A DNA stretch of 64,000 bases. Source: Sulfurihydrogenibium subterraneum DSM 15120 (lineage in GTDB: Bacteria; Aquificota; Aquificia; Aquificales; Hydrogenothermaceae). Of this stretch, positions 1-64,000 are shown piece by piece; position 1 is the first letter of the stretch, and every line of letters begins with the position of its first letter. Under the pieces are notes generated by a model. It saw only the letters and a program-made list of their open reading frames with translations, did not search any database and was not told the origin of the DNA. Location of the stretch: positions 1-64,000 of the forward strand of contig NZ_JHUV01000013.1 in NCBI RefSeq assembly GCF_000619805.1. Reading direction: 5' to 3'. A program made the translations under genes and the position numbers.

Positions 1-453
1 GAATAAAAATTCATAACTCAAAACTACATCTGTTTGTACTCGTTGTCTCCCTGAGCTACCAGTCATTGATTTTATAGCTACATCTCTAAAATCTGGTGAA
101 ATAGCAAAGTAATATAAAAAATGACTATCTGTTATTCCCTTTTTTCCTCTTAAAACTATAAATTCTGTAGAACCAAATCCTATTTCATTATCTTCTAAAA
201 TATCAACATATGCTGTCTTACCGTTCTCCAAACTTGGTGTAATTCTTGCGACTAACGTATCACCGTTCCTAAATTTTGCACCTCCATTATATAATCCTAT
301 TTGATAAGTATAAATTTTTTTTGTAAAAGGTTGTAATGCTTCCATTGGTACTTCTTTAGCAAGAGTTCCCTTCTTTAATATTTCAGAAGGATTAACAATA
401 GCTACCTCTCCCAACTTAACCCTTTTCCATCCTTCAGGCAGTTTTTCACTCAT
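1..453 (-). CDS. hsdS: Type I restriction-modification specificity subunit HsdS, 5' part (runs off left edge)
   Basis: Read on the minus strand this is an open frame of 151 codons with no stop before the window edge. The N-terminus begins MSEKLPEGWKRVKLGEVA, the typical opening of an HsdS target recognition domain. Later come NGDTLVARITPSLENGK, GFGSTEFIVLR and SSGRQRVQTD, which are recurrent HsdS TRD motifs. HsdS sets the DNA sequence recognised by a type I HsdRMS complex. I chose the ATG at 453; an in-frame ATG at 471 would add MERNSI but has no better ribosome site. No hsdM lies upstream: the next gene that way is proA on the other strand. So hsdS leads its transcription unit, and any hsdR or hsdM must lie left of the window or elsewhere. 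Completeness cannot be judged. Confidence 0.85.
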   Translation of the reverse strand, partial: MSEKLPEGWKRVKLGEVAIVNPSEILKKGTLAKEVPMEALQPFTKKIYTYQIGLYNGGAKFRNGDTLVARITPSLENGKTAYVDILEDNEIGFGSTEFIVLRGKKGITDSHFLYYFAISPDFRDVAIKSMTGSSGRQRVQTDVVLSYEFLF

Positions 454-614
454 AATAGAATTCCGTTCCATCTATCCATATCCATTATCGTGTAAATCTA
501 TCCATTTAGATAGTTTTTTGAGTTTTATTGCCGATACTTCCACTAAACCACTTCTTTTATTTTCTTTATCATCTTTATTGCTCTTAGCTCTTTAATAACT
601 TCTTCATGTTAGTA
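454..614 (-). other. hsdS leader with short open frames, possibly gene remnants
   Basis: The stretch between the predicted hsdS promoter and the hsdS start holds two short in-line frames on the minus strand. The first has no good start and ends in the residues KKIKEVV and a TAG at about 544. The second starts with GTG at 543 and ends with TAG at 472-474, directly abutting the ATG at 471; it would encode 23 residues (MEVSAIKLKKLSKWIDLHDN, then GYG). Neither has a convincing ribosome site. They could be upstream coupling peptides or the decayed end of a gene that once preceded hsdS. I cannot tell which. Confidence 0.3.
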
Positions 615-643
615 ATTATAGGCAAATATGATTAAAAAATCAA
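615..643 (-). promoter_or_regulatory. Sigma70-type promoter reading toward hsdS
   Basis: On the minus strand, TTGATT (638-643) and TATAAT (615-620) are separated by exactly 17 bases. The -35, -10 and spacing are the same as in the lexA promoter at 33893-33921. Transcription would start near 608 and run into hsdS. Confidence 0.55.
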
Positions 644-671
644 GCTACTGTATTCAGCCCTAAAAAAGTTT

Positions 672-677
672 TATAAT
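672..677 (+). promoter_or_regulatory. -10 element upstream of proA
   Basis: TATAAT sits 30 bases before the proA ATG, followed by a clear GGAGG ribosome site. No convincing -35 hexamer is visible at 16-18 bases upstream. Confidence 0.35.
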
Positions 678-706
678 ATATACACATAAAACTTGGAGGT
701 TTTATT

Positions 707-2047
707 ATGGACGCAAGGCAGTATGCAGAAAGTATAGCAAAAAAAGCAAAAAAAACTACAAGACAGCTATCAAGTCTAACAACAGATATAAAAAACAAAG
801 CACTTTTAAAAACCGCTGAGCTTTTAGATAAAAACAGACAATTGATTTTACAAGAAAATCAAAAAGATTTAGAAAATGCAGAAAAAAAAGGATACACAAA
901 AGCCCTTTTAGACAGATTGGCTCTAAATGATAAAAGAATAGACCAGATGATACAAGTTTTAAAAGATGTGGCAGCTCTCCCTGACCCAGTAGGAGAGATA
1001 ATAAACATGTGGACTCGTCCAAATGGTTTAAAAGTTGGACAGATGAGAGTTCCACTTGGCGTTATACTAATAATTTACGAAGCAAGACCAAACGTGACGA
1101 TAGAAGCTGCATCTTTGTGTATGAAATCTTCAAATGCAGTAATACTAAAAGGTGGAAGTGAAACGATAAACTCAAACAGGGTGTTGGTAGAGATTATAAA
1201 GCAAGCATGCAGAGAAACCTGTTTTCCAGAAGATGCTGTGATGTTTGTTGATACAACAGATAGAAATATAGTAAATGAGCTGTTAAAATTAGAAGGCCTT
1301 ATAGACGTAGCTATACCAAGAGGTGGAGAGAGCCTTATTAGAGCAGTTGCAGAAAATTCAAGAATTCCAGTTATAAAACATTACAAAGGTGTATGTAATC
1401 TTTATATAGACGATGAAGCTGATATGGAAAAAGCATTAAACATAGCATACAACGCAAAAGTACAAAGACCTTCTGTATGTAATGCAATAGAAAACTTAGT
1501 TGTAAATAAAAAGATAGCCGATAAATTCCTACCTGAGATAGCTTACTACTACGGAAAAGCTGGAGTAGAGATGAGATGTGATGAGTACAGCTACAACCTG
1601 CTTATAAACCATCCAAAAGCAAAAGATACAGAGATACTCCCAGCAAAAGAGGAAGACTATTACGAAGAATTTTTAGACCTTATAATAGCTGTTAAAGTTG
1701 TAGAAGATTTAGACGAAGCTATAGATTTTATTGAAAAGTATGGTTCTCACCACTCTGACGCAATCGTTACAGAAAATTACACAAAAGGAATGAAGTTTAT
1801 CCAGCAGGTAGACAGTGCAGCTGTTTATATAAACGCATCTACAAGATTTACAGACGGAAACGAGTTTGGACTTGGAGCTGAGATGGGAATATCAACGGAC
1901 AAAATCCACGCCAGAGGTCCAATGGCTCTAAAAGAATTAACAATACCTAAATTTATAATTTTTGGAGATGGACAACTCAGAGAAAACGTAGGCATACCAA
2001 AAGATGAAGGAGAGATAAAGATAGATATTCAGGCTTGTAATCTTTAA
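707..2047 (+). CDS. proA: Gamma-glutamyl phosphate reductase (ProA)
   Basis: ProA reduces gamma-glutamyl phosphate to glutamate 5-semialdehyde with NADPH, the second step of proline synthesis, in the cytoplasm. The 446-residue protein matches the family along its length: PNVTIEAASLCMKSSNAVILKGG in the aldehyde dehydrogenase fold (about 125-147), IPRGGESLI, KVQRPSVCNA around the catalytic Cys (about 260), and FGLGAEMGISTDKIHARGP near the C-terminus. It starts at an ATG preceded by GGAGG at proper spacing. It is about 20-30 residues longer than many ProA proteins, with no disruption. No proB lies next to it; ffh follows after about 50 bases with its own promoter. Identification is secure. Confidence 0.96.
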   Translation: MDARQYAESIAKKAKKTTRQLSSLTTDIKNKALLKTAELLDKNRQLILQENQKDLENAEKKGYTKALLDRLALNDKRIDQMIQVLKDVAALPDPVGEIINMWTRPNGLKVGQMRVPLGVILIIYEARPNVTIEAASLCMKSSNAVILKGGSETINSNRVLVEIIKQACRETCFPEDAVMFVDTTDRNIVNELLKLEGLIDVAIPRGGESLIRAVAENSRIPVIKHYKGVCNLYIDDEADMEKALNIAYNAKVQRPSVCNAIENLVVNKKIADKFLPEIAYYYGKAGVEMRCDEYSYNLLINHPKAKDTEILPAKEEDYYEEFLDLIIAVKVVEDLDEAIDFIEKYGSHHSDAIVTENYTKGMKFIQQVDSAAVYINASTRFTDGNEFGLGAEMGISTDKIHARGPMALKELTIPKFIIFGDGQLRENVGIPKDEGEIKIDIQACNL

Positions 2048-2058
2048 AAATTGGACAA

Positions 2059-2067
2059 TGTTATAAT
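2059..2067 (+). promoter_or_regulatory. Extended -10 promoter element upstream of ffh
   Basis: TGTTATAAT is an extended -10 (TGn-TATAAT) about 30 bases before the ffh start. The same nine bases occur before the encapsulin gene and before the gene at 62722. Confidence 0.45.
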
Positions 2068-2096
2068 GTTTTAACACCAATCTACGGAGGTATTTT

Positions 2097-3425
2097 ATGT
2101 TTGAACTTTTAACAGAAAAGTTTTCTTCTGTTATTGATAAGTTAAGAAAGGCTAAAAAGATAGATGAAAAAACTTTAGATGAAGCACTTAAAGATATAAG
2201 GACAGCCCTATTAGAAGCAGACGTAAACGTTGACGTTGTAAAAAAGTTTATAGCAGATATAAAACAGAAAGTCTTAGGACAGGAGCTTATAAAAGGTCTA
2301 TCAGCTGGAGAAACCGTAATAAAACTAATTTACGATGAAACGATAAATATATTAGGTGGAGAAGAACCACCTACATTAGCTAAGCCAGATAAACCACCTG
2401 TAATAATAATGCTTGTAGGTCTTCAAGGTACAGGTAAAACAACAACAGCAGGTAAACTTGCAAAATACCTAAAATCAAAAGGATATAAAGTAGGAGTAGC
2501 ATCTACAGACGTAAGAAGACCAGCTGCTGCAAAACAACTCTGCACTTTAGCACAGTCTATAGATATTCCTTGTTTTGTAGATGAACAAGAAAAAGATGCC
2601 TTAAGACTTACAGATAAAGTCATAGAAGATGCAAAAAAACAAGGATTTTCTTACATAATCTTAGATACAGCTGGAAGGCTTCACATAGACCAAGAGTTGA
2701 TGGAAGAGTTAAAACAGATTAAAGAAAAAGTCAAACCTGCAGAAGTCCTATACGTTGCAGATGCAATGCAAGGACAAGAGGCAATTACAACCGCAGAAGA
2801 GTTTCATAGAGCTGTTGGTTTAACTGGGGTGATACTTACAAAACTTGACGGTGATGCAAAGGGTGGTATTGCTCTCTCTGTAAGACAAGTCCTTGGAGTA
2901 CCTATAAAATTTGTGGGAATAGGAGAAAAGATAGAAGATTTAGACCTATTCTATCCAGATAGAATAGCTCAAAGAATACTTGGACTTGGAGACATTCAAA
3001 CCCTTATAGAAAAAATGCAAGCAGCCATAGATGAAGACAAAGCGAAACAGATGGCAGAAAAAGTTATGAATGCAGAGTTTACCTTAGAAGACTTGAAAGA
3101 ACAAATAAAAATGATTAGAAATTTAGGACCGATGGAGCAAATATTAAAGATGATTCCAGGAATAGGTAGTCAGTTAAAGAATATAAAAGTAGATGAAAAA
3201 CAGTTTATAAGAATAGAAGCTATCATAAACTCAATGACACCAGAAGAAAGAAGAAAACCACACATAATAAACGGTAGTAGAAAAAGAAGAATAGCAAAAG
3301 GTAGTGGAACAACCATTTTAGACGTAAACAAAGTTTTAAAACAGTATGAAGAGATGAAAAAAATGATGAAAAAGATGAAAAAAATGTCAAAAGGTGGAGG
3401 TTTTCCGTTTAGACTGCCTTTTTAA
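2097..3425 (+). CDS. ffh: Signal recognition particle GTPase Ffh (SRP54)
   Basis: Ffh binds signal sequences of nascent membrane and secreted proteins together with SRP RNA and delivers ribosomes to FtsY. The 442-residue protein has the N domain (about 1-90), then the G domain with G1 GLQGTGKTTTAGKLA (about 107-121), the DTAGR motif (about 190) and TKLDGDAKGG (about 250). A Met-rich M domain follows, ending in [20 protein letters not shown]. Start ATG has CGGAGG upstream. The 3' end overlaps the convergent glycosylase gene by 17 bases. No SRP RNA gene was recognised in the window. Confidence 0.97.
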   Translation: MFELLTEKFSSVIDKLRKAKKIDEKTLDEALKDIRTALLEADVNVDVVKKFIADIKQKVLGQELIKGLSAGETVIKLIYDETINILGGEEPPTLAKPDKPPVIIMLVGLQGTGKTTTAGKLAKYLKSKGYKVGVASTDVRRPAAAKQLCTLAQSIDIPCFVDEQEKDALRLTDKVIEDAKKQGFSYIILDTAGRLHIDQELMEELKQIKEKVKPAEVLYVADAMQGQEAITTAEEFHRAVGLTGVILTKLDGDAKGGIALSVRQVLGVPIKFVGIGEKIEDLDLFYPDRIAQRILGLGDIQTLIEKMQAAIDEDKAKQMAEKVMNAEFTLEDLKEQIKMIRNLGPMEQILKMIPGIGSQLKNIKVDEKQFIRIEAIINSMTPEERRKPHIINGSRKRRIAKGSGTTILDVNKVLKQYEEMKKMMKKMKKMSKGGGFPFRLPF

Positions 3426-4035
3426 AATTACAGTGATTTGATAAGAAGCAGTTTTCACACTTTGGCTTTTTTTGACAAAACTCTTTACAGTGTTTTACTA
3501 TAAGTGCGTGAAACTCCTTATAAACTTCCAAGTCTATAGGTAGTTTGGAGGTTATGAACTTTTGTAAATGAGAATAAGATATATTCTCAGGTGTAAGGCC
3601 TATCCTATAAAAAAGCCTTTTTGTATAGCTATCTACTACAAAATAAGCTTTATCTAAAGCATAAAGCAATATACTGTCAGCTGTTTCCTGACCTATACCT
3701 TTTATTGAAAGCAAGTCTTCTCTACTTATTTTTTCTTTAATTAGAAAAAGTTTAGCCATATCCTTTAAAGTCCTTGTCTTTTGATTGTAAAATCCTGATG
3801 GTTTTATAAGATTTTTGAGTTTTTCTATATCTATCTTGGCTATACATTCAAATGTTAGACAGTTTTCTCTTATAATATTTTGTAAAGATTTTTCTACATT
3901 GTTCCAAGAAGTGTTTTGAGTCAAAACTGCACCTATAGATATTTCGGCTACTTTATCTTGATTACTGTAAATAGGCCACCAGTTTTGAAAGCCATAAAAA
4001 TCCAGTAAAAGCTTGTATAGATTAAAAACTTCCAT
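3409..4035 (-). CDS. Endonuclease III-related DNA glycosylase with [4Fe-4S] cluster
   Basis: A 208-residue HhH-GPD superfamily protein, probably a base-excision DNA glycosylase. The helix-hairpin-helix is [14 protein letters not shown] (about 109-121), the conserved Asp is D135 in FVVDSYTKR, and C187-x5-C193-x2-C196-x5-C202 forms an iron-sulfur loop. The position of the catalytic Lys of endonuclease III (in GxGxKTA) is Glu117 here. That argues against a bifunctional glycosylase/lyase and for a monofunctional type, such as the MagIII-like endonuclease III relatives that remove alkylated bases. The substrate is unknown. I chose the ATG at 4035 (AAGG 8 bases upstream); a longer frame to 4125 would run across the yebC promoter. 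It is divergent from yebC. Confidence 0.85.
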
Positions 4036-4044
4036 AATATTGCC

Positions 4045-4073
4045 TTGTATTTGATTTTTATATATTTTATAAT
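4045..4073 (+). promoter_or_regulatory. Promoter of the yebC-ruvC operon
   Basis: TTGTAT (4045-4050), 17 bases, then TATAAT (4068-4073), about 28 bases before the yebC start. It is the only clear promoter ahead of the tightly packed genes from yebC to rpe. Confidence 0.55.
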
Positions 4074-4101
4074 GATTATAACAAAAAAGCGGAGGTTTTT
4101 T

Positions 4102-4857
4102 ATGGCAGGACACAGTAGATGGCACAACATTAAAAACAAAAAGGCTAAAGCAGATGCTATAAAAGGTAAAATGTTTACAAAAGTTATCAAAGAGATAACT
4201 ATTGCCGCAAGACTTGGTGGTGGAGACCCTGAAGCAAATCCAAGACTTAGAATGGCTATAGAAAAAGCAAGAGAAGTAAACATGCCTTCTGAAAACATAG
4301 AAAGAGCAATAAAGAGAGGAACTGGAGAGTTAGAAGGAGTTAATTACGAAGAGGTAAGGTACGAAGGTTATGGTCCAGAAGGTGTTGCAATTATAGTAGA
4401 AGCAACTACAGACAATAGAAATAGAACAACTGCAGAAATAAGACACATTTTTTCTAAATACGGTGGAAACTTAGGTTCATCTGGTTGTGTCTCATTTTTA
4501 TTTGAAGATAAAGGAGTTATAAACGTTGAAAAATCAAAATACTCAGAGGAAGAAATTTTAGAAAAAGCATTAGAAGCAGGAGCTGAAGACGTTATAACGG
4601 AAGATGAAGAATACTACGAAATAAGAACTTCTGTCCAAGATTTTTACAAAGTTAAAGAAAATCTTGAAAAAATGGGAGTAGAGATAGTAAAAGCTGAACT
4701 TACAAAAATACCTACAACTACCGTAAAAATAACAAATGAGGAGAGTGCTACAAAACTTATGAAACTATTAGATGCACTTGAAGACAACGATGACGTGCAA
4801 AAAGTGTATGCAAACTTTGACATTCCAGAAGAATTACTCCAAAAGATAGAAGGCTAA
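4102..4857 (+). CDS. yebC: YebC/PmpR family transcriptional regulator or translation factor
   Basis: The 251-residue protein starts [16 protein letters not shown], the hallmark of the YebC/PmpR (TACO1) family, and continues with [23 protein letters not shown] and [22 protein letters not shown]. Members have been described as DNA-binding regulators, and more recently as factors relieving ribosome stalling; which role applies here is not visible. The start at 4102 is fixed by GGAGG at 4091-4095; an upstream in-frame ATG at 4045 lies inside the promoter. It is followed two bases after its stop by ruvC, a pairing common in bacteria. Confidence 0.95.
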
Positions 4858-4859
4858 CG

Positions 4860-5321
4860 TTGAAAGTTATATCAATAGACCCATCAACATCTAAAACAGG
4901 CTATGCCATAGCAGAAATTTATGACGATAAAATAGACTTAATAGAGTATGGGAACATAGTTTTAAAAGGAAAACAGCATGGCTTAAAACTGCTGTTTGAC
5001 ACACTCCAAGATAAAATAGAAAATCATGAAGTAGAAGCTGTAATATTAGAGACGCCTTTTTACAGCATAAACGCCCAAACACTTATAAAATTAGGAGAAG
5101 TAAGAGGAGTAATCCTACTTTTAGCACAAATTTACAACCTAAAAGTTTTTGAGTACACACCAGCAGAAGTAAAAATATCAGCGACAGGATACGGAAGGTC
5201 ATCAAAAGAAGAAGTGATTCAAATGATAAACAGAATATTTAACTTAGATATTCAAGACAGTGATATAGCAGACTCTCTGGCAATTCTTTACTGCCATACA
5301 CTACAGAAGGTAGAAATATGA
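4860..5321 (+). CDS. ruvC: Holliday junction resolvase RuvC
   Basis: RuvC is a dimeric nuclease that cuts Holliday junctions moved by RuvAB. The 153-residue product has the acidic catalytic set: D7 in SIDPSTSKTGYA, E in ILETPFYSINAQT, and the C-terminal Asp pair in DSDIADSLAI. Length matches the family. The start is TTG, two bases after the yebC stop, so translation is probably coupled. No ruvA or ruvB is present in the window. It overlaps the next gene by 4 bases. Confidence 0.95.
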   Translation: MKVISIDPSTSKTGYAIAEIYDDKIDLIEYGNIVLKGKQHGLKLLFDTLQDKIENHEVEAVILETPFYSINAQTLIKLGEVRGVILLLAQIYNLKVFEYTPAEVKISATGYGRSSKEEVIQMINRIFNLDIQDSDIADSLAILYCHTLQKVEI

Positions 5322-5614
5322 AAAAAGTATTAATTATTTTTATTAGCATAGTATCTTTTTCATACGGTCAAACCTGTGATGGAATGTTTGCTATATACGA
5401 CAGCTGTTATGACTCGAATAACTGTGATGAAAGCTACAACGCAGTTTATAACCTTTCACTTTCAGCAGGACTTTCAACTCAAGTATCTGAAAAAATGGCA
5501 AAAATATGCAGGTATTCCTGTGAAAACAAAAAAGCAACTGTAAAAAAATTATCTAAAGAAGACTTTCAAAATACATTCTGTCCACACGTTAAAAAAGAGG
5601 AAAAGAAACAATGA
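5318..5614 (+). CDS. Small secreted cysteine-rich protein, unknown function
   Basis: A 98-residue protein I do not recognise. It opens with a signal peptide ([17 protein letters not shown], cleavage probably just before QTCDG), so it should be exported to the periplasm. The mature part of about 81 residues has six Cys (20, 30, 36, 64, 68, 88), enough for three disulfides, and a basic, Lys-rich tail (KKEEKKQ). The start ATG overlaps the ruvC stop and the stop overlaps the rdgB start, so it is translated within a DNA-repair and nucleotide-hygiene operon without any obvious functional link to it. Confidence 0.75.
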
Positions 5615-6252
5615 AAATATTAGTAGCCACAACAAATGAAGGAAAATTAAGAGAAATCAAGTCAATACTTTCAGACTTAGATGTAGAACTTTTATCTCTT
5701 AAGGATGTGGATAACATTATAGAAGTAGAAGAAGATAAAGAAACATTTTTAGAAAATGCTATAAAAAAAGCTACTACCTACGCAAGCTTTTATAAAATTC
5801 CTGTTATAGCAGAAGATGCAGGATTAGAAGTTGATGCTTTAGAAGGTTATCCAAGCGTTTACTCTGCAAGATTTTACAGTATAGAATACGGTGGAAAGTT
5901 AGAAGATGAAAGTCTATCAAAAGATGAGAGAAACAACTTAAAACTTTTAAAACTACTTGAAAACAAAGAAAATAGAAAAGGAAGGTATAAAACTGTAGTT
6001 GTGTATTATGATTCTGATAAAGGAATAGGTATATGGACAGAAGGAGTTTGTGAAGGAGAGATAGCTCAAAAACCCCAAGGGTCTGGAGGGTTTGGCTACG
6101 ACCCTATCTTTATTCCTCAAGGCTACAATCAAACTATGGCACAGCTCCCACCAGAAGAAAAAAACAAGATAAGCCATAGAGGAAAAGCTTTAAGTAAGTT
6201 AAAAGAGTTATTAATAAAAACTGGAGTAGTAGAGATTGGATCTAAAAGTTAA
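5611..6252 (+). CDS. rdgB: dITP/XTP pyrophosphatase RdgB (HAM1 family)
   Basis: The enzyme hydrolyses deaminated purine triphosphates (ITP, dITP, XTP) to monophosphates, keeping them out of nucleic acids. The 213-residue protein opens with [19 protein letters not shown] (the SxNxxK-type substrate loop) and has [39 protein letters not shown] and [23 protein letters not shown], all hallmarks of the family. It overlaps both neighbours by a few bases and ends inside the ttuB start region. Confidence 0.96.
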
Positions 6253-6448
6253 GTACAGAGGTCAGGAAAAGATTTTAAATTTTGATAAAGACAAGGTTAA
6301 AGCTAAAGACGTACTAAAAGCCCTTGGTTTGTCAAAAGATTTTGCCTTTGTAGTCAAAAACGGTGAGATTGTAGATGAAAATGAGACTATAACTCAAAAC
6401 GATGAAGTTAGAGTTATAAACGCAATATCTGGAGGAAAAATTAGTTGA
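6236..6448 (+). CDS. ttuB: TtuB-like ubiquitin-fold sulfur carrier with C-terminal extension
   Basis: A 70-residue ThiS/MoaD-type beta-grasp protein, probably the sulfur carrier for 2-thiolation of tRNA T54. The last residues read AISGGKIS. The AISGG ending is that of TtuB, which is activated at its terminal Gly as an adenylate and then a thiocarboxylate. Here three residues (KIS) follow the Gly-Gly (66-67), so either trimming is needed or the carrier works differently. The start is TTG at 6236 inside the end of rdgB. The two Gly codons (GGAGGA, 6431-6436) also form the ribosome site of ttuA. The pairing with ttuA is the main argument for the assignment. Confidence 0.8.
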
Positions 6449-7356
6449 GAAAATGTTTTAAATGTAGTCAAAAAGCCCAAGTTTACCTTCCACAACACAG
6501 ACTCTCTCTATGTAAAGACCACTACTTAGAATGGTTTGACAACAGAGTAGAAAAAACTATCAAAGAATTTAAAATGTTTAAGAAAGAAGACAAAATATTA
6601 GTTGCAGTATCAGGAGGTAAAGACAGCCTTTCTCTATGGAAGGCTTTAACAAATTTAGGTTATCAAGCAGACGGATTTTACATAAACCTTGGAATAGGAG
6701 AGTACTCTGAAACATCAGAAAAACTTACAACCAAATTTTCAGAAAAAATAGGAAGACCACTTTATAAAATATCGTTAAAACAAGAAATAATGCCTATTCC
6801 TGAGATAAAAAAGCATGATTCAAGACCAGCATGTTCAGTATGTGGAATGGTAAAAAGATACTACATGAATAAATTTGCAAAAGATAACGGTTATAAAATA
6901 ATTGCAACAGGTCATAACCTTGACGATGAAGCAGCCGTCTTATTTTCAAACACTTTAAACTGGAGCATAAAGTACTTAAAAAGACAGTATCCAGTATTAC
7001 CAGAAGAAGACGGATTTATAAGAAAGGTAAAACCACTGTGTAAAATATCAGAAAAAGAAAGTGCAATGTACGCAGTTTTATCAGGTATAGAGTACATAGA
7101 AGAAGAATGCCCGTTTTCAGAAGGAGCTACCTCTATAGACTACAAAGTGTTTTTATCCCAGCTTGAGGAAAAAAGTCCTGGTACAAAACTTCGCTTTTAC
7201 AGTGAATTTTTAAGAAAGATGTATCCAATACTTCAAAAATCAGAGGAAAAACCAGTGCTTAAACCTTGTAAGATATGCGGAGAGCCATCAATTAACGAGA
7301 TATGTTCAGTTTGCAACCTTAAACTAAAATTAAAAAAACAGGAGGAAAGAGTTTGA
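6445..7356 (+). CDS. ttuA: tRNA-5-methyluridine(54) 2-sulfurtransferase TtuA
   Basis: TtuA adds sulfur to position 2 of 5-methyluridine 54 in tRNA, giving the s2T that stabilises tRNA in thermophiles. The 303-residue protein has an N-terminal zinc site (CFKCSQKAQVYLPQHRLSLC), the ATP-pyrophosphatase loop VAVSGGKDSLSLW (about 52-64), CSVCGMVKRY, ATGHNLDDEA, and a C-terminal zinc site (CKICGEPSINEICSVC). The catalytic/cluster Cys pair corresponds to CSVC and KPLC. It starts with TTG at 6445, overlapping the ttuB stop (TTGA), and its ribosome site is made from ttuB Gly codons. Alternative members of the TtcA/TtuA family act at C32 or U34, but the ttuB neighbour favours T54. Confidence 0.88.
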   Translation: MRKCFKCSQKAQVYLPQHRLSLCKDHYLEWFDNRVEKTIKEFKMFKKEDKILVAVSGGKDSLSLWKALTNLGYQADGFYINLGIGEYSETSEKLTTKFSEKIGRPLYKISLKQEIMPIPEIKKHDSRPACSVCGMVKRYYMNKFAKDNGYKIIATGHNLDDEAAVLFSNTLNWSIKYLKRQYPVLPEEDGFIRKVKPLCKISEKESAMYAVLSGIEYIEEECPFSEGATSIDYKVFLSQLEEKSPGTKLRFYSEFLRKMYPILQKSEEKPVLKPCKICGEPSINEICSVCNLKLKLKKQEERV

Positions 7357-8015
7357 AACTACTTGCCCCTTCCATACTGTCAGCTGACTTTTCAAAGTTA
7401 GGACAGCAGATAAAAGAAGTTGAAGAAGCAGGAGCTGACATAATTCATTTAGACATAATGGACGGAAGGTATGTACCAAACATAACTTTTGGAATTCCAG
7501 TTGTAGAGTCTATCAGACCTATAACAAACCTTCCATTTGACGCCCACCTTATGATAGTAGAGCCAGAAAAGTACGCTCTTGACTTTATAAAAGCAGGAGT
7601 TAATATGATTTCTTTCCATATGGATGCTACTATCCACGCTCACAGACTTGTTGACCTTATAAAGTCTAATGGTGCAAAAGCAGGAGTAGTTTTAAACCCT
7701 GCCACACCTGTCAATACCCTTGAAGAGATTATATATTACATAGATTACGTTCTTATAATGTCTGTAAACCCAGGATTTGGAGGGCAAAAATTTATCCCCC
7801 AAACAGCAGAAAAAGTAAAAAAACTGATAATGCTTATGGAACAAACTGGAAGAACGGATATACTTATAGAAATAGATGGTGGTGTAAGTAAGGAGAATAT
7901 AAACTACCTTTCAATGATAGGAGTTAACATATTTGTAGCAGGCAGTGCAGTATTTAAAGGCAACATCAAAGAAAACGTAAAACTCTTAAAGCAAAATATT
8001 GGTATATGTATTTAA
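7353..8015 (+). CDS. rpe: Ribulose-phosphate 3-epimerase
   Basis: Rpe interconverts ribulose 5-phosphate and xylulose 5-phosphate in the pentose phosphate or Calvin-type pathways. The 220-residue TIM barrel shows LAPSILSADFSKLG, HLDIMDGRYVPNITFG (metal/catalytic Asp and His), FDAHLMI, MSVNPGFGGQKFI and IDGGV, all family signatures. The start is TTG overlapping the ttuA stop (TTGA), with AGGAGG upstream. It ends the operon; def follows after 25 bases with its own ribosome site. Confidence 0.96.
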   Translation: MKLLAPSILSADFSKLGQQIKEVEEAGADIIHLDIMDGRYVPNITFGIPVVESIRPITNLPFDAHLMIVEPEKYALDFIKAGVNMISFHMDATIHAHRLVDLIKSNGAKAGVVLNPATPVNTLEEIIYYIDYVLIMSVNPGFGGQKFIPQTAEKVKKLIMLMEQTGRTDILIEIDGGVSKENINYLSMIGVNIFVAGSAVFKGNIKENVKLLKQNIGICI

Positions 8016-8040
8016 AAAATGCTAAAGGAGAGAAAAAATT

Positions 8041-8580
8041 ATGGAATACAGAATAAGAACTTGGCCAGATAAAATACTGAAAGAACCTACAAAAGAGGTA
8101 GACTTTTTTGATGATAGACTTAAAGAGTACATTAATAAAATGTGGGAGTTTATGTACAAAGAAGAAGGTGTAGGACTTGCAGCAAATCAGATAGGTATTC
8201 CATACCAGATACTTGTTATAGATACATCTATCAGAGAAAAGAAAAGCGAAGAAGAGACAGAAAATCCTGTTAAAATGGTTTTAATTAATCCAAAAATAGT
8301 AGAAAAAGAAGGGCAGGTAATGTCAACAGAAGGTTGTTTAAGTTTTCCTGGCGTTCAGATAACTATACCAAGGTACAAAAGAGTTAAAGTAGTAGGTAAA
8401 AACGAAAAAGGAGAAGACGTTGTAATTGAGAGTAGTGAGTTTTTATCAATAGTACTACAGCACGAGATAGACCACCTAAACGGTATTCCTTTTATAAGCT
8501 ACCTTTCACCGTTAAAAAGAAAGTTAGTCTTAGACAAATATCTTAAATCTTTAAAAGAATCTGAATATCAAACTGGATAA
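8041..8580 (+). CDS. def: Peptide deformylase
   Basis: Def removes the formyl group from N-terminal fMet of new proteins. The three metal-site motifs are present: GVGLAANQIG, EGCLSFPG (metal Cys) and HEIDHLNG (HExxH). At 179 residues it has the usual length. An AAAGGAGAG ribosome site precedes the ATG. It sits 13 bases before lgt, with which it is probably cotranscribed. Confidence 0.97.
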   Translation: MEYRIRTWPDKILKEPTKEVDFFDDRLKEYINKMWEFMYKEEGVGLAANQIGIPYQILVIDTSIREKKSEEETENPVKMVLINPKIVEKEGQVMSTEGCLSFPGVQITIPRYKRVKVVGKNEKGEDVVIESSEFLSIVLQHEIDHLNGIPFISYLSPLKRKLVLDKYLKSLKESEYQTG

Positions 8581-8593
8581 GGAGGTAATCTTT

Positions 8594-9373
8594 ATGTTTC
8601 CAGATTTAATAACTATAGGTGGTTTTACAATACACACTTACGGCGTTTTAACTGCAATTGGACTTTTAGTTGGTTTTTATGTAGGTCTTTACTTTGCAAA
8701 AAAAGAAGGCATTTCAGAGAAAAACTATGAAAACCTTTTTATTCTTACAGTAATAGGCGGAATTTTAGGTGCAAGAATTGCTTATATTATAGAGCATAAA
8801 GAAGATTTTAACTCTTTTTTAGATTTTTTTGCTATTTGGAATGGAGGGATTGATTGGTTTGGAGGATTTATAGGAGGTTTAATAACAGCTATCACATACA
8901 TAAAAGTCAAGAAGCTCCCACTTCTTAAGGTTGCAGATGTTGCAGGTGTGTCTATTCCTATAGGACATTTTTTTGGAAGGCTTGGATGTACTTCGGCAGG
9001 ATGTTGCCACGGAAAACCTGTTCCACCAGATTCTCCTTTTAGAGATATTGCTATTATATTTCCCAACAACCCACATTGTTTAGCTCCTCAAGGCGTTCCC
9101 CTTTATCCTACACAGCCAGCAGAAGCAATCGGAAACTTACTTATATTTTTAGTTTTATTTTTTACTTACAGGAAAAAATCTTTTGACGGACAGATTATAG
9201 GAATGTATCTAATACTTTACGGAATAGAAAGATTTTTACTTGAGTTTTGGAGAGGTGTTACACCACCACTTCCTTACATAGGACTAACTTGGAACCAGAT
9301 TATCACTCTAATGATGGTAGCATCAGGAATAGTACTGCTATTTTATCTAAGGTCAAAGCGTGAACCTGTTTGA
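8594..9373 (+). CDS. lgt: Prolipoprotein diacylglyceryl transferase
   Basis: Lgt transfers diacylglycerol from phosphatidylglycerol to the lipobox Cys of prolipoproteins at the inner membrane. The 259-residue protein has about seven membrane segments, the GARIAYIIEH region, GGIDWFGGFIGG, and the signature GHFFGRLGCTSAGCCHGKP; YGIERFLLEFWRG lies near the end. The start ATG has GGAGG at 8581-8585. It overlaps folC by 14 bases. A lipoprotein with a clear lipobox occurs at 20120-20536. Confidence 0.96.
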   Translation: MFPDLITIGGFTIHTYGVLTAIGLLVGFYVGLYFAKKEGISEKNYENLFILTVIGGILGARIAYIIEHKEDFNSFLDFFAIWNGGIDWFGGFIGGLITAITYIKVKKLPLLKVADVAGVSIPIGHFFGRLGCTSAGCCHGKPVPPDSPFRDIAIIFPNNPHCLAPQGVPLYPTQPAEAIGNLLIFLVLFFTYRKKSFDGQIIGMYLILYGIERFLLEFWRGVTPPLPYIGLTWNQIITLMMVASGIVLLFYLRSKREPV

Positions 9374-10595
9374 TTTTTTCAAAAAAAAGGTTTTTAACAT
9401 AGAGCCAGGATTAGATAGAATAACGGAAGCTCTACAAGAGCTGTCTAACCCACATAAAAACTTTAAATCAGTGTTAGTAGCAGGGACAAACGGAAAAGGC
9501 TCAACTTGTGCTTATTTAGAAAGTCTTTTTAGACATCATGGTTTAAAAGTAGGACTTTTTACATCTCCACACCTTATACAAGAGAATGAAAGATGGCAGA
9601 TAAACCGTCAAAACATTCCAAAAGATAAGTTAGATCTTTACATAAAAGATTTATTACCTATTATTCAAAAACATAGCTTAACCTACTTTGAAGCCTCTAC
9701 TTTACTTGCTTTTAAATATTTTTCTGATGAGAAAGTAGATGTGGCGGTTGTGGAAGTAGGACTTGGTGGAAGGTGGGACTCTACAAATGTTTTAGACCCT
9801 TGTGTCTCTGTGATAACAAACGTATCTTTTGACCATATGCATCTATTAGGAGATACGTTAGATAAGATAGCCTTTGAAAAAATAGGAATTACAAGACCAG
9901 ACAAACCAGCTGTGATAGGAAGAAATCAAAAAGAGATTATAGATTGGCTTGAAAAAAGGCAAGTCAAGGAGTTTTACGTTCAAACAGTTGATTTTAAGCC
10001 TATCTTAAAAGAAAATTTTTTGTGGGACTTTGAGTTTAAAGATTTTTATCTAAAAGATATAAAACTGTCTATGATAGGAAAAAGGCAGATAGAAAACGCT
10101 TCAACAGCTTTAGCATCTTTTTTAGTTTTTTGCGAGAAAAACAGTATTACACCTGTCAAAGAAAATATCAAACAAGCTTTAAAAAACACATTCTGGCAAG
10201 GAAGAATGCAGATACTTTCTGAAAATCCTTTAATCATAGCAGATGGAGGACACAACGAAGAAGGGCTTTTAAAAAGTTTTCAGGAGTTAAAGGAGCTGTT
10301 TAAAGATAAAAAAATCATAACAGTTTACTCATTTATGAAAGACAAAGAGACTGAAAAAATGTTTAAAATAATAAAAGAAAATTCGTATAAAACTGTAGCA
10401 ACTAAGATAAACGTATCAAGAGGAATGGAAAAAGAAGATTTTTACCATATTGGAGAAAAAAACTTTATAGAAAATCCGATGGAAGCTGTAGAGTTTGCAA
10501 AAAAATACTCAGATGAAAACAGCCTTATCTTTATAACAGGCTCACTGTATTTAGTAGGAGAAGTGTTAGATGGATGGAATTCTTCTGATAGATAA
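9360..10595 (+). CDS. folC: Folylpolyglutamate synthase / dihydrofolate synthase
   Basis: FolC joins glutamate to dihydropteroate or adds polyglutamate tails to folates. The 411-residue Mur-ligase-fold protein shows the ATP loop VAGTNGKGSTCAYLESL (about 40-56), TSPHLIQENER, VEVGLGGRWDSTN and ITNVSFDHMHLLGDT, and a C-terminal GGHNEEG domain. The start is GTG at 9360 inside the end of lgt, the first start that preserves the full N-terminus. It overlaps truB by 26 bases. Confidence 0.94.
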   Translation: MNLFDFFKKKVFNIEPGLDRITEALQELSNPHKNFKSVLVAGTNGKGSTCAYLESLFRHHGLKVGLFTSPHLIQENERWQINRQNIPKDKLDLYIKDLLPIIQKHSLTYFEASTLLAFKYFSDEKVDVAVVEVGLGGRWDSTNVLDPCVSVITNVSFDHMHLLGDTLDKIAFEKIGITRPDKPAVIGRNQKEIIDWLEKRQVKEFYVQTVDFKPILKENFLWDFEFKDFYLKDIKLSMIGKRQIENASTALASFLVFCEKNSITPVKENIKQALKNTFWQGRMQILSENPLIIADGGHNEEGLLKSFQELKELFKDKKIITVYSFMKDKETEKMFKIIKENSYKTVATKINVSRGMEKEDFYHIGEKNFIENPMEAVEFAKKYSDENSLIFITGSLYLVGEVLDGWNSSDR

Positions 10596-11418
10596 ACCTA
10601 AGTTTATAACCTCAAACGATTTAGTAATAAAAGTAAAAAAACATTTAAATGAAAAAGTTGGACATACTGGAATATTAGATTATGCAGCTTCTGGACTTAT
10701 GGTCTTAACCGTAGGTAAAGCAACAAAATTCACCCAATTTTTTCAAGGACTTGATAAACAGTACATAGCAGAAGGAAAGTTAGGAGAGATAACAGATACT
10801 TACGACTCTCAAGGTAAAGTAATCCAGTCAAAACCTGTAAATATTACTCACCAGCAGTTGATAGAAGTAATAAACTCTTTTATAGGAGAATACGACCAAC
10901 TTCCACCACCTTACAGTGCAAAAAAAATTCAAGGAAAAAGAGCATATCAACTAGCAAAAAAAGGAATAAATCCAGAATTAAAGCCTGTAAGAGTAAAAAT
11001 ATACAACATACAGATATTAGAGATAAACCTTCCTTATTTTAAAATAAAAGTAGATTGCTCATCAGGTACTTACATCAGGTCTTTAATAAAAGATATAGGA
11101 GATAAGCTAAATACTGGAGCTTATATGAGTGATTTGATAAGAACAAAGATAGGAGAGTTTAAATTAGAAGATGCTTTAAAACTACAAGAGATTTTAGATA
11201 AAAAAGACTTTAAGTTAATACCGTTAAAAGAAGCTCTTTACTTTTTTGAAGAAATACAGTTAACACCACAGTTAGAAAGAGCCTTTAAGCACGGTCAAAA
11301 GATAAAACTTGACGCAGATTTAAAAGGAATGTTTAAAGTGGTAAATCAGGAAGGACAGCTCCTTGGACTTGGGAAAATAGAAGAAGGAATATTAAAACCA
11401 GAGATTGTTTTGAGTTAG
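10570..11418 (+). CDS. truB: tRNA pseudouridine(55) synthase TruB
   Basis: TruB makes pseudouridine 55 in the T-loop of tRNAs. The 282-residue protein opens MDGILLIDKPKFITSNDLV, with GHTGILDYAASGLMVLTVGKATK, where the catalytic Asp stands in LDYAASG (most TruB have LDPxAxG). SGTYIRSLIKDIGDKL follows. The C-terminal part contains a PUA-like segment. It overlaps folC. Together with TtuA it modifies the same tRNA arm (T54 and U55). Confidence 0.94.
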   Translation: MDGILLIDKPKFITSNDLVIKVKKHLNEKVGHTGILDYAASGLMVLTVGKATKFTQFFQGLDKQYIAEGKLGEITDTYDSQGKVIQSKPVNITHQQLIEVINSFIGEYDQLPPPYSAKKIQGKRAYQLAKKGINPELKPVRVKIYNIQILEINLPYFKIKVDCSSGTYIRSLIKDIGDKLNTGAYMSDLIRTKIGEFKLEDALKLQEILDKKDFKLIPLKEALYFFEEIQLTPQLERAFKHGQKIKLDADLKGMFKVVNQEGQLLGLGKIEEGILKPEIVLS

Positions 11419-11444
11419 CATTTTCTAACTAACTGTATAACTGA

Positions 11445-11450
11445 TATAAT
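11445..11450 (+). promoter_or_regulatory. -10 element upstream of cysteine synthase gene
   Basis: TATAAT, 35 bases before the cysK start in the gap after truB. There is no good -35, so the call is tentative. Confidence 0.3.
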
Positions 11451-11485
11451 AATGCAAAATTTCTATTTAAGAGGTTTTACTTTTA

Positions 11486-12436
11486 ATGTGGATACTTGGA
11501 CAGCACGACGAAGGATATAGAAAAACAAGAAAATCGGTTTTAGAGCTTGTAGGAAATACACCATTAGTTAAGCTAAGCCGTTGTCTTCCTGACGATATAA
11601 AGAAAAAAAATATCGAAATATATGCAAAACTTGAAAGTTATAACCCTGGAGGGTCTGTTAAAGATCGCCCAGCAACAAGAATGATTTTAGAAGCAATAAA
11701 TAGTGGAAAATTAACAAAAGATAAAGTAATAATAGATGCAACCTCTGGAAACACAGGAATAGCACTTGCAATGGTAGGAACCGCTTTAGGATACCAAGTA
11801 GAACTTGCAATGCCTGCAAACGTAAGTGAAGAAAGAAAAAGAATAATCAAAGCCTTTGGAGCAAAGATACATTTTACAAACCCCCTTGAAAGTACAGATG
11901 GAGCAATTATTTATGTTAGAAAACTTGTAGAAAAGTATCCTGATAAATACTACTACATAGACCAGTACAACAACGATGCAAACTGGAAGGCACACTTTGA
12001 CTCAACAGCTGTTGAAATATGGAATCAAACCGGAGGAAAGATAACCCATTTTGTAGCTGGAATAGGAACAGGTGGAACTGTAATGGGAACAGGTAGAAGA
12101 TTAAAGATATTTAACCCTGATATTCGAGTGATAGGAGTTCAGCCAGACAGCCCATTCCACGGTATTGAAGGATTAAAGTATATAGAAACCTCTATAAAAC
12201 CAGGTATATTTGACGAAAACAGATTAGACAGAACAATGTTTATAGGAACAGACATCGCATACCAGAGGGCAAGGGAGTTATCAAGGTTAGAAGGAATTTT
12301 TGTAGGACAGTCTTCTGGAGCTGCCTTTGAAGCTGCTATACAAATAGCAAGAGAGATAGAGGAAGGAGTTATAGTATTTATCTGTCCTGATGGTGGAGAA
12401 AAATACTTAACAACGGCGCTTTACGACTATGAGTAA
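11486..12436 (+). CDS. cysK: Cysteine synthase family PLP enzyme
   Basis: A fold-type II PLP enzyme, most likely O-acetylserine sulfhydrylase making cysteine from O-acetylserine and sulfide. The 316-residue protein has ELVGNTPLVKLSR, GGSVKDRPATRMI (PLP Lys), DATSGNTGIALAMV, HFVAGIGTGGTVMGTGR and GQSSGAAFEAA, in family order. Variants such as CysM, O-phosphoserine-using enzymes or cystathionine beta-synthase-like proteins cannot be excluded by eye. AGAGG lies 11 bases before the ATG. Its 3' end overlaps mobA by 8 bases. Confidence 0.9.
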   Translation: MWILGQHDEGYRKTRKSVLELVGNTPLVKLSRCLPDDIKKKNIEIYAKLESYNPGGSVKDRPATRMILEAINSGKLTKDKVIIDATSGNTGIALAMVGTALGYQVELAMPANVSEERKRIIKAFGAKIHFTNPLESTDGAIIYVRKLVEKYPDKYYYIDQYNNDANWKAHFDSTAVEIWNQTGGKITHFVAGIGTGGTVMGTGRRLKIFNPDIRVIGVQPDSPFHGIEGLKYIETSIKPGIFDENRLDRTMFIGTDIAYQRARELSRLEGIFVGQSSGAAFEAAIQIAREIEEGVIVFICPDGGEKYLTTALYDYE

Positions 12437-13034
12437 AAAAATATCCTGTGTAGTCTTAGCTGGTGGTCAAAGTAAGCGAATGGGAACTGATAAAGCCTTT
12501 TTGGCGTATAAAGATAAAACCTTTTTACAGACTATAGTAGAAAAACTATCAAAAAAGTGTGATGAAATAATTTTAAGTGTAAATAAAGACCCTCGAATCT
12601 ACATAGACCACTTAAAGCCACATAAAGTCAAAGTAGTAAAAGACTTACATCCTTACGAAGGACCATTAAATGCTATACTTTCTGTATCAGAGCATATAAA
12701 AAATCCTTATGTATTTATAGCAACTTGTGATACGCCTTTACTTAACGAAAATTTGATAGATATTTATATGTCTATAATAGATGAGTTTGATGCTGTTATT
12801 CCACAAGTACACGGTAAATTTCAGCCACTTAACACTCTTTACACTAAAAAAAGCTTATTAAAAGTCAAAAACCTATACCCAGAGATAAAATCTCTTAATC
12901 AGTGGATAAAAAACTTAAAAAGGGTTTTAGTTGTTAACGAAGAAGTTATCCAAAACTTTGACCCAGACTTACTTACGTACAAAAGTGTAAACACACCTGA
13001 AGACTACGAGAGATTGATTAAGTATGGCCTTTAA
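12429..13034 (+). CDS. mobA: Molybdenum cofactor guanylyltransferase MobA
   Basis: MobA attaches GMP to molybdopterin to form the guanine dinucleotide cofactor used by DMSO-reductase-type enzymes. The 201-residue protein has the nucleotidyltransferase signature VVLAGGQSKRMGTDKAFL (about 8-25), FIATCDTPLL and the QPLNTLY region. It overlaps cysK by 8 bases. mobB is about 15 kb away at 27805, so the two steps are not in one operon. Confidence 0.93.
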   Translation: MSKKISCVVLAGGQSKRMGTDKAFLAYKDKTFLQTIVEKLSKKCDEIILSVNKDPRIYIDHLKPHKVKVVKDLHPYEGPLNAILSVSEHIKNPYVFIATCDTPLLNENLIDIYMSIIDEFDAVIPQVHGKFQPLNTLYTKKSLLKVKNLYPEIKSLNQWIKNLKRVLVVNEEVIQNFDPDLLTYKSVNTPEDYERLIKYGL

Positions 13035-13055
13035 AGTTTTCTTCTCTTATATTTA

Positions 13056-13064
13056 TGTTATAAT
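13056..13064 (+). promoter_or_regulatory. Extended -10 promoter element of the encapsulin gene
   Basis: TGTTATAAT lies 25 bases before the encapsulin ATG, leaving a very short leader that consists mostly of the GGAGG site (13076-13080). The -35 is weak. It implies separate control from mobA. Confidence 0.45.
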
Positions 13065-13088
13065 CTATTGAGTTTGGAGGTAAAAAAG

Positions 13089-13925
13089 ATGGAATTTTTA
13101 AAAAGAGAAGAGGCTCCTTTAACTGCAACTGATTGGGAAAGGCTTGATAAGATTGTTATAGAAACAGTAAAGAGAAATCTTGTAGGAAGAAGATTTATTG
13201 AGTTATCTGGACCCTACGATGCAGGCGTTCAGTTTGTTCCTCAGGATATCATTGAATCTGGAAACAGTGGTGCTTGCGGTTTATTTGGCGAAAGTGATTG
13301 TGGAGTTGTAAAAGTAAAAGAAAGAAAATTTTTGCCCTTGCCTATAATATACAAGGATTTTAAAATCCATTGGAGAGATATAGAAACGGCAAAAAAGTTA
13401 GGAGTTCCTTTAGACTTTAGCGTTGCAGCCGTTGCAGCTTCTGACGTAGCGTTAACAGAAGATAAACTTATATTCCATGGAGATAAAGAAACAGGTTTTG
13501 AAGGTCTTTTGAATGTTAAAGGAAGGAATGTATGTAAAATAAAGGATTGGAGTAAGGAAGGAGAGGCTTTTTCTAATATATTAGAGGCAGTTGTAAAACT
13601 AAATGAGTTAGGATTTTACTCTAATTTTGCTTTAGTTTTAAATCCAAAAGACTATGCAAACCTACACAGACTTTACGGAAACAGTGGAGTTTTAGAAATA
13701 GAGCACATAAAAAAACTTTTTGATGTAGGAGTATTTACAGCTCCTGTTGTTCCTCAAAACAAAGCGGTTTTAGTTGCAACTGGAATAGAAAATATGGATA
13801 TTTTTGTATCTCAAGATGTTATAACAGCCTATGTTAATTATGACAGTATGGACCATTACTTTAGAATTTTTGAGATAGTTGCCCTTCGTATAAAAAGACC
13901 AGAAAGTATATGTACAATTGAGTAA
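13089..13925 (+). CDS. Encapsulin nanocompartment shell protein (family 1)
   Basis: The 278-residue protein belongs to the encapsulin family (linocin/CFP29-like), HK97-fold proteins that assemble into icosahedral protein shells around cargo enzymes. The N-terminus MEFLKREEAPLT matches the Thermotoga encapsulin opening MEFLKRxxAPLT. Further family features are the segment around VGRRFIELSGPYDAGVQ, LPLPIIYKDFKIHWRDIE, IFHGDKETGFEGLL and ALVLNPKDYANLHRLYG. I chose the ATG at 13089 (GGAGG 8 bases upstream); a GTG further up has no ribosome site. The segment after GPYDAGVQ is longer than in Thermotoga and carries two Cys (GACGLFGESDCG). No known cargo (ferritin-like, DyP peroxidase, hemerythrin) is adjacent. 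There are no phage genes nearby, which argues against a capsid gene. Confidence 0.9.
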   Translation: MEFLKREEAPLTATDWERLDKIVIETVKRNLVGRRFIELSGPYDAGVQFVPQDIIESGNSGACGLFGESDCGVVKVKERKFLPLPIIYKDFKIHWRDIETAKKLGVPLDFSVAAVAASDVALTEDKLIFHGDKETGFEGLLNVKGRNVCKIKDWSKEGEAFSNILEAVVKLNELGFYSNFALVLNPKDYANLHRLYGNSGVLEIEHIKKLFDVGVFTAPVVPQNKAVLVATGIENMDIFVSQDVITAYVNYDSMDHYFRIFEIVALRIKRPESICTIE

Positions 13926-13950
13926 AAATACTTATTTTATAGGAGGATAT

Positions 13951-14406
13951 ATGAAAAAGTTTGTAGCGGTTTTATCGGTTGTTTTTTTTATGGCTTTATC
14001 TGTAGCTGTAAAAGCAGCTGACCTTGTTTTCATTGACGTTCAACCTGTGGTAAACAACTCTAAAGCTGGTAAAGATGCTCAGGCTCTTTTAGAAGAAGCA
14101 GGGAAAAAAGCTCAAGCAGAAGTTGAAGCAAAACAAAAAACTTTAAAGCAAGACCAGAAATCCCAAGAAGAGTTCCAAGCCTTTGCCATTCAAAAACAGC
14201 AGGAAGTTTTAAAAAGAAGAGATGAACTTCTTGGACAGTTTATGAAGTTAGTTCAAGAAAATTTAGAAAGCTTTGCAAAAGAAAAGAATTACTCTCTCAT
14301 AATAGACAAGCAAGCAGTTTTATACGGAAAACCTGAACTTGACAAAACACAAGAGTTTTTAAACTACTTTGATTCCAAGTACGAAAAAGGTCCAAAAATA
14401 AAGTAA
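13951..14406 (+). CDS. OmpH/Skp-family periplasmic protein
   Basis: A 151-residue exported protein with a signal peptide (MKKFVAVLSVVFFMALSVAV, cleavage about KAA|DLV) and a long Lys/Gln/Glu-rich coiled coil (about 45-115), as in the OmpH/Skp chaperones that carry outer-membrane proteins across the periplasm. The opening of the mature part, LVFIDVQPVVNNSKAGKDAQ, fits the family. The ATG at 13951 has AGGAGG; an earlier in-frame start would add a poor extension. It lies 25 bases after encapsulin and could share its transcript, though a periplasmic protein is not an obvious encapsulin partner. Confidence 0.82.
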   Translation: MKKFVAVLSVVFFMALSVAVKAADLVFIDVQPVVNNSKAGKDAQALLEEAGKKAQAEVEAKQKTLKQDQKSQEEFQAFAIQKQQEVLKRRDELLGQFMKLVQENLESFAKEKNYSLIIDKQAVLYGKPELDKTQEFLNYFDSKYEKGPKIK

Positions 14407-14432
14407 ACTTAATAAAACATTCATAAAATATT

Positions 14433-14476
14433 AACACCTCCTCGGTAGAATTAATACAAATACTGTAGGAGGTGTT
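14433..14476 (+). promoter_or_regulatory. Perfect 10-bp inverted repeat containing the ribosome site of the next gene
   Basis: AACACCTCCT (14433-14442) is the exact reverse complement of AGGAGGTGTT (14467-14476), with 24 bases between. The right arm holds the Shine-Dalgarno AGGAGG of the gene starting at 14481. In RNA, the left arm would act as an anti-Shine-Dalgarno and block translation; in DNA it could be an operator. Seen directly; function inferred. Confidence 0.6.
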
Positions 14477-14480
14477 TAGT

Positions 14481-14669
14481 ATGAAAATCTTAGAAGACCT
14501 AAAAATCCAATTTAAAGAAGTAGAGTTTGTATGTAAGTGTGGTAAATTACAAAAAACAGTTATTTTAGTAGGAAATGATTATGGATTTGAAACTGCTGTT
14601 TGTGAAAACTGTAAGAGAAGAAACTTTATAGAGTTTGACAACGGACTTGTAAAAGTTAAGTCTCTTTAA
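14481..14669 (+). CDS. Small zinc-ribbon protein, unknown function
   Basis: A 62-residue protein with C18-x-C20 and C41-x2-C44, a likely zinc ribbon, within an otherwise charged sequence. I do not recognise the family. The ATG at 14481 lies 7 bases after AGGAGG; the GTG at 14472 overlaps that site and is rejected as start. The ribosome site is buried in an inverted repeat, so expression is probably conditional. The 3' end overlaps the convergent symporter gene by 14 bases. The C-terminus NGLVKVKSL has only a faint likeness to encapsulin cargo tags. Confidence 0.7.
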   Translation: MKILEDLKIQFKEVEFVCKCGKLQKTVILVGNDYGFETAVCENCKRRNFIEFDNGLVKVKSL

Positions 14670-16011
14670 AAAGAAGAGAAAACAAAACCATACTTAAAAC
14701 ATTTACTAAAAATCCAACTATGACAGCTTCATACTCCAAACCAATTAGAAAGTTTACGAAAAACCAAGTTAGAAATCCTATAATAATTGAAGCTACTGCT
14801 CCTGCCTTGTTTGATTTGCTCCAGTATATTCCCAGTATAAACGGAGAGAACAATGAAACCAATGTGATAATTGAAGAGGTTGCAACAAGCTGATAGATAC
14901 TCTCTCCAGAAAAAGCTAATAAAAGAGAAATTATACTTATAATTAAAACAGAAGATCTACTTAGAGTTAGTAATGCACTTTCAGAAAATGTTTTGAAAAT
15001 TTTTGGAAGAATATTATTACTTAAAAGAGCAGATGGAGCCAAAATAGCAGCAGAAGCTGTACTTAAAATAGCTGACATCAATCCTGCAAAGAATATTGTT
15101 TTGATGTAATCGTTTGTATATAGAGAAATATAATCAATCAAAGTATTTTTACTTTCAAACCCTAAGCTAAATTTTATTATTAACACTGTAAAAAGAGGAA
15201 TTAAAGCGACAGTTAAGTACATTAAACCCGCTAAAATAGAGGATTTAAAAGCAACGTCTTCACTCTTAGAAGACATATACCTTTGAAACAATTCCTGTCC
15301 TGGAATAGACCCAAGACTAATAGTAATCAAGCCTGCTATATACATTATAATATCTTTGTAGTTAAGCTCTGGAATTAGACTGTAATACGATGGTGGAATT
15401 TTTTTAAAAGCGCTAAACCCACCTGCCAAAATTATCACATCAAAAAAAACAAATAAAATACTAAAGATTATCACAATTGTTTGGATAAAATCAGTCAAAG
15501 CTATAGCCCACATACCTCCAAGGTATGTCAAAATCAAGACAATGAAAAATCCTATTAAAATGCTTACTTCAAAAGAAAAGTTTGTAATTGCTTTAAAAAT
15601 AAGTCCAAAGGCAACAAATTGAGCAGCTATCCATCCAAAGTAGGATATTATAAGCATTAAAGTAGCTAAAATCTCAACTTTTTCTCCATACTTTACCCTA
15701 AAAAAATCTCCAAACGTAGTAAGTCCCATCCTGTATATAGGTTTTACAATAAGAAAACCTGCTAATATTAAACATAAAGCAGCTCCAAAAGGTTCTTCAA
15801 TAACTTTAACAAATCCGCCCTTTAAAACTTCATCTGTCGCACCTAAGATAGTTTCAGAACCAAACCAAGTTGCAAAAAGGGCAAATGTAGAGAGAGAAAG
15901 AGGCAAAGACTGCCCTGCAAGAAGGTAGTCTCTACCTGTTTTAATTAATTTTTTTGAAAATAAACCAATTCCTATAAGTAAAAGTAAGTATCCAAAAATA
16001 AACCAAATCAA
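14656..16011 (-). CDS. Sodium:solute symporter (SSS family)
   Basis: A 451-residue polytopic membrane protein with about 12-13 hydrophobic segments. The N-terminal part reads GRDYLLAGQSLPLSLSTFA, then WFGSETILGATDEVLKGG, typical of the SSS family (PutP/PanF-like), and LGSIPGQELFQRYMSSKS matches the conserved segment after TM6. Such carriers use Na+ to import amino acids, acetate, pantothenate or similar solutes; the substrate cannot be read from the sequence. It overlaps argH by 4 bases and is probably cotranscribed with it. Confidence 0.88.
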   Translation of the reverse strand: MIWFIFGYLLLLIGIGLFSKKLIKTGRDYLLAGQSLPLSLSTFALFATWFGSETILGATDEVLKGGFVKVIEEPFGAALCLILAGFLIVKPIYRMGLTTFGDFFRVKYGEKVEILATLMLIISYFGWIAAQFVAFGLIFKAITNFSFEVSILIGFFIVLILTYLGGMWAIALTDFIQTIVIIFSILFVFFDVIILAGGFSAFKKIPPSYYSLIPELNYKDIIMYIAGLITISLGSIPGQELFQRYMSSKSEDVAFKSSILAGLMYLTVALIPLFTVLIIKFSLGFESKNTLIDYISLYTNDYIKTIFFAGLMSAILSTASAAILAPSALLSNNILPKIFKTFSESALLTLSRSSVLIISIISLLLAFSGESIYQLVATSSIITLVSLFSPFILGIYWSKSNKAGAVASIIIGFLTWFFVNFLIGLEYEAVIVGFLVNVLSMVLFSLLFKET

Positions 16012-17384
16012 CCCAGTTTATTTTTCCAAAATTCTATTTGACTTAAAACTTGGTCTTTTGCTGTCCCACCGAAAGACTTTCTCCTATCTGCTACGGTGTA
16101 AGGTGATAAAAGATTTAAAACATCTTCTTCAAAGCTACTGCTAAAATTTTTAAGTTCCTGTAAAGTTATACTTTCAAGGTCTCTTCCTTGATTTACAAGG
16201 TAAGCTACTATACTACCGACTATGTGGTGAGCCTGCCTGAAAGGTATTCCTTTTTCTACAAGGTAGTTTGCCAAATCTGTAGCTAACGCAAATCCTCCCG
16301 CAGCTGACTCTACTTTTTCTTTATTTATTTTAAGACCTTCTACAATTTTTGTTATACCGATTATAGAACCTTTTAAGGTTTTAACTGTATCAAAAACTGG
16401 CTCTTTATCTTCTTGCAGGTCTCTGTTGTATGCCAAAGGAAGACCTTTTACAATAGTTAAAAGAGCTACCAAATTACCGTAAACCCTTCCTGTTTTACCA
16501 CGGATAAGCTCTAAAACGTCAGGATTTTTTTTCTGTGGCATTATTGAAGACCCCGTTGTTAATTTATCTGGAAGCTCTACAAAAGAAAATTCAGAAGAAG
16601 AGTATATTATCATATCTTCACAGAATCTTGACATATTTGCCATACATATAGAAGCGTTAGATAAAAACTCAATTGCAAAGTCTCTACTACTTGTGGCATC
16701 TATTGAGTTTCTCATTATTTGAGAAAAACCAAGTTCTTTTGCAACAAAATCTCTATCTATGGGAAAATCTACTCCTGCTACAGCTCCACTACCAAGAGGA
16801 AGCATGTCAATTCTTTTTAAGTTATCCTCAAATCTTTCCTTGTCCCTTTGGAACATTTCTAAGTATGCTAAAAAATAGTGAGCTACTCTTATAGGTTGTG
16901 CTCTTTGAAGGTGTGTATAAGCAGGCATCACTACATCTATATAAGCTTGTGCTTTTTCTAGTAGAGCATTTTGAAGTTGTGTTAAAAGGTTAATGATATC
17001 ACTTACTTGATCTTTTAAATAAAGTCTAAATGCTGTTACAACTTGGTCATTTCTTGATCTTCCAGTATGAAGTTTTCCTCCTACATCTCCAATTTTTTCA
17101 ATAAGTGATTTTTCTATGTTCATATGAACGTCTTCAAGCTCTTTTTTCCAAGTAAATCTACCTTCTTTAATCTCATTTTCTATCTGAGTTAAACCTTCTA
17201 CTATTTTTTCAGCATCCTCTTTTGGTATTATTCCCTGTTTTCCAAGCATTTTTGCGTGGGCTATACTACCCTTTATGTCGTAAAGTGCAAGCTCCTTATC
17301 AAAAGAGACACTTTCTGTAAATTCTTCAACAAAAACATCAGTACTTTCCGAAAATCTTCCACCCCAGAGTTTTTTATCAACCAT
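16008..17384 (-). CDS. argH: Argininosuccinate lyase
   Basis: ArgH splits argininosuccinate into arginine and fumarate, the last step of arginine synthesis. The 458-residue protein shows KLWGGRFSE at the start, HTGRSRNDQVVT, TGSSIMPQKKNPD (the mobile catalytic loop with Ser) and AHHIVGSIV, all canonical. The start ATG at 17384 is followed by VDKKLWGGRF. It is divergent from the diguanylate cyclase gene, with a palindrome between them. No other arg genes are in the window. Confidence 0.97.
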   Translation of the reverse strand: MVDKKLWGGRFSESTDVFVEEFTESVSFDKELALYDIKGSIAHAKMLGKQGIIPKEDAEKIVEGLTQIENEIKEGRFTWKKELEDVHMNIEKSLIEKIGDVGGKLHTGRSRNDQVVTAFRLYLKDQVSDIINLLTQLQNALLEKAQAYIDVVMPAYTHLQRAQPIRVAHYFLAYLEMFQRDKERFEDNLKRIDMLPLGSGAVAGVDFPIDRDFVAKELGFSQIMRNSIDATSSRDFAIEFLSNASICMANMSRFCEDMIIYSSSEFSFVELPDKLTTGSSIMPQKKNPDVLELIRGKTGRVYGNLVALLTIVKGLPLAYNRDLQEDKEPVFDTVKTLKGSIIGITKIVEGLKINKEKVESAAGGFALATDLANYLVEKGIPFRQAHHIVGSIVAYLVNQGRDLESITLQELKNFSSSFEEDVLNLLSPYTVADRRKSFGGTAKDQVLSQIEFWKNKLG

Positions 17385-17422
17385 TATTCAAACCTCATAA
17401 CTTTATGTTAAAATTTTAAGCA

Positions 17423-17441
17423 TTTATTATACGATAATAAA
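17423..17441. promoter_or_regulatory. 8-bp perfect inverted repeat between argH and the diguanylate cyclase gene
   Basis: TTTATTAT (17423-17430) and ATAATAAA (17434-17441) flank three bases (ACG). The element ends 8 bases before the cyclase ATG and overlaps its likely -10 region. It may be a repressor operator, or just A/T-rich promoter sequence. Confidence 0.35.
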
Positions 17442-17449
17442 TATACAGT

Positions 17450-18925
17450 ATGGTAAGAAAATTGAAAAAAGATTATATAGTTTTATTTATAGGTAATGTT
17501 TTTATACTTTGTTTTACTACTTTCCTCCTTTATTTAGATAAAAAAAACAGAGAATCTATTTATATACAAAGTAAAATAAATCAGCTTGCCTCAGAATTAG
17601 AAATAGAGGCAGATAAGTTTGATAACATAGCTAATATCTTTTTTTCTACAAAAGTAGAAAACGATTCAATATTGGAAATTTTAAAACAATCAGATTTTTC
17701 AAAAAGGTATATTTTGTATACCAAGTTTTACAAAGACTATAAAATTTTGCGTAAATATGGTTTTGAAAGGTTCATGTTTGTTTTACCAGATGGAACTGTT
17801 TACCTTAGATTTCATAACTTTAATAAATATGGTGATAAATTATCAGACGTTATAGAATTTTTTAAAGCCAACGATTCATTATCGATTATGGATAAAAGAT
17901 TTCTAGATAGTTTGGTTTTCTATTTTCCTATATACTACCATAAACAACTTATAGGTTCTATTTATTTAAACGTTCCATTTTATAAAGTTTCTCAAGATTT
18001 ATCAAAAACTTTTGGTAAAGAGTATATTTTCATAGTAAGCAAAGAATTTATAAATTTAAAAGAAAGTAAAAGTTTTATAGAGAGTGATTTAAGTAAAGAC
18101 TATTTTATAGAAGGTCAAATTTTAAAAAATATAAAAAATTATGAGTTAATAAATCAATTTAATCAAAAGGCAAAAAATGATATTACCGAAAAACTGTCAT
18201 CAAAAGAATCTTTTGTTATATTCAAAGAAATAGATGAGAAAATTATATCTGCAACTTTTTATTCTATTAAAAACCTATTACAAAATAAACATGTTGGTTT
18301 TATTGTCTCTTATGAAGAAGATAATACCTTTTCTATTTCTGAAAAAACTTTTTTAACAGCGTTGGGATTTTTATTTACTTTATTGATCATTATAAATATA
18401 TTTATTTTTTATGTACTTAAGCTTAAAAAAGTGGCAGAGGAAAAAGCTATTACCGACAAATTAACAGGCTTATTTAATAGAAATATAATTGATAACCTTG
18501 TTGAGATTGAATATGAAAGATCAAAGAGAACTGGTAAACCTATTTCTGTTATTTTATTTGATATTGACCATTTTAAAAAGATTAACGATACTTATGGACA
18601 TGACAAAGGTGATTATGTTTTAAAGACTGTAGCTCAAATAGCAAGGAAAACCTTAAGAAAATCGGATTACATTATTAGATGGGGAGGAGAAGAATTTTTA
18701 ATAATTCTTCCAGAAACAGATTTAAAAGGTGCCATCACTGTTGCTGAAAAAATTAGACAAAATGTTGAAAATTTCTATTTTAAAGATATTAGTAAAGTAA
18801 CTGTAAGTTTAGGTGTAACTCAGATAAAAAAGAATGAAAATTTAGAAAACGCAATAAAAAGAGCAGATCAAGCTCTTTATTTGGCTAAAAATAAAGGCAG
18901 AAACAGAGTAGAGTTTATTTACTAA
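17450..18925 (+). CDS. Membrane diguanylate cyclase with periplasmic sensor domain
   Basis: A 491-residue c-di-GMP synthase. TM1 is about 9-28, followed by a periplasmic region (about 30-300) that includes VLPDGTVYLRFHNFNKYGDK, typical of double-Cache sensors of the dCache_3 type. TM2 is about 302-325, then a GGDEF domain with DKLTGLFNRN, FDIDHFKKINDTYGH and the active site GGEEF (412-416). The inhibitory I-site RKSD (403-406) is five residues before it, so product feedback is expected. No Shine-Dalgarno precedes the ATG. The ligand is unknown. It overlaps the convergent cinA by 4 bases. Confidence 0.92.
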   Translation: MVRKLKKDYIVLFIGNVFILCFTTFLLYLDKKNRESIYIQSKINQLASELEIEADKFDNIANIFFSTKVENDSILEILKQSDFSKRYILYTKFYKDYKILRKYGFERFMFVLPDGTVYLRFHNFNKYGDKLSDVIEFFKANDSLSIMDKRFLDSLVFYFPIYYHKQLIGSIYLNVPFYKVSQDLSKTFGKEYIFIVSKEFINLKESKSFIESDLSKDYFIEGQILKNIKNYELINQFNQKAKNDITEKLSSKESFVIFKEIDEKIISATFYSIKNLLQNKHVGFIVSYEEDNTFSISEKTFLTALGFLFTLLIIINIFIFYVLKLKKVAEEKAITDKLTGLFNRNIIDNLVEIEYERSKRTGKPISVILFDIDHFKKINDTYGHDKGDYVLKTVAQIARKTLRKSDYIIRWGGEEFLIILPETDLKGAITVAEKIRQNVENFYFKDISKVTVSLGVTQIKKNENLENAIKRADQALYLAKNKGRNRVEFIY

Positions 18926-20115
18926 ATAAAATACAATCTTACTAAATTTAAAGCAAATTGGGATATATATAATCTAACGTCGTTTCTACTGCCTTTGTAA
19001 ATTTCTTTGTAAACTTTTGTTTCTTTTCCGTCAGTAAAGCCTATATAGTGAAGGCCTAATGGTTTATCTGGTGTATCTCCTGTAGGTCCTGCTATTCCTG
19101 TATCGCTTACAGCAAGACTGCTACCGAAAATTTCTCTAACATTTTCAGCCATCTGTTTTGCAACTGTCCCACTTACAGCGCCGTACTTTTCTATATCTTC
19201 TTTGTTAACTTTTAAAATATTTATCTTTGCCTCGTTTGAATAAGAAACCAATCCTCCTAAAACATACTGAGAGCTTCCTTGAACGTTTACAAGTCTTGAT
19301 ACTATAAGACCACCGGTTGAGGATTCTGCAGTTGCAATAGTATATCCTTTTTCTTTAAGAAGTTCACCTACAACTTCTTCCATCTCTATGCTGTCTTCTG
19401 CGTATATTATATTTCCAAGCCTTTCTTTTACTTTCTGTTTTATCTGTAAAAACTCTTTTTCATCATTTTCCCATAAGAATATATCTACACCTTTTGGAGA
19501 AAAATTATAAGATATGTTTTTTATATCTTCTAACAGATAGTTTAAATCAAGCTCCTTTATTCCAAAAACTCTATAGAGCTGAGTAAATCTCTTTTTATCT
19601 TTTAATCCAAGTTTTTCTAAGGCATCGTAAAACATAGGTTCCATTTCAGAGGGAACGCCGGGAAGTGCAACTATAGCCTTTTTTACATCGTCTAAAACTT
19701 TTATAAATCCGCAAGCTCTACCGACAGGATTTTCAAGTATAGCCGAGCCGTAAGGGATTTTAGCCATACTTTTTCTCTCTGGGGTTATTTCTACACGGGC
19801 TTTTTTATACTCTGTTTTTAATTTAGATAACCACTCTTCGTGATATATAAGTGCAACACCTATGGCGTTTGCTACAGCTTGCCTTGTAATATCATCAGAG
19901 GTTGGTCCAAGTCCCCCTGATATAAATACTAGGTCTGACCTATCCAATGCATACTTTATGTAATTAGTAAGACTGTATAGGTCATCAGGAGAGATAATAA
20001 TACCTACTACGTCAACCCCTTTTTCAAAAAGATTTTTAGCTATAAAAAGACCGTTTTTATCCTGTTTTCTTCCTTGAACAAACTCAGAGCCTGTTATTAT
20101 TACTATTGCTTTCAT
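18922..20115 (-). CDS. cinA: CinA family protein with nicotinamide-nucleotide amidase domain
   Basis: A 397-residue two-domain protein. The N-terminal MoaB/Mog-like domain (about 1-170) has ITGSEFVQG, FISGGLGPTSDDITRQAVA and LPGVPSEMEPMF. The C-terminal PncC-type domain (about 245-390) has TAESSTGGLIVSRLV, GGLVSYSNEAK and GIAGPTGDTPDKPLG, and deamidates nicotinamide mononucleotide for NAD recycling. Full-length CinA also has ADP-ribose pyrophosphatase activity in some bacteria. It is followed (upstream on the minus strand) by the lipoprotein gene 4 bases away, so the two likely share a transcript. Confidence 0.93.
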   Translation of the reverse strand: MKAIVIITGSEFVQGRKQDKNGLFIAKNLFEKGVDVVGIIISPDDLYSLTNYIKYALDRSDLVFISGGLGPTSDDITRQAVANAIGVALIYHEEWLSKLKTEYKKARVEITPERKSMAKIPYGSAILENPVGRACGFIKVLDDVKKAIVALPGVPSEMEPMFYDALEKLGLKDKKRFTQLYRVFGIKELDLNYLLEDIKNISYNFSPKGVDIFLWENDEKEFLQIKQKVKERLGNIIYAEDSIEMEEVVGELLKEKGYTIATAESSTGGLIVSRLVNVQGSSQYVLGGLVSYSNEAKINILKVNKEDIEKYGAVSGTVAKQMAENVREIFGSSLAVSDTGIAGPTGDTPDKPLGLHYIGFTDGKETKVYKEIYKGSRNDVRLYISQFALNLVRLYFI

Positions 20116-20119
20116 CTTT

Positions 20120-20536
20120 TCACTCTGTATATTTTGTTATTTTTATAACTACATTTTGAGCCCCTGTTTTTACAACGATAGGTTCACTTTCACAGCTTCT
20201 TGAACTTTCCATAGGATTTCCTGATTGGGAAGTTTTGACGTATAAAATAACCTCATCTTTAAACTCTTTAAACATGTCTTCAACTAAAACGTCAGCTGGA
20301 GTTAGTTTAAAATTATAAGGGAAGCTTGGATTTTTAACTTTTTTAACAGCTAAAGGCTGAGGTGATATTCCTTTTCTTACGATGATAAACATATCTCCTT
20401 TACATTTATCTTTTAATTTTTCATCAATTAGTATTTTTCCTGAAATTTTATTTGGGTCTATAAAGTGTGCTTCTGGTGGTAGAGATTGACAGCTAAAAAG
20501 TGAAAAAGCTAAAAATATCAAAATGGCATATCTCAT
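20120..20536 (-). CDS. Lipoprotein with CcmI/CycH C-terminal-like domain
   Basis: A 138-residue protein with a lipobox (LFSC, Cys16) after a short signal peptide, so it is a substrate for Lgt. The body SGKILIDEKLKDKCKGD, then FIIVRKG, PQPLAVKKVKNPSFPYNF and VKTSQSGNPM resembles the C-terminal periplasmic domain of CcmI/CycH/NrfG cytochrome c maturation proteins, which binds apocytochrome c. The match is from recognition of pattern and is moderate. No ccm or nrf genes are nearby; the neighbour is cinA. Confidence 0.65.
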   Translation of the reverse strand: MRYAILIFLAFSLFSCQSLPPEAHFIDPNKISGKILIDEKLKDKCKGDMFIIVRKGISPQPLAVKKVKNPSFPYNFKLTPADVLVEDMFKEFKDEVILYVKTSQSGNPMESSRSCESEPIVVKTGAQNVVIKITKYTE

Positions 20537-20579
20537 AAAAAACCTCTAGTGTTGTTTTATTAAACCAATTATATCATAA

Positions 20580-20609
20580 TTGTATTATGCTAAAATAAAA
20601 CGATAAAAT
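20580..20609 (+). promoter_or_regulatory. Promoter of the site-2 protease gene
   Basis: TTGTAT (20580-20585), 18 bases, TAAAAT (20604-20609), then the ribosome site GAGG at 20618-20621. A TATAAT in reverse (20568-20573) could serve the divergent lipoprotein gene. Confidence 0.4.
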
Positions 20610-20626
20610 AGCTTTTAGAGGTGCAG

Positions 20627-21298
20627 ATGAACATAAACGTTGTTGATATTATTTTTATGATACCAGCTTTACTTATGGCTGTAATATTCCACGAAGTAGC
20701 TCACGGATTTGTTGCTTATAAACTTGGAGATGATACAGCAAAAAGAGAAGGCAGATTAACTTTAAACCCTATACCTCACATAGACCCTTTGGGTTCTTTA
20801 CTTATTCCCGGAATACTTATACTTCTTAACTCTCCTATACTTTTTGGATATGCAAAACCTGTACCTATAAACCCTCTTAACTTTAAGATAGATATGAGAA
20901 AAGGAATTATAATTACGTCTTTTGCAGGACCGGGTACTAACTTTTTATTAGCCTTTTTATTTGCTGGACTGTATCATTTTATGAAAAATGAAACGTTTTT
21001 AACTTACTTTGCTTCTATCTTTGGAACAGCTTCTTTAGAATCTGTAATTATTCCTCTGGCTATATTTTTTAAGTATGCTGTATCCATAAATCTCATTTTA
21101 GGTATATTTAACCTTTTACCTATACCGCCTTTAGACGGTGGTAATATTCTCCTTAACTTTTTACCAAGAGAATTACAGGAAAAAATAGAACCTTACGAGC
21201 AGTTTGGCTTTTTCTTGATTATTCTTCTTTTAATGACTGGAATAATTGGCTTAATAATACTACCTATATACAGATTTTTCATAACAATTTTAATGTAA
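20627..21298 (+). CDS. Site-2 protease family (M50) membrane metallopeptidase
   Basis: A 223-residue polytopic protein of the short M50B type. The zinc motif HEVAHG (HExxH) is in the first third, within a hydrophobic segment, and the second zinc-ligand motif NLLPIPPLDGGNIL is in the last third. Such proteases cut substrates within the membrane in signalling pathways; the substrate here is unknown. ATG at 20627 was chosen over a GTG at 20621, which would be part of the ribosome site. It stands alone between the lipoprotein and feoA. Confidence 0.9.
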   Translation: MNINVVDIIFMIPALLMAVIFHEVAHGFVAYKLGDDTAKREGRLTLNPIPHIDPLGSLLIPGILILLNSPILFGYAKPVPINPLNFKIDMRKGIIITSFAGPGTNFLLAFLFAGLYHFMKNETFLTYFASIFGTASLESVIIPLAIFFKYAVSINLILGIFNLLPIPPLDGGNILLNFLPRELQEKIEPYEQFGFFLIILLLMTGIIGLIILPIYRFFITILM

Positions 21299-21325
21299 AA
21301 ATCATAGAATTTATTTAATTTTAGC

Positions 21326-21331
21326 TATAAT
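21326..21331 (+). promoter_or_regulatory. -10 element upstream of feoAB
   Basis: TATAAT about 33 bases before feoA. No convincing -35, and I could not identify a clear Fur box. Confidence 0.3.
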
Positions 21332-21364
21332 ATAAATTGAGATTTAATTTAAGTTGGAGAGTTA

Positions 21365-21595
21365 ATGAAGACTTTAAGAGATATAAAACCCGGTCAAAGT
21401 GGGAGAGTTATAGATATAACAGGTTGTGAGGATATAAAACAAAAGTTGTATGACCTTGGTATTATTCCAGGTGTAAAGGTTGAAGTTATTCAAGATGCTC
21501 CCTTTGGTGGTCCTATTAAACTTAAAGTCCATGATTACTGTCTTGCATTAAGAAAAAAAGAAGCTTCTTGTATTTTAGTAGAGGAAGAAAAATGA
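21365..21595 (+). CDS. feoA: Ferrous iron transport protein FeoA
   Basis: A 76-residue SH3-like cytoplasmic protein that works with FeoB. RDIKPGQSGRVIDITG, the DLGIIPGVKVEVIQDAPFGGP segment and LALRKKEA fit the FeoA family. GGAG precedes the ATG. It overlaps feoB by 4 bases (ATGA). No FeoC is present, as in many bacteria. Confidence 0.93.
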   Translation: MKTLRDIKPGQSGRVIDITGCEDIKQKLYDLGIIPGVKVEVIQDAPFGGPIKLKVHDYCLALRKKEASCILVEEEK

Positions 21596-23727
21596 AAGAG
21601 ATTGCAGTTGCTTTAGTCGGGAACCCTAACGTAGGAAAGTCGGCTCTTCTTAATGCAATATCAGGGTCAGATATAAAGGTCGGCAACTGGCCAGGTGTAA
21701 CTGTTGAGAAATTGGAAGCTACATTAACCTACAAGGATTATAAAATCAGATTTATAGACCTTCCTGGCATTTATAGTTTAAGAAATCAATCAGCTGAAGA
21801 AAAAATAACGATAGACTTTCTACTAAAAGAAAGACCAGATGTTATATTAAACGTTGTTGATGCTACAAATTTAAGGAGAAACCTATATCTTACTTTTCAG
21901 CTGTTAGAACTTGAAATTCCTATGGTTATTTCTTTAAACATATGGGATGAAGCAGTTGAAAAAGGAATAATCATAGATTATGAAAAGATGAGTAAATTGC
22001 TGTGCTGTCCTGTAGTTCCAACTTCTGCAAAAAATAAAACAGGTATAAACCAACTTTTAGAAAAGATACTTGAAATCTATGAAAGTAAAAAATTTGTACA
22101 GTGTGAACATTTTGAATCTCAAATAGAAGAGTATTTAAAAAAAGTTATAGTTCTTGTTAAAGAGTACAATCCAGTTCTTTTAGACATCTATCCTAAAAGA
22201 TACTTGGCAATATCTTTACTTGAAGGGTCTTTAAAAGACTCTATCTCTCCTGCTCTAGAAGAAAGTCTTGAAAAAATTAGAAATGAGATTAAGTCTTTGT
22301 ACAAAAAAGACGTAAAAACGTTTATCGTAGAAGAAAGGTATGGAAACGTTCTAAGTGTTTATCATCAAACAGTTAAAAAACAGCAGGAAGACGTAGTAGA
22401 TAGTTCTATAACATTGGATAAAATCTTTCTTCATAGATACCTTGGGCTACCGATATTCCTTCTTTTAGTTTGGATAGTTTTTGAGATTACTTTTAAAGTA
22501 TCTTCTCCTTATGTTGAATGGCTTGATAAAGTGTTAAGTGTTGTATCTGGATGGACTTTGTCTCTTTTAAGCAGTATAAACACAAACGACCTTTTAAAAT
22601 CTTTTATAGCAGAAGGTGTATTAGGTGGCGTTGGATTTGTTTTAACATTTATTCCTGTTTTGTTTACTCTTTATGTTATGATAGCGATACTTGAAGGTAG
22701 TGGCTACATTGCAAGAGCTGCTTTTTTAATGGATAGATTTTTCAGCAGTATAGGGCTAAGTGGAAAGTCTTTTATCCCTCTTTTACTTGGTTTTGGTTGT
22801 AATGTCCCAGCTGTTTATGCTACAAAAACGATAGAAAACACAAGGGAAAAAATACTTACTACTTTAATGATTCCGTTTATGTCCTGCGGTGCAAGGCTTA
22901 CAGTTTTTGCTTTTTTTGTATCTGTATTTTTTAAAAACCATGGTGGACTTGTAATATTCTCTCTTTATTTGATAGGTATAATAACAGCTGTTATAGTTGC
23001 CCTACTTCTAAATAAATTTCACTTTAAAACTCAGTCTGAATTTTTCATTATGGAGCTTCCTCCTTACAGGCTTCCAACATTTCGATATATTTTAAAAAAT
23101 GCTTGGATTAGAGTAAAAAGTTTTATAGTAGAAGCTGGAACGTTTATATTTGCTATGTCTGTTTTAATATGGTTTTTAACAAACATTCCTTACGGTGCAA
23201 AAAAAGATGAGACGATACTGGCAAAGGTGTCTCAAAAAGTTGCAGTTATATTTGAGCCTCTTGGATTTGGAACGTGGGAAGCTACAGCTTCTTTGTTTTC
23301 TGGATTTGTTGCCAAGGAAGTTGTGCTGTCAACGATGGGAAACATATACGTAGGAGAAAAAATTGAGGAAGAAACTAAAGAGCTATCTTTTCAAGAAGGA
23401 GTAAAAGAAATAGTTGTTGAGTTTGTAGATGCGAACATAAATCTTTTGAAAAACTTCATGGCTGTTTTTGGTTTTGTAAAGGTAGAGAGTGAAGAGGAAT
23501 TTAATAAAAGTCTTGCTGATAGTATAAGAAGTGCGTTTACTCCTGCTTCAGCTTACTCGTTTTTAGTATTTCTACTTTTATACACTCCTTGTCTTGCAAC
23601 TGTATTTGCAATAAAGCAGGAGCTTAACAGTTATAAATGGATGTTTATATCTATCGCTATAAATTTTAGCTCTGCGTGGATAATGTCTTTTATAGTTTAT
23701 AGAATTTTAACTTTTTATAACTTCTAA
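21592..23727 (+). CDS. feoB: Ferrous iron transporter FeoB
   Basis: A 711-residue Fe2+ transporter. The N-terminal G domain has G1 GNPNVGKSALLNAI, NWPGVTVEK, G3 DLPGIYSLR and the NIWD motif. The membrane part contains two gate-like repeats (for example GYIARAAFLMDRFF, PLLLGFGCNVPAV, SCGARLTVFA and FTPASAYSFLVF, LLYTPCLATV), with Cys in each core. The start at 21592 (ATG overlapping the feoA stop) matches the family N-terminus; an earlier ATG would add eight residues inside feoA. The 3' end overlaps the convergent glnD by 21 bases. Confidence 0.96.
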   Translation: MKEIAVALVGNPNVGKSALLNAISGSDIKVGNWPGVTVEKLEATLTYKDYKIRFIDLPGIYSLRNQSAEEKITIDFLLKERPDVILNVVDATNLRRNLYLTFQLLELEIPMVISLNIWDEAVEKGIIIDYEKMSKLLCCPVVPTSAKNKTGINQLLEKILEIYESKKFVQCEHFESQIEEYLKKVIVLVKEYNPVLLDIYPKRYLAISLLEGSLKDSISPALEESLEKIRNEIKSLYKKDVKTFIVEERYGNVLSVYHQTVKKQQEDVVDSSITLDKIFLHRYLGLPIFLLLVWIVFEITFKVSSPYVEWLDKVLSVVSGWTLSLLSSINTNDLLKSFIAEGVLGGVGFVLTFIPVLFTLYVMIAILEGSGYIARAAFLMDRFFSSIGLSGKSFIPLLLGFGCNVPAVYATKTIENTREKILTTLMIPFMSCGARLTVFAFFVSVFFKNHGGLVIFSLYLIGIITAVIVALLLNKFHFKTQSEFFIMELPPYRLPTFRYILKNAWIRVKSFIVEAGTFIFAMSVLIWFLTNIPYGAKKDETILAKVSQKVAVIFEPLGFGTWEATASLFSGFVAKEVVLSTMGNIYVGEKIEEETKELSFQEGVKEIVVEFVDANINLLKNFMAVFGFVKVESEEEFNKSLADSIRSAFTPASAYSFLVFLLLYTPCLATVFAIKQELNSYKWMFISIAINFSSAWIMSFIVYRILTFYNF

Positions 23728-26298
23728 CAGTTGCTCTTGAACTGCTTTTAAAAGGGTCGTATCTGTTATTTTTTCTTTATTCTTTGTCCTTACATAAAAA
23801 GAGTCTCTTGCCCTAAGTCCCTGTGTAGAAGCTTTAACCATATGGACGTATATATCAAAAGAAGCAAAAACTCTTATAATGTCAAAAAGTAGTCCTATTC
23901 TGTCTTCTGCTGATACGTCAAAAATAGTGTATCCTTCTGACATTTCATTGTCTATTTTGACAAAGATAGGTGGTGGGACAGTACTTGCTTTAAATCCTTT
24001 TGGTCTTTTTACTGTTATCTTTTCAAAGTAAGAAGGTTCTTTCATAACATTTTCTAAAATCTCAACAAATCTATTAAATCTACTTTCATCTACAGCTTCA
24101 AGACTTGATGTAGAGATTTGCAGGTCTACAAGGTAAACTCCATCGTTTCTCTCAAAACTGTAAGCTGTAAGTATGTTTATTCCAAGGTAAGACAAAATAC
24201 CTGTAATTATTAGCAGTGGATTATCAATATCTCTAACTGCTATTACAATATTAGAATAGCCAGCTCCTGTATTTTTTTCAAAATCTACGCTAAATTTATC
24301 GTCTGAAGATAAAAGTTTGTCTTCTAACTTAACATGTTTAACTATGTCATCGATTGGGGTTGAGATTATGTAGTAATCTGACAATCTGTTTATGTGCTTT
24401 TGTGCTTTCTCTTTTCCTAACTCTAATATTAGTATTTCTAAAATTTTATCTTTTTTTTCTTCTACTTTCTTTTCTATAGACTCTAAACTTCCTTCTGTTA
24501 AAAACTGAATGGATTTAGTATATAACTCTATTAGTAATGCAAATTTCCAATCGTTCCAAGCTCCTGGTCCTACTGCGTTTGCATCACAGTAAGTTAAAAC
24601 TGTAAGCATATTTAAAAGTTCTTTGTTTTTTATAAGTTTTACAAACTCTGTTATTACTTTTGGCTCGTGAAGATTTCTTCTTTGGGAGATGTGTGCCATA
24701 TCAAGATGATGCCTTACTAAAAAAGATACAGTCTCTATATCAGAAGGAGGATATCCAAACCTTTCTAATATATCTCTACTTAAAACCGATCCAAGTTCAC
24801 TGTGGTCTGTTTTATGCCCTTTTCCTATATCGTGTAAGAATACAGCCCATATAAGAAGGTCTTTTCTTTCTATCTCTTTGTATATCTCATAAATCTGTTT
24901 CTTTTGAGGGCTGTCTATTCTTTGAAGATTTTCTAACTCTTCTAATGCTTTTATTGCGTGGGCATCTGTTGTGTACTTGTGGTAATGGTCGTACTGAAAG
25001 TGGCATCTTTGATATCCAAACTCTGGAATAATGTCATCTAAGACATAAAAGTCTTGCATCTTTTTAAGAGTTCTTGGAAGATTTGAGATATTGGAAAAAA
25101 TTTCTCTTATTAATGCTTCTTCTTCCTCTGTTAAAACTTTATTTTTTAAAACTCTTTCATTTTTTCTTAAAAGATACTCAAGGGTTGAAGAGAAGTTTAA
25201 TCCATAATTTTTGTAGTATTTAAAGGCTTTTAAAATGTTTACTGGGTCTCTTTCAAACTTTTTTGGGTCTAATACGTCTATCTCTTTTGACGTTCTTATA
25301 AAGACGTTGTCTATTGGTATGTACTCTTCGTAAGGATTTTCTTGTTCAATAAGGTTTTTTAGTATTCTGTTGGTTATGTTATTTATAGATTTAGCATTTA
25401 GGTAATAAAGTCTCATCATTCTTTCAACACTTTCTCTGAGTTCTTCGAAATCTGCGTTAGGGCTTGCATATCCTAATTTTTTAGCTACTTCTTCTTGTAG
25501 TGGGAATGTAAGGACATCGCATTTTTTATTACATAAAAGGTGCATCTGGTTTCTTATTTTAAGAAGGTAATCATAGGCGTTCATAAGCTCTATGTACTCT
25601 TCTTCAAGTATTATCTGTTTTTCTACAAAGTATTTATAATCGTTAACATCGTCTAAAACTTTTGCTATCCAGTATACTTCGTGAAAGTCTCTTAAGCCAC
25701 CTTCACCTTCTTTAACGTGGGGTTCCATCATGTATATACTACTTCCTGTGTTTTGATATCTGATTTTTCTTGATTTTAAAGTTGCTTCTATATAAGCTCT
25801 TCTTCTTGATTTAATTAGTTTTTTAAATCTGTCTGTTAATGTTTTAAAAATTTCTTCGTTTCCGCATAAAAATCTTCCTTGAAGTAAAGCGGTTGCAACT
25901 GTTAAGTCTTCTTTTGATAGGTCTAAAAATGTTTTTATGTTTCTAGGAGAAAATCCAATGTCAACTTTTAAATCAAGTAAACAGTAGTAAAAGTTTTCTA
26001 TGCCTGCTTTTAGCTTTGATATATCTTCGTGAGTATATACGATAGATATGTCTATATCTGATTTAAAACACAGCTCCCTTCTTCCGTATCCACCCAAAAC
26101 AATTATAGCTATATTTTCTAAATCTGGAAAAGATATTTTTGCAAACTCTTTAATAGTTTCATCTGTAAGGTCAGAGAGCTGTCTGACTATCTCTAAACCA
26201 CTTTCCCCTGCATAATGTTTTAGGATAAGTTCTTTCTTTTTTTCGTTGTAGTTACTAAGTATCCTTTTCTTTGTGTCTAAATCTAAAACTTCTACCAT
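23707..26298 (-). CDS. glnD: Bifunctional PII uridylyltransferase / uridylyl-removing enzyme
   Basis: GlnD senses glutamine and modifies PII proteins, linking nitrogen status to glutamine synthetase. At 863 residues it has family length. The nucleotidyltransferase motif is LGGYGRRELCFKSDIDISI (about 67-85), EGEGGLRDFHEVYW follows, then an HD domain with FLHDIGKGHKTDHSELG (about 483), and two C-terminal ACT domains (about 690-860). No glnB or glnA is in the window. It stands alone on the minus strand. Confidence 0.95.
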   Translation of the reverse strand: MVEVLDLDTKKRILSNYNEKKKELILKHYAGESGLEIVRQLSDLTDETIKEFAKISFPDLENIAIIVLGGYGRRELCFKSDIDISIVYTHEDISKLKAGIENFYYCLLDLKVDIGFSPRNIKTFLDLSKEDLTVATALLQGRFLCGNEEIFKTLTDRFKKLIKSRRRAYIEATLKSRKIRYQNTGSSIYMMEPHVKEGEGGLRDFHEVYWIAKVLDDVNDYKYFVEKQIILEEEYIELMNAYDYLLKIRNQMHLLCNKKCDVLTFPLQEEVAKKLGYASPNADFEELRESVERMMRLYYLNAKSINNITNRILKNLIEQENPYEEYIPIDNVFIRTSKEIDVLDPKKFERDPVNILKAFKYYKNYGLNFSSTLEYLLRKNERVLKNKVLTEEEEALIREIFSNISNLPRTLKKMQDFYVLDDIIPEFGYQRCHFQYDHYHKYTTDAHAIKALEELENLQRIDSPQKKQIYEIYKEIERKDLLIWAVFLHDIGKGHKTDHSELGSVLSRDILERFGYPPSDIETVSFLVRHHLDMAHISQRRNLHEPKVITEFVKLIKNKELLNMLTVLTYCDANAVGPGAWNDWKFALLIELYTKSIQFLTEGSLESIEKKVEEKKDKILEILILELGKEKAQKHINRLSDYYIISTPIDDIVKHVKLEDKLLSSDDKFSVDFEKNTGAGYSNIVIAVRDIDNPLLIITGILSYLGINILTAYSFERNDGVYLVDLQISTSSLEAVDESRFNRFVEILENVMKEPSYFEKITVKRPKGFKASTVPPPIFVKIDNEMSEGYTIFDVSAEDRIGLLFDIIRVFASFDIYVHMVKASTQGLRARDSFYVRTKNKEKITDTTLLKAVQEQLLEVIKS

Positions 26299-26331
26299 TT
26301 TTAAAAACCTCTTAAACTAATTTTATCACAG

Positions 26332-26340
26332 TGGTATAAT
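26332..26340 (+). promoter_or_regulatory. Extended -10 promoter directly before the pgeF start
   Basis: TGGTATAAT ends six bases before the pgeF ATG, so transcription should start at or within a base or two of the start codon. A weak TTAAAC lies 17 bases further up. No Shine-Dalgarno is present, pointing to a leaderless mRNA. Confidence 0.5.
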
Positions 26341-26346
26341 TTTTTT

Positions 26347-26973
26347 ATGAGATTTTATACGTTTGATAACATTTTAATAGCTTTTACAGAAAAACAAGAT
26401 TTAAATCAGAGAGAGGAAAAAAACCGTTTACCTTTAAAGAATCATCTTAATGTAGATACTATACACATACCAAACCAGAAACACTCAAATAAAGTTGTAA
26501 AGATAGAAGAAGACTTAACTCAGGAATGTGATGGTATTTACACAGACAAAAAAAATACAGCTATAGGTGTTCTTACTGCAGACTGTATTCCGATAGTGCT
26601 GTTTAACAGTAAAGAGTTAGCAGTTATACACGCAGGGTGGAGAGGACTTTTTGATGGTATTATAGAAAATGGTTTTAGTCTTTTTAAAGATAAAAACGTT
26701 AAGGCATTTATTGGTGCCTGTATTAGAGGTTGTTGTTATGAAGTTGATAAACAGTTTGTAAACGATTTGAATATATCCGATAAATTTTATAAAATATACA
26801 ACGATAAACCTTACTTAGATTTAGTTGCTGTAGCTATAAGTATACTGAAAAAACTCTCTGTAAAAGATATTTACGATATTGGAGAGTGTACAAAGTGTAG
26901 TGGGAAGTTTTTCTCCTACAGAAACGGAGATTTTGAAAGTAGAATACTTACAGCTGCTGTTATTAAGGAGTGA
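26347..26973 (+). CDS. pgeF: YfiH/PgeF family (peptidoglycan editing / purine nucleoside phosphorylase-like)
   Basis: A 208-residue member of the DUF152/YfiH (laccase-domain) family. The metal and active-site residues are seen in IPNQKHSNKV (His), LTADCIPIVLF (Cys) and AVIHAGWRGLFDG (His), with GACIRGCCYEV and the closing FFSYRNGDFESR. Family members have been reported to correct misincorporated peptidoglycan residues, and others to act as purine nucleoside phosphorylases. It probably has a leaderless transcript and heads an operon with accD, mobB and acyP. Confidence 0.88.
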   Translation: MRFYTFDNILIAFTEKQDLNQREEKNRLPLKNHLNVDTIHIPNQKHSNKVVKIEEDLTQECDGIYTDKKNTAIGVLTADCIPIVLFNSKELAVIHAGWRGLFDGIIENGFSLFKDKNVKAFIGACIRGCCYEVDKQFVNDLNISDKFYKIYNDKPYLDLVAVAISILKKLSVKDIYDIGECTKCSGKFFSYRNGDFESRILTAAVIKE

Positions 26974-26975
26974 AA

Positions 26976-27812
26976 ATGGGCTTAAAAGATTTTATCGACA
27001 AAATAAAAGGAAGAAGAAAGTTAAAAATAGAAGAAGGGTCTTGGATTAAGTGTGAAAAGTGTAAAACACTTCTTTACATAGAAGACCTTCTTAAAAATCT
27101 AAAAATATGTCCCCACTGTGGTTATACATTTAGAATGTCTGCAAAAGAAAGAGTAGACTCTCTCTTAGATAAAGTTTATTCCTACGACATTTTCTCTAAG
27201 ATAAAGCCTGTTGATATACTTAACTTTAAAGATACAAAAAGGTACAAAGACAGGATTAAAGAATATCAAGAAAAAACAGGATTAAACGATGCAATAATAA
27301 TTGCAAACGGTCTTATTTACGATAGAGAGGTAGTGATAGCCTCTATGGATTTTAACTTTATGGGTGGAAGTATGGGAAGTGTTGTAGGGGCAAAGTTTGT
27401 AAGAGGTGTTGAGTTTGCAATAGAAAAAAAGATTCCTTTTATATTAGTTGCAGCTTCTGGTGGAGCAAGAATGCAAGAAAGCATACTCTCCCTTATGCAG
27501 ATGGCAAAAACAGCTATAGCTATTGACAGACTAAACAAAGCTGGAATACTTTACGTATCAGTCTTAACAGACCCAACTATGGGCGGTGTTTCTGCAAGTT
27601 TTGCATTTTTAGGAGACATTATAATAGCAGAGCCAGAAAGTTTAATAGGATTTGCAGGTCCGAGAGTTATAGAGCAAACAATAAGACAGCAACTACCAGA
27701 AGGCTTCCAAAGAGCAGAGTTTTTACTTGAAAAAGGACAGATTGATATGGTTGTAGATAGAAAAAACTTGAAAAAAACAATATACACACTGATAAAACAC
27801 ACCCATGGATAA
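26976..27812 (+). CDS. accD: Acetyl-CoA carboxylase carboxyltransferase subunit beta
   Basis: AccD with AccA transfers the carboxyl group from biotin to acetyl-CoA, the first step of fatty acid synthesis. The 278-residue protein has an N-terminal zinc finger (CEKC, CPHC; about 24-48) and the crotonase-fold core with MDFNFMGGSMGSVVGAKFVR, ASGGARMQES and DPTMGGVSASFA. The ATG at 26976 follows AAGGAG; a GTG at 26970 is part of the ribosome site. accA is not in the window. Confidence 0.96.
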   Translation: MGLKDFIDKIKGRRKLKIEEGSWIKCEKCKTLLYIEDLLKNLKICPHCGYTFRMSAKERVDSLLDKVYSYDIFSKIKPVDILNFKDTKRYKDRIKEYQEKTGLNDAIIIANGLIYDREVVIASMDFNFMGGSMGSVVGAKFVRGVEFAIEKKIPFILVAASGGARMQESILSLMQMAKTAIAIDRLNKAGILYVSVLTDPTMGGVSASFAFLGDIIIAEPESLIGFAGPRVIEQTIRQQLPEGFQRAEFLLEKGQIDMVVDRKNLKKTIYTLIKHTHG

Positions 27813-28302
27813 ACCAGTAATAGCAATAGTAGGAGCTCACAACAGCGGAAAGACTACTTTTATAGAGAAAGTGGTAAACATTCTGTCAGAAGAAGGCTTC
27901 AACGTCTGCTATATAAAACACGACCCAAAAGGGAAGGCAAAAACAGACACAGAAGGAAAAGACAGTTATAAAGTATATCAAGCTGGAGCAAAGCAAGTTA
28001 TAGTAGCATCTCCTGATAAAGTATCATCTTTTGTAAGACTGCAAGATTATACACTTTTTGACTTTATAAAAAACTTCACGACCCAAAGCGTAGATATTAT
28101 AATAGTAGAAGGATTTAAAACTGTAAAAGGTATCGACAAGTTTGAAGTGATACGAAAAGAAGAAAATAGACAGTTGATGATAAATAAGGAAGATGGATTG
28201 ATTGGTGTTATAACAGACTACTACCAGTACGAGACAGTGTTTGATATTAATAACCCACAAGAATTTGTAATTTTTTTAAAAAATAACTACTTAAAGAGGT
28301 AG
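27805..28302 (+). CDS. mobB: Molybdopterin-guanine dinucleotide biosynthesis adapter MobB
   Basis: A 165-residue P-loop protein with Walker A VGAHNSGKTTFIEKV (about 9-23), YIKHDPKG and a GADSYxxxxAGA-like segment (GKDSYKVYQAGA), as in MobB, which binds GTP and assists MobA. It overlaps accD by 8 bases. Its partner mobA lies at 12429. Confidence 0.9.
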   Translation: MDKPVIAIVGAHNSGKTTFIEKVVNILSEEGFNVCYIKHDPKGKAKTDTEGKDSYKVYQAGAKQVIVASPDKVSSFVRLQDYTLFDFIKNFTTQSVDIIIVEGFKTVKGIDKFEVIRKEENRQLMINKEDGLIGVITDYYQYETVFDINNPQEFVIFLKNNYLKR

Positions 28303-28306
28303 GAAA

Positions 28307-28576
28307 ATGCAACTACATATAATATTTGCAGGAAGAGTTCATGGTGTAGGATTTAGAAAATTTGTAAAAAAAGTAGCAGACCAAATGAACGTAAAAGGTT
28401 TTGTAAGAAATCTTCCTGATGGAACAGTTGAAGTTTTAGCTGAAGCTGACGAAGAGACTTTAAAAAACTTTTTCCAAGCCATAGAAAATGGACCACCTTT
28501 AGCAAGTGTTAATGGTATCAGATACGAATTTTTAGAAAAAGAAGGAGGATTTGATGAGTTTAAAATCGAGTATTAA
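28307..28576 (+). CDS. acyP: Acylphosphatase
   Basis: An 89-residue acylphosphatase, which hydrolyses carboxyl-phosphate bonds. The signature GRVHGVGFRKFVKKVAD carries the catalytic Arg, and GFVRNLPDGTVEVLAEADEE holds the conserved Asn. Length is typical. It starts 5 bases after mobB and overlaps the next gene. Confidence 0.95.
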   Translation: MQLHIIFAGRVHGVGFRKFVKKVADQMNVKGFVRNLPDGTVEVLAEADEETLKNFFQAIENGPPLASVNGIRYEFLEKEGGFDEFKIEY

Positions 28577-29864
28577 AATAGGTTTAGTATCAGCCTTAGT
28601 TCCTATTATAGCTATGGCTGAAGTTTATAAAGTTAAAAAAGGCGATACTTTAGAAAAAATAGCAAAAAAATATAACATAAGTGTTGAGGAAATTAAAAAA
28701 GCTAATAATCTTAAAGACGAAAAAAAATTAAAAGAAGGTATGAAGTTAAACATACCTGTAAAAACTTCTAAAGAAGAGAAGAAGAAAAAACACGAGGTAG
28801 CAGAAGAAACTTACACAGTTAAAAAAGGTGATACCCTTGAAACAATAGCCAAAAAGTACGGGTTAACGGTAAAAGAGATTATGGATTACAACAGTATGAA
28901 AGACGAAAAAATATTCGCAGGTGATGAGCTTAAAATACCTGTAAAAAGGTCAGCTAAGAAAAAAGAAGAAGAGGCAACGCCTCAAATAGACTACTCTAAA
29001 TGTGAAGTATACACCTTAAAAAAAGGTGGAACGTTAAAACATGTATCAAAAAAAACAGGTGTAGATTTATCTATACTTGAAAAATTAAATGATATACCAT
29101 CAAACCAATGGTTAAAAGCAGGAAGTAAAGTATGTATAGCACCTAAAAAAGAAAAAGTAGAAGAAAAAGTATCTAAAACAGAAGATTTAGAAAACTGTAC
29201 AATCATTTACAATCCTACAAAGAAAACGTCATTGGATGAGATAGCAAGAAAGTTCCATACATCTTCAAGAAAACTTAGGAATATTAATAATTTACCATCA
29301 AGTGTAAAATATGTAGAAACAGGACAAAAAATCTGCGTCGCACGAGAAGACATCCTTTCTTCAAAAAACATAGTAGTAGAGGATAAGCATGAAACTATAA
29401 AAGAAGAGACAAGAGTCAAAGAAGAAACTCAAACAAAAGAAGTACCCCTACCTAAAAAAGTTGAACCTAAAGTTGCTAACGGTAATAATTTAGGTGTTAA
29501 ATTAGATTGGCCTGTAAAAGGAAAAGTTGTTGCACCTTTCCAAAATGATGATCAAGTAAGACATCTAGGAATAGATATTCAAACAGATTGTGCAGCTCCT
29601 GTAAAAGCGTCTGAAGATGGTAAAGTGATATATGCAGGAGATGGAATAAAAGCATTTGGTAATTTAGTTGTAATAAGACATAACAATGGACTAACGACAG
29701 TTTACGGATACTTAGACAGTATTAACGTAAAAGAAGGAAGAGTTGTAAGTAAAGGAGAGATGATTGGAACTGCAGGAAAGTTGAAAAATTCAGACAACTG
29801 CGGTATCTACTTTGAAGTTAGAAAAAATGTAACACCTTTAGACCCAATGACAGTTTTAGAATAA
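28554..29864 (+). CDS. NlpD/EnvC-like protein: LysM repeats plus degenerate LytM (M23) domain
   Basis: A 436-residue exported protein with a signal peptide (about 1-22, ending IIAMA). Two clear LysM repeats (VYKVKKGDTLEKIAKKYNIS, about 24-68, and YTVKKGDTLETIAKKYGLT, about 85-128) and two weaker ones follow, then a LytM domain (about 320-436). The zinc site of M23 peptidases is broken: His337/Asp341 remain, but the YAHL His is Tyr386 and the HxH is replaced by Gly417-Ile418-Tyr419. This is the pattern of NlpD/EnvC-type amidase activators rather than of hydrolases. The ATG at 28554 has GGAGG at 28544-28548. It overlaps acyP. Confidence 0.85.
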   Translation: MSLKSSIKIGLVSALVPIIAMAEVYKVKKGDTLEKIAKKYNISVEEIKKANNLKDEKKLKEGMKLNIPVKTSKEEKKKKHEVAEETYTVKKGDTLETIAKKYGLTVKEIMDYNSMKDEKIFAGDELKIPVKRSAKKKEEEATPQIDYSKCEVYTLKKGGTLKHVSKKTGVDLSILEKLNDIPSNQWLKAGSKVCIAPKKEKVEEKVSKTEDLENCTIIYNPTKKTSLDEIARKFHTSSRKLRNINNLPSSVKYVETGQKICVAREDILSSKNIVVEDKHETIKEETRVKEETQTKEVPLPKKVEPKVANGNNLGVKLDWPVKGKVVAPFQNDDQVRHLGIDIQTDCAAPVKASEDGKVIYAGDGIKAFGNLVVIRHNNGLTTVYGYLDSINVKEGRVVSKGEMIGTAGKLKNSDNCGIYFEVRKNVTPLDPMTVLE

Positions 29865-29883
29865 CTTATAAAGGAGTGATAGA

Positions 29884-31083
29884 ATGCCTGAAGAATTTCC
29901 ACGAATTAAAAGACTTCCACAGTACGTATTTGCTGTAGTAAACGATTTAAAAGCAAGACTAAGGAAAGAAGGAGAAGATATTATAGACCTTGGTATGGGA
30001 AATCCGGATTTACCACCAGCACCTCACATAATAGAAAAGCTGTGTGAATCTGCAAAAAAGAAAACAACCCACAGATACTCAATGTCTCAAGGAATACCAA
30101 GGCTTAGAAAAGCGATAACAGATTTTTATAAAAAAAGATATGACGTAGACCTTGACCCAGAAAAAGAAGTGATAATGACGATAGGTTCCAAGGAAGGCTT
30201 GGCTCACTTGATGCTTGCAATGCTTGAACCGGGAGACATTGCAATGGTTCCAAGTCCAAGATACCCTATTCACTACTACGCACCAGTAATAGCAGGAGCA
30301 AGTGTTTTAACCGTACCACTACCTTTAGAAGGTTCTGATAGTGAAAAACAAGAACAGTTTTTAAAAAATATTTATGAAACTTATGAAGACTCTTACCCTG
30401 AGGCAAAAGTCCTTATCCTCAACTTTCCTAACAATCCTACAACTATGACTGTAGATTTGGAGTTTTTTAAAGAGATAGTGGCTTTTGCTAAAAAGAAAAA
30501 TCTCTGGATAATCCACGACCTTGCTTACGGAGACCTGTGTTATGATGGCTATAAAGCACCAAGTATTCTACAAGTAGAAGGAGCCAAAGATGTTGCAGTT
30601 GAAACGTACTCTATGACGAAAGGTTTTTCAATGGCAGGATGGAGGGTTGCTTTTGTCTTAGGAAATGAAACACTTGTGTATAACCTTAAAAGACTTAAAA
30701 GCTACCTTGATTACGGAACGTTTACACCTATTCAAGTAGCAAGTATAATAGCCTTAGAAGGGGATTACTCTGTTGTAGAAAAGGCAAGGGATACTTACTC
30801 TAAGAGGTTGGATATTTTAGTAGATGGGCTAAATAAAGCTGGGTGGCCTGTAGAAAAACCTAAAGCAACTATGTTCTTATGGGCAAAAATTCCAGAAAAA
30901 TTTAGACATTTAGGCTCAATAGAGTTTAGCAAACTTCTTCTAACAGAAGGAAAGGTAGCGGTAGCTCCGGGAATAGGCTTTGGAGAGCACGGAGAAGGTT
31001 ATGTTAGATTTGCAGTAGTTGAAAACGAAAAAAGAATAAGGCAGGCAGTCTCAAACATTAAAAAACTTATGAAAAAATACTGA
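29884..31083 (+). CDS. alaC: Class I aminotransferase, AlaC-like (glutamate-pyruvate type)
   Basis: A 399-residue fold-type I PLP enzyme. The opening FPRIKRLPQYVFAVVNDLKA and IDLGMGNPDLPP are typical of the AlaC branch. NFPNNPTTMTVD contains the conserved Asn, AYGDLCYDGYKAPS the Tyr, and YSMTKGFSMAGWR the PLP Lys. It probably interconverts alanine/pyruvate with glutamate/2-oxoglutarate. Related LL-diaminopimelate or aspartate aminotransferases are possible. GGAG precedes the ATG. Its stop overlaps the start of the permease gene by one base. Confidence 0.88.
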   Translation: MPEEFPRIKRLPQYVFAVVNDLKARLRKEGEDIIDLGMGNPDLPPAPHIIEKLCESAKKKTTHRYSMSQGIPRLRKAITDFYKKRYDVDLDPEKEVIMTIGSKEGLAHLMLAMLEPGDIAMVPSPRYPIHYYAPVIAGASVLTVPLPLEGSDSEKQEQFLKNIYETYEDSYPEAKVLILNFPNNPTTMTVDLEFFKEIVAFAKKKNLWIIHDLAYGDLCYDGYKAPSILQVEGAKDVAVETYSMTKGFSMAGWRVAFVLGNETLVYNLKRLKSYLDYGTFTPIQVASIIALEGDYSVVEKARDTYSKRLDILVDGLNKAGWPVEKPKATMFLWAKIPEKFRHLGSIEFSKLLLTEGKVAVAPGIGFGEHGEGYVRFAVVENEKRIRQAVSNIKKLMKKY

Positions 31084-32069
31084 TGATACTTTACATCTTA
31101 AAAAGACTTTTTCAGATGATCCCTCTTATAGTAGGGATCACTTTTCTTTCTTTTGTTATTATCCAGATGGCACCGGGAGACTATTTAGACCAGCTGAGAA
31201 TGAACCCTCAAATATCTGAATCTACAATTGAAAAACTAAAACAAACTTACGGGTTAGACCAACCTATCCTTATCCAGTACTTTAAATGGCTTTCAAATGC
31301 TATTCTTTTTGACCTTGGTTTTTCTTTTAGTTATAACATGCCAGTTTTAGAGCTTATAAAAGAGAGAGTACCTAATACTTTATTTTTATCAATAACTTCT
31401 GGTTTACTTGCATGGCTACTGGCAGTTCCTCTGGGTATATTTGCAGCTTTAAAGCCTAACTCTGTTGTAGATAAATTTATACAGATATTCTCATTTACGT
31501 TTATGTCTTTACCTTCTTTCTTTTTGGCTTTTTTGTTACTTTTTTTTGCTGTAAAAACAGGTTTACTTCCAACTGGAGGAGCTACAGGTCCTGGATATGA
31601 AAATATGCCTTTTTGGGAGAAAATTTTAGATAGAGTGTGGCATGTTAGCCTTCCTGCTTTTGTCCTTGCTATTACATCTTTAGCTGGATTGATAAGACTT
31701 GTTAGAAGTGCTATGATTGAAGCTCTTGTATCAGAATACGTTCTTTTTGCAAGGGCAAAAGGTTTATCTGAAAAGCAGGTTGTATTAAAACACGCATTAA
31801 GGAACGCCTTAAACCCATTTATAACTATCCTTGGCTTTGAGATAGCATCTTTACTCTCAGGAGCTGCTTTAGTGGAGATTATTGTAAACTGGCCGGGAAT
31901 GGGTATGCTTATGCTTGATGCTGTTTTATCTCAGGATTTGTATCTTGTAATGGGTGGACTTTACATAGGCTCAATAATGCTCATTGTAGGGAATCTTATA
32001 GCTGACTTGCTTCTTGCAAAGTTAGACCCAAGAATAAGACAAAGAGAAGTGGAAGGAATACTAAAGTGA
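31083..32069 (+). CDS. Peptide/nickel-type ABC transporter permease (DppB/OppB family)
   Basis: A 328-residue inner-membrane protein with about six membrane helices. It opens MILYILKRLFQMIPLIVGITF and has YGLDQPILIQYFKWL, the N-terminal pattern of OppB/DppB permeases. The EAA-type coupling loop is ALVSEYVLFARAKGLSEKQV (about 217-236). It forms a pair with the next permease, with 4-base overlap. The substrate could be peptides or metals. No binding protein or ATPase is adjacent; an ATPase of the same class is at 46834. Confidence 0.9.
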   Translation: MILYILKRLFQMIPLIVGITFLSFVIIQMAPGDYLDQLRMNPQISESTIEKLKQTYGLDQPILIQYFKWLSNAILFDLGFSFSYNMPVLELIKERVPNTLFLSITSGLLAWLLAVPLGIFAALKPNSVVDKFIQIFSFTFMSLPSFFLAFLLLFFAVKTGLLPTGGATGPGYENMPFWEKILDRVWHVSLPAFVLAITSLAGLIRLVRSAMIEALVSEYVLFARAKGLSEKQVVLKHALRNALNPFITILGFEIASLLSGAALVEIIVNWPGMGMLMLDAVLSQDLYLVMGGLYIGSIMLIVGNLIADLLLAKLDPRIRQREVEGILK

Positions 32070-33127
32070 AAGAAGTTTTTAAATACATCAAAAAAAATAA
32101 GTTTGCCTACATATCTTTGTACATACTTGGTATATTCTACTTTTCAGCCTTGTTTGCAGACTTTGTAGCACCTTATCCTTACGATATTCAACACAGGGAC
32201 ACTCCTTACCATCCACCAACTCAAATTCACTTTTTTGATGAAAAAGGAAATTTTCACTTAAGACCTTTTGTTTACAAATACGACCTTGTTGACCCTGTTT
32301 TTAAAAGTTATAAAGTAAACTACGATGTTAAATATCCAGTAGAGTTTTTTGTAAGGGGGCATGAGCATTACTTACTTGGATTTATAAAAACAGACCTACA
32401 TCTTTTTGGCGTAAAAGAAGGTAAGATTTTTCTTTTAGGAGCTGATAACTTAGGGAGAGATATATTTTCAAGGATGCTTTATGCATCTCGCATATCTTTA
32501 TCTATTGGTATAATAGGCGTTTTACTTTCTTTTACTATTGGAGCTATTGTAGGTGGAGTAGCTGGATACTTTGGTGGGAAAGTTGATAACATTCTTATGA
32601 GGTTGTCTGAAATAGTAATGTCTTTTCCCGGATTTTATCTTATGCTTGCTTTAAGAGCTGTTTTTCCAATAACTTTATCTTCTGTAGAAGTGTTTTTGCT
32701 AATAGTGGTAATACTTTCTTTTGTTGGTTGGGCTGGACTGGCAAGGGTTATAAGAGGAATGGTTTTATCTATAAGGGAGCAAGAGTACGTATTAGCTGCA
32801 AAATCTTACGGGGCATCGTCTTTCAGAATTATAACAAAACATATAATACCAAACACTTTTTCTTATCTACTTATTGCTGCAACCCTTTCTATACCTGGAT
32901 ACATACTGGGAGAAAGTGCGTTAAGCCTTTTAGGGCTTGGAATACAAGAGCCATATGCAAGCTGGGGTAATATGCTCTCTTCTGCAAGGAGCATCACTGC
33001 CATCTCCTCTTATCCTTGGATACTTGCTCCCGGAGTTGCAATATTTTTAACTATTCTTGCCTTCAACTTGCTGGGAGATGCCTTAAGAGACGCTTTAGAC
33101 CCTAAACTTAAAAGATTGATAAAGTAA
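32066..33127 (+). CDS. Peptide/nickel-type ABC transporter permease (DppC/OppC family) with N-terminal insertion
   Basis: A 353-residue permease. After TM1 (about 15-32) comes a hydrophilic segment of about 85 residues, including FFDEKGNFHLRPFVYKYDL, that shorter DppC proteins lack; longer OppC/YejE-type proteins have a comparable extension. LLGADNLGRDIFSRMLYASRISL marks the start of the transporter core, and the coupling loop is REQEYVLAAKSYGASSFRII. It overlaps the previous gene by 4 bases. It ends just before the convergent metallopeptidase gene. Confidence 0.9.
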   Translation: MKEVFKYIKKNKFAYISLYILGIFYFSALFADFVAPYPYDIQHRDTPYHPPTQIHFFDEKGNFHLRPFVYKYDLVDPVFKSYKVNYDVKYPVEFFVRGHEHYLLGFIKTDLHLFGVKEGKIFLLGADNLGRDIFSRMLYASRISLSIGIIGVLLSFTIGAIVGGVAGYFGGKVDNILMRLSEIVMSFPGFYLMLALRAVFPITLSSVEVFLLIVVILSFVGWAGLARVIRGMVLSIREQEYVLAAKSYGASSFRIITKHIIPNTFSYLLIAATLSIPGYILGESALSLLGLGIQEPYASWGNMLSSARSITAISSYPWILAPGVAIFLTILAFNLLGDALRDALDPKLKRLIK

Positions 33128-33128
33128 G

Positions 33129-33803
33129 TTAGATTCTTAAAGTGTGTCCGTTTTTTTTAAGCCAGCCATCATAATTTTCATAATCTGGCATAATTATTTT
33201 TACTTTGCTCCAAAAATCTTTACTGTGATTTTTTTCTACTATATGTACAAGTTCGTGGACTACAACGTAATCAATTACTGGTAAAGGTGCCATTATAAGT
33301 CTCCAAGAGAAGTTAAGATTATTATTATGAGAACACGAACCCCATCTTTTTTGAGCGTTTGTTATATTTATACAGTTATACTTAAATCCTCTTTTTTGAG
33401 CATAAAATTCTACCCTTTCCTTTATCTTTTTGTATGCTTTATCTTTGTACCACTGAATAAAAATATTTCTAGCTACTGGTAGATAATCTTTTAACAAATA
33501 AAAGCCATTATTGAAAATGAGAGGTTTGTTTTGATTTTCTGCTATCGTGAGCTTGTAATAGTTTCCAAGATATAAAAATTCTTCACCACTTATAAATTCT
33601 TTTTTACCTGATTTTGAGTTTCTTTTATTTATCTCTTCTAACTTTTTCTCTATCCATCCTTTGTGTTTCACAACCAACTTTAACACAGTATCATCATCCG
33701 CATGATAAGGTGCTTTTATTATTATGGTTGCATCATCTGTTATTTGAAGGGCTACCGTTTTTCTGTTGCTTCTTATAATCTTTTCTATTTTTATGTTATC
33801 CAT
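33129..33803 (-). CDS. YgjP/SprT-like zinc metallopeptidase (DUF45)
   Basis: A 224-residue member of the YgjP-like metallopeptidase family. The zinc motif is VVHELVHIVEKNHSKDFW, with HExxH and a third His, as in WLM/SprT-like proteases; INITNAQKRWGSCS precedes it. Relatives act on proteins at DNA (Spartan/Wss1) or occur beside restriction systems, but the function of bacterial YgjP is not settled. I chose the ATG at 33803, which follows GGTGG; the ATG at 33815 has no ribosome site. It is divergent from lexA and shares its upstream region, suggesting a link to DNA damage. Confidence 0.8.
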   Translation of the reverse strand: MDNIKIEKIIRSNRKTVALQITDDATIIIKAPYHADDDTVLKLVVKHKGWIEKKLEEINKRNSKSGKKEFISGEEFLYLGNYYKLTIAENQNKPLIFNNGFYLLKDYLPVARNIFIQWYKDKAYKKIKERVEFYAQKRGFKYNCINITNAQKRWGSCSHNNNLNFSWRLIMAPLPVIDYVVVHELVHIVEKNHSKDFWSKVKIIMPDYENYDGWLKKNGHTLRI

Positions 33804-33892
33804 TGCCACCACCATAAATATGGTAAGAAAGTTCAGATAGATAGTTAAACATAACTAAAAGTGAAATTCAAATATAACAAAAATTTAGCCTC

Positions 33893-33921
33893 TTGATTTT
33901 CGGTTTTTTTTCGGTTATAAT
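33893..33921 (+). promoter_or_regulatory. Promoter of the lexA-polB operon with direct repeats in the spacer
   Basis: TTGATT (33893-33898), 17 bases, TATAAT (33916-33921). Within it TTTTCGGTT occurs twice, at 33897-33905 and 33908-33916, spaced 11 bases apart, that is one DNA turn. The second copy touches the -10. It is a good candidate for a LexA operator in direct-repeat form. Confidence 0.6.
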
Positions 33922-33958
33922 AAAAATAGTGAGTATAAATAAAAAGGAAAATATATGC

Positions 33959-34558
33959 ATGCGTAAAAAACAGCAAGAAATACTTAATTTTATTGAAAGC
34001 TTTTATAAAAGAAACAGAAGATTTCCAACATTAAAAGAAATAGCATCACATTTTAATATATCTGCTGTATCTACAGTACACGAGCATTTGGAAAAATTAG
34101 TTGAAGAGGGGTATTTAAAAAAAGTAAAAAGAGGAATTTATGAATTATCTTATAATGTATGGTCTTTTCCTATAATAGGATATATAGCTGCGGGTAATCC
34201 AATAGAAGCTGTTAATGATTTATTTGAAATTATAGATATATCTAATCTATTAGATTCTCATAACTGTTATGCTCTTAAAGTTAAAGGAAACTCAATGATT
34301 GATGAGCATATTTTAAACGGAGACATAATCATTGTAGAAAATAGACAAACTGCAATAAACGGAGAAATAGCGGTTGTTTTAATAGATAATCAGGAAACGA
34401 CCTTAAAAAAGGTATATTTTGAAGATAAAATGGTAAAGCTTGTCTCTGCTAATCCAAATTTTGAACCAATGTATTTTGAATCTGAGAGGGTAAGAATACA
34501 GGGAGTTGTAAGAGGAATAATAAGGGATTATAAATCACAATTAAAAAGGAAGGGTTAA
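33959..34558 (+). CDS. lexA: LexA-family SOS repressor
   Basis: A 199-residue LexA. The winged-helix DNA-binding domain (about 1-62) opens RKKQQEILNFIESFYKRNRR and has TLKEIASHFNISAVSTVHEHLEKL. The S24 latent-protease domain follows. Cleavage site Ala78-Gly79 (GYIAAGNP), nucleophile Ser112 (GNSMID) and Lys150 (ETTLKKV) are all present, so self-cleavage stimulated by RecA is expected. The ATG at 33959 gives the family N-terminus; a longer frame would start inside the promoter. It is the first gene of a four-gene operon, and its stop is one base before the next start. Whether it is the only LexA of the organism is unknown. Confidence 0.92.
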   Translation: MRKKQQEILNFIESFYKRNRRFPTLKEIASHFNISAVSTVHEHLEKLVEEGYLKKVKRGIYELSYNVWSFPIIGYIAAGNPIEAVNDLFEIIDISNLLDSHNCYALKVKGNSMIDEHILNGDIIIVENRQTAINGEIAVVLIDNQETTLKKVYFEDKMVKLVSANPNFEPMYFESERVRIQGVVRGIIRDYKSQLKRKG

Positions 34559-34559
34559 A

Positions 34560-34997
34560 TTGATAGGAAAATCTGAAAATAATTGGAAAAAAATAACAGC
34601 TGATAAAGCAACATATCACGAATTAATTTTTAATTTAGCGTCTAACGGGTTAAAAGTTTGTTTTATAGAATGTAGTCATAAGTTTGACCCTTATCTAATA
34701 ACACAAATAGCAAGAAAACATAAAAAAGATCATCTAAAAATACTTGAAAGAATCTTTGTAATTAGGGTATTTAACATACACCATTTAAAAACTGCAATAG
34801 AGAAAGCAAAAATTTTTGATTATATCTTTATTTCAGGGATAGAAAGGCTAATAGATAATAGCTGCGTATCTCTAAAAGAAAAAGAGTATTTTAAGGAATA
34901 CCTTTTAGAACAGATAAAGAGTATAGATAAAAAAATATTTTTTATTACAAACAAAATATTAACTATTAAAAAAAGCGGAGGTATTAAAAATGGGTAG
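34560..34997 (+). CDS. RadA/RecA-like protein without Walker A (inactivated ATPase)
   Basis: A 145-residue protein. The stretch NGLKVCFIECSHKFDPYLITQIAR through RIFVIRVFNIHHLKTAI aligns by eye with the Rad51/RadA core (VxYIDTEGxFxPxRLxxIA ... ARAxNxxHL). The place of the P-loop reads ITADKATYH, with no GxxxxGKT, and the protein ends early, so it is probably not an ATPase. An inactivated RecA-like partner is known beside archaeal PolB2. The start is TTG, one base after the lexA stop. It overlaps the next gene by 8 bases. ImuA or SulA-like proteins are alternatives, but the Rad51-like pattern fits better. Confidence 0.65.
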   Translation: MIGKSENNWKKITADKATYHELIFNLASNGLKVCFIECSHKFDPYLITQIARKHKKDHLKILERIFVIRVFNIHHLKTAIEKAKIFDYIFISGIERLIDNSCVSLKEKEYFKEYLLEQIKSIDKKIFFITNKILTIKKSGGIKNG

Positions 34998-35241
34998 ATT
35001 AATGCCATCTCCTACTGGAATTGTTTTAAAAGAAAAAGAAAGCTGGTCAGAATTTAGAAAAGCTTTGAGAAAAGATGATAGAGAAATTTTTGATGAACTA
35101 TTTTCATACGCAAAATTTCATGCTACTGCAATTGGAGAATCAAATAAATTTTATCCCATGGAAGCTATATTACTTTCAATGCTTATAGAAATGAAGAAAG
35201 AAATAAACAATCTAAAAAGCCAGCTAAAAAATGGAACATAA
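34990..35241 (+). CDS. Small helical protein of the LexA-PolB cassette
   Basis: An 83-residue, mostly helical, charged protein with no Cys and no signal. It opens MGRLMPSPTG, has FRKALRKDDREIFDELFSYAKFH, and ends in an amphipathic helix LSMLIEMKKEINNLKSQL that could mediate dimer or partner contacts. I do not recognise a named family; its place between the RadA-like protein and the polymerase suggests an accessory subunit. GGAGG at 34977-34981 precedes the ATG. It overlaps both neighbours (8 and 11 bases). Confidence 0.7.
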   Translation: MGRLMPSPTGIVLKEKESWSEFRKALRKDDREIFDELFSYAKFHATAIGESNKFYPMEAILLSMLIEMKKEINNLKSQLKNGT

Positions 35242-37357
35242 AAATGTTTATCTTTTAGATATATATTCTAATCCTGAAGGAATTACATTATGGTTTTTAT
35301 CAGAAAAAGGAGAAAAATTTAAAATAAAGAAAAGTTTTAGTCCTTACTTTTTCCTCTTAAAAACAAAAGAGAGCAAAAAGATAGTAAAACATCTTTATGA
35401 TGCGTTTAAAAACAATATAAAAATAACTATAGAAATAAAAGAAGATTTAATTAATGGAGAATTAGAAGTTTTTAAAATAGTATCTAAAAATCCATTAATT
35501 CATAACAAATTAATTTTATTTTTAAAATCAACACCATTAATTGAAGAAGGTATATTTTACAATCTTCAACTCACTCCAGAACAGCTGTTTATGTTTGAAA
35601 AAGATATATTTCCATTTTTTAAATTTAAAGTAATTGGAAATAAATGGATAAGAAATGACAATGTTAGTAAAATAAATTATGAAATACCTTATCTTAAGAA
35701 AATTTATCTAAAATTTGAAATAGATAGAGAAAATCCAAAATATATAAAAACACTTCCTCCAATTTCAGTTAAGATTGAAGGAGAAAATGAAATAATAGTG
35801 GATAATGATGTTGAATACATAAACAATCTTATTGAAAAATTTGATCCAGATATCGTCATAACAGAATACGGAGATAGTATTATCCTACCAAAACTGCTTG
35901 AAAATAATGTAAGGAGTTTAAACATTGATAAAATATCATATAGATCAAAAGGTGTAAGTTTTGAATCTTATGGAAAAGTTTATTACAGGGATCCTTCTGT
36001 GTATTTAAGGGGAAGAATTCACATAGATAAGAAAAACTCTTTCTTTTACAATGAAGTAGGTTTTGAAGGGATAATAGAACTATCAAGAATATCGTCTCTT
36101 CCGGTTCAAAAGTTAGCAAGATCAGCAATCGGAACACCGATTACATCCATGGAAATGAAAAAGGCATTTCAACAAGGATATTTAATTCCATATAGAAAAA
36201 GCATTTCAGAAGATACTAAAACCGCAAAAGAACTTATGAAAATAGACAAAGGTGGTTTAACATACAGACCAATAAAAGGAATTCATGAAAACGTGGCTGA
36301 ACTTGATTTTTTCTCAATGTATCCATCAATAATACTCAATTACAACTTATCTTATGAAACAATAAATTGTAAACACTCAGAATGTAAAACAAGACTTCCT
36401 TATGTAAATTACAGAGTATGTACTAAAAAATTAGGAATAGTCCCACAAGTACTAAGATTTTTACTACTTAGAAGAAAAAAATTGAAACAACTAAAAGAAG
36501 AAAAAAGACAAATTGCATTAAAATGGCTTCTTGTAGTAAGCTTTGGATACCTCGGATACAAAAATGCAATATTCGGAAGGATTGAATCCCACGAAGCAAC
36601 AACAGCAATAGGAAGGATGATGCTATTATCTGCTAAAGAAGTGGCTGAAAGAGAAGGTTATAAATTTCTTCATGGTTTAACAGATTCTATATGGGTCTAT
36701 AAAGAAAATGTAAATCAGCTGGATTATAAGAATTTAGAAGAAAAGATAAACAAAGTTATAAACAAAAAGTTTAAAGGAATAGCTAAGGAAAATATAGGAT
36801 TTAAAATCAACCTTGAAGGAATATACGACTGGATAGTGTTTTTATCCTCAAAATTAGATGATATATCTGTTCCAAATAGATACTATGGAAAATTTAAAAA
36901 TGGAGAGTTAAAAATTAGAGGAATAGAGATAAGAAGACATGATACACCGGATTTTATAAAAGATTATCAAGAAGAAGTTTTAAATATTTTAAGAACTGCT
37001 AAAAACAAAAAAGAACTCCTAGATAAGAGGCAGTTAATAGATCAGATAACAGAGAAATATAGAAATATGTTAGAAAATGGTGATATAAAAATTGAAAAAT
37101 TAGTTGTAGTAAAAAGAAATTCTAAGGAAGTATTTGAGTATCAAAAAAGAACGGACATATCGGAAACGGTAGGTACATTGGTAAAAGAAGGAATAAAAGT
37201 AAATCCAGGGGAAAAAATAAACATAATCTATGTTAAAGAATATAAAGGAATGCCATACGAAATCTACATAAAGTATCCAAAATTTATAGACACTGAAAAG
37301 TATATTAAAATGTTATTTGAAAGTAAAAAAGCTTTTAATTTTGAAAATTTAGAATAG
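35231..37357 (+). CDS. Family B DNA polymerase, PolB2 (Dpo2)-like, exonuclease-deficient
   Basis: A 708-residue family B polymerase. Palm motif A is DFFSMYPS (359-366), motif B is KWLLVVSFGYLGYKNA (431-446) with NS changed to VS, and motif C is HGLTDS (481-486): the first Asp of the usual DTD is Leu483, while Asp485 remains. The thumb shows LKIRGIEIRRHDTPDF. The exonuclease region looks inactive: Exo I reads FEID (162-165), Exo II YGDSIILP lacks its Asp, and Exo III YNEVG has Gly for Asp. This is the profile of archaeal PolB2, a divergent translesion-type polymerase. As last gene of the lexA operon it is likely SOS-induced. Catalysis remains plausible because the two essential metal ligands, D359 and D485, are kept. 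Confidence 0.85.
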   Translation: MEHKNVYLLDIYSNPEGITLWFLSEKGEKFKIKKSFSPYFFLLKTKESKKIVKHLYDAFKNNIKITIEIKEDLINGELEVFKIVSKNPLIHNKLILFLKSTPLIEEGIFYNLQLTPEQLFMFEKDIFPFFKFKVIGNKWIRNDNVSKINYEIPYLKKIYLKFEIDRENPKYIKTLPPISVKIEGENEIIVDNDVEYINNLIEKFDPDIVITEYGDSIILPKLLENNVRSLNIDKISYRSKGVSFESYGKVYYRDPSVYLRGRIHIDKKNSFFYNEVGFEGIIELSRISSLPVQKLARSAIGTPITSMEMKKAFQQGYLIPYRKSISEDTKTAKELMKIDKGGLTYRPIKGIHENVAELDFFSMYPSIILNYNLSYETINCKHSECKTRLPYVNYRVCTKKLGIVPQVLRFLLLRRKKLKQLKEEKRQIALKWLLVVSFGYLGYKNAIFGRIESHEATTAIGRMMLLSAKEVAEREGYKFLHGLTDSIWVYKENVNQLDYKNLEEKINKVINKKFKGIAKENIGFKINLEGIYDWIVFLSSKLDDISVPNRYYGKFKNGELKIRGIEIRRHDTPDFIKDYQEEVLNILRTAKNKKELLDKRQLIDQITEKYRNMLENGDIKIEKLVVVKRNSKEVFEYQKRTDISETVGTLVKEGIKVNPGEKINIIYVKEYKGMPYEIYIKYPKFIDTEKYIKMLFESKKAFNFENLE

Positions 37358-37407
37358 TTTAATATCTAACAGAGTGTCATTAACTTTATTTGAAAAAGCT
37401 AAGGATG

Positions 37408-37413
37408 TATAAT
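37408..37413 (+). promoter_or_regulatory. -10 element upstream of guaA
   Basis: TATAAT 33 bases before the guaA start, with a poor -35. It separates guaA from the polymerase operon. Confidence 0.35.
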
Positions 37414-37446
37414 ATTTATAAAAAATTCTTTATTTAGGAGTTTTTA

Positions 37447-38982
37447 ATGCATCAAGGAATAGTAATTTTAGATTTTGGCTCTCAGTATACTCAACTTATA
37501 GCAAGAAGAATAAGGGAGCTACATATTTACAGTGAGATACTTCCTTATAATACACCTGTTGAAGAGATATTAAAACATAACCCAAAAGGGATAATATTTT
37601 CTGGAGGACCTGCGTCTGTATACGAAGAAAATGCACCAAAACCTGATGAAAGAGTCTACGATTTAGGACTGCCTATACTTGGTATATGCTACGGTTTACA
37701 ACTTATAACCCATCACTTTGGTGGTGAAGTTGTAAAAGCAGACAAACACGAGTATGGAAGAGCTGAAATCCAAGTTTTAAATCACGAAGATTTATTTTAT
37801 GAAATTCCTGAGTTTACTCACGTTTGGATGAGCCACGCAGATAAGGTTGTAAAACTCCCAGAAGGTTTTGAAATCCTTGCAAGGTCTTTTAATGCACCTT
37901 ATGCAGCGGTAAGAAATAAAGAAAAGAAAATATGGGGAGTTCAATTCCACCCAGAAGTAAGTCATACTCTATTAGGAAAAGAAATCCTTAAAAACTTTGC
38001 AGTTAGAATATGTGGTTGTAAACAAGACTGGACTATGGGCAACTTCCTTATGGAAGAGATTGTAAAGATAAGACAGACGGTAGGTAATAAAAAAGCTATT
38101 TGTGCATTGTCTGGAGGGGTTGATTCATCGGTTGCAGCTGTTTTAGTTCATAACGCCATTGGAGATAACCTTACATGTATTTTTGTAGATAACGGCTTAC
38201 TTAGAAAAGGAGAAAGAGAACAGGTAGAAAAAACATTTAGAGACAACTTCCATATTCCTTTAATAGTAGTAGATGCAAGAGAAAGATTTTTAAACGCTTT
38301 AAAAGGTATAACTGACCCAGAGCAAAAAAGAAAAATAATAGGAAACCTTTTCATAGAAGTTTTTGAAGAAGAAGCTAAAAAGTTGAAAGACGTAGAGTTT
38401 TTAGTCCAAGGAACTTTATATCCTGACGTTATTGAAAGTGTGTCGGTAAAAGGACCTTCAGCAGTTATAAAAACCCACCACAACGTTGGAGGTCTTCCTG
38501 AAAGAATGAATTTAAAATTAATTGAACCTTTAAGGGAGCTGTTTAAAGATGAAGTGAGAGAGCTTGGAAAAGAGCTTGGTCTTCCTGACGAGATAATATA
38601 CAGACAACCATTCCCCGGTCCTGGACTTGCTATAAGGGTAATAGGAGAAGTAAATCAAGAAAGTCTTGATATACTCAGAGAAGCTGACGCGATTGTTTTA
38701 GAGGAGATTAAAAAAGTAGGGTTGTATAAAGAACTATGGCAATCATTTGCAGTTTTACTTCCAATCCATACAGTAGGAGTGATGGGAGATTACAGAACTT
38801 ACGAAAAAGTTATTGCAGTTAGAGCTGTAGAGAGTAGTGACGGTATGACAGCTGACTGGGCAAGACTTCCTTACGACCTGTTAGACACAATTATGAGAAG
38901 AATAATAAATGAAGTCAAAGGCGTAAACAGAGTAGTTTATGATATATCTTCAAAACCTCCTGCAACGATAGAGTGGGAGTAA
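37447..38982 (+). CDS. guaA: GMP synthase (glutamine-hydrolysing)
   Basis: GuaA converts XMP to GMP with ammonia from glutamine. The 511-residue protein has an N-terminal class I amidotransferase domain ([18 protein letters not shown]; catalytic Cys in [16 protein letters not shown]), the ATP-pyrophosphatase loop [15 protein letters not shown] (about 218-232), and the dimerisation domain ending [17 protein letters not shown] precedes the ATG. Confidence 0.98.
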
Positions 38983-38983
38983 T

Positions 38984-39736
38984 TTGAAAATAGGATTAGT
39001 TTTATCAGGAGGAGCTGTAAGAGGGCTTGCCCACGTGGGCGTCCTTAAAGCCCTTGAAGAAAGAGGAATAAAGCCAGACTTTGTCTCTGGGGTAAGTGCA
39101 GGTTCTATCATAGGTGTATTTTACTGTAGTGGCTATACTCCCAAGGAAATGGAAGAGATAGCTCTCAAAACCAACTTTACAACTATGATAAAACCATCTC
39201 TATCAAAAAAAGCTTTTTTTAGTTTAGATAGTATTGAAGATTTTCTTAGAAAATATATACCATATAAAAAATTAGAAGAGTTAAAAACTCCTTTGTACGT
39301 TTCTGCAACAAATTTAAACACTGCCAACATAGATTTTTTTAGTGAAGGAGATGTAGTAAAAATAATAAAAGCCTCTTGCTCTATTCCAGTAATGTTTAAA
39401 CCTGTAAAAATAAGAAATCATTTTTATGTTGACGGCGGTGTTATGAATAACCTACCTGTAGAGCCTTTAATTGATAAAACCCACTATATTATAGGCAGTG
39501 AAGTAAACCCATTTTTACCAGAAGAAAAGGATTTTAGTAATGTTATTTCGATAGGAATAAGAAGCTTTTACCTTGCAATTCGGTCTAACATAGAATCACG
39601 GAAAAAATACTGTAATCTTTTTATACAACCTCCAGACCTTGTAAAAATCCCTCTTTTTGCAACTTGGAAGGCAAAAGAAGCTATAGAAATTGGCTACAAC
39701 TACACTAAAAATTTAATTAAAGATTTAAATCTTTAA
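38984..39736 (+). CDS. Patatin-like phospholipase (RssA family)
   Basis: A 250-residue patatin-fold serine hydrolase. The oxyanion loop is LSGGAVRGLAHVGVL, the nucleophile elbow GVSAGS (GxSxG), and the catalytic Asp in YVDGGVMNNLP. It probably cleaves membrane lipids; the substrate is unknown. The start is TTG one base after the guaA stop, with GGGAG upstream. Its 3' end overlaps the convergent ABC exporter gene by 20 bases. Confidence 0.9.
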   Translation: MKIGLVLSGGAVRGLAHVGVLKALEERGIKPDFVSGVSAGSIIGVFYCSGYTPKEMEEIALKTNFTTMIKPSLSKKAFFSLDSIEDFLRKYIPYKKLEELKTPLYVSATNLNTANIDFFSEGDVVKIIKASCSIPVMFKPVKIRNHFYVDGGVMNNLPVEPLIDKTHYIIGSEVNPFLPEEKDFSNVISIGIRSFYLAIRSNIESRKKYCNLFIQPPDLVKIPLFATWKAKEAIEIGYNYTKNLIKDLNL

Positions 39737-41333
39737 ACGACCGTTCTTTTATCAGTCTGCCATTTTCAAAAAATAGGATTTTATCACACTTTTCTAACGT
39801 TTTTAACCTGTGGGCTATAATAAGAACTGTTTTATCATAAAAATGGCTGTAAATACTCTCCATTACATACTTTTCTGTCTCTGTGTCTAAAGCTGAAGTC
39901 CCTTCATCTATTATGACTATCTCTGGATTTTTTAAGAAAATCCTTGCTATTGCTATTCTCTGTCTTTCTCCGCCAGATAAACTACTTCCTCTTTCTCCTA
40001 CAACCATTTTTATACCGTCTTTATGTTTAAAAACGAAGTCAGCTTTTGCAAGCTTTAAAGCTTGAGTAATCTCTTCTTGAGTTGCATCAGGTTTTACTAT
40101 TCTAAGGTTGTTTTCTACGGTATCGTTAAACACAAAAACATCTTGAGATACAACCGCTATTTTATCCCTTAAAGACCTAATACTGTAATCTCTAAGCTCC
40201 TTATCATCTAAGAATATTTTTCCTTCATAGTTTCTATAAATTCCATAAAGGAGCTTCACAAAACTACTTTTTCCACTACCTGTAGGACCTACAATACCTA
40301 CTTTTAAACCTTTTTTTATTTCTACATTTACATCTTTTAAAATATAGTGGCTATCTATTTTTAGACTTACATTTTCGTACTTTATTTTATCTTTTAAAGT
40401 TTCAAAATTTTCTCCATCTTCTTTCTCCAGAGGTAGATTTAAGACAAACAAAATCCTCTCTACAATAGGGGTTATGACTTTTACTTGAAGTAAACCTCTT
40501 TGAAGTATCTGAATAGAGTTAACAAGTATAAGTAGAGCAGATAAAAAAGAAAATAACTCTCCTGTTGTTAACTCTCCATTTATTATCCTTATTCCACCGT
40601 AAAGTATTATCCCAGAAGCTGCAAAGTAAGATGCAACTTCAATAGAAGAAAGAAAAAAAACGTCGTATAGTGCATTTTTTCTTTGATTTTTAAAAAATGT
40701 TTGATTAATCTTTTCAAAGATGTTGATTATAAACTCTTTTTTAAACAGTTTTACTGTTTCAAGTCCTGATATAACTTGGTTTAAAAACTGAGTATACTCT
40801 GATACTGATTCTTGCAGCTTTTGAGAGTACTTTTTTCTTTTATTTCCAAAGTAGTTAAAAGATAAGGCAAAAAGTGGTGTTGCCACTAAAAATATAGCAA
40901 ACAGCTTCCAGTCCATATAAACAAGAACAAAAACCATTGCAACTACGGTAAAAATCTGAGTAAAAAGGTCTATTCCTAAAAAAATCATTGAGTTTCTAAA
41001 TGCTTCTACATCGTTTGTAGCTCTACTTAGAATATCTCCGTACTTTTTCCCTAAAAAAGCAGAAAAGTCTGCATTTATAATCTTATTAAATATCTCTTCT
41101 CTAATGTTTTTTACTACTTTTGCAAGTGCAAGGGGAAAAAGATACTCTTTTAGAATAAAGCCGATTTGTTTTAAAATAGCCAGTCCTAAGATTAAAAGGA
41201 TTATAAGTTTTAACTTTTCTAAATTTTTTTCTATAAAAACTTTATCTATGACATCTTTTACGATAAATGTAAGTCCTGATAAGCTTCCAGCTTCTATTAG
41301 ACTTCCTAAAAGTGAGAAAAAAAGTAAAATCAA
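39717..41333 (-). CDS. MsbA-like ABC exporter (fused permease and ATPase)
   Basis: A type IV ABC exporter half-transporter of at least 538 residues. Six membrane helices (about 1-290) precede the ATPase with Walker A VGPTGSGKSSFVKLL, signature SLSGGERQRIAIAR, Walker B IVIIDEGTSALD and the switch His in IIAHRL. It could flip lipid A or other lipids, or export drugs. I give the TTG at 41333 as start, but it has no ribosome site. The frame stays open upstream with family-like residues (LRFIYQRFRPYLI) as far as an AGGAG at 41382-41386; an ATT at 41375, six bases after it, may be the true start, giving 552 residues. Confidence 0.88.
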   Translation of the reverse strand: MILLFFSLLGSLIEAGSLSGLTFIVKDVIDKVFIEKNLEKLKLIILLILGLAILKQIGFILKEYLFPLALAKVVKNIREEIFNKIINADFSAFLGKKYGDILSRATNDVEAFRNSMIFLGIDLFTQIFTVVAMVFVLVYMDWKLFAIFLVATPLFALSFNYFGNKRKKYSQKLQESVSEYTQFLNQVISGLETVKLFKKEFIINIFEKINQTFFKNQRKNALYDVFFLSSIEVASYFAASGIILYGGIRIINGELTTGELFSFLSALLILVNSIQILQRGLLQVKVITPIVERILFVLNLPLEKEDGENFETLKDKIKYENVSLKIDSHYILKDVNVEIKKGLKVGIVGPTGSGKSSFVKLLYGIYRNYEGKIFLDDKELRDYSIRSLRDKIAVVSQDVFVFNDTVENNLRIVKPDATQEEITQALKLAKADFVFKHKDGIKMVVGERGSSLSGGERQRIAIARIFLKNPEIVIIDEGTSALDTETEKYVMESIYSHFYDKTVLIIAHRLKTLEKCDKILFFENGRLIKERSFKDLNL

Positions 41334-41455
41334 GTAAGGTCTAAATCTTTGATAAATAAATCTTAAAGTTAAAATTTTCAGCTCCTGAGAGTTGGATAAT
41401 AGTATAGATAATATATCACAATATTTGATTTGATGAGAAGAAGGATTTAAAACCC

Positions 41456-41471
41456 CCCTGCTTACGCAGGG
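41456..41471 (-). terminator. Terminator hairpin after tpx
   Basis: CCCTGC and GCAGGG flank a four-base loop, a perfect 6-bp stem. On the minus strand it is followed by GGG and TTTTAAAT, so it suits termination of tpx transcripts, whose stop is 10 bases away. Confidence 0.55.
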
Positions 41472-41481
41472 AGTTAGAACA

Positions 41482-41991
41482 TTACTTGAGTAAATTAGCT
41501 ACTGCTTGTAAAACTTCGTCGTAGTTAGGCTCTTCTGTTATTTCTGGAACTATTTGCTTGTAAGCTACTGTTCCGTCTTTATCTACTACAAATACAGCTC
41601 TTGCAAGGATTCCTTTTAATGCTCCCTCAGCTATTAAAACACCGTACTTTTCCATATCTCTGTATCTAAAGTCAGATGCAACAGTTATGTTCCCGATGTT
41701 GAAAGACTCACAGAATCTTTTTTCTGCAAATGGTAAGTCCATAGATACAACTGTTACGTCAACGTCGTATCCAGCACATTTTTCATTGAAAGTTTTTGTT
41801 TCTTTTTCACAAACAGGAGTGTCTAAAGATGGAACTGTGATAATGACTTGAACCTTTCCTTTTGCACCACCTATTCTTTTTTCTGATAAGTCAGATGCTA
41901 CTACTACAGCTTCTGGAGCTTTGTCTCCTACGTTAAGTTGTGGTCCTGCTAATGCCACAGGATTTCCTTTTAAATTTACTGTTGTTGCCAT
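41482..41991 (-). CDS. tpx: Thiol peroxidase Tpx
   Basis: Tpx is a peroxiredoxin that reduces peroxides, using thioredoxin. The 169-residue protein opens with VNLKGNPVALAG and has the peroxidatic Cys61 in SLDTPVCEKETKTFNE and the resolving Cys94 in EKRFCESF, the arrangement of atypical 2-Cys Tpx. ATG at 41991 follows GGGAGG; an in-frame TTG at 42006 overlaps that site. It is divergent from tRNA-Ala, and an FNR/CRP-like palindrome lies in between. Confidence 0.95.
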   Translation of the reverse strand: MATTVNLKGNPVALAGPQLNVGDKAPEAVVVASDLSEKRIGGAKGKVQVIITVPSLDTPVCEKETKTFNEKCAGYDVDVTVVSMDLPFAEKRFCESFNIGNITVASDFRYRDMEKYGVLIAEGALKGILARAVFVVDKDGTVAYKQIVPEITEEPNYDEVLQAVANLLK

Positions 41992-42014
41992 TACAACACC
42001 TCCCAAAAAATTTG

Positions 42015-42020
42015 ATTATA
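42015..42020 (-). promoter_or_regulatory. -10 element of tpx
   Basis: On the minus strand this reads TATAAT, placing the transcript start near 42008, with TTAAAT as a poor -35 at 42038-42043. Confidence 0.4.
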
Positions 42021-42048
42021 ATTTTAACGAAACCTTTATTTAAGTAAT

Positions 42049-42062
42049 ATGATTGTAATCAA
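42049..42062. promoter_or_regulatory. FNR/CRP-type palindrome between tpx and tRNA-Ala
   Basis: ATGAT-TGTA-ATCAA matches the FNR consensus TTGAT-N4-ATCAA at nine of ten half-site positions. Its centre is about 47 bases before the predicted tpx transcript start and about 25-30 bases before the tRNA -35. A regulator of the CRP/FNR family could bind; no such gene is in the window. Confidence 0.4.
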
Positions 42063-42078
42063 AGGTGATTTATGATAA

Positions 42079-42107
42079 TTGACAGAGTTTTTTCAAAGTG
42101 TTATCTT
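42079..42107 (+). promoter_or_regulatory. Promoter of tRNA-Ala
   Basis: TTGACA (42079-42084), exactly 17 bases, TATCTT (42102-42107), ending ten bases before the mature tRNA. The consensus -35 is what one expects for a strong stable-RNA promoter. Confidence 0.65.
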
Positions 42108-42117
42108 ATTATAGTAG

Positions 42118-42190
<73 letters not shown>

Positions 42191-42195
42191 TTATA

Positions 42196-43581
42196 TTAAA
42201 GCACACCACCAAGAGTTAATCTTTTTATCCTAACTGTAGGTTGAGCATCACTTACAGGAGCTCTCTGTCCATCTTTTCCACAAGTTCCAATCGCCCATCC
42301 TAAGTCATATCCTACCGCATCAATATCCATAAGAGCTTGAGGTCCATTACCTATTAAAGTTGCTCCTTTTATAGGGTAAGTAATTTCTCCGTTTTCTACT
42401 CTGTATCCTTCAATTATTTCAAATACAAAGTCTCCGTTAACTGTGTTTACTTGTCCACCGCCCATCTTTACTACGTATATGCCATCTTTTGTGTCTTTTA
42501 TAATATCTGATGGGTTGTCTTTTCCTGCATCTATGTAAGTGTTTGTCATTCTGACAATTGGTATGTTTTTATAACCGTCCCTTCTTCCGTTTCCTGTTGA
42601 CTGTTTACCTTCTTTCATGGCTGTTAATCTGTCATACATATAACCAACTAAAATTCCGTTTTCTATAAGGACTTTTCTTTGAGCTGGGACACCTTCATCA
42701 TCAAAATTAAAAGAACCGTTTTTACCTTTTAACGTTCCATCATCTATAACTGTAACAAGGTCAGAAGCTACTTTTTGTCCTATCTTTCCTTTGTAAACTG
42801 ACAAACCTTGATTTACAAGGTCTGCTTCTAAACCATGCCCTACTGCTTCGTGAATCATAGTCCCGCCAGCGTGAGAAGACATTACAACTGTAAAACTTCC
42901 AGCTGGTGCAGGTTTTGCCTTTAATCCTAAGACAGCTCTTTCAGCTGCTTTTGTAGCTACATAATCTATAACATCAATAAAGTCTTCGTTAAAAAGTTCG
43001 TAGCCTACACTTCCTCCAGTTGCTTCATAACCACGGTATAAAGAAGATCCATCACTTGCTATCGCTTCAACAAAAAATACTACTCTTACTTGGTGGTCTT
43101 CTACAATTTCTCCAAGAGAGTTTATGATTAAAATATCTCTTTTTACATCTCTTAAAGTTACTGATACCTGTTTTATTCTTTCATCGTAAGACCTTGCTAT
43201 TTCGTTTGCTCTTTCTAAAAAATCTTTTTTCTTTTTTATATCAAACTCGTCAGGGTCTATTAAAACTTCTGTTTTACCTATGTAGTGGCTTTTTCCTACT
43301 GCTATCTTTCCTTCTCCTTCGTATTTAGCCAATGTTTTTGCCAAATTCAACAGATTTTCATAGGTTAAATCACTTGTATAACCATAATTTGTCTTAAAGT
43401 TTTTTATAAGTCTTAAACCTACTCCAGTATCTCTTCCACTATTTACTTTTTCTATTTTGTTATCTTCTAAGTTAAGCGTTAAACTTTTTAAATCCTCAAA
43501 GAATATCTCTCCGTATTCTCCTTTATCTGCCAATAACGCTGTAAGTATGTAAGGTGCTTTTTCTCTAATAAGCTCTTTCAT
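42196..43581 (-). CDS. tldD: TldD-type metalloprotease
   Basis: A 461-residue TldD, which with TldE/PmbA forms a protease known for maturing peptides and degrading CcdA. The zinc motif is HEAVGHGLEADL (HExxxH) in GGTMIHEAVGHG (about 240). DDEGVPAQRKVLIENG and the ending RIKRLTLGG are typical of the family. pmbA/tldE is not in the window. GGAGG at the start supports the ATG at 43581. Confidence 0.94.
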   Translation of the reverse strand: MKELIREKAPYILTALLADKGEYGEIFFEDLKSLTLNLEDNKIEKVNSGRDTGVGLRLIKNFKTNYGYTSDLTYENLLNLAKTLAKYEGEGKIAVGKSHYIGKTEVLIDPDEFDIKKKKDFLERANEIARSYDERIKQVSVTLRDVKRDILIINSLGEIVEDHQVRVVFFVEAIASDGSSLYRGYEATGGSVGYELFNEDFIDVIDYVATKAAERAVLGLKAKPAPAGSFTVVMSSHAGGTMIHEAVGHGLEADLVNQGLSVYKGKIGQKVASDLVTVIDDGTLKGKNGSFNFDDEGVPAQRKVLIENGILVGYMYDRLTAMKEGKQSTGNGRRDGYKNIPIVRMTNTYIDAGKDNPSDIIKDTKDGIYVVKMGGGQVNTVNGDFVFEIIEGYRVENGEITYPIKGATLIGNGPQALMDIDAVGYDLGWAIGTCGKDGQRAPVSDAQPTVRIKRLTLGGVL

Positions 43582-43590
43582 AGTTCCTCC

Positions 43591-44070
43591 TTATAAACCT
43601 AATAAGAATGCTACTTCTTCAGGTTTTCTTCCTTCTAATAAATATTGTAATGCATTTAATCCTTTTTCATCTAAAGATATGTAAAGAGCTTTTCTTTTAT
43701 CTTCAAAAGGGACTACAAGTACAGGAACTCTCCATGTTTGAATAAATCTTTTCCAATCACTTTGAAAATTTGTAAGTAAAAGTTTTGCTTCAGTGGTTTT
43801 TCCAAGTAAGTAGTTTACAAGTGCAAGCATATACTTTCCTTCAGGAATTTTTGACGCTGATTTTGCGAGTTCTTTTCTGGCATCTTTTAAATTACCATCT
43901 ATGTAGTAGTTAAAACCTTGAACAAAAGCTTTTTCTTCTTCTGGCATATCTAAATAAAATTCAAATGGTACTTCCATATAAGTTTCTACGTTATCGAACT
44001 CTATAAACTCATTAACTTGTGTCTCAAATTTAGCTGGATGTCCTTTAAAAATCAAAATTCCTTTTTCCAT
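43591..44070 (-). CDS. Hypothetical protein with TPR-like segment
   Basis: A 159-residue cytoplasmic protein I do not recognise. The middle (about 50-95) alternates small and large residues in a helical pattern (GFNYYIDGNLKDARKELAKS, MLALVNYLLGKTTEAKLLL) resembling two tetratricopeptide repeats. The flanks show no motif. It is 9 bases upstream of tldD on the same strand, so probably cotranscribed; a role with TldD is possible but unsupported. Confidence 0.75.
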   Translation of the reverse strand: MEKGILIFKGHPAKFETQVNEFIEFDNVETYMEVPFEFYLDMPEEEKAFVQGFNYYIDGNLKDARKELAKSASKIPEGKYMLALVNYLLGKTTEAKLLLTNFQSDWKRFIQTWRVPVLVVPFEDKRKALYISLDEKGLNALQYLLEGRKPEEVAFLLGL

Positions 44071-44181
44071 ACTTCACCTCTTAAAGTTTTTCAAAATTTT
44101 ACCATTTTAGCATTTGATAAAATATGGTATAAATCTTATTTTAACAATGATTTTTGATTTTTTAGAGAAGAGAGATAAAAA

Positions 44182-44253
44182 AGGCCGGGGTGGGAATCGA
44201 ACCCACGTATAAGGGATTTGCAGTCCCCTGCCTTACCACTTGGCTACCCGGCC
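44182..44253 (-). tRNA. tRNA-Cys (GCA)
   Basis: A 72-base cloverleaf on the minus strand. The acceptor stem GGCCGGG/CCCGGCC is perfect, the anticodon stem GGGGA/TCCCT encloses CTGCAAA, giving GCA, and the T arm has GGGTTCGATTCCC. The discriminator is U, as required for cysteine tRNAs. No CCA is encoded. A run of Ts follows directly, which could help termination. Confidence 0.95.
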
Positions 44254-44314
44254 ATTTAAGATTAATATATTATAGCACAGTTTATTTTTATTTCAAAATC
44301 TGGGTATTCAACAT

Positions 44315-45559
44315 TTAACTCTGTTTTATCTTTTTTATCTTCACTTCTAAAACTCTTCTTTTTTCTATTTTTAAAACTTCAAACTGGTAATCTCCGATAT
44401 ATATAACTTCGTTCTTTTTTGGCATTCTTCCTAAGATGTAAGTTATCATTCCGTTTACCGTTTCGTAATTTCCTGCTGGTAAATCTATATCTATAAGGGT
44501 CTTTAGCTCTTTTACTTCCATTAAACCATCAACTACTATTTCATCTACCGATTGTCTTTTTAATTTAGGTTTCTCCTTTTTTACAAAATCATCTTTTATC
44601 TCTCCAACTATCTCTTCTAATACATCTCTTAGCGTTATTATACCTATGGTAGCTCCTCTTTCATCAACAACAACCGCTATGTGGTCTCTATAGTGCTTAA
44701 AACCTTTTAAAACGTTAGGAAGGCTTGTAAATTCTGGAATGTATCTTATACCTTTTATGTACTTTGTTATTGGGTCGTTTGGTTTTGCAAATAAAAGGTC
44801 GTAAGACCTTACAAATCCTATTATCTGATCTATTCTTTTTCTATAAACTGGAATTCTCGTGTATCCTGATTCTTTAAAAACTGGAACAACTTCCATAACT
44901 TTTTTATCGTCAGCTACTGCTACAACATCAGACAAAGGTATAACAATCTCTGATATTCTCCTTTCACTAAATATTAAAATATTTCCTATGATTTTCTTTT
45001 TAAGTTCATCTATATATTCTATTTGAAGTAAAAGGTCAAGGAGCTCCTCTTTTGTGTAATACTTTTCCTGTTTAGACTTTAATCTGAATAAAAAGAATAC
45101 AACCTTGTTAACTCCTTCTGCAAACCATAAAAATGGCTTAAAAACTTTTCTAAAAAAATCTAAAAATTCAACTATTAAATAAATTAATTCATCTGCATAG
45201 TGCTGAAAGACGCTTTTTGGTATTATTTCTCCAAATAAAAGTGTAATAATCACTATAGCTTCTGCAAAGATTTCTTCTTTACTTTTTAAGATAGGAAAAA
45301 TTACAGACATATCGTGTAGCATAGCAACAAAGGTGGAAGTAGCAAGGGTTATACTTAAAATTGTTCCTACTAGTCCAACGTAAATGTACTGGTTATAGTA
45401 TTTTTCAAGTAAGTTATAGACTTTTTCTGCCTTTTTGTTCCCTTCTGATGCTCTGTACTTTAATTTTGTTTTATTTACGGAAAATAACGCTATCTCACTA
45501 CCAGAAAATAGAGCTTCAAAAAACACAAAAAGAATTATAAGAACTATATAACTAAACAT
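44315..45559 (-). CDS. CorC/HlyC-family membrane protein (DUF21 + CBS pair), copy 1
   Basis: A 414-residue protein with an N-terminal DUF21 (CNNM) membrane domain (about 1-180), two CBS domains (about 200-320) with SGYTRIPVYRKRIDQIIGFV and HIAVVVDERGATIGIITLRDVLEEIVGEI, and a C-terminal CorC_HlyC transporter-associated domain. The family is linked to Mg2+ or Co2+ export and cell-envelope stability. It overlaps its paralogue by 8 bases. Confidence 0.9.
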   Translation of the reverse strand: MFSYIVLIILFVFFEALFSGSEIALFSVNKTKLKYRASEGNKKAEKVYNLLEKYYNQYIYVGLVGTILSITLATSTFVAMLHDMSVIFPILKSKEEIFAEAIVIITLLFGEIIPKSVFQHYADELIYLIVEFLDFFRKVFKPFLWFAEGVNKVVFFLFRLKSKQEKYYTKEELLDLLLQIEYIDELKKKIIGNILIFSERRISEIVIPLSDVVAVADDKKVMEVVPVFKESGYTRIPVYRKRIDQIIGFVRSYDLLFAKPNDPITKYIKGIRYIPEFTSLPNVLKGFKHYRDHIAVVVDERGATIGIITLRDVLEEIVGEIKDDFVKKEKPKLKRQSVDEIVVDGLMEVKELKTLIDIDLPAGNYETVNGMITYILGRMPKKNEVIYIGDYQFEVLKIEKRRVLEVKIKKIKQS

Positions 45560-46841
45560 TTTCTGTTTTAACCTCTTCTTCCCATTGAGTATTTTGAAGT
45601 TTTTCTATCTGCACTTTTTCTACTCTGTTAAATGACATTTGAAGTACAGTAAACCTATAGTTTTTGTAATCAAAGTACTCTCCTTCCTGTGGAAATCTTT
45701 TAAACTGGTCTAAAACAAAGCCTGCAACTGTATCGTAGTCGTAATCTTCAGGAAGCTCTATACCCAGCTCTTCTTTTAAAAAGTCTACATCTGTTTTTCC
45801 AAGAACAATCCAGGTATTTTCGTTTATCTGTCTTATGGCTGGTTCTACAGGTTCAAACTCTTCTGGAATATCTCCAACTATAGACTCTATTATGTCTTTG
45901 TAAGTAAGCAATCCTACAGTTGTTCCGTGTTCGTTTACCACTATTGCAAGGTGCTGTTTAGATTCGTTAAATTTTTTCATCGCTTCTAAAAGGGTTGTAA
46001 ATTCTGGTAAAAATAAAGCTGGTTTTATAAAGCTATCTATCTTTTCTTCTTTACCTTCTAATATTAGAAAGATAATATCTTTTAGATGAAGTATTCCTAC
46101 TATGTTATCTAAGTCTCCATCATAAACTGGTATTCTGCTGTAATCTTTATCTTCAAGAAGTTTAGTTAAGTCTCTTATAGATATACCTTTTTCAACAGCA
46201 AATATATCTCTTCTTGGTACCATTATCTCTATCACTGTTTTTTCTTCAAGTTCAAAAGTGTTGTCTATAAGCTCTTTTTCTTCTTCTGTTATGATTTTTA
46301 AATCACTTGCATTGTGAATTAAAAATTTAAAATCTTCTTGTGTAATTTTATGTTCTTCTGTTAATATTTGAATACCAAATTTATTTAATGTCCACTCTGT
46401 TATCTTTAACAAAATAAATCTAAATGGTGTTATTGCTGTATAAAATAAGTAAAATGGTTTTGCTATGGTTAAAGCATACTTTTCAGGATAGTTTGTCCCT
46501 ATAATCTTAGGTGTTATATCTCCAAGACTTAAAAGTAGTAAAGCACTTATAAATGACCCAAACAGTAAATACTCTTTTCCAAAGTAGTTGATTGTTATTG
46601 ATGCTACCACAGAAGTAGCTGCAACGTTTGCCAGTTCATTTCCTATTAAAAACGTTATAACTAACTCTTTTGGGTGGTTTCTTAAAAATTCTACTATCTT
46701 GGCTGATTTATTTCCCTTTTCTGCCAATTTTTTTATCTTTATTCTGTCAAGAGAGAAAAATGATGATTCAACAGCTGCAAAAAGTCCTGCTGTAAGGACA
46801 AAGAAAAATGTAAGTAAGAAGTAAAACAGAAAATCAGACAA
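45552..46841 (-). CDS. CorC/HlyC-family membrane protein (DUF21 + CBS pair), copy 2
   Basis: A 429-residue paralogue of the next gene with the same plan: DUF21 membrane domain (about 1-190), CBS pair with KDYSRIPVYDGDLDNIVGIL and HLAIVVNEHGTTVGLLTYKDIIESIVGDI, and a CorC_HlyC domain (about 340-420). The two proteins are clearly divergent, so the duplication is not recent; they may form a hetero-oligomer. It overlaps the upstream ATPase gene by 8 bases. Confidence 0.9.
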   Translation of the reverse strand: MSDFLFYFLLTFFFVLTAGLFAAVESSFFSLDRIKIKKLAEKGNKSAKIVEFLRNHPKELVITFLIGNELANVAATSVVASITINYFGKEYLLFGSFISALLLLSLGDITPKIIGTNYPEKYALTIAKPFYLFYTAITPFRFILLKITEWTLNKFGIQILTEEHKITQEDFKFLIHNASDLKIITEEEKELIDNTFELEEKTVIEIMVPRRDIFAVEKGISIRDLTKLLEDKDYSRIPVYDGDLDNIVGILHLKDIIFLILEGKEEKIDSFIKPALFLPEFTTLLEAMKKFNESKQHLAIVVNEHGTTVGLLTYKDIIESIVGDIPEEFEPVEPAIRQINENTWIVLGKTDVDFLKEELGIELPEDYDYDTVAGFVLDQFKRFPQEGEYFDYKNYRFTVLQMSFNRVEKVQIEKLQNTQWEEEVKTENV

Positions 46842-47769
46842 AATGGCAGTAAACCTCCCGATTATCTACCGTTTTATATGTTGGTTTTTGTTTACATACA
46901 TCTGTAGCAATAGGACATCTTCCTATAAACTCACAACCTTCCTGATAGCCTGTGTCTTCTTTTATGTGAATAAAAGGTTTTCTATATTTAGGGTGAGCAG
47001 GAGGAAGACTTTCAAGTAGTAGTTTTGTATATGGATGTAGAGGATTTTTTATTACATCTTCTTTACTTCCTTTTTCCATTACTTTTCCTTTGTATAAAAC
47101 GACTATATAATCTGCAATGTGTCCAACAACGTTTAAATCGTGGGATATGAAGATAAAACTTATACCTTTTTCTTCTTTTAAGCGTTTTATAAGTTCTATA
47201 ATCTGAAGCTGAACGCTTACATCTAGGGCGGAAGTAGGTTCATCTGCAACCACTAAAAAAGGGTCTAAGATGATAGCTCTTGCTATAGCTACTCTCTGTC
47301 TTTGACCTCCTGATAGCTCGTGAGGGTATCTATTTAAAAACGTCTCATCAAGACCAACATCTTTTATTGCCTTTACTACTAAATCTTTTCTTTCTGATTT
47401 TGGGTATTTATGAACTATTAGAGTTTCTTCTAAAATGTCTATTATTTTAAATCTTGGGTTTAAAGAAGTTCTTGGGTCTTGGAATATAATTGAGATTTTT
47501 TTCCTATCTTCTTTTGAAAGGTTATTTGTAATATTTTTACCAAGGAGGTAAACTTTACCACCGTCTGCTTTTATAAGATTTAAGATAATTTTCCCTATCG
47601 TAGATTTACCACTTCCTGATTCTCCAACCAACCCTACTATCTGATTTTTTTCCACAGAAAAACTTACATCAGATAGAGCTTGAAAATACTCTTTTTTAAA
47701 TAAACCACTTTTAATTACATATCTTTTAGTTAAATTTTCAGCCTTCAGCAGCTGCTTACTACTATCCAT
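46834..47769 (-). CDS. Peptide ABC transporter ATPase (OppF/DppF family)
   Basis: A 311-residue ATPase with Walker A VGESGSGKSTIGK, signature HELSGGQRQRVAIARA, Walker B FLVVADEPTSALDVS, and the C-terminal oligopeptide extension with LHPYTKLLLESLPPAHP and Cys residues (CEFIGRCPIATDVCKQ) found in OppF/DppF. Its permease partners may be the products of 31083-33127. A second ATPase (OppD type) and a binding protein are not in the window. It probably heads an operon with the two CorC-like genes. Confidence 0.9.
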   Translation of the reverse strand: MDSSKQLLKAENLTKRYVIKSGLFKKEYFQALSDVSFSVEKNQIVGLVGESGSGKSTIGKIILNLIKADGGKVYLLGKNITNNLSKEDRKKISIIFQDPRTSLNPRFKIIDILEETLIVHKYPKSERKDLVVKAIKDVGLDETFLNRYPHELSGGQRQRVAIARAIILDPFLVVADEPTSALDVSVQLQIIELIKRLKEEKGISFIFISHDLNVVGHIADYIVVLYKGKVMEKGSKEDVIKNPLHPYTKLLLESLPPAHPKYRKPFIHIKEDTGYQEGCEFIGRCPIATDVCKQKPTYKTVDNREVYCHFV

Positions 47770-47867
47770 AACAATTTTTATTTTTCACTGTGTTTTTTTA
47801 ACAACCTCATCAATATGTTAAAATAATTATACCATAAAGGTTTTAAAAAATTTATGACGGAGGCTTG

Positions 47868-49559
47868 ATGTTAGCAAGTAGATACTTTATGCCAACTCTA
47901 AAAGAAAATCCATCAGAAGCACAAGTACCATCTCATATATATCTAATAAGAGGCGGATTTATAAGAAGTTTAGCAGCTGGAATATACGAATACTTACCAC
48001 TTGGTTTTAGAGTTTTAAAAAAGATAGAAAATGTAATAAGAAAAAGAATGGACGAAGCGGGAGCTTTAGAAGTTCTTTTACCTATATTAACTCCTGCTGA
48101 ACTTTGGAAAGAGACTGGTAGATGGGACGTTTACGGAAAAGAGCTTTTTAGATTAAAAGATAGAAAAGATGCAGATTTTGCACTTGGTCCAACCCACGAA
48201 GAGACAATAACAGATTTGGTAAGAAAAAACGTAAGGTCTTACAAAGACTTGCCTCTTAACTTTTACCAGATTCAAACTAAGTTTAGAGATGAAGCAAGAC
48301 CAAGGTACGGACTTATAAGGGGAAGAGAGTTTATAATGAAAGATGGATACTCCTTTGATATATCAGAAGAAGATGCAGTAAAAACCTACGAAGTTATGAA
48401 ACAGACTTATCATAGAATATTCCAAGACTTAAAGTTAGACTATCTTATGGTTGAGGCTGACGTAGGAGCTATAGGAGGAAAATTTTCTCACGAATTTGTT
48501 GTAAAAGTTCCTTCTGGAGAGGCACATATAGTATACTGTGAAAATTGTGGATACGCCGCAAACGTAGAAGCTGCAAAATTCCACCACCATAAATTACCTG
48601 TTGAAGATTTAAAACCTTTAGAAAAAGTCCACACACCTAACGTATCATCTGTAGAAGATGTAGCAAAATTTTTAAATTTACCAGTGGAGAAAGTAGTAAA
48701 AACTTTAATATACAAAGCTGATGATAGATTTGTTGCAGTATTAATAAGGGGAGACAGGGAAGTTAACGAAACAAAACTTGCCAACGTATTAAAAGCCTTA
48801 GATGTAAGACCTGCCTCTTCAGAAGAGTTAAAAGACCTTGGAATAGTAGAAGGTTTTGTAGGACCTATAGGTTTAAACCTTCCTTTGTATGCAGATTACT
48901 CTATAAATGAGCTGTACAACTTTGTTATAGGGGCAAACGAAAAAGATTATCACTACATAAACGCAAATATAGGAAGAGACTTTAAGGTAGAAAACTTTTA
49001 CGATTTAGCAACTGCAAAAGAAAAAGACCCTTGTCCTGTTTGTAAAAATCTTTTAAAAGAAACAACTGGACTTGAAGTAGGACATATATTTTTACTTGGA
49101 ACTAAGTACTCTCAAGCTATGAAAGCCTACTTTACAGACAAGGATGGAAAAGAAAAACCAATAGTTATGGGTTGCTACGGAATAGGTGTGAGCCGTTTAA
49201 TCGCTGCAATAGTAGAGCAGTATCATGACGATAAAGGTATAATATGGCCTGATGTAGTCGCACCTTTTAACCTTCATATACTTGTTTTAAATGTTAAAGA
49301 TGAAAAAAGTTTAAAAGCAGGATTTGAGATATACGAAAAAGCTAAAAAGTTAGGTTTAGACGTTTTACTTGACGAAAGGGATATATCACCAGGTGCAAAG
49401 TTTAAAGATGCAGACCTTATAGGAATACCCCACAGAATAGTTATAGGAAAGGCTTTAAACGAAGGAAAGATTGAGTATCAAAAAAGAGAAAAGTTGGACG
49501 AAAAACAATTGATAGATTTAGATTCAATTGAGGATTTATTTAAAATATGGTCGAATTAG
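47868..49559 (+). CDS. proS: Prolyl-tRNA synthetase (bacterial type with editing domain)
   Basis: A 563-residue class II synthetase of the bacterial architecture. The N-terminal catalytic part has SRYFMPTLKENPSEAQ, LPLGFRVLKKIE, GPTHEETITDLVR (motif 2 area) and FRDEARPRYGLIRGREFIMKD. The INS editing domain (about 225-400), which clears Ala-tRNAPro, is present. Motif 3 lies in YGIGVSRLIAAIVEQ, and an anticodon-binding domain closes the protein. ATG at 47868 is used; a TTG three bases earlier touches the GGAGG. It overlaps the following GAF gene by 13 bases. Confidence 0.97.
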   Translation: MLASRYFMPTLKENPSEAQVPSHIYLIRGGFIRSLAAGIYEYLPLGFRVLKKIENVIRKRMDEAGALEVLLPILTPAELWKETGRWDVYGKELFRLKDRKDADFALGPTHEETITDLVRKNVRSYKDLPLNFYQIQTKFRDEARPRYGLIRGREFIMKDGYSFDISEEDAVKTYEVMKQTYHRIFQDLKLDYLMVEADVGAIGGKFSHEFVVKVPSGEAHIVYCENCGYAANVEAAKFHHHKLPVEDLKPLEKVHTPNVSSVEDVAKFLNLPVEKVVKTLIYKADDRFVAVLIRGDREVNETKLANVLKALDVRPASSEELKDLGIVEGFVGPIGLNLPLYADYSINELYNFVIGANEKDYHYINANIGRDFKVENFYDLATAKEKDPCPVCKNLLKETTGLEVGHIFLLGTKYSQAMKAYFTDKDGKEKPIVMGCYGIGVSRLIAAIVEQYHDDKGIIWPDVVAPFNLHILVLNVKDEKSLKAGFEIYEKAKKLGLDVLLDERDISPGAKFKDADLIGIPHRIVIGKALNEGKIEYQKREKLDEKQLIDLDSIEDLFKIWSN

Positions 49560-50383
49560 AAAATTTTTTAGAAAAAATAATAGATTATGAAAATTTAGAG
49601 GATTTTATTAAAGATATAACAGAAAAAACAAGAAGAATTTTAGGCGCAGAGAGATGTACTTTATTTCTATATTATCCTGAAGATGAAAGTTTAAGAAGTA
49701 TTGTTTTCCATGCAGATATGGAAAAAATGATTGATATCTCATTAAATGAGAAAAGTATAGCTGGATACGTTTTCAAAAATAATGTTATGGTTAATATTAA
49801 GGATGTCAACAATAAAGAAGAACTTAAATTAATAGATAAGGATATTTCTTATCATGATTGTTGGGCAAATATAAATACTACACCAACCAAAAGCATGCTT
49901 GTAATACCAGTAATATTTAAAAATGAAGTTATTGGTGTTCTATCCATTGTTAACAAATTTCCACAATTTACAAAGGAAGACGAGAAAACGGGTTCAGAGC
50001 TTGGAAAGTTGATTGGATATATTTTAAAAAACTTTTTGAAAAAGTTAGAGTTGATAAATTTAAATAATATAAATGAAACTATCATTTCTTCAATCAACGA
50101 AGGTGTAATTCTTACAGATTCTAAAGATAGAATTGTGAAAGTAAACTACAAGTTTCTTGAGATGATTGGTTTTAGATACAGTTATGAACAACTAATAGAT
50201 AAAAGAATATATGATGTTTTACCTTTATTAGAATCTCACAAAGAAAAAATAGAGCTTGCTAAAAATAAAAGAATTTCACAAGATGTTACAGTTGGAATAA
50301 TTAGAATTAAAGTAATACCAATTTTTATAAATCATATTATGAACAATCTTTTAAAAAACTTAGTATACATAGTAGAGTACTAA
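49547..50383 (+). CDS. GAF-PAS sensor protein without output domain
   Basis: A 278-residue protein. The first part (about 10-155) has the GAF pattern (RRILGAERCTLFLYYPEDES, SIAGYVFKNNVMVNIKDV, SMLVIPVIFKNEVIGVLSIVNK). The second (about 175-278) has a PAS pattern (ISSINEGVILTDSKDRIVKVN, IGFRYSYEQLIDKRIYDVLP). There is no kinase, GGDEF, EAL or HTH domain. Its stop is one base before the start of pilB, so the two are likely translated together and it may tune pilus assembly. The ligand is unknown. Confidence 0.82.
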   Translation: MVELENFLEKIIDYENLEDFIKDITEKTRRILGAERCTLFLYYPEDESLRSIVFHADMEKMIDISLNEKSIAGYVFKNNVMVNIKDVNNKEELKLIDKDISYHDCWANINTTPTKSMLVIPVIFKNEVIGVLSIVNKFPQFTKEDEKTGSELGKLIGYILKNFLKKLELINLNNINETIISSINEGVILTDSKDRIVKVNYKFLEMIGFRYSYEQLIDKRIYDVLPLLESHKEKIELAKNKRISQDVTVGIIRIKVIPIFINHIMNNLLKNLVYIVEY

Positions 50384-50384
50384 T

Positions 50385-52121
50385 ATGGGATATATAATAA
50401 GAAAGAAAAAATCTACTGTAAACTTTACAGACTTGATTACAGAAAGACTTGGCATATCTATAGATGAGTTAAAACAGCTTCAAGAATTAGCATCTGAAAA
50501 AAAGAAAAGTGTACTTGAAATTCTTATTGAAAGAGGATATTCCGAAGAAGAAATTGCAAAAATAAAAGCTGAGTATTTCGGTTATACATACGATAAACTT
50601 ACAAACTATATACCTGAAGAATATTTAGTAAATCTCTTTGATAAAAATTATTTAAAAAACAGATTAATTTTGCCAATAAGTCTAAAAAACGATGTTTTAG
50701 TTATAGCTATGGCTGAACCATCGGATGTTCTAAGTTTAAATGAGATAATAGAAAAATTAAATAAGGAAGGTTATAAAATTGGGGAATTATCTGTTATTGT
50801 TACAACGAAAAATCAAATTTTAGAAAAAATAGATTCTATCTATGAAGAAAAAGAAAAGATTTCAAAGATATTGCACACTTTAAATAGTGTAACAGAAAGT
50901 ACAGTATTTAAAGATTTTAAGGCAGAGTTAGAAAAGGTTACAGAAACGAGCTCTCCTATAATTGCCCTTGCAAACCAAATAATAGAAGATGCTGTAAAAA
51001 GAGGTGCAAGTGATATTCACATTCAACCAACAGAATTAAACTTAAGAATAAGGTTCAGAGTGGATGGAGATTTGACAGACTATCTTGTTCTACCTAAATA
51101 TTTGAGTGATGCCATTGTATCAAGGTATAAGATTATGGCAGATATGAAAATAGACGAAAAAAGAGTTCCTCAAGATTCTAGGATAAATTATAATTTTTAC
51201 AATCCTGCATACAATATAGATTTAAGAGTATCAACTATACCAACTGTTTATGGTGAAGATCTTGTAATGAGAATATTGGATAAAAGTAATGTTATTTTAG
51301 ATTTAGATAAACTCGGATTTTCAGAAGAATACTTAAATTTATACAGAGAAACAATAAGAAAACCTTATGGAATAATACTTCATGTAGGACCAACTGGTTC
51401 TGGAAAAACAACAACTCTTTATTCTGCATTGAAAGAGATAGATACTCCGGATGTAAAAATACTAACAGTTGAAGACCCTGTTGAATATCAGTTAGGAGGT
51501 TCTATAGTTCAAACAAACATAAATCCCTCTGCAGGTTATACATTTGCAAGAGCAATAAGATCTTTTTTAAGACACGATCCGGATATTATTCTTGTTGGAG
51601 AAATTAGGGATGTTGAAACAGCAAAGACAGCTATAGAAGCATCTTTAACAGGTCACCTTGTTTTCTCAACACTTCATACAAACGATGCTGTAAGTACCAT
51701 AACAAGACTTGAAGAAATGGGAATAGAGACATATCTTTTAGCAGATTCTTTACTTTTAATCTGTGCCCAAAGATTAGTAAAAAGAATATGTAAAAATTGT
51801 AAGGAGGAATATAAACCTTCAAAAAAAGAAAGAATAATAATTGAAAATTCAGGTCTAGAGATAAATGAAAACACAAAAATATTTAGAGGAATCGGATGCC
51901 AAGTTTGCAATTTTACAGGCTATAAAGGAAGAACTGGAATACATGAACTTTTAAAAGTTGATGAAAATGTAAAATCTATGATTATAGAAGAAGCATCTAC
52001 AGAAACAATTAAAAAATACGCTCTAGAACACGGAATGAAAACATTAAGGCAAGATGGTATATTAAAAGTTCTACAAGGAATAACTACAGTTGAAGAAGTT
52101 ATAAAAAATACTTTAGAATAG
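50385..52121 (+). CDS. pilB: Type IV pilus / type II secretion assembly ATPase (PilB/GspE)
   Basis: A 578-residue hexameric ATPase powering pilus or pseudopilus extension. An N-terminal MshEN-type domain (about 10-150) binds c-di-GMP in some relatives. The ATPase core has RGASDIHIQP, Walker A GPTGSGKTTTLYSAL, Asp box LTVEDPVEYQ, Walker B DIILVGEIRD and STLHTNDAVSTITRL, with a zinc site (CKNC ... CQVC). The PilB and GspE alternatives are not separated by sequence alone. No pilC, pilQ or gsp genes are adjacent. Coupling to c-di-GMP would link it to the cyclase at 17450. Confidence 0.9.
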   Translation: MGYIIRKKKSTVNFTDLITERLGISIDELKQLQELASEKKKSVLEILIERGYSEEEIAKIKAEYFGYTYDKLTNYIPEEYLVNLFDKNYLKNRLILPISLKNDVLVIAMAEPSDVLSLNEIIEKLNKEGYKIGELSVIVTTKNQILEKIDSIYEEKEKISKILHTLNSVTESTVFKDFKAELEKVTETSSPIIALANQIIEDAVKRGASDIHIQPTELNLRIRFRVDGDLTDYLVLPKYLSDAIVSRYKIMADMKIDEKRVPQDSRINYNFYNPAYNIDLRVSTIPTVYGEDLVMRILDKSNVILDLDKLGFSEEYLNLYRETIRKPYGIILHVGPTGSGKTTTLYSALKEIDTPDVKILTVEDPVEYQLGGSIVQTNINPSAGYTFARAIRSFLRHDPDIILVGEIRDVETAKTAIEASLTGHLVFSTLHTNDAVSTITRLEEMGIETYLLADSLLLICAQRLVKRICKNCKEEYKPSKKERIIIENSGLEINENTKIFRGIGCQVCNFTGYKGRTGIHELLKVDENVKSMIIEEASTETIKKYALEHGMKTLRQDGILKVLQGITTVEEVIKNTLE

Positions 52122-52132
52122 TAAGAGGTGTT

Positions 52133-53284
52133 ATGGTACTAAAGGATTTTAGACTTAAACCAACTGACTTTACAATTGGAATTTTAGGTGGCGGTCAGCT
52201 TGCAAAGATGACAGCCGTTGAGGCAAGAAAACTGGGTTTAAATGTAATCTGTTTAGACCCGCACGAAAATGCCCCTGCTTCTATGGTAAGTCAGCAGATA
52301 GTAGGAAGTGTAAACGATAAAGAGAAACTTCACAAGTTAAATGCTTTATCTGACGTAATAACTTACGAAATTGAGCATATTAACACAGATATCTTAAAAG
52401 ATGCTCTACCACAGGATAAAGTTTTTCCTTCTATACAGGTATTAGAAACTCTGCAGGATAAATACAAACAAAGAAGCTTTTTCCAAAAATTTAACATTCC
52501 TATGCCAAAGTTTAAAGAAATTAAATCAATTCAAGAGTTAAAAGAATGTATCCCCTGCGTCCAGAAGGCAAAAGTGGGAGGATACGACGGAAGAGGTGTT
52601 GTAGTTTTAAAAAAAGAAGAAGATTTAGAAAAAGCTATAAATCAGCCTTCTTATGTTGAAGAGATTGTTGATATAGAAAAAGAGCTTGCGGTTATAGTTG
52701 TAAGGAATACAGATGGTGATGTAAAAGTATATCCTGTTGTTGAGATGGTTTTTAATCCTGATGGAAACCTTTTAGACTACCTTATATCTCCAGCTGATAT
52801 AGATGAGTTTACTTTTAAAGAAGCGCAGAACATAGCTATAGCCGCAGTTGAGTCGTTAAACGGCGTAGGCGTTTTCGGAGTCGAGCTATTTTTAGATAAG
52901 AAAGGAAAGGTTTTATTAAACGAGGTAGCTCCCAGAACCCACAACTCTGGACATTACACTATAGAAAGCTGTGAAACAAGCCAGTTTGAACAACTTGTAA
53001 GAGTTTTAACAAACCTTCCTTTAGGCTCTACCTATCAGTATTTACCAGCTTCCACTATTAACATTTTAGGAGAGTTTGGATACAAAGGAAAACCTATCTA
53101 TGAAAACCTTGATAAAGTTTTATCTATAGATGGTGTTTACGTTCACATATACGGCAAAAAAGAAACGTTTCCCCTGAGAAAAATGGGACACATAACAATT
53201 TTGGACTCTAACAGAGACAGATTATTAGAAAAAACAATAAAAGTCAAAAACTTAATAAAAGTAAAAGGTGAGGTTGAAATATGA
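52133..53284 (+). CDS. purK: N5-carboxyaminoimidazole ribonucleotide synthase
   Basis: PurK carboxylates aminoimidazole ribonucleotide with ATP and bicarbonate in purine synthesis. The 383-residue ATP-grasp protein has [59 protein letters not shown] and [10 protein letters not shown] in order. It overlaps purE by 4 bases, the standard pairing. Confidence 0.96.
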
Positions 53285-53793
53285 TAGGTATTATTATGGG
53301 GAGTGATTCAGACTTGCCTGTGATGAGTAAAGCTGCAGAAGTTTTAGACAAATTTGGCATAGATTACGAGATAACTATAGTATCAGCACATAGAACGCCT
53401 GATAGAATGTACACTTACGCAAAACAGGCAGAAGAAAGAGGAATTAAAGTTATAATAGCAGGTGCAGGAGGAGCTGCCCACCTTCCCGGTATGGTGGCAT
53501 CTTTAACCCATCTTCCTGTGATAGGAGTTCCAATAAAAACATCTTCTTTAAACGGCTTAGATTCTCTTTTATCAATCGTTCAGATGCCTGCTGGAATACC
53601 CGTTGCAACAGTAGCAATAAACAACGCAGAAAACGCAGCTCTCTTGGCTATTTCTATACTGGCAACCTCTAATCCTGACGTAGCAAAGAAGTTAAAAGAT
53701 TACAAAAACTCCCTTAAAGAGATGGTAGAAAGTAAAGCCAGAAAATTAGAAGAATTAGGTTATAAAGAGTACTTAGAAGCGATGAATGATTAA
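53281..53793 (+). CDS. purE: N5-carboxyaminoimidazole ribonucleotide mutase
   Basis: PurE converts N5-CAIR into CAIR. The 170-residue protein has [23 protein letters not shown] (active-site His), [17 protein letters not shown] and [20 protein letters not shown], matching class I PurE. It overlaps murB by 8 bases, so purine and wall genes are translated from one transcript. Confidence 0.97.
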
Positions 53794-54652
53794 AATAGAA
53801 CATTTAAAAAACTTTAGTCTAAAAGATTTTTGCACTATAAAAGTAGGTGGAACAGGAAAGGTAGTTTTTTTTCCAAAAAATACTGAAGAAATCTCATTTT
53901 TAATAAAAGAGTACGGTATAAAAAATATCTTCCCCCTTGGAATAGGTAGCAATCTAATTTTTTCTGACGGGTTTATAGACAGAGTTTTTATCCATTCTAA
54001 AAACTTAAAACATTATGAAATAACTCAAAAAAACGATACATTTTACTTAACCTTAGAAGCAGGAGTAAGTTTTAAAACTATTAACAACATAGTAAAAAAA
54101 TACAACCTTGAAGGATTTGAAAATCTCTCTGGAATTCCTGCAACAGTTGGAGGAGCTGTTGCAATGAACGCAGGAGCTTACGGGTCAGAGATTTTTGATA
54201 TATTAGAAGAAGTATGGTGGATAGATAAGAACGGTAATTTAATACACTCAAAAAAACAGGATATAAAACACTCTTACAGATACTCTCAATTTCAAGAAGA
54301 AGGATTTGTTTACAAAGCAAAGATAAAATTGAAAAAAAGCGATAAAGATATTTTTCAAGTAATAAAACAACACCTTTTAGACAGAAACAAAAAACAACCC
54401 CTTGACTTACCAACTGCAGGGTCTACTTACAAAAATCCACCACAAACCTATGCAGGAAAACTTATAGAGCAGGTAGGACTAAAAGGCTACAGAATAAACG
54501 ATATAGGTTTTTCATCAAAACACGCAAACTTTTTAGTTAATTACAAAGACGCAAGATTTGAAGACTTAATAAATCTTCTTCAACTTGCCGAAAAGAAAGT
54601 ATACGAAACATTTGGAATAAAACTTGAAAGAGAGGTAAAGATAGTTGAGTAA
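53786..54652 (+). CDS. murB: UDP-N-acetylenolpyruvoylglucosamine reductase
   Basis: MurB makes UDP-MurNAc, using NADPH and FAD. The 288-residue protein has [46 protein letters not shown] (FAD site), YRYSQF, and TAGSTYKNP (catalytic Ser), with GYRIND. The short form without the longer insert is type II. It begins the division/wall cluster. Confidence 0.95.
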
Positions 54653-55550
54653 AAAAATCGCACTTCTTTACGGAGGCTACTCAAGAGAAAGGGAAATATC
54701 TATAAAAAGTGGAAAAGCAGTTGAAGGATCTCTCCAAAGGTTAGGATACGATTACCAAGTTTTTGACCCAATTGAAAAAGATAAGTTTATAGAAAAAATA
54801 ATAGATTACAAACCAGATTTAGCATTTATAGCCCTTCACGGAAAAGGAGGAGAAGACGGAACTATCCAGTCTTTATTAGAATTTTTAGACATTCCTTACA
54901 CAGGTTCAGATTCAAAAACAAGCATGGTCTGTATGGATAAAGTCCTTACAAAGATGTATTTAGAAAAGTTTGGTATTAACACACCTAAATGGAACTTCTT
55001 TTTAAAAATAGAAGATGCACTGTCTTTTAAACCAGACTTTCCAGCTGTTGTAAAAGCTCCAAATGAAGGCTCTTCTATAGGCGTATACATAGTTAATAAT
55101 CAAGATGAGTATAAAAAAGCTATAGAAGAAGCATTTAAGTTAGATGAAAAAGTGTTAGTAGAACAGTTTATAAGAGGAAGAGAGTTGACTGTTGGAATAC
55201 TTGACGATGAAGTGTTTGATATAGTAGAAGTAGTTGTAGAAGAAGGGTTTTATGATTACCAGAACAAGTATATAACAGGAAAAACAAAGTATATCTGTCC
55301 TGCAGAGCTCCCCTCTCAAATCTACAAAACTGTCCAAAATATAGGATATCAAACATACAAAACTTTAAACTGTAAAGGACAGGCAAGAGTTGATATAATA
55401 TTAGATTATAGTTTAACACCATACGTTTTAGAAGTTAATACTATTCCTGGAATGACTGAGTTTAGCTTACTGCCAAAGGCAGCTGCTGTAAAAGGAATCT
55501 CATTTGACCAGTTGGTAGAAAGAATAATAAAAAGTGGTTTGAAAAAATGA
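54645..55550 (+). CDS. ddl: D-alanine-D-alanine ligase
   Basis: Ddl makes the D-Ala-D-Ala dipeptide of peptidoglycan. The 301-residue ATP-grasp protein has LYGGYSREREISIKSG, ALHGKGGEDGTIQSLL, YTGSDSKTSMVCMDK, KAPNEGSSIGVY and LEVNTIPGMTEFSLLPKAA. The start is TTG at 54645, inside the end of murB. It overlaps ftsQ by 4 bases. Confidence 0.96.
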   Translation: MSKKIALLYGGYSREREISIKSGKAVEGSLQRLGYDYQVFDPIEKDKFIEKIIDYKPDLAFIALHGKGGEDGTIQSLLEFLDIPYTGSDSKTSMVCMDKVLTKMYLEKFGINTPKWNFFLKIEDALSFKPDFPAVVKAPNEGSSIGVYIVNNQDEYKKAIEEAFKLDEKVLVEQFIRGRELTVGILDDEVFDIVEVVVEEGFYDYQNKYITGKTKYICPAELPSQIYKTVQNIGYQTYKTLNCKGQARVDIILDYSLTPYVLEVNTIPGMTEFSLLPKAAAVKGISFDQLVERIIKSGLKK

Positions 55551-56212
55551 TAAAAAAAGTTATTGTCGTTGCTTTATGGATTAGCATATGTGCAGTAGTA
55601 GGGTATATGTCACCTACTTTGCCTCTTGTTAAAGATGTTATATCTATAAAAACTATTAACGTAAAAGGTACAGATAAGTTTAAAGAAGAAGATATAAAAC
55701 AGATTTTTAAAAGTCAAAACTGGTTTTTCATATCAGAAAATAATATTAACGAAAAATTAAAACAATATCCTTTTGTAAAAAATGTAAGTGTTTATAAACC
55801 ACAAATAGGGCAGATAGATTTAGTTGTAGAAGAAAGAAAACCTTTTGCCATTTTATCTATAAATGGTAAAAGCTACATAGTTGATGATGAAGGTAAAATA
55901 TTAGACTATGAAAACTTTAACAAAGATAATTTACTTAAAATAAATGTTGTAGAACAAAAATTTTTGTCTTATAAAGAGGTTTTTTCTAAAATAGAAAAAT
56001 TAGTAAATAATCTTGGAATTAAGCCTAAAGAAATAACTATTTCTAAGGCAGAGTTGGCAGTATTAACAGATCAAAATAACATGCTAGTATTCTCCATAGA
56101 AAATTTAGAAGAAGAATTAAAAAAAGCAAAAATATTTTTTGCAAAGAATAGCATAGGAAACTATACTTATTTAAATTTTAGTTTTGACGAAATGATTATA
56201 GCAAAAAAATAA
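55547..56212 (+). CDS. ftsQ: Cell division protein FtsQ/DivIB-like
   Basis: A 221-residue protein with a single N-terminal membrane segment (about 3-25) and a periplasmic POTRA domain (about 32-100), including ISIKTINVKGTDKFKEEDIKQIF and YPFVKNVSVYKPQIGQIDLVVEERKPFA. FtsQ connects early and late division proteins. Sequence conservation in the family is low, but the position between ddl and ftsA supports the call. Confidence 0.88.
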   Translation: MIKKVIVVALWISICAVVGYMSPTLPLVKDVISIKTINVKGTDKFKEEDIKQIFKSQNWFFISENNINEKLKQYPFVKNVSVYKPQIGQIDLVVEERKPFAILSINGKSYIVDDEGKILDYENFNKDNLLKINVVEQKFLSYKEVFSKIEKLVNNLGIKPKEITISKAELAVLTDQNNMLVFSIENLEEELKKAKIFFAKNSIGNYTYLNFSFDEMIIAKK

Positions 56213-56224
56213 ATGGAGTTTGAG

Positions 56225-57469
56225 ATGGCAAAGAGTAAAATTTTTGTTGCTTTAGATGTAGGAAGTAGTAAGATATCTACAATATTTGGAGATTTAGATG
56301 AAATAGGTAATCTATACGTTATTGGCTCAGGAGAATCATTATCAAAAGGTATAGAAAAAGGAACAGTAATTAGCCCGTCAGATGCTATAAAATCCATAAA
56401 AGAGAGTATAACAACAGGTGAAAATGCATCCGGATTTAAAGTAAGTGCTGTTTTAGTTAATATTGGTGGACAACATATAGAAGCAAAAAAAGAGAAGGAA
56501 AGTATAGCTTTTTCAATGCCAAACAAAGAGATAGAGAAAAATGATGTAAATTCTTTAATAGAAAAAATTAACTCAAAATATCAGAGCGATTCTACAACAA
56601 TTCTTCATATTATCCCTACAAAGTACATTTTAGACGATGAAGATATCGTATACGACCCTATAGGATTAATAGGAAGTAAATTAACAGGAGAGTTTACAGT
56701 TATTACGATAAAAACTAGCACATACAATAATATAAAAAAAATTATTGAATCTACAGGATTAAGAATTATAGATACAATAGTTAATTCATTAGCTTCCGCA
56801 ACTTCTGTGTTATATCCTGAAGAAAAAGAATTAGGAGTTGCTCTTATAGATATAGGTGGGAGTTTAAGTGATATAGCTATATATAAAAACGGTTCTTTAG
56901 AAATGCTTAAATCTATACCATTAGGTGGTTCCTTAATTACAAAGGATATAGCCTTTAGATTCAAAATATCTAAAGAGTTAGCAGAGAGTGTAAAAATCCA
57001 TTATGGAATGGCAAGTACAGAATTTTTAGAGATAAATGATTACATAGAAGTGCCTTTTAGGGAGAATGAAGAAAGCATAAAAATTGAGAGAAAAGATTTA
57101 GTTGAAACAATAGAATGGCGATTGACAGAAATATTTGAGCTACTCAGGAAAGAACTTGAAAAATCTGGATTGTACGATAAATTAACTAGTGGCATCGTAT
57201 TAACAGGAGGTGTTGCAAATACACCATACATTCAAGATTTAGCTGAAAGAGTGTTTGAAAAAGATGTTAGAATAGGAAAACCTAAAGAGTTCAAGTGCTT
57301 TAGTGAAAAACTTTACAGCCCACAATATTCAACAGCAATAGGAATGTTACAATTTATGTCAAACACCTTAGAAAAAACCGAAATACAATATAATAATAAT
57401 GATAAAAATTTATTAAACATTGAAGGTGTAATTAATAAAATATTTAATAAATTTAAAGAAATGTTTTAA
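56225..57469 (+). CDS. ftsA: Cell division protein FtsA
   Basis: A 414-residue actin-like protein that anchors FtsZ to the membrane. IFVALDVGSSKISTIFGDL is the phosphate-1 loop, ALIDIGGSLSDIAIYKNGSL the phosphate-2 loop, and GIVLTGGVANTPYIQDL the adenosine loop. The C-terminal end NKIFNKFKEMF is a good amphipathic membrane-targeting helix. ATG at 56225 has GGAG six bases before it; an in-frame ATG at 56213 overlaps the ftsQ end. Confidence 0.95.
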   Translation: MAKSKIFVALDVGSSKISTIFGDLDEIGNLYVIGSGESLSKGIEKGTVISPSDAIKSIKESITTGENASGFKVSAVLVNIGGQHIEAKKEKESIAFSMPNKEIEKNDVNSLIEKINSKYQSDSTTILHIIPTKYILDDEDIVYDPIGLIGSKLTGEFTVITIKTSTYNNIKKIIESTGLRIIDTIVNSLASATSVLYPEEKELGVALIDIGGSLSDIAIYKNGSLEMLKSIPLGGSLITKDIAFRFKISKELAESVKIHYGMASTEFLEINDYIEVPFRENEESIKIERKDLVETIEWRLTEIFELLRKELEKSGLYDKLTSGIVLTGGVANTPYIQDLAERVFEKDVRIGKPKEFKCFSEKLYSPQYSTAIGMLQFMSNTLEKTEIQYNNNDKNLLNIEGVINKIFNKFKEMF

Positions 57470-57480
57470 GGGAGGAAATT

Positions 57481-58608
57481 ATGGAAATTAATTACGATGC
57501 AAAAAATCCAACAAAGATAAAAGTTTTCGGTGTAGGAGGAGGAGGAAGTAATGCAGTCGCAAGAATGTACCAAGAAGGATTACAGGACGTAGAATTATAT
57601 ATAGTTAACACAGATTTACAACATTTAAACTTTTTACCTGTTCCCAACAAGATTCACATAGGAGAGAGTATCAGTAAAGGATTAGGAGCTGGGTCAAAAC
57701 CAGAAATTGGCAGAGAAGCTGCAATAGAAAATTTAGATAAGATAAAAGAAGCACTGGAAGGTGCTGATATGGTATTTATTGCAGCTGGTTTAGGAGGAGG
57801 TACTGGAACTGGTGCAAGCCCAGTAATAGCTCAAGCAGCTAAGGAAATGGGAATTCTTACAGTAGCTGTTGTTACAAAACCTTTTAGCTTTGAAGGTAAA
57901 ATAAGACAAAAAATAGCAGAGGAAGGTTTATCACAGCTAAGAGAAAAAGTTGATACTTATTTAGTAATTCATAACGATAGACTATTACAAGTTGCTGGGA
58001 AAAATGTATCATTTGCTCAAGCTTTTAAACTTGTAGACAGCATTCTTTATAAATCTGTTAAAGGAATAACAGACCTAATATTAGTTCCTGCATTAGTTAA
58101 CCCTGACTTTGCAGATGTTAAAACTGTAATGGAAGATGCAGGAAAAGCACTTATTGGTGTTGGTTCTGCTAGAGGTGAGAATAAAATAGAAGATGCTGTA
58201 ATGTCCGCAACTACATCTCCATTATTAGAAGGAACTTCTATACAAGGCGCAAGAAGATTGCTTATAAATGTAGAAGTTAGTCCAGATTTATCTTTCCAGG
58301 AAGTTAATGAAGCAGTTTCTCAAATAAGAGAACTTGCCCACGAAGAAGCTCATATAATATTCGGTGCAGCGATTATAAACGACACAGAAGACGAAATAAA
58401 AATTACAGTAATCGCCACCGACTTTGAAAGTGAAGCAAAAAAAGAAGCTAAACAAGAACAACCTAAATTAAAAAAGCCAGTTAATATAGAGAAAATATCT
58501 TCTGAAGAAAGAAAAGAAGAAATAGTAAAATCTGATTTAAAATCAGACGAGCTTTCTTACGATGACCTTGAAATTCCACCTTGGATAAGGAAAGGAAGAG
58601 GTGGTTAA
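57481..58608 (+). CDS. ftsZ: Cell division GTPase FtsZ
   Basis: A 375-residue tubulin-like GTPase that forms the division ring. KVFGVGGGGSNAVARM and AAGLGGGTGTGASPVIAQ (tubulin signature) are present, with VTKPFSFEGKIR and NPDFADVKTVM. After a charged linker (about 315-355) the conserved tail LEIPPWIRKGR should bind FtsA. GGGAGG precedes the ATG. Confidence 0.98.
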   Translation: MEINYDAKNPTKIKVFGVGGGGSNAVARMYQEGLQDVELYIVNTDLQHLNFLPVPNKIHIGESISKGLGAGSKPEIGREAAIENLDKIKEALEGADMVFIAAGLGGGTGTGASPVIAQAAKEMGILTVAVVTKPFSFEGKIRQKIAEEGLSQLREKVDTYLVIHNDRLLQVAGKNVSFAQAFKLVDSILYKSVKGITDLILVPALVNPDFADVKTVMEDAGKALIGVGSARGENKIEDAVMSATTSPLLEGTSIQGARRLLINVEVSPDLSFQEVNEAVSQIRELAHEEAHIIFGAAIINDTEDEIKITVIATDFESEAKKEAKQEQPKLKKPVNIEKISSEERKEEIVKSDLKSDELSYDDLEIPPWIRKGRGG

Positions 58609-58610
58609 TA

Positions 58611-59126
58611 TTGTCAATAGGTTTAGCTAATCTAATTACACTATCAAGGTTAGCTTTAATACCCTTTATAATCTATTTTATTTTAGAGGATAAATATTTT
58701 CTTTCAGGATTTTTAGTCTTATTGGCCATTATTTCAGATTATCTTGATGGAATAGTGGCAAGGTTATCAAACGATGTAACAAAACACGGAGAGCTTTTAG
58801 ACCCTGCAGTAGATAAAATATTTACAGTATCTGTACTTACTGCCTTTGTATCAAAACATTACATATCTCCTTTTGAAGTTTTTCTTATGGTATCACGAGA
58901 AATGTTGGTAACTTGGGTTAGAAGTGTTATGGTTAATAAAGGTGTTGTTATTCCTGCATTTTTTCTTGGAAAAGTTAAAACCACTCTTCAACTTGCCGCA
59001 ATTTTACTTTTAGCACTCAACTTTATAGACTATGGAACCATTCTTTTGTGGTTTTCTATTTTTGTTGCATATATAAGTGGATTTGAGTATTTTATGATCT
59101 TTTATAAGGAGAAAGCGTGGAAGTAA
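58611..59126 (+). CDS. pgsA: CDP-diacylglycerol-glycerol-3-phosphate 3-phosphatidyltransferase
   Basis: PgsA makes phosphatidylglycerophosphate, the precursor of phosphatidylglycerol (also the lipid donor for Lgt). The CDP-alcohol phosphatidyltransferase motif is visible: DYLDGIVARLSN, then HGELLDPAVDKIF with the spaced Asp residues. About four to five membrane segments. I chose the TTG at 58611 (GAGGTGG upstream, giving MSIGLANLITLSRL, 171 residues); a TTG at 58581 would overlap ftsZ by 28 bases without a ribosome site. Confidence 0.93.
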   Translation: MSIGLANLITLSRLALIPFIIYFILEDKYFLSGFLVLLAIISDYLDGIVARLSNDVTKHGELLDPAVDKIFTVSVLTAFVSKHYISPFEVFLMVSREMLVTWVRSVMVNKGVVIPAFFLGKVKTTLQLAAILLLALNFIDYGTILLWFSIFVAYISGFEYFMIFYKEKAWK

Positions 59127-59707
59127 ATAGTTTTTTTATATATGTAATAGCAACATACTTAATAGGGTCTATTCCTTTTGGGTTAATAATAGGAAAACTT
59201 TTTGGTAAAGATGTAAGAAAAGAAGGAAGTGGAAACATAGGAGCTACAAACGTAACAAGGGTTATAGGAAAAAAGGCTGGAATATTTGTTTTGCTGCTTG
59301 ATGCTATAAAAGGATTTTTTCCAGTTTACGTTGCAAAGTATTATTTTCCCTCAAAATATATATCTATTATAGCTTTAACAGCAGTTATTGGACATTGCTT
59401 TTCAATCTATCTTAAATTTAAAGGTGGTAAGGGTGTGGCTACCGCTTTTGGAGTTTTGTTAGCACTTTCTTCAAAGACAGCTCTGATAGTTTTAACTTTT
59501 TGGTTAGGTGTTTTTTTAACTACAGGTTATGTTTCGTTAGCATCTGTACTGTCAGCAGGTATTTCTTGGTCGGTAATTCATGTTTTATTAGATGATATAA
59601 ATTATACTTTTGCCAGCTTCTTTATAGCCATAATTATAATATTTAAACATAAGAGCAATTTAGATAGATTTTTAGAAGGTAAAGAAAATAGATTTATACA
59701 TAAATAA
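59117..59707 (+). CDS. plsY: Acyl-phosphate glycerol-3-phosphate acyltransferase PlsY
   Basis: PlsY acylates glycerol 3-phosphate from acyl-phosphate, the first step of phospholipid synthesis. The 196-residue polytopic protein has the three family motifs: GSGNIGATNVTRV, GHCFSIYLKFKGGKGVATAFG, and a C-terminal HKSNLDRFLEGKENR. The start is GTG at 59117, overlapping pgsA by 10 bases with AAGGAG upstream. Confidence 0.96.
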   Translation: MEVNSFFIYVIATYLIGSIPFGLIIGKLFGKDVRKEGSGNIGATNVTRVIGKKAGIFVLLLDAIKGFFPVYVAKYYFPSKYISIIALTAVIGHCFSIYLKFKGGKGVATAFGVLLALSSKTALIVLTFWLGVFLTTGYVSLASVLSAGISWSVIHVLLDDINYTFASFFIAIIIIFKHKSNLDRFLEGKENRFIHK

Positions 59708-59708
59708 A

Positions 59709-59732
59709 AACCTCCCCTTAAAGGGAAGGTTT
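59709..59732. terminator. Bidirectional terminator between plsY and htpX
   Basis: AACCTCCCC and GGGAAGGTT pair with one mismatch around TTAAA, flanked by A-runs on the left and T-runs on the right. Stops of both convergent genes lie within ten bases. Confidence 0.6.
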
Positions 59733-59739
59733 GTTTAGA

Positions 59740-60633
59740 TTAAGCGAAATTATACCCATAACTCATTTTTTTTGCTAACTCTTCCAGTCTTCTTATTCTC
59801 TCCTCTGTTGGAGGGTGAGTGGAAAATAGTTTCACTATTGTGTCTACTCTTAATGGGTTAACAATCATCATATGAGCTGTACCAGGATTAACCTCTTGAC
59901 TTGCTAATTGCTGTAATTCTGGATTATGAGCCATCTCTTCTAACTTTCTTAGAGCGTTTGCAAGACATAAAGGACAACCAGATATTTTAGCTCCTGTTTC
60001 ATCTGCTATAAACTCTCTTGACCTTGAAATAGCCATTTGAATTAACGTTGCTGCCAATGGTGCAACAATAAATAATATTACAGAACCTATAATATTTGCC
60101 AACGTATTATTGTTCTCTTCATCTTTGCCACCTAAGAAAGCTGTATAGTATGCCATATTAGCAAGCATAGATATAGCTCCACCAATTGTAGCTGCTATAG
60201 AAGATATTAATATGTCTCTATTTTTAATGTGTCCTAACTCGTGTGCTAAAACGCCTCTTAATTCATCTCTGTTTAATATTTGTAAAATCCCTGATGTAAC
60301 AGCTACAGCAGCGTGATTTGGGTCTCTACCAGTTGCAAAAGCGTTAGGTACGTGTATTGGTGCTAAGTAAATCTTGGGTTTAGGTATACCTGCTTTTCTT
60401 GCAAGTTCTTCTACCATTTGATGTAGCCAAGGAGCTTCTTCGTAAGGTATTTCCCTTGCTCCATACATAGCCAATGCCATTTTGTCGGAGAAAAAGTATG
60501 CAAAAAAGTTCATTATAAGTGCAACTACAAAAGCTACTATCATACCTTGTTTTCCAGCTACTAAGTGTCCTATTGCAAGGAACATACCTGTAAGGACACC
60601 AAGTAGTAAAACTGTTTTCAACTGGTTTACCAT
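59740..60633 (-). CDS. htpX: Membrane protease HtpX
   Basis: A 297-residue M48 zinc protease of membrane quality control. Two N-terminal membrane helices (about 5-55), then NAFATGRDPNHAAVAVTSG, the zinc motif VLAHELGHIKNRD (HExxH), two more helices, and SRSREFIADETGAKISG with the zinc-ligand Glu. Length matches the family. GGGAGG precedes the start. It lies downstream of dnaK on the same strand but behind a terminator. Confidence 0.96.
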   Translation of the reverse strand: MVNQLKTVLLLGVLTGMFLAIGHLVAGKQGMIVAFVVALIMNFFAYFFSDKMALAMYGAREIPYEEAPWLHQMVEELARKAGIPKPKIYLAPIHVPNAFATGRDPNHAAVAVTSGILQILNRDELRGVLAHELGHIKNRDILISSIAATIGGAISMLANMAYYTAFLGGKDEENNNTLANIIGSVILFIVAPLAATLIQMAISRSREFIADETGAKISGCPLCLANALRKLEEMAHNPELQQLASQEVNPGTAHMMIVNPLRVDTIVKLFSTHPPTEERIRRLEELAKKMSYGYNFA

Positions 60634-60673
60634 TTAGTACCTCCCTTTAAAATTTTTCCTCAATAAATATAAA

Positions 60674-60705
60674 AGGGGAATCGGATTTTTTCAACCGATT
60701 CCCCT
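60674..60705 (-). terminator. Strong terminator after dnaK
   Basis: AGGGGAATCGG and CCGATTCCCCT form a perfect 11-bp stem with a 10-base loop. On the minus strand TTTTATA follows. It separates dnaK from htpX. Confidence 0.85.
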
Positions 60706-60734
60706 CATATTTTTTGTAAATGTTTTGTAAACGA

Positions 60735-62585
60735 TTAGTGTACTTCAGGATTTATTACATCTCCACCACCTTGTCCACCTTGACCGTAAAGTTTAGATGC
60801 AAACTTATTCACTACGTTTTGTAGTTTATCCATAGCAGATTGAATTGTAGACTTATCGTTAGACTCTATCGCTTTTTTAGCTTCCGCTATTACACCTTCT
60901 GCTTCTGCTAATTCTTCTGGAGTAAATTTAGCTTTATTTTCGTTAAGTGTTTTTTCAAAGCTGTAAACAAGTGCATCTAATTGGTTTCTAAGTTCTATTG
61001 TTTCTTTAAACTTCTTATCTTCTTCTTCATGTCTTTTAGCTTCTTCTATTATTTTTTCTATATCTTCTTTTGTCAATCCACTTGAAGGTGTAACTTTAAT
61101 AGATTGAGATTTTCCTGTTGCTTTATCTGTAGCTGTTACGTGTAGTATACCGTCTGCGTCTATATCAAAGCATACTTCTATCTGTGGAACGCCTCTTGGA
61201 GCTGGTGGAATGTCTGTTAGTTTAAAGCTTCCAAGCAATTTGTTTTCTCTTGCTACGCTTCTTTCTCCTTGGTATACTGCTATCTCTACAGTAGTTTGGT
61301 TATCTACAGCAGTTGTAAATATTTCACACTTTTTAGTTGGTATAGGTGTGTTTCTTGGAATTAAGACAGTCATTACTCCACCTAAAGTCTCTATACCTAA
61401 TGATAAAGGTGTTACGTCTATGAGTAGAACATCTTTAACTTCTCCTTGTAATATTCCACCTTGTATAGCAGCTCCTACTGCAACAACTTCGTCAGGATTA
61501 ACTGATTTGTTTGGTTCTTTTCCGAAAAATTCTCTTATTCTTTGTTGAACTAAAGGTATTCTTGTAGAACCACCTACTAACACAACTTCATCTATATCAG
61601 AAGGTTTTAATTTAGCAGCTTCTAACGTTCTTTTGACTATTTCCATTGTTCTGTCTATAAGGTCTTTTATCATCTCTTCTAATCTTGACCTTGTAAGTTT
61701 TTTCTGTAGGTGGAGTGGTTGATTTGTGTTAGGGTCTATTGTGATAAACGGAAGGTTAATCTCTGTTTCCATTTTAAATGAAAGTTCTTTCTTAGCTTGT
61801 TCTGCAGCTTCTTTTAATCTTTGGAAAGCTGTTTTATCGTTTCTTAAGTCCACTCCGTGTTCTTTTTTGAATTCTTCAACTATCCAGTTGATTATTCTTG
61901 CATCTATATCTGAACCACCAAGGTGAGTATCACCGTCTGATGCTTTTACTTCTATAACTCCATCTCCACCTTCAAGAATTGATACGTCAAATGTACCACC
62001 ACCAAAGTCATAAACCAATATTTTAATGTCTGATTTTTTATCTAATCCGTAGGCTAAAGCTGCAGCTGTAGGCTCGTTTATAATTCTTTTTACTTCTAAT
62101 CCTGCTATTTTACCTGCGTCTTTTGTAGCTTGTCTTTGTCTTTCGTTAAAGTAAGCTGGAACAGTAATAACAGCTTCTGTAACCTTTTCTCCAAGATAGC
62201 TTTCTGCAGCTTCTTTTAATTTTTTAAGAATGTATGCACCTACTTCTTCTGGTCTTACAATTTTTCCTGCGTTAGGAACATCAAAAGCAGCATCTCCTTT
62301 TTCGTCTGCAACTACTTTGTAAGGAACGTTTTTGATTTCATTTAAAACTTCGTCATACTTTCTTCCTATAAATCTTTTTGATTCGTAAATTGTGTTTTCA
62401 GGGTCTAAAACAGCTCTTCTTTTTGCAGGCTCTCCTACAAGGATTTCTCCTTCTTTAGTCCAAGATACTATAGATGGAGTAGTTCTAAAACCTTCTTGGT
62501 TTGCTATAACAACAGGTTCACCACCAATTACAACAGATACTACAGAGTTAGTAGTTCCAAGGTCAATTCCAATAACTTTTCCCAT
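60735..62585 (-). CDS. dnaK: Chaperone DnaK (Hsp70)
   Basis: A 616-residue Hsp70. [17 protein letters not shown] starts the ATPase domain, with [24 protein letters not shown] and [11 protein letters not shown]; the substrate-binding domain has the linker [16 protein letters not shown]; the lid ends in [20 protein letters not shown] precedes the start. No dnaJ or grpE is adjacent, so the classic grpE-dnaK-dnaJ operon is broken up here. Confidence 0.98.
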
Positions 62586-62618
62586 TTTTTACCTCCCTAA
62601 GATTTTTTACCTATTAAT

Positions 62619-62647
62619 ATAATAATACTTTAGTATGTCTTTGTCAA
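62619..62647 (-). promoter_or_regulatory. Promoter of dnaK with an inverted repeat in the spacer
   Basis: On the minus strand TTGACA (62642-62647), 17 bases, TATTAT (62619-62624). The spacer holds ATACT-TT-AGTAT (62625-62636), a small inverted repeat that could bind a regulator. I see no CIRCE element. Confidence 0.55.
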
Positions 62648-62672
62648 TCTTTTTTATACTAATACAATCAAT

Positions 62673-62700
62673 TTGAATAAATAAAAAAATTTGTTATAAT
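62673..62700 (+). promoter_or_regulatory. Promoter of the gene at 62722
   Basis: TTGAAT (62673-62678), 16 bases, TATAAT (62695-62700), the latter as extended TGTTATAAT. The start codon is 22 bases downstream with AAGGAA between. Confidence 0.5.
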
Positions 62701-62721
62701 TTTTATAAAAAGGAATGGAAA

Positions 62722-63237
62722 ATGTACTGTTATATAGATTATTTAGAAACTGAAAGTAATTCTTTAAGATTTGGCGTTCTTTTAGTTGACAAAAAATTAA
62801 AACCCGTAGAGTTTCGAATTACCTCAAAAATAGTCCTTGAAGATATTCAAAAAATACTTTACGGAGAAACGATAAAAGAAACTCTATTTGTAGAGAAGGT
62901 TGGTATTGATTTATTAAATAGTATAGAAAGTAGTTATAATTATATCTTTTGTAAAGAAAGAACACTTTTACTTCTTGGAAATTTTTTTCCAAAACCAATT
63001 TTTTACTTGGAAAAGTTTGATGAGTTTAAACCAAGAGACAGATACTCAGTTAAGTTAGTATCTTCTACAGGAAAATTTGATTCTATATCTTTAAAATACT
63101 TACCAAAAGATGAAGAAAATATATCTCCTATAACAAAAGAATTATTAGAAATTTTCAAATACGCAGATATTATGGAACCTTTCAAAAGAATTGAAAAAGC
63201 AATAAATTACATAGATAAATCAAAATTGTATGATTAA
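62722..63237 (+). CDS. Hypothetical protein translated with a SNF2-type helicase
   Basis: A 171-residue soluble protein I do not recognise. It has no signal peptide, membrane segment or zinc motif. It is of mixed alpha/beta pattern, with a Phe/Tyr-rich middle (FFPKPIFYLEKFDEFKPRDR) and a helical end (TKELLEIFKYADIMEPFKRI). The stop overlaps the helicase start by 8 bases, so it is probably a partner of the helicase. Confidence 0.75.
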   Translation: MYCYIDYLETESNSLRFGVLLVDKKLKPVEFRITSKIVLEDIQKILYGETIKETLFVEKVGIDLLNSIESSYNYIFCKERTLLLLGNFFPKPIFYLEKFDEFKPRDRYSVKLVSSTGKFDSISLKYLPKDEENISPITKELLEIFKYADIMEPFKRIEKAINYIDKSKLYD

Positions 63238-64000
63238 GATATTTAACATACCTATTGATTATTTAAACAGATTAAAGATACAAAAAGTTAATATTGAGCC
63301 TGAATTTAAAGTTAGTCAAAATTTGTTTAAAGAATTAGAAGATATAAAGTCCAAAGGAAAAATTTACAATCTTAAAGAAGAAGTAATAGAAAGTTTATCT
63401 AAAAAAGTTAACAAAAAAATTAAAAAATCATCATACACTTATAAAAACTTATCCCTTTTTGATCTTATACAACCTATTTTAGCACCAGAAATAAATTTGG
63501 ACATTCCATCTGATTTAAACTTTCCTTCAAAACTTTTTGACTATCAGATTCAAGGAGTAAAATTTCTTTTAACAAATATTTCAGCTTTACTTGCTGACCA
63601 AATGGGAACTGGTAAAACTGTTATGACTACAACCGCTTTAAGGATTTTATTTATAAAAGGTTTAATAAAAAAAGCTCTAATAGTAGCACCTTCAAACCTT
63701 TTAAACGTTTGGGAAGAACATATTAAAAATTGGGCTCCAGAGTTACAGATTTTAACTTTAAATGATACTAAAGAAATAAGAGAGTTATTATGGGAAGTAA
63801 AATCCCATGTGTATTTGGTAAGTTATGATACACTAAAAAACGATTACAAAGACAGATTTTTAACATTAAAAGAATTTTTCAAGGATTTAGATATTATAAT
63901 TTTAGATGAAGCTCACAACATAAAAAATAAAGACACCTACAAATCCAAAGCGATAAAGACTTTAACGAAAGAGGTTAAATACAGATGGGCATTATCAGGT
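63230..64000 (+). CDS. SNF2/DEAD-box family helicase, 5' part (cut by right edge)
   Basis: An open frame of 257 codons from ATG 63230 to the edge. After about 110 residues of Lys-rich sequence comes the SNF2 ATPase: LFDYQIQGVKFLL (Q-like motif), LLADQMGTGKTVMT (motif I), LIVAPSNLLNVWEEHI (Ia), YLVSYDTLK, DIIILDEAHNIKN (motif II) and RWALSG (start of motif III). Bacterial SNF2 proteins (RapA, HepA and others) move on nucleic acid in transcription recycling or defence. The type cannot be set without the C-terminus. Confidence 0.88.
   Translation, partial: MIKIFNIPIDYLNRLKIQKVNIEPEFKVSQNLFKELEDIKSKGKIYNLKEEVIESLSKKVNKKIKKSSYTYKNLSLFDLIQPILAPEINLDIPSDLNFPSKLFDYQIQGVKFLLTNISALLADQMGTGKTVMTTTALRILFIKGLIKKALIVAPSNLLNVWEEHIKNWAPELQILTLNDTKEIRELLWEVKSHVYLVSYDTLKNDYKDRFLTLKEFFKDLDIIILDEAHNIKNKDTYKSKAIKTLTKEVKYRWALSG

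Follow-up and report, generated by a model that had tools for sequence, protein, structure and literature searches.

A PolB2 mutasome operon probably under the control of a private LexA in Sulfurihydrogenibium subterraneum

What does the SOS repressor LexA control in a hot-spring-type bacterium in which its gene heads an archaeal-type DNA polymerase operon? The joining of an archaea-derived DNA-damage polymerase operon to the SOS repressor gene is itself known already. Bacterial iRadA-PPB2-PolB2 operons were described in 2014, including a lexA-iRadA-arCOG07300-PolB2 form in Leptospirillum (L. ferriphilum LFML04_0990-0993; PMC4104785). In 2025, lexA was reported to be enriched beside bacterial polB2, one archaea-to-bacteria transfer was inferred and a "PolB2 mutasome" was modelled (PMC11791011). 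A preliminary description of the S. subterraneum locus had presented the arrangement as a candidate unusual module; in view of these two publications it is not new. We analysed a 64,000-nucleotide stretch of the genome, referred to as the window, together with 136 genomes of the phylum. What is added here is the restriction of LexA to genomes with PolB2, the absence of Y-family polymerases from the 136 genomes, a conserved lexA-linked promoter repeat and an A9 frameshift. From the sequence, we consider it probable that a private LexA controls this PolB2 mutasome operon.

Results and Discussion

Organization of the locus

The window carries four plus-strand open reading frames (ORFs) in the order lexA, iRadA, PPB2 and polB2 at 33959-37357 (Table 1), and the spacings of 1, 8 and 11 bases described earlier are borne out by their positions. 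A gene-order survey, suggested in the preliminary description, found the block in relatives within the phylum. It is intact and in the same order in G100, G022, G080, G087 and G090, and it has the same order spread across contig breaks in G084 and G102. The neighbourhoods vary among these relatives, and the recurrence of the block in several genomic settings shows that it is not a product of chance. The order iRadA-PPB2-PolB2, the only one known in bacteria, is matched in the window and the relatives and is shared by the homologous archaeal operons.

Table 1 Features of the lexA-polB2 locus (positions in the window)
Feature	Positions	Strand	Description
Predicted sigma-70 promoter	33893-33921	+	-35 TTGATT 33893-33898, 17-base spacer, -10 TATAAT 33916-33921
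Candidate LexA operator	33899-33914	+	direct repeat TTCGG-N6-TTCGG, period 11, within promoter spacer
lexA	33959-34558	+	199 aa
iRadA	34560-34997	+	145 aa; TTG start; 1-base gap after lexA
PPB2 (arCOG07300)	34990-35241	+	83 aa, small helical; 8-base overlap with iRadA
polB2	35231-37357	+	708 aa; 11-base overlap with PPB2

Identity of the four proteins

The first protein passed the TIGR00498 equivalog model for LexA (144.4 bits against a cut-off of 110.95). It matched PF01726 and PF00717, which correspond to the winged-helix DNA-binding domain and the S24 autopeptidase, as well as LexA in the PDB (E 9e-29). The Ala78-Gly79 cleavage site and the Ser112/Lys150 dyad are invariant with E. coli LexA. 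PADLOC returned weak HTH matches for LexA and no defence assignment for the operon; it also matched PolB2 with a homing-endonuclease model, which was set aside as a cross-match.

As a single sequence, iRadA matched the RadA model NF003301 weakly (E 6.6e-6), and a profile of 12 iRadA sequences matched RadA in the PDB clearly (E 2e-10). The AF2 model of iRadA (pLDDT 81.7) had Dmc1, Rad51 and RadA as its top Foldseek matches (E 2e-7). The protein thus has a RadA/Rad51 fold without the N-terminal domain and without ATPase residues, and no Walker A (GxxxxGK[ST]) P-loop is present in its 145-aa sequence. PPB2 shows 33-39% identity to a haloarchaeal plasmid gene located between iRadA and polB2, and no Pfam or NCBIfam family was found for it. 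At 83 aa it is close to the family's length of about 90 aa, and it starts with MGRL where the family has MGRT; relatives start with MGKT, MGNT or MGRT.

The polymerase, a single-copy gene product in this genome, matched family-B DNA polymerases (PF00136, E 1e-31; NF004416, E 1e-114). It was aligned with PolB2 from phylum relatives, phages and haloarchaea and with E. coli Pol II. It shares 45-62% identity with the relatives in the phylum, 37-39% with phage PolB2, 27-29% with PolB2 from haloarchaea and 18% with Pol II. LE1-type Leptospira phages (36.7% over 96%) were the closest found outside the phylum. When compared to Pol II, the exonuclease has Lys for the ExoI Asp and Ile for the ExoII Asp, and the ExoIII stretch is missing in the alignment. 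The D(K/R) motif is Asp339-Lys340, and all aligned PolB2 have D-K/R-G-G as opposed to SPGG in Pol II. The PolB2 tree was small, with a panel without PolB1 and PolB3. A search for beta-clamp motifs, which are sought in the C-terminal region, gave none in iRadA and one internal match in PolB2 (QLFMF, residue 118); only a fraction of PolB2 mutasome members have such a motif in iRadA or PolB2 (PMC11791011).

These results uphold most of what had been read from the letters alone. The lexA assignment stands on the equivalog model, domains and catalytic residues, and the RadA-like protein without a P-loop is confirmed by profile, fold and the missing Walker A. The family-B assignment agrees with PF00136, and the lost or deleted acidic residues argue for an inactive exonuclease. 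The haloarchaeal homologues and the PolB2-type motifs favour the proposed affinity to archaeal PolB2. The profile searches that had been proposed gave LexA, RadA-like and family-B matches, with PPB2 left without a family.

The polymerase active site bears on what the complex may do. Asp359 of motif A and the second motif-C Asp, Asp485 (codon 36683-36685), are kept; motif C reads LTD485S, with Leu in place of the first Asp. This first Asp is lost in every aligned PolB2, and the other two are invariant. A search of wider genome contigs, which is not informative on other bacterial phyla, returned nothing but a Heimdallarchaeon polymerase whose DTDS motif is intact. The loss of the first Asp could indicate that the PolB2 complex has little catalytic activity and serves a structural or regulatory purpose at stalled forks or in replication restart, rather than acting as a translesion polymerase. 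An inactive repair or replication-regulation complex was indeed proposed in PMC4104785, before PolB2 activity was demonstrated, and PolB2 is associated with Orc1/Cdc6 in haloarchaea. However, Asp is invariant in motif A and at the second motif-C position. Moreover, the Sulfolobus PolB2 that has the same replacement acts as an active extender (PMC8764526), and PMC11791011 cites it as needed for targeted mutagenesis. We regard a structural or regulatory role as improbable. The term error-prone polymerase, used in the preliminary description, is too simple: purified Sulfolobus PolB2 extends mismatched ends efficiently but inserts with high fidelity (PMC8764526).

A conserved candidate operator linked to lexA

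The promoter in Table 1 was the best promoter-scan site within 33800-37500 (10/12 matches), such scans being weak on their own. Its sequence, TTGATTTTCGGTTTTTTTTCGG, is identical at seven of the eight loci and differs by two changes in the 20-base core at the eighth, and the flanking intergenic bases diverge. The period of 11 is common to TTCGG-N6-TTCGG and the alphaproteobacterial GTTC-N7-GTTC; the G022 site is GTTC-N7-GTTC, as in the LexA motif published for alphaproteobacteria. In all eight LexA-bearing genomes, lexA is linked to a conserved promoter that contains a period-11 repeat. In pattern searches, which weaker or differently shaped LexA sites would escape, TTCGG-N6-TTCGG with at most one mismatch had a single copy outside ORFs and rRNA-like stretches in the 1.61-Mb genome. 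Seven genomes have the 20-base form at 0-1 mismatch, each with a single copy that lies upstream of lexA; none of the LexA-less genomes has it.

LexA over the cut-off was found in eight of the 136 genomes, all with PolB2. PolB2 was found in ten, the additional two having it at contig edges. This co-occurrence is significant by Fisher's test with kinship ignored (p 2e-11), as it is for 5/5 among 88 good genomes (p 3e-8) and 4/4 among 30 genera (p 4e-5), again with kinship ignored. Weaker matches to LexA models in 22 genomes were rejected as other LexA: none was over the cut-off, nearly all covered the S24 part alone, and most of the sequences that were inspected looked by eye like XRE/CI-like repressors. 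RecA was matched in all 136 genomes (129 over the cut-off). No Y-family polymerase (PF00817) was detected in any of the 136, and 11 of 14 control genomes were positive.

The conserved promoter and candidate operator, together with the co-occurrence, argue for the LexA control of the operon proposed earlier. Since LexA is found only in PolB2 genomes and there is a single candidate operator of that quality, LexA most likely represses only its own operon, which would be derepressed via RecA. In this phylum, LexA seems to exist solely to control the PolB2 operon, as if the SOS response had been reduced to a single switch. Alternatively, LexA could be a general SOS repressor with the PolB2 operon as one of several targets, the other operators being too degenerate for a pattern search. 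Most LexA regulons have several genes, consensus scans overlook weak sites, and near-matches at up to three mismatches do occur in the genome. Yet further operators of like quality were searched for and none was found, the other one-mismatch variants in S. subterraneum all being within ORFs or rRNA. None of the eight recA loci has a box-like site at up to four mismatches, and ordinary repair genes in the rest of the phylum, which is without LexA, would have to run LexA-free. A general regulon is therefore a possibility that we take seriously but find unlikely.

Evolution of the operon

LexA divergence follows PolB2 divergence with r 0.94, whereas their correlations with RecA divergence are lower (0.71 and 0.70), and both genes diverge far faster than recA. 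LexA of S. subterraneum and G100 are 57% identical, no closer than to other genera, as compared with 93% for RecA. Cassette exchange inside the family, hinted at by these raw identities, was rejected on the LexA+PolB2 tree. As this tree keeps the genus together (90/95), with the other genus not rejected (AU p 0.135), fast evolution suffices. The preliminary description suggested horizontal acquisition. One archaea-to-bacteria transfer is inferred in PMC11791011; a recent gain by this lineage finds no support, since the LexA+PolB2 tree is without conflict with the RecA tree.

The same lack of conflict between the trees counts against a rival view, in which the module came from a phage or mobile element and benefits the element instead of the damage tolerance of the host. 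Leptospira LE1-type phages, the nearest relatives outside the phylum, carry iRadA-PPB2-PolB2, the haloarchaeal copies lie on plasmids, the neighbourhoods change, and the GC content of the operon is 26.7% against 32.0% for the window. On viral contigs, a single-protein query gave no match and an alignment query gave two identical stretches carrying the module. However, the surroundings of the operon in the window show no evident phage or mobility genes, and the phage copies are also PolB2 and lack a lexA head in the stretches read. This origin is, in our view, more improbable still than a structural role.

The polB2 genes of three relatives are split by one and the same A9 frameshift. For G087 and G090, the only pair near enough to compare, dN/dS is ~0.14 and ~0.11 on its two sides. 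Because purifying selection acts on both sides, programmed slippage or frameshifting is suggested. The operon is dispensable, as is seen from its patchy occurrence, an IS that separates lexA from its promoter in G100, and the disrupted polB2 of G102. These two lesions, as well as the fast divergence of lexA and polB2, could be taken as signs of an operon decaying after loss of function. In the window, however, all four ORFs, their overlaps, the catalytic residues and the promoter are undamaged, and the dN/dS values likewise speak against decay, which we consider the least probable explanation.

Proposed mechanism and related systems

We propose that in undamaged cells LexA would sit on the direct repeat between -35 and -10 and repress its own operon. 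Upon DNA damage, RecA filaments on single-stranded DNA would induce LexA self-cleavage at Ala78-Gly79, and LexA, iRadA, PPB2 and PolB2 would be made from a single mRNA. PolB2, in a complex with iRadA and three PPB2 subunits, may then extend primer ends past lesions and mismatches; without proofreading it would leave these in place, allowing survival at a mutational cost. Once RecA filaments are gone, new LexA would close the operon. The sequences show the gene identities, the catalytic residues, the conservation of promoter and operator site, the co-occurrence of LexA and PolB2, the presence of RecA and the absence of Y-family polymerases. We infer that LexA binds the site, that RecA drives its cleavage, that the four genes are cotranscribed and induced by damage, and that the proteins form a complex with a translesion role. 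Mismatch extension, the damage-inducible PolB2 and targeted mutagenesis of Sulfolobus, and the complex geometry come from published work on relatives. As a whole, the wider picture of SOS as one operon and one operator under a PolB2-only LexA, with extender bypass lacking a Y-family inserter and A9 as a second gate in some relatives, is one that we advance tentatively and with slightly more doubt than confidence.

Several observations run against this mechanism. The first motif-C Asp is missing, although it is likewise missing in most PolB2, including active Sulfolobus enzymes. iRadA has no beta-clamp motif and the one match in PolB2 is internal. The operon is dispensable, and LexA sites of weaker or different shape would have escaped the searches. 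Known PolB2 is an extender, while a Y-family inserter is absent here.

The L. ferriphilum operon, compared by its published description (PMC4104785), comprises these four genes as well, likewise predicted to form one operon; the present case differs in its phylum, which is without Y-family polymerases, its mapped conserved candidate operator and its LexA found only with PolB2. The modelled PolB2 mutasome is a PolB2-iRadA-PPB2 heteropentamer with PPB2(3) (PMC11791011). It shares the gene order, a non-DxD motif C, the D(K/R) motif, an inactivated RadA fold and a small helical PPB2, known here from the genes and the iRadA model. The PPB2 arm here is MGRL rather than MGRT, and no convincing beta-clamp motif is present. 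Pseudomonas putida lexA2-imuA-imuB-imuC (PMC3901139) is likewise a single damage-mutagenesis operon headed and directly controlled by LexA, but its polymerase is unrelated (DnaE2/ImuC with Y-family-like ImuB) and a second LexA regulon exists there. In outline, UmuD'2C-RecA (Pol V) may also be comparable, being a polymerase of several subunits that is induced in the SOS response and has a partner with a recombinase fold, a parallel drawn in PMC11791011; here the polymerase belongs to a different family, there is no UmuD-type subunit, and iRadA would be a dedicated inactive paralogue.

The locus may thus offer a natural minimal case of SOS, with one repressor, one promoter and one polymerase complex, and its conserved candidate operator offers an easy way to check the proposed regulon. 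Sulfolobus Dpo2/PolB2 is of the same family, has lost its exonuclease and is linked to DNA damage (PMC8764526, PMC7390963), but Sulfolobus has the Y-family Dpo4 and no LexA-headed operon has been described there. The presence of Dpo4 clouds the question of whether PolB2 with iRadA and PPB2 inserts as well as extends, which a bacterium with PolB2 and without a Y-family polymerase allows one to ask.

The lexA operon and its gene products

The four reading frames of the operon, with the gap and overlaps that separate them, agree in position with the preliminary description, which took them for a candidate LexA-headed PolB2 translesion module under SOS control. The first product exceeds the curated equivalog cut-off for LexA, aligns over its whole length with LexA proteins of known structure and, when compared with E. 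coli LexA, keeps the Ala-Gly cleavage site and the Ser/Lys dyad. The 145-aa product matched RadA weakly on its own, and a profile of the protein with its relatives reached RadA in the PDB at 2e-10; its predicted model (pLDDT 82, built from a two-sequence alignment) matched Dmc1, Rad51 and RadA at 2e-7. A Walker A sequence was sought in this protein and was absent, in keeping with the earlier claim of a RadA/RecA-like protein without a P-loop. The 83-aa product found no family in Pfam; on haloarchaeal plasmids, the small gene that lies between iRadA and polB2 shares 33-39% identity with it.

The polymerase belongs to family B and its gene is present in a single copy in the 1.61-Mb genome, which is 99.95% complete. 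Compared with E. coli Pol II, it retains Asp359 of motif A and Asp485 of motif C, the first Asp of motif C being replaced by Leu. Neither the aspartates of ExoI and ExoII nor the ExoIII stretch is retained, which bears out the inactive exonuclease domain proposed previously. Asp339-Lys340 forms the D(K/R) motif described for PolB2. The GC content of the operon (33959-37357) is 26.7% as compared to 32.0% for the window, and this may reflect either foreign origin or fast AT-biased evolution.

Location of the operon genes and of related features in other genomes
Feature	Location	Strand	Remarks
lexA	33959-34558	+	reading frame
iRadA	34560-34997	+	reading frame; 1-base gap after lexA
PPB2	34990-35241	+	reading frame; 8-base overlap with iRadA
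polB2	35231-37357	+	reading frame; 11-base overlap with PPB2
Frameshifted polB2, relative G080	L020:5337-7510		
Frameshifted polB2, relative G087	L021:5441-7599		
Frameshifted polB2, relative G090	L024:2-1821		
Putative dnaN (sliding clamp) and gyrB beside the operon, relative G080	L020:8921-12508		opposite transcription; names by eye
TnpB-like ORF, relative G100	L100:825-2510		between promoter/operator and lexA
iRadA-PPB2-PolB2 modules	L088:4180-7436; L089:3868-6920; L105:4853-7914		in Leptospira LE1-type phages and on two contigs from IMG/VR

The interpretation in the preliminary description was mostly right, but its central idea had already been published, since lexA was reported in 2014 to share a predicted operon with PolB2, an inactivated RadA and arCOG07300 in some bacteria, Leptospirillum ferriphilum LFML04_0990-0993 being the named example (PMC4104785), and lexA was found enriched next to bacterial polB2 (PMC11791011). 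The latter study, which introduced the names iRadA and PPB2 in 2025, found iRadA-PPB2-PolB2 as the sole gene order in bacteria, inferred a single transfer from archaea to bacteria and modelled the PolB2 complex as a heteropentamer (PMC11791011).

Predicted promoter and candidate operator

An alignment of the start regions of the eight lexA loci brought out a conserved upstream element. This element consists of TTGATTTTCGGTTTTTTTTCGG followed by TATAAT or TATATT. Its first 22 bases are identical in seven loci, the eighth has two changes in the 20-base core, and the bases farther upstream diverge. The element reads as a sigma-70 promoter, the spacer of which contains the direct repeat TTCGG-N6-TTCGG with a period of 11. 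In the relative G022 this position holds GTTC-N7-GTTC, which is the LexA motif, likewise a direct repeat, of Alphaproteobacteria.

At 0-1 mismatch, the 20-base form occurs only in LexA-bearing genomes, once in each and before lexA. The half-site pair has one exact occurrence in the window's genome; the four 1-mismatch variants of the pair lie within ORFs or an rRNA-like stretch. None of the eight recA loci examined has the repeat. The simplest reading is that LexA represses its own operon only; weak LexA sites may exist elsewhere in this genome. The nearest regulatory analogue is lexA2-imuA-imuB-imuC of P. putida, which is under direct control of its own LexA2 (PMC3901139). In G100, the 20-base form is 1.8 kb upstream of lexA because a TnpB-like ORF from an IS200/IS605-type element (named by eye) intervenes, and this insertion probably uncouples or alters operon expression in that strain.

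Distribution in Aquificota and a proposed mechanism

PolB2 was detected in 10 of the 136 genomes of the phylum, and all eight genomes with LexA above the cut-off are among them; in the remaining two, polB2 is at a contig edge of an incomplete assembly. With kinship ignored, Fisher p for this co-occurrence is 2e-11 when all genomes are counted, 3e-8 for the 88 good ones and 4e-5 at the level of 30 genera. Sub-cut-off matches to the LexA model in 22 other genomes nearly all span the peptidase part only, and most of those inspected look by eye like XRE/CI-type repressors. The RecA model matched in every genome (above the cut-off in 129), and no Y-family polymerase (PF00817) was found in any of the 136, while 11 of 14 control genomes were positive. 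The survey thus places LexA in this phylum only with the PolB2 operon and leaves PolB2 as the sole recognised candidate bypass polymerase.

The sequences show the genes and their residues, the conservation of promoter and repeat, the co-occurrence and the Y-family absence. We propose that LexA would bind the direct repeat, that RecA filaments would lead to its cleavage, and that the products of the four genes, presumably cotranscribed, would extend primers past lesions. Biochemically, the known PolB2 inserts accurately and acts as an extender of mismatches (PMC8764526); given the missing Y family, this raises the question of which polymerase inserts opposite lesions. A limited literature search found no description of a private LexA with a single operator in a Y-less setting, and this is the part worth pursuing.

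Frame changes in polB2 of relatives

The polB2 genes of three relatives (G080, G087 and G090) switch frame at one and the same position, where an A9 run is read as AAA AAA AAG; G084 has an A10 run with polB2 in frame, and the window's polB2 has no A9 run. Comparison of G087 with G090 gives dN/dS values of about 0.14 ahead of the shift and about 0.11 beyond it, and no start codon exists near the junction in the downstream frame. The two halves therefore seem to yield a single translated protein, which suggests programmed transcriptional slippage or ribosomal frameshifting at the run. Less probable is the alternative of a recent frameshift common to the relatives, or of three assemblies with a sequencing error in the homopolymer. 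A-AAA-AAG is the frameshift heptamer of E. coli dnaX. An A9 run is prone to slippage, as in Thermus dnaX (PMC1088944). In G102, polB2 is split across two contig ends (L022 and L023) with further frame damage; this genome retains lexA, iRadA and PPB2 and has probably lost the polymerase.

Neighbourhoods and relatives outside the phylum

The neighbours of the operon in the window are an M48-type peptidase gene (named by eye) and guaA, and its setting is different in G100/G102/G103, in g8, in G080 and in G022. The divergences of LexA and PolB2 correlate (r 0.94), and both proteins diverge much faster than RecA. Exchange of the block between genera, first suspected from these divergences, found no support in a tree test. 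The closest relatives found outside the phylum were in Leptospira LE1-type phages with iRadA, PPB2 and PolB2, followed by haloarchaeal plasmids; phages are not mentioned in PMC11791011. The annotated PPB2 starts in L088 and L089 seem truncated when compared to that in L105.
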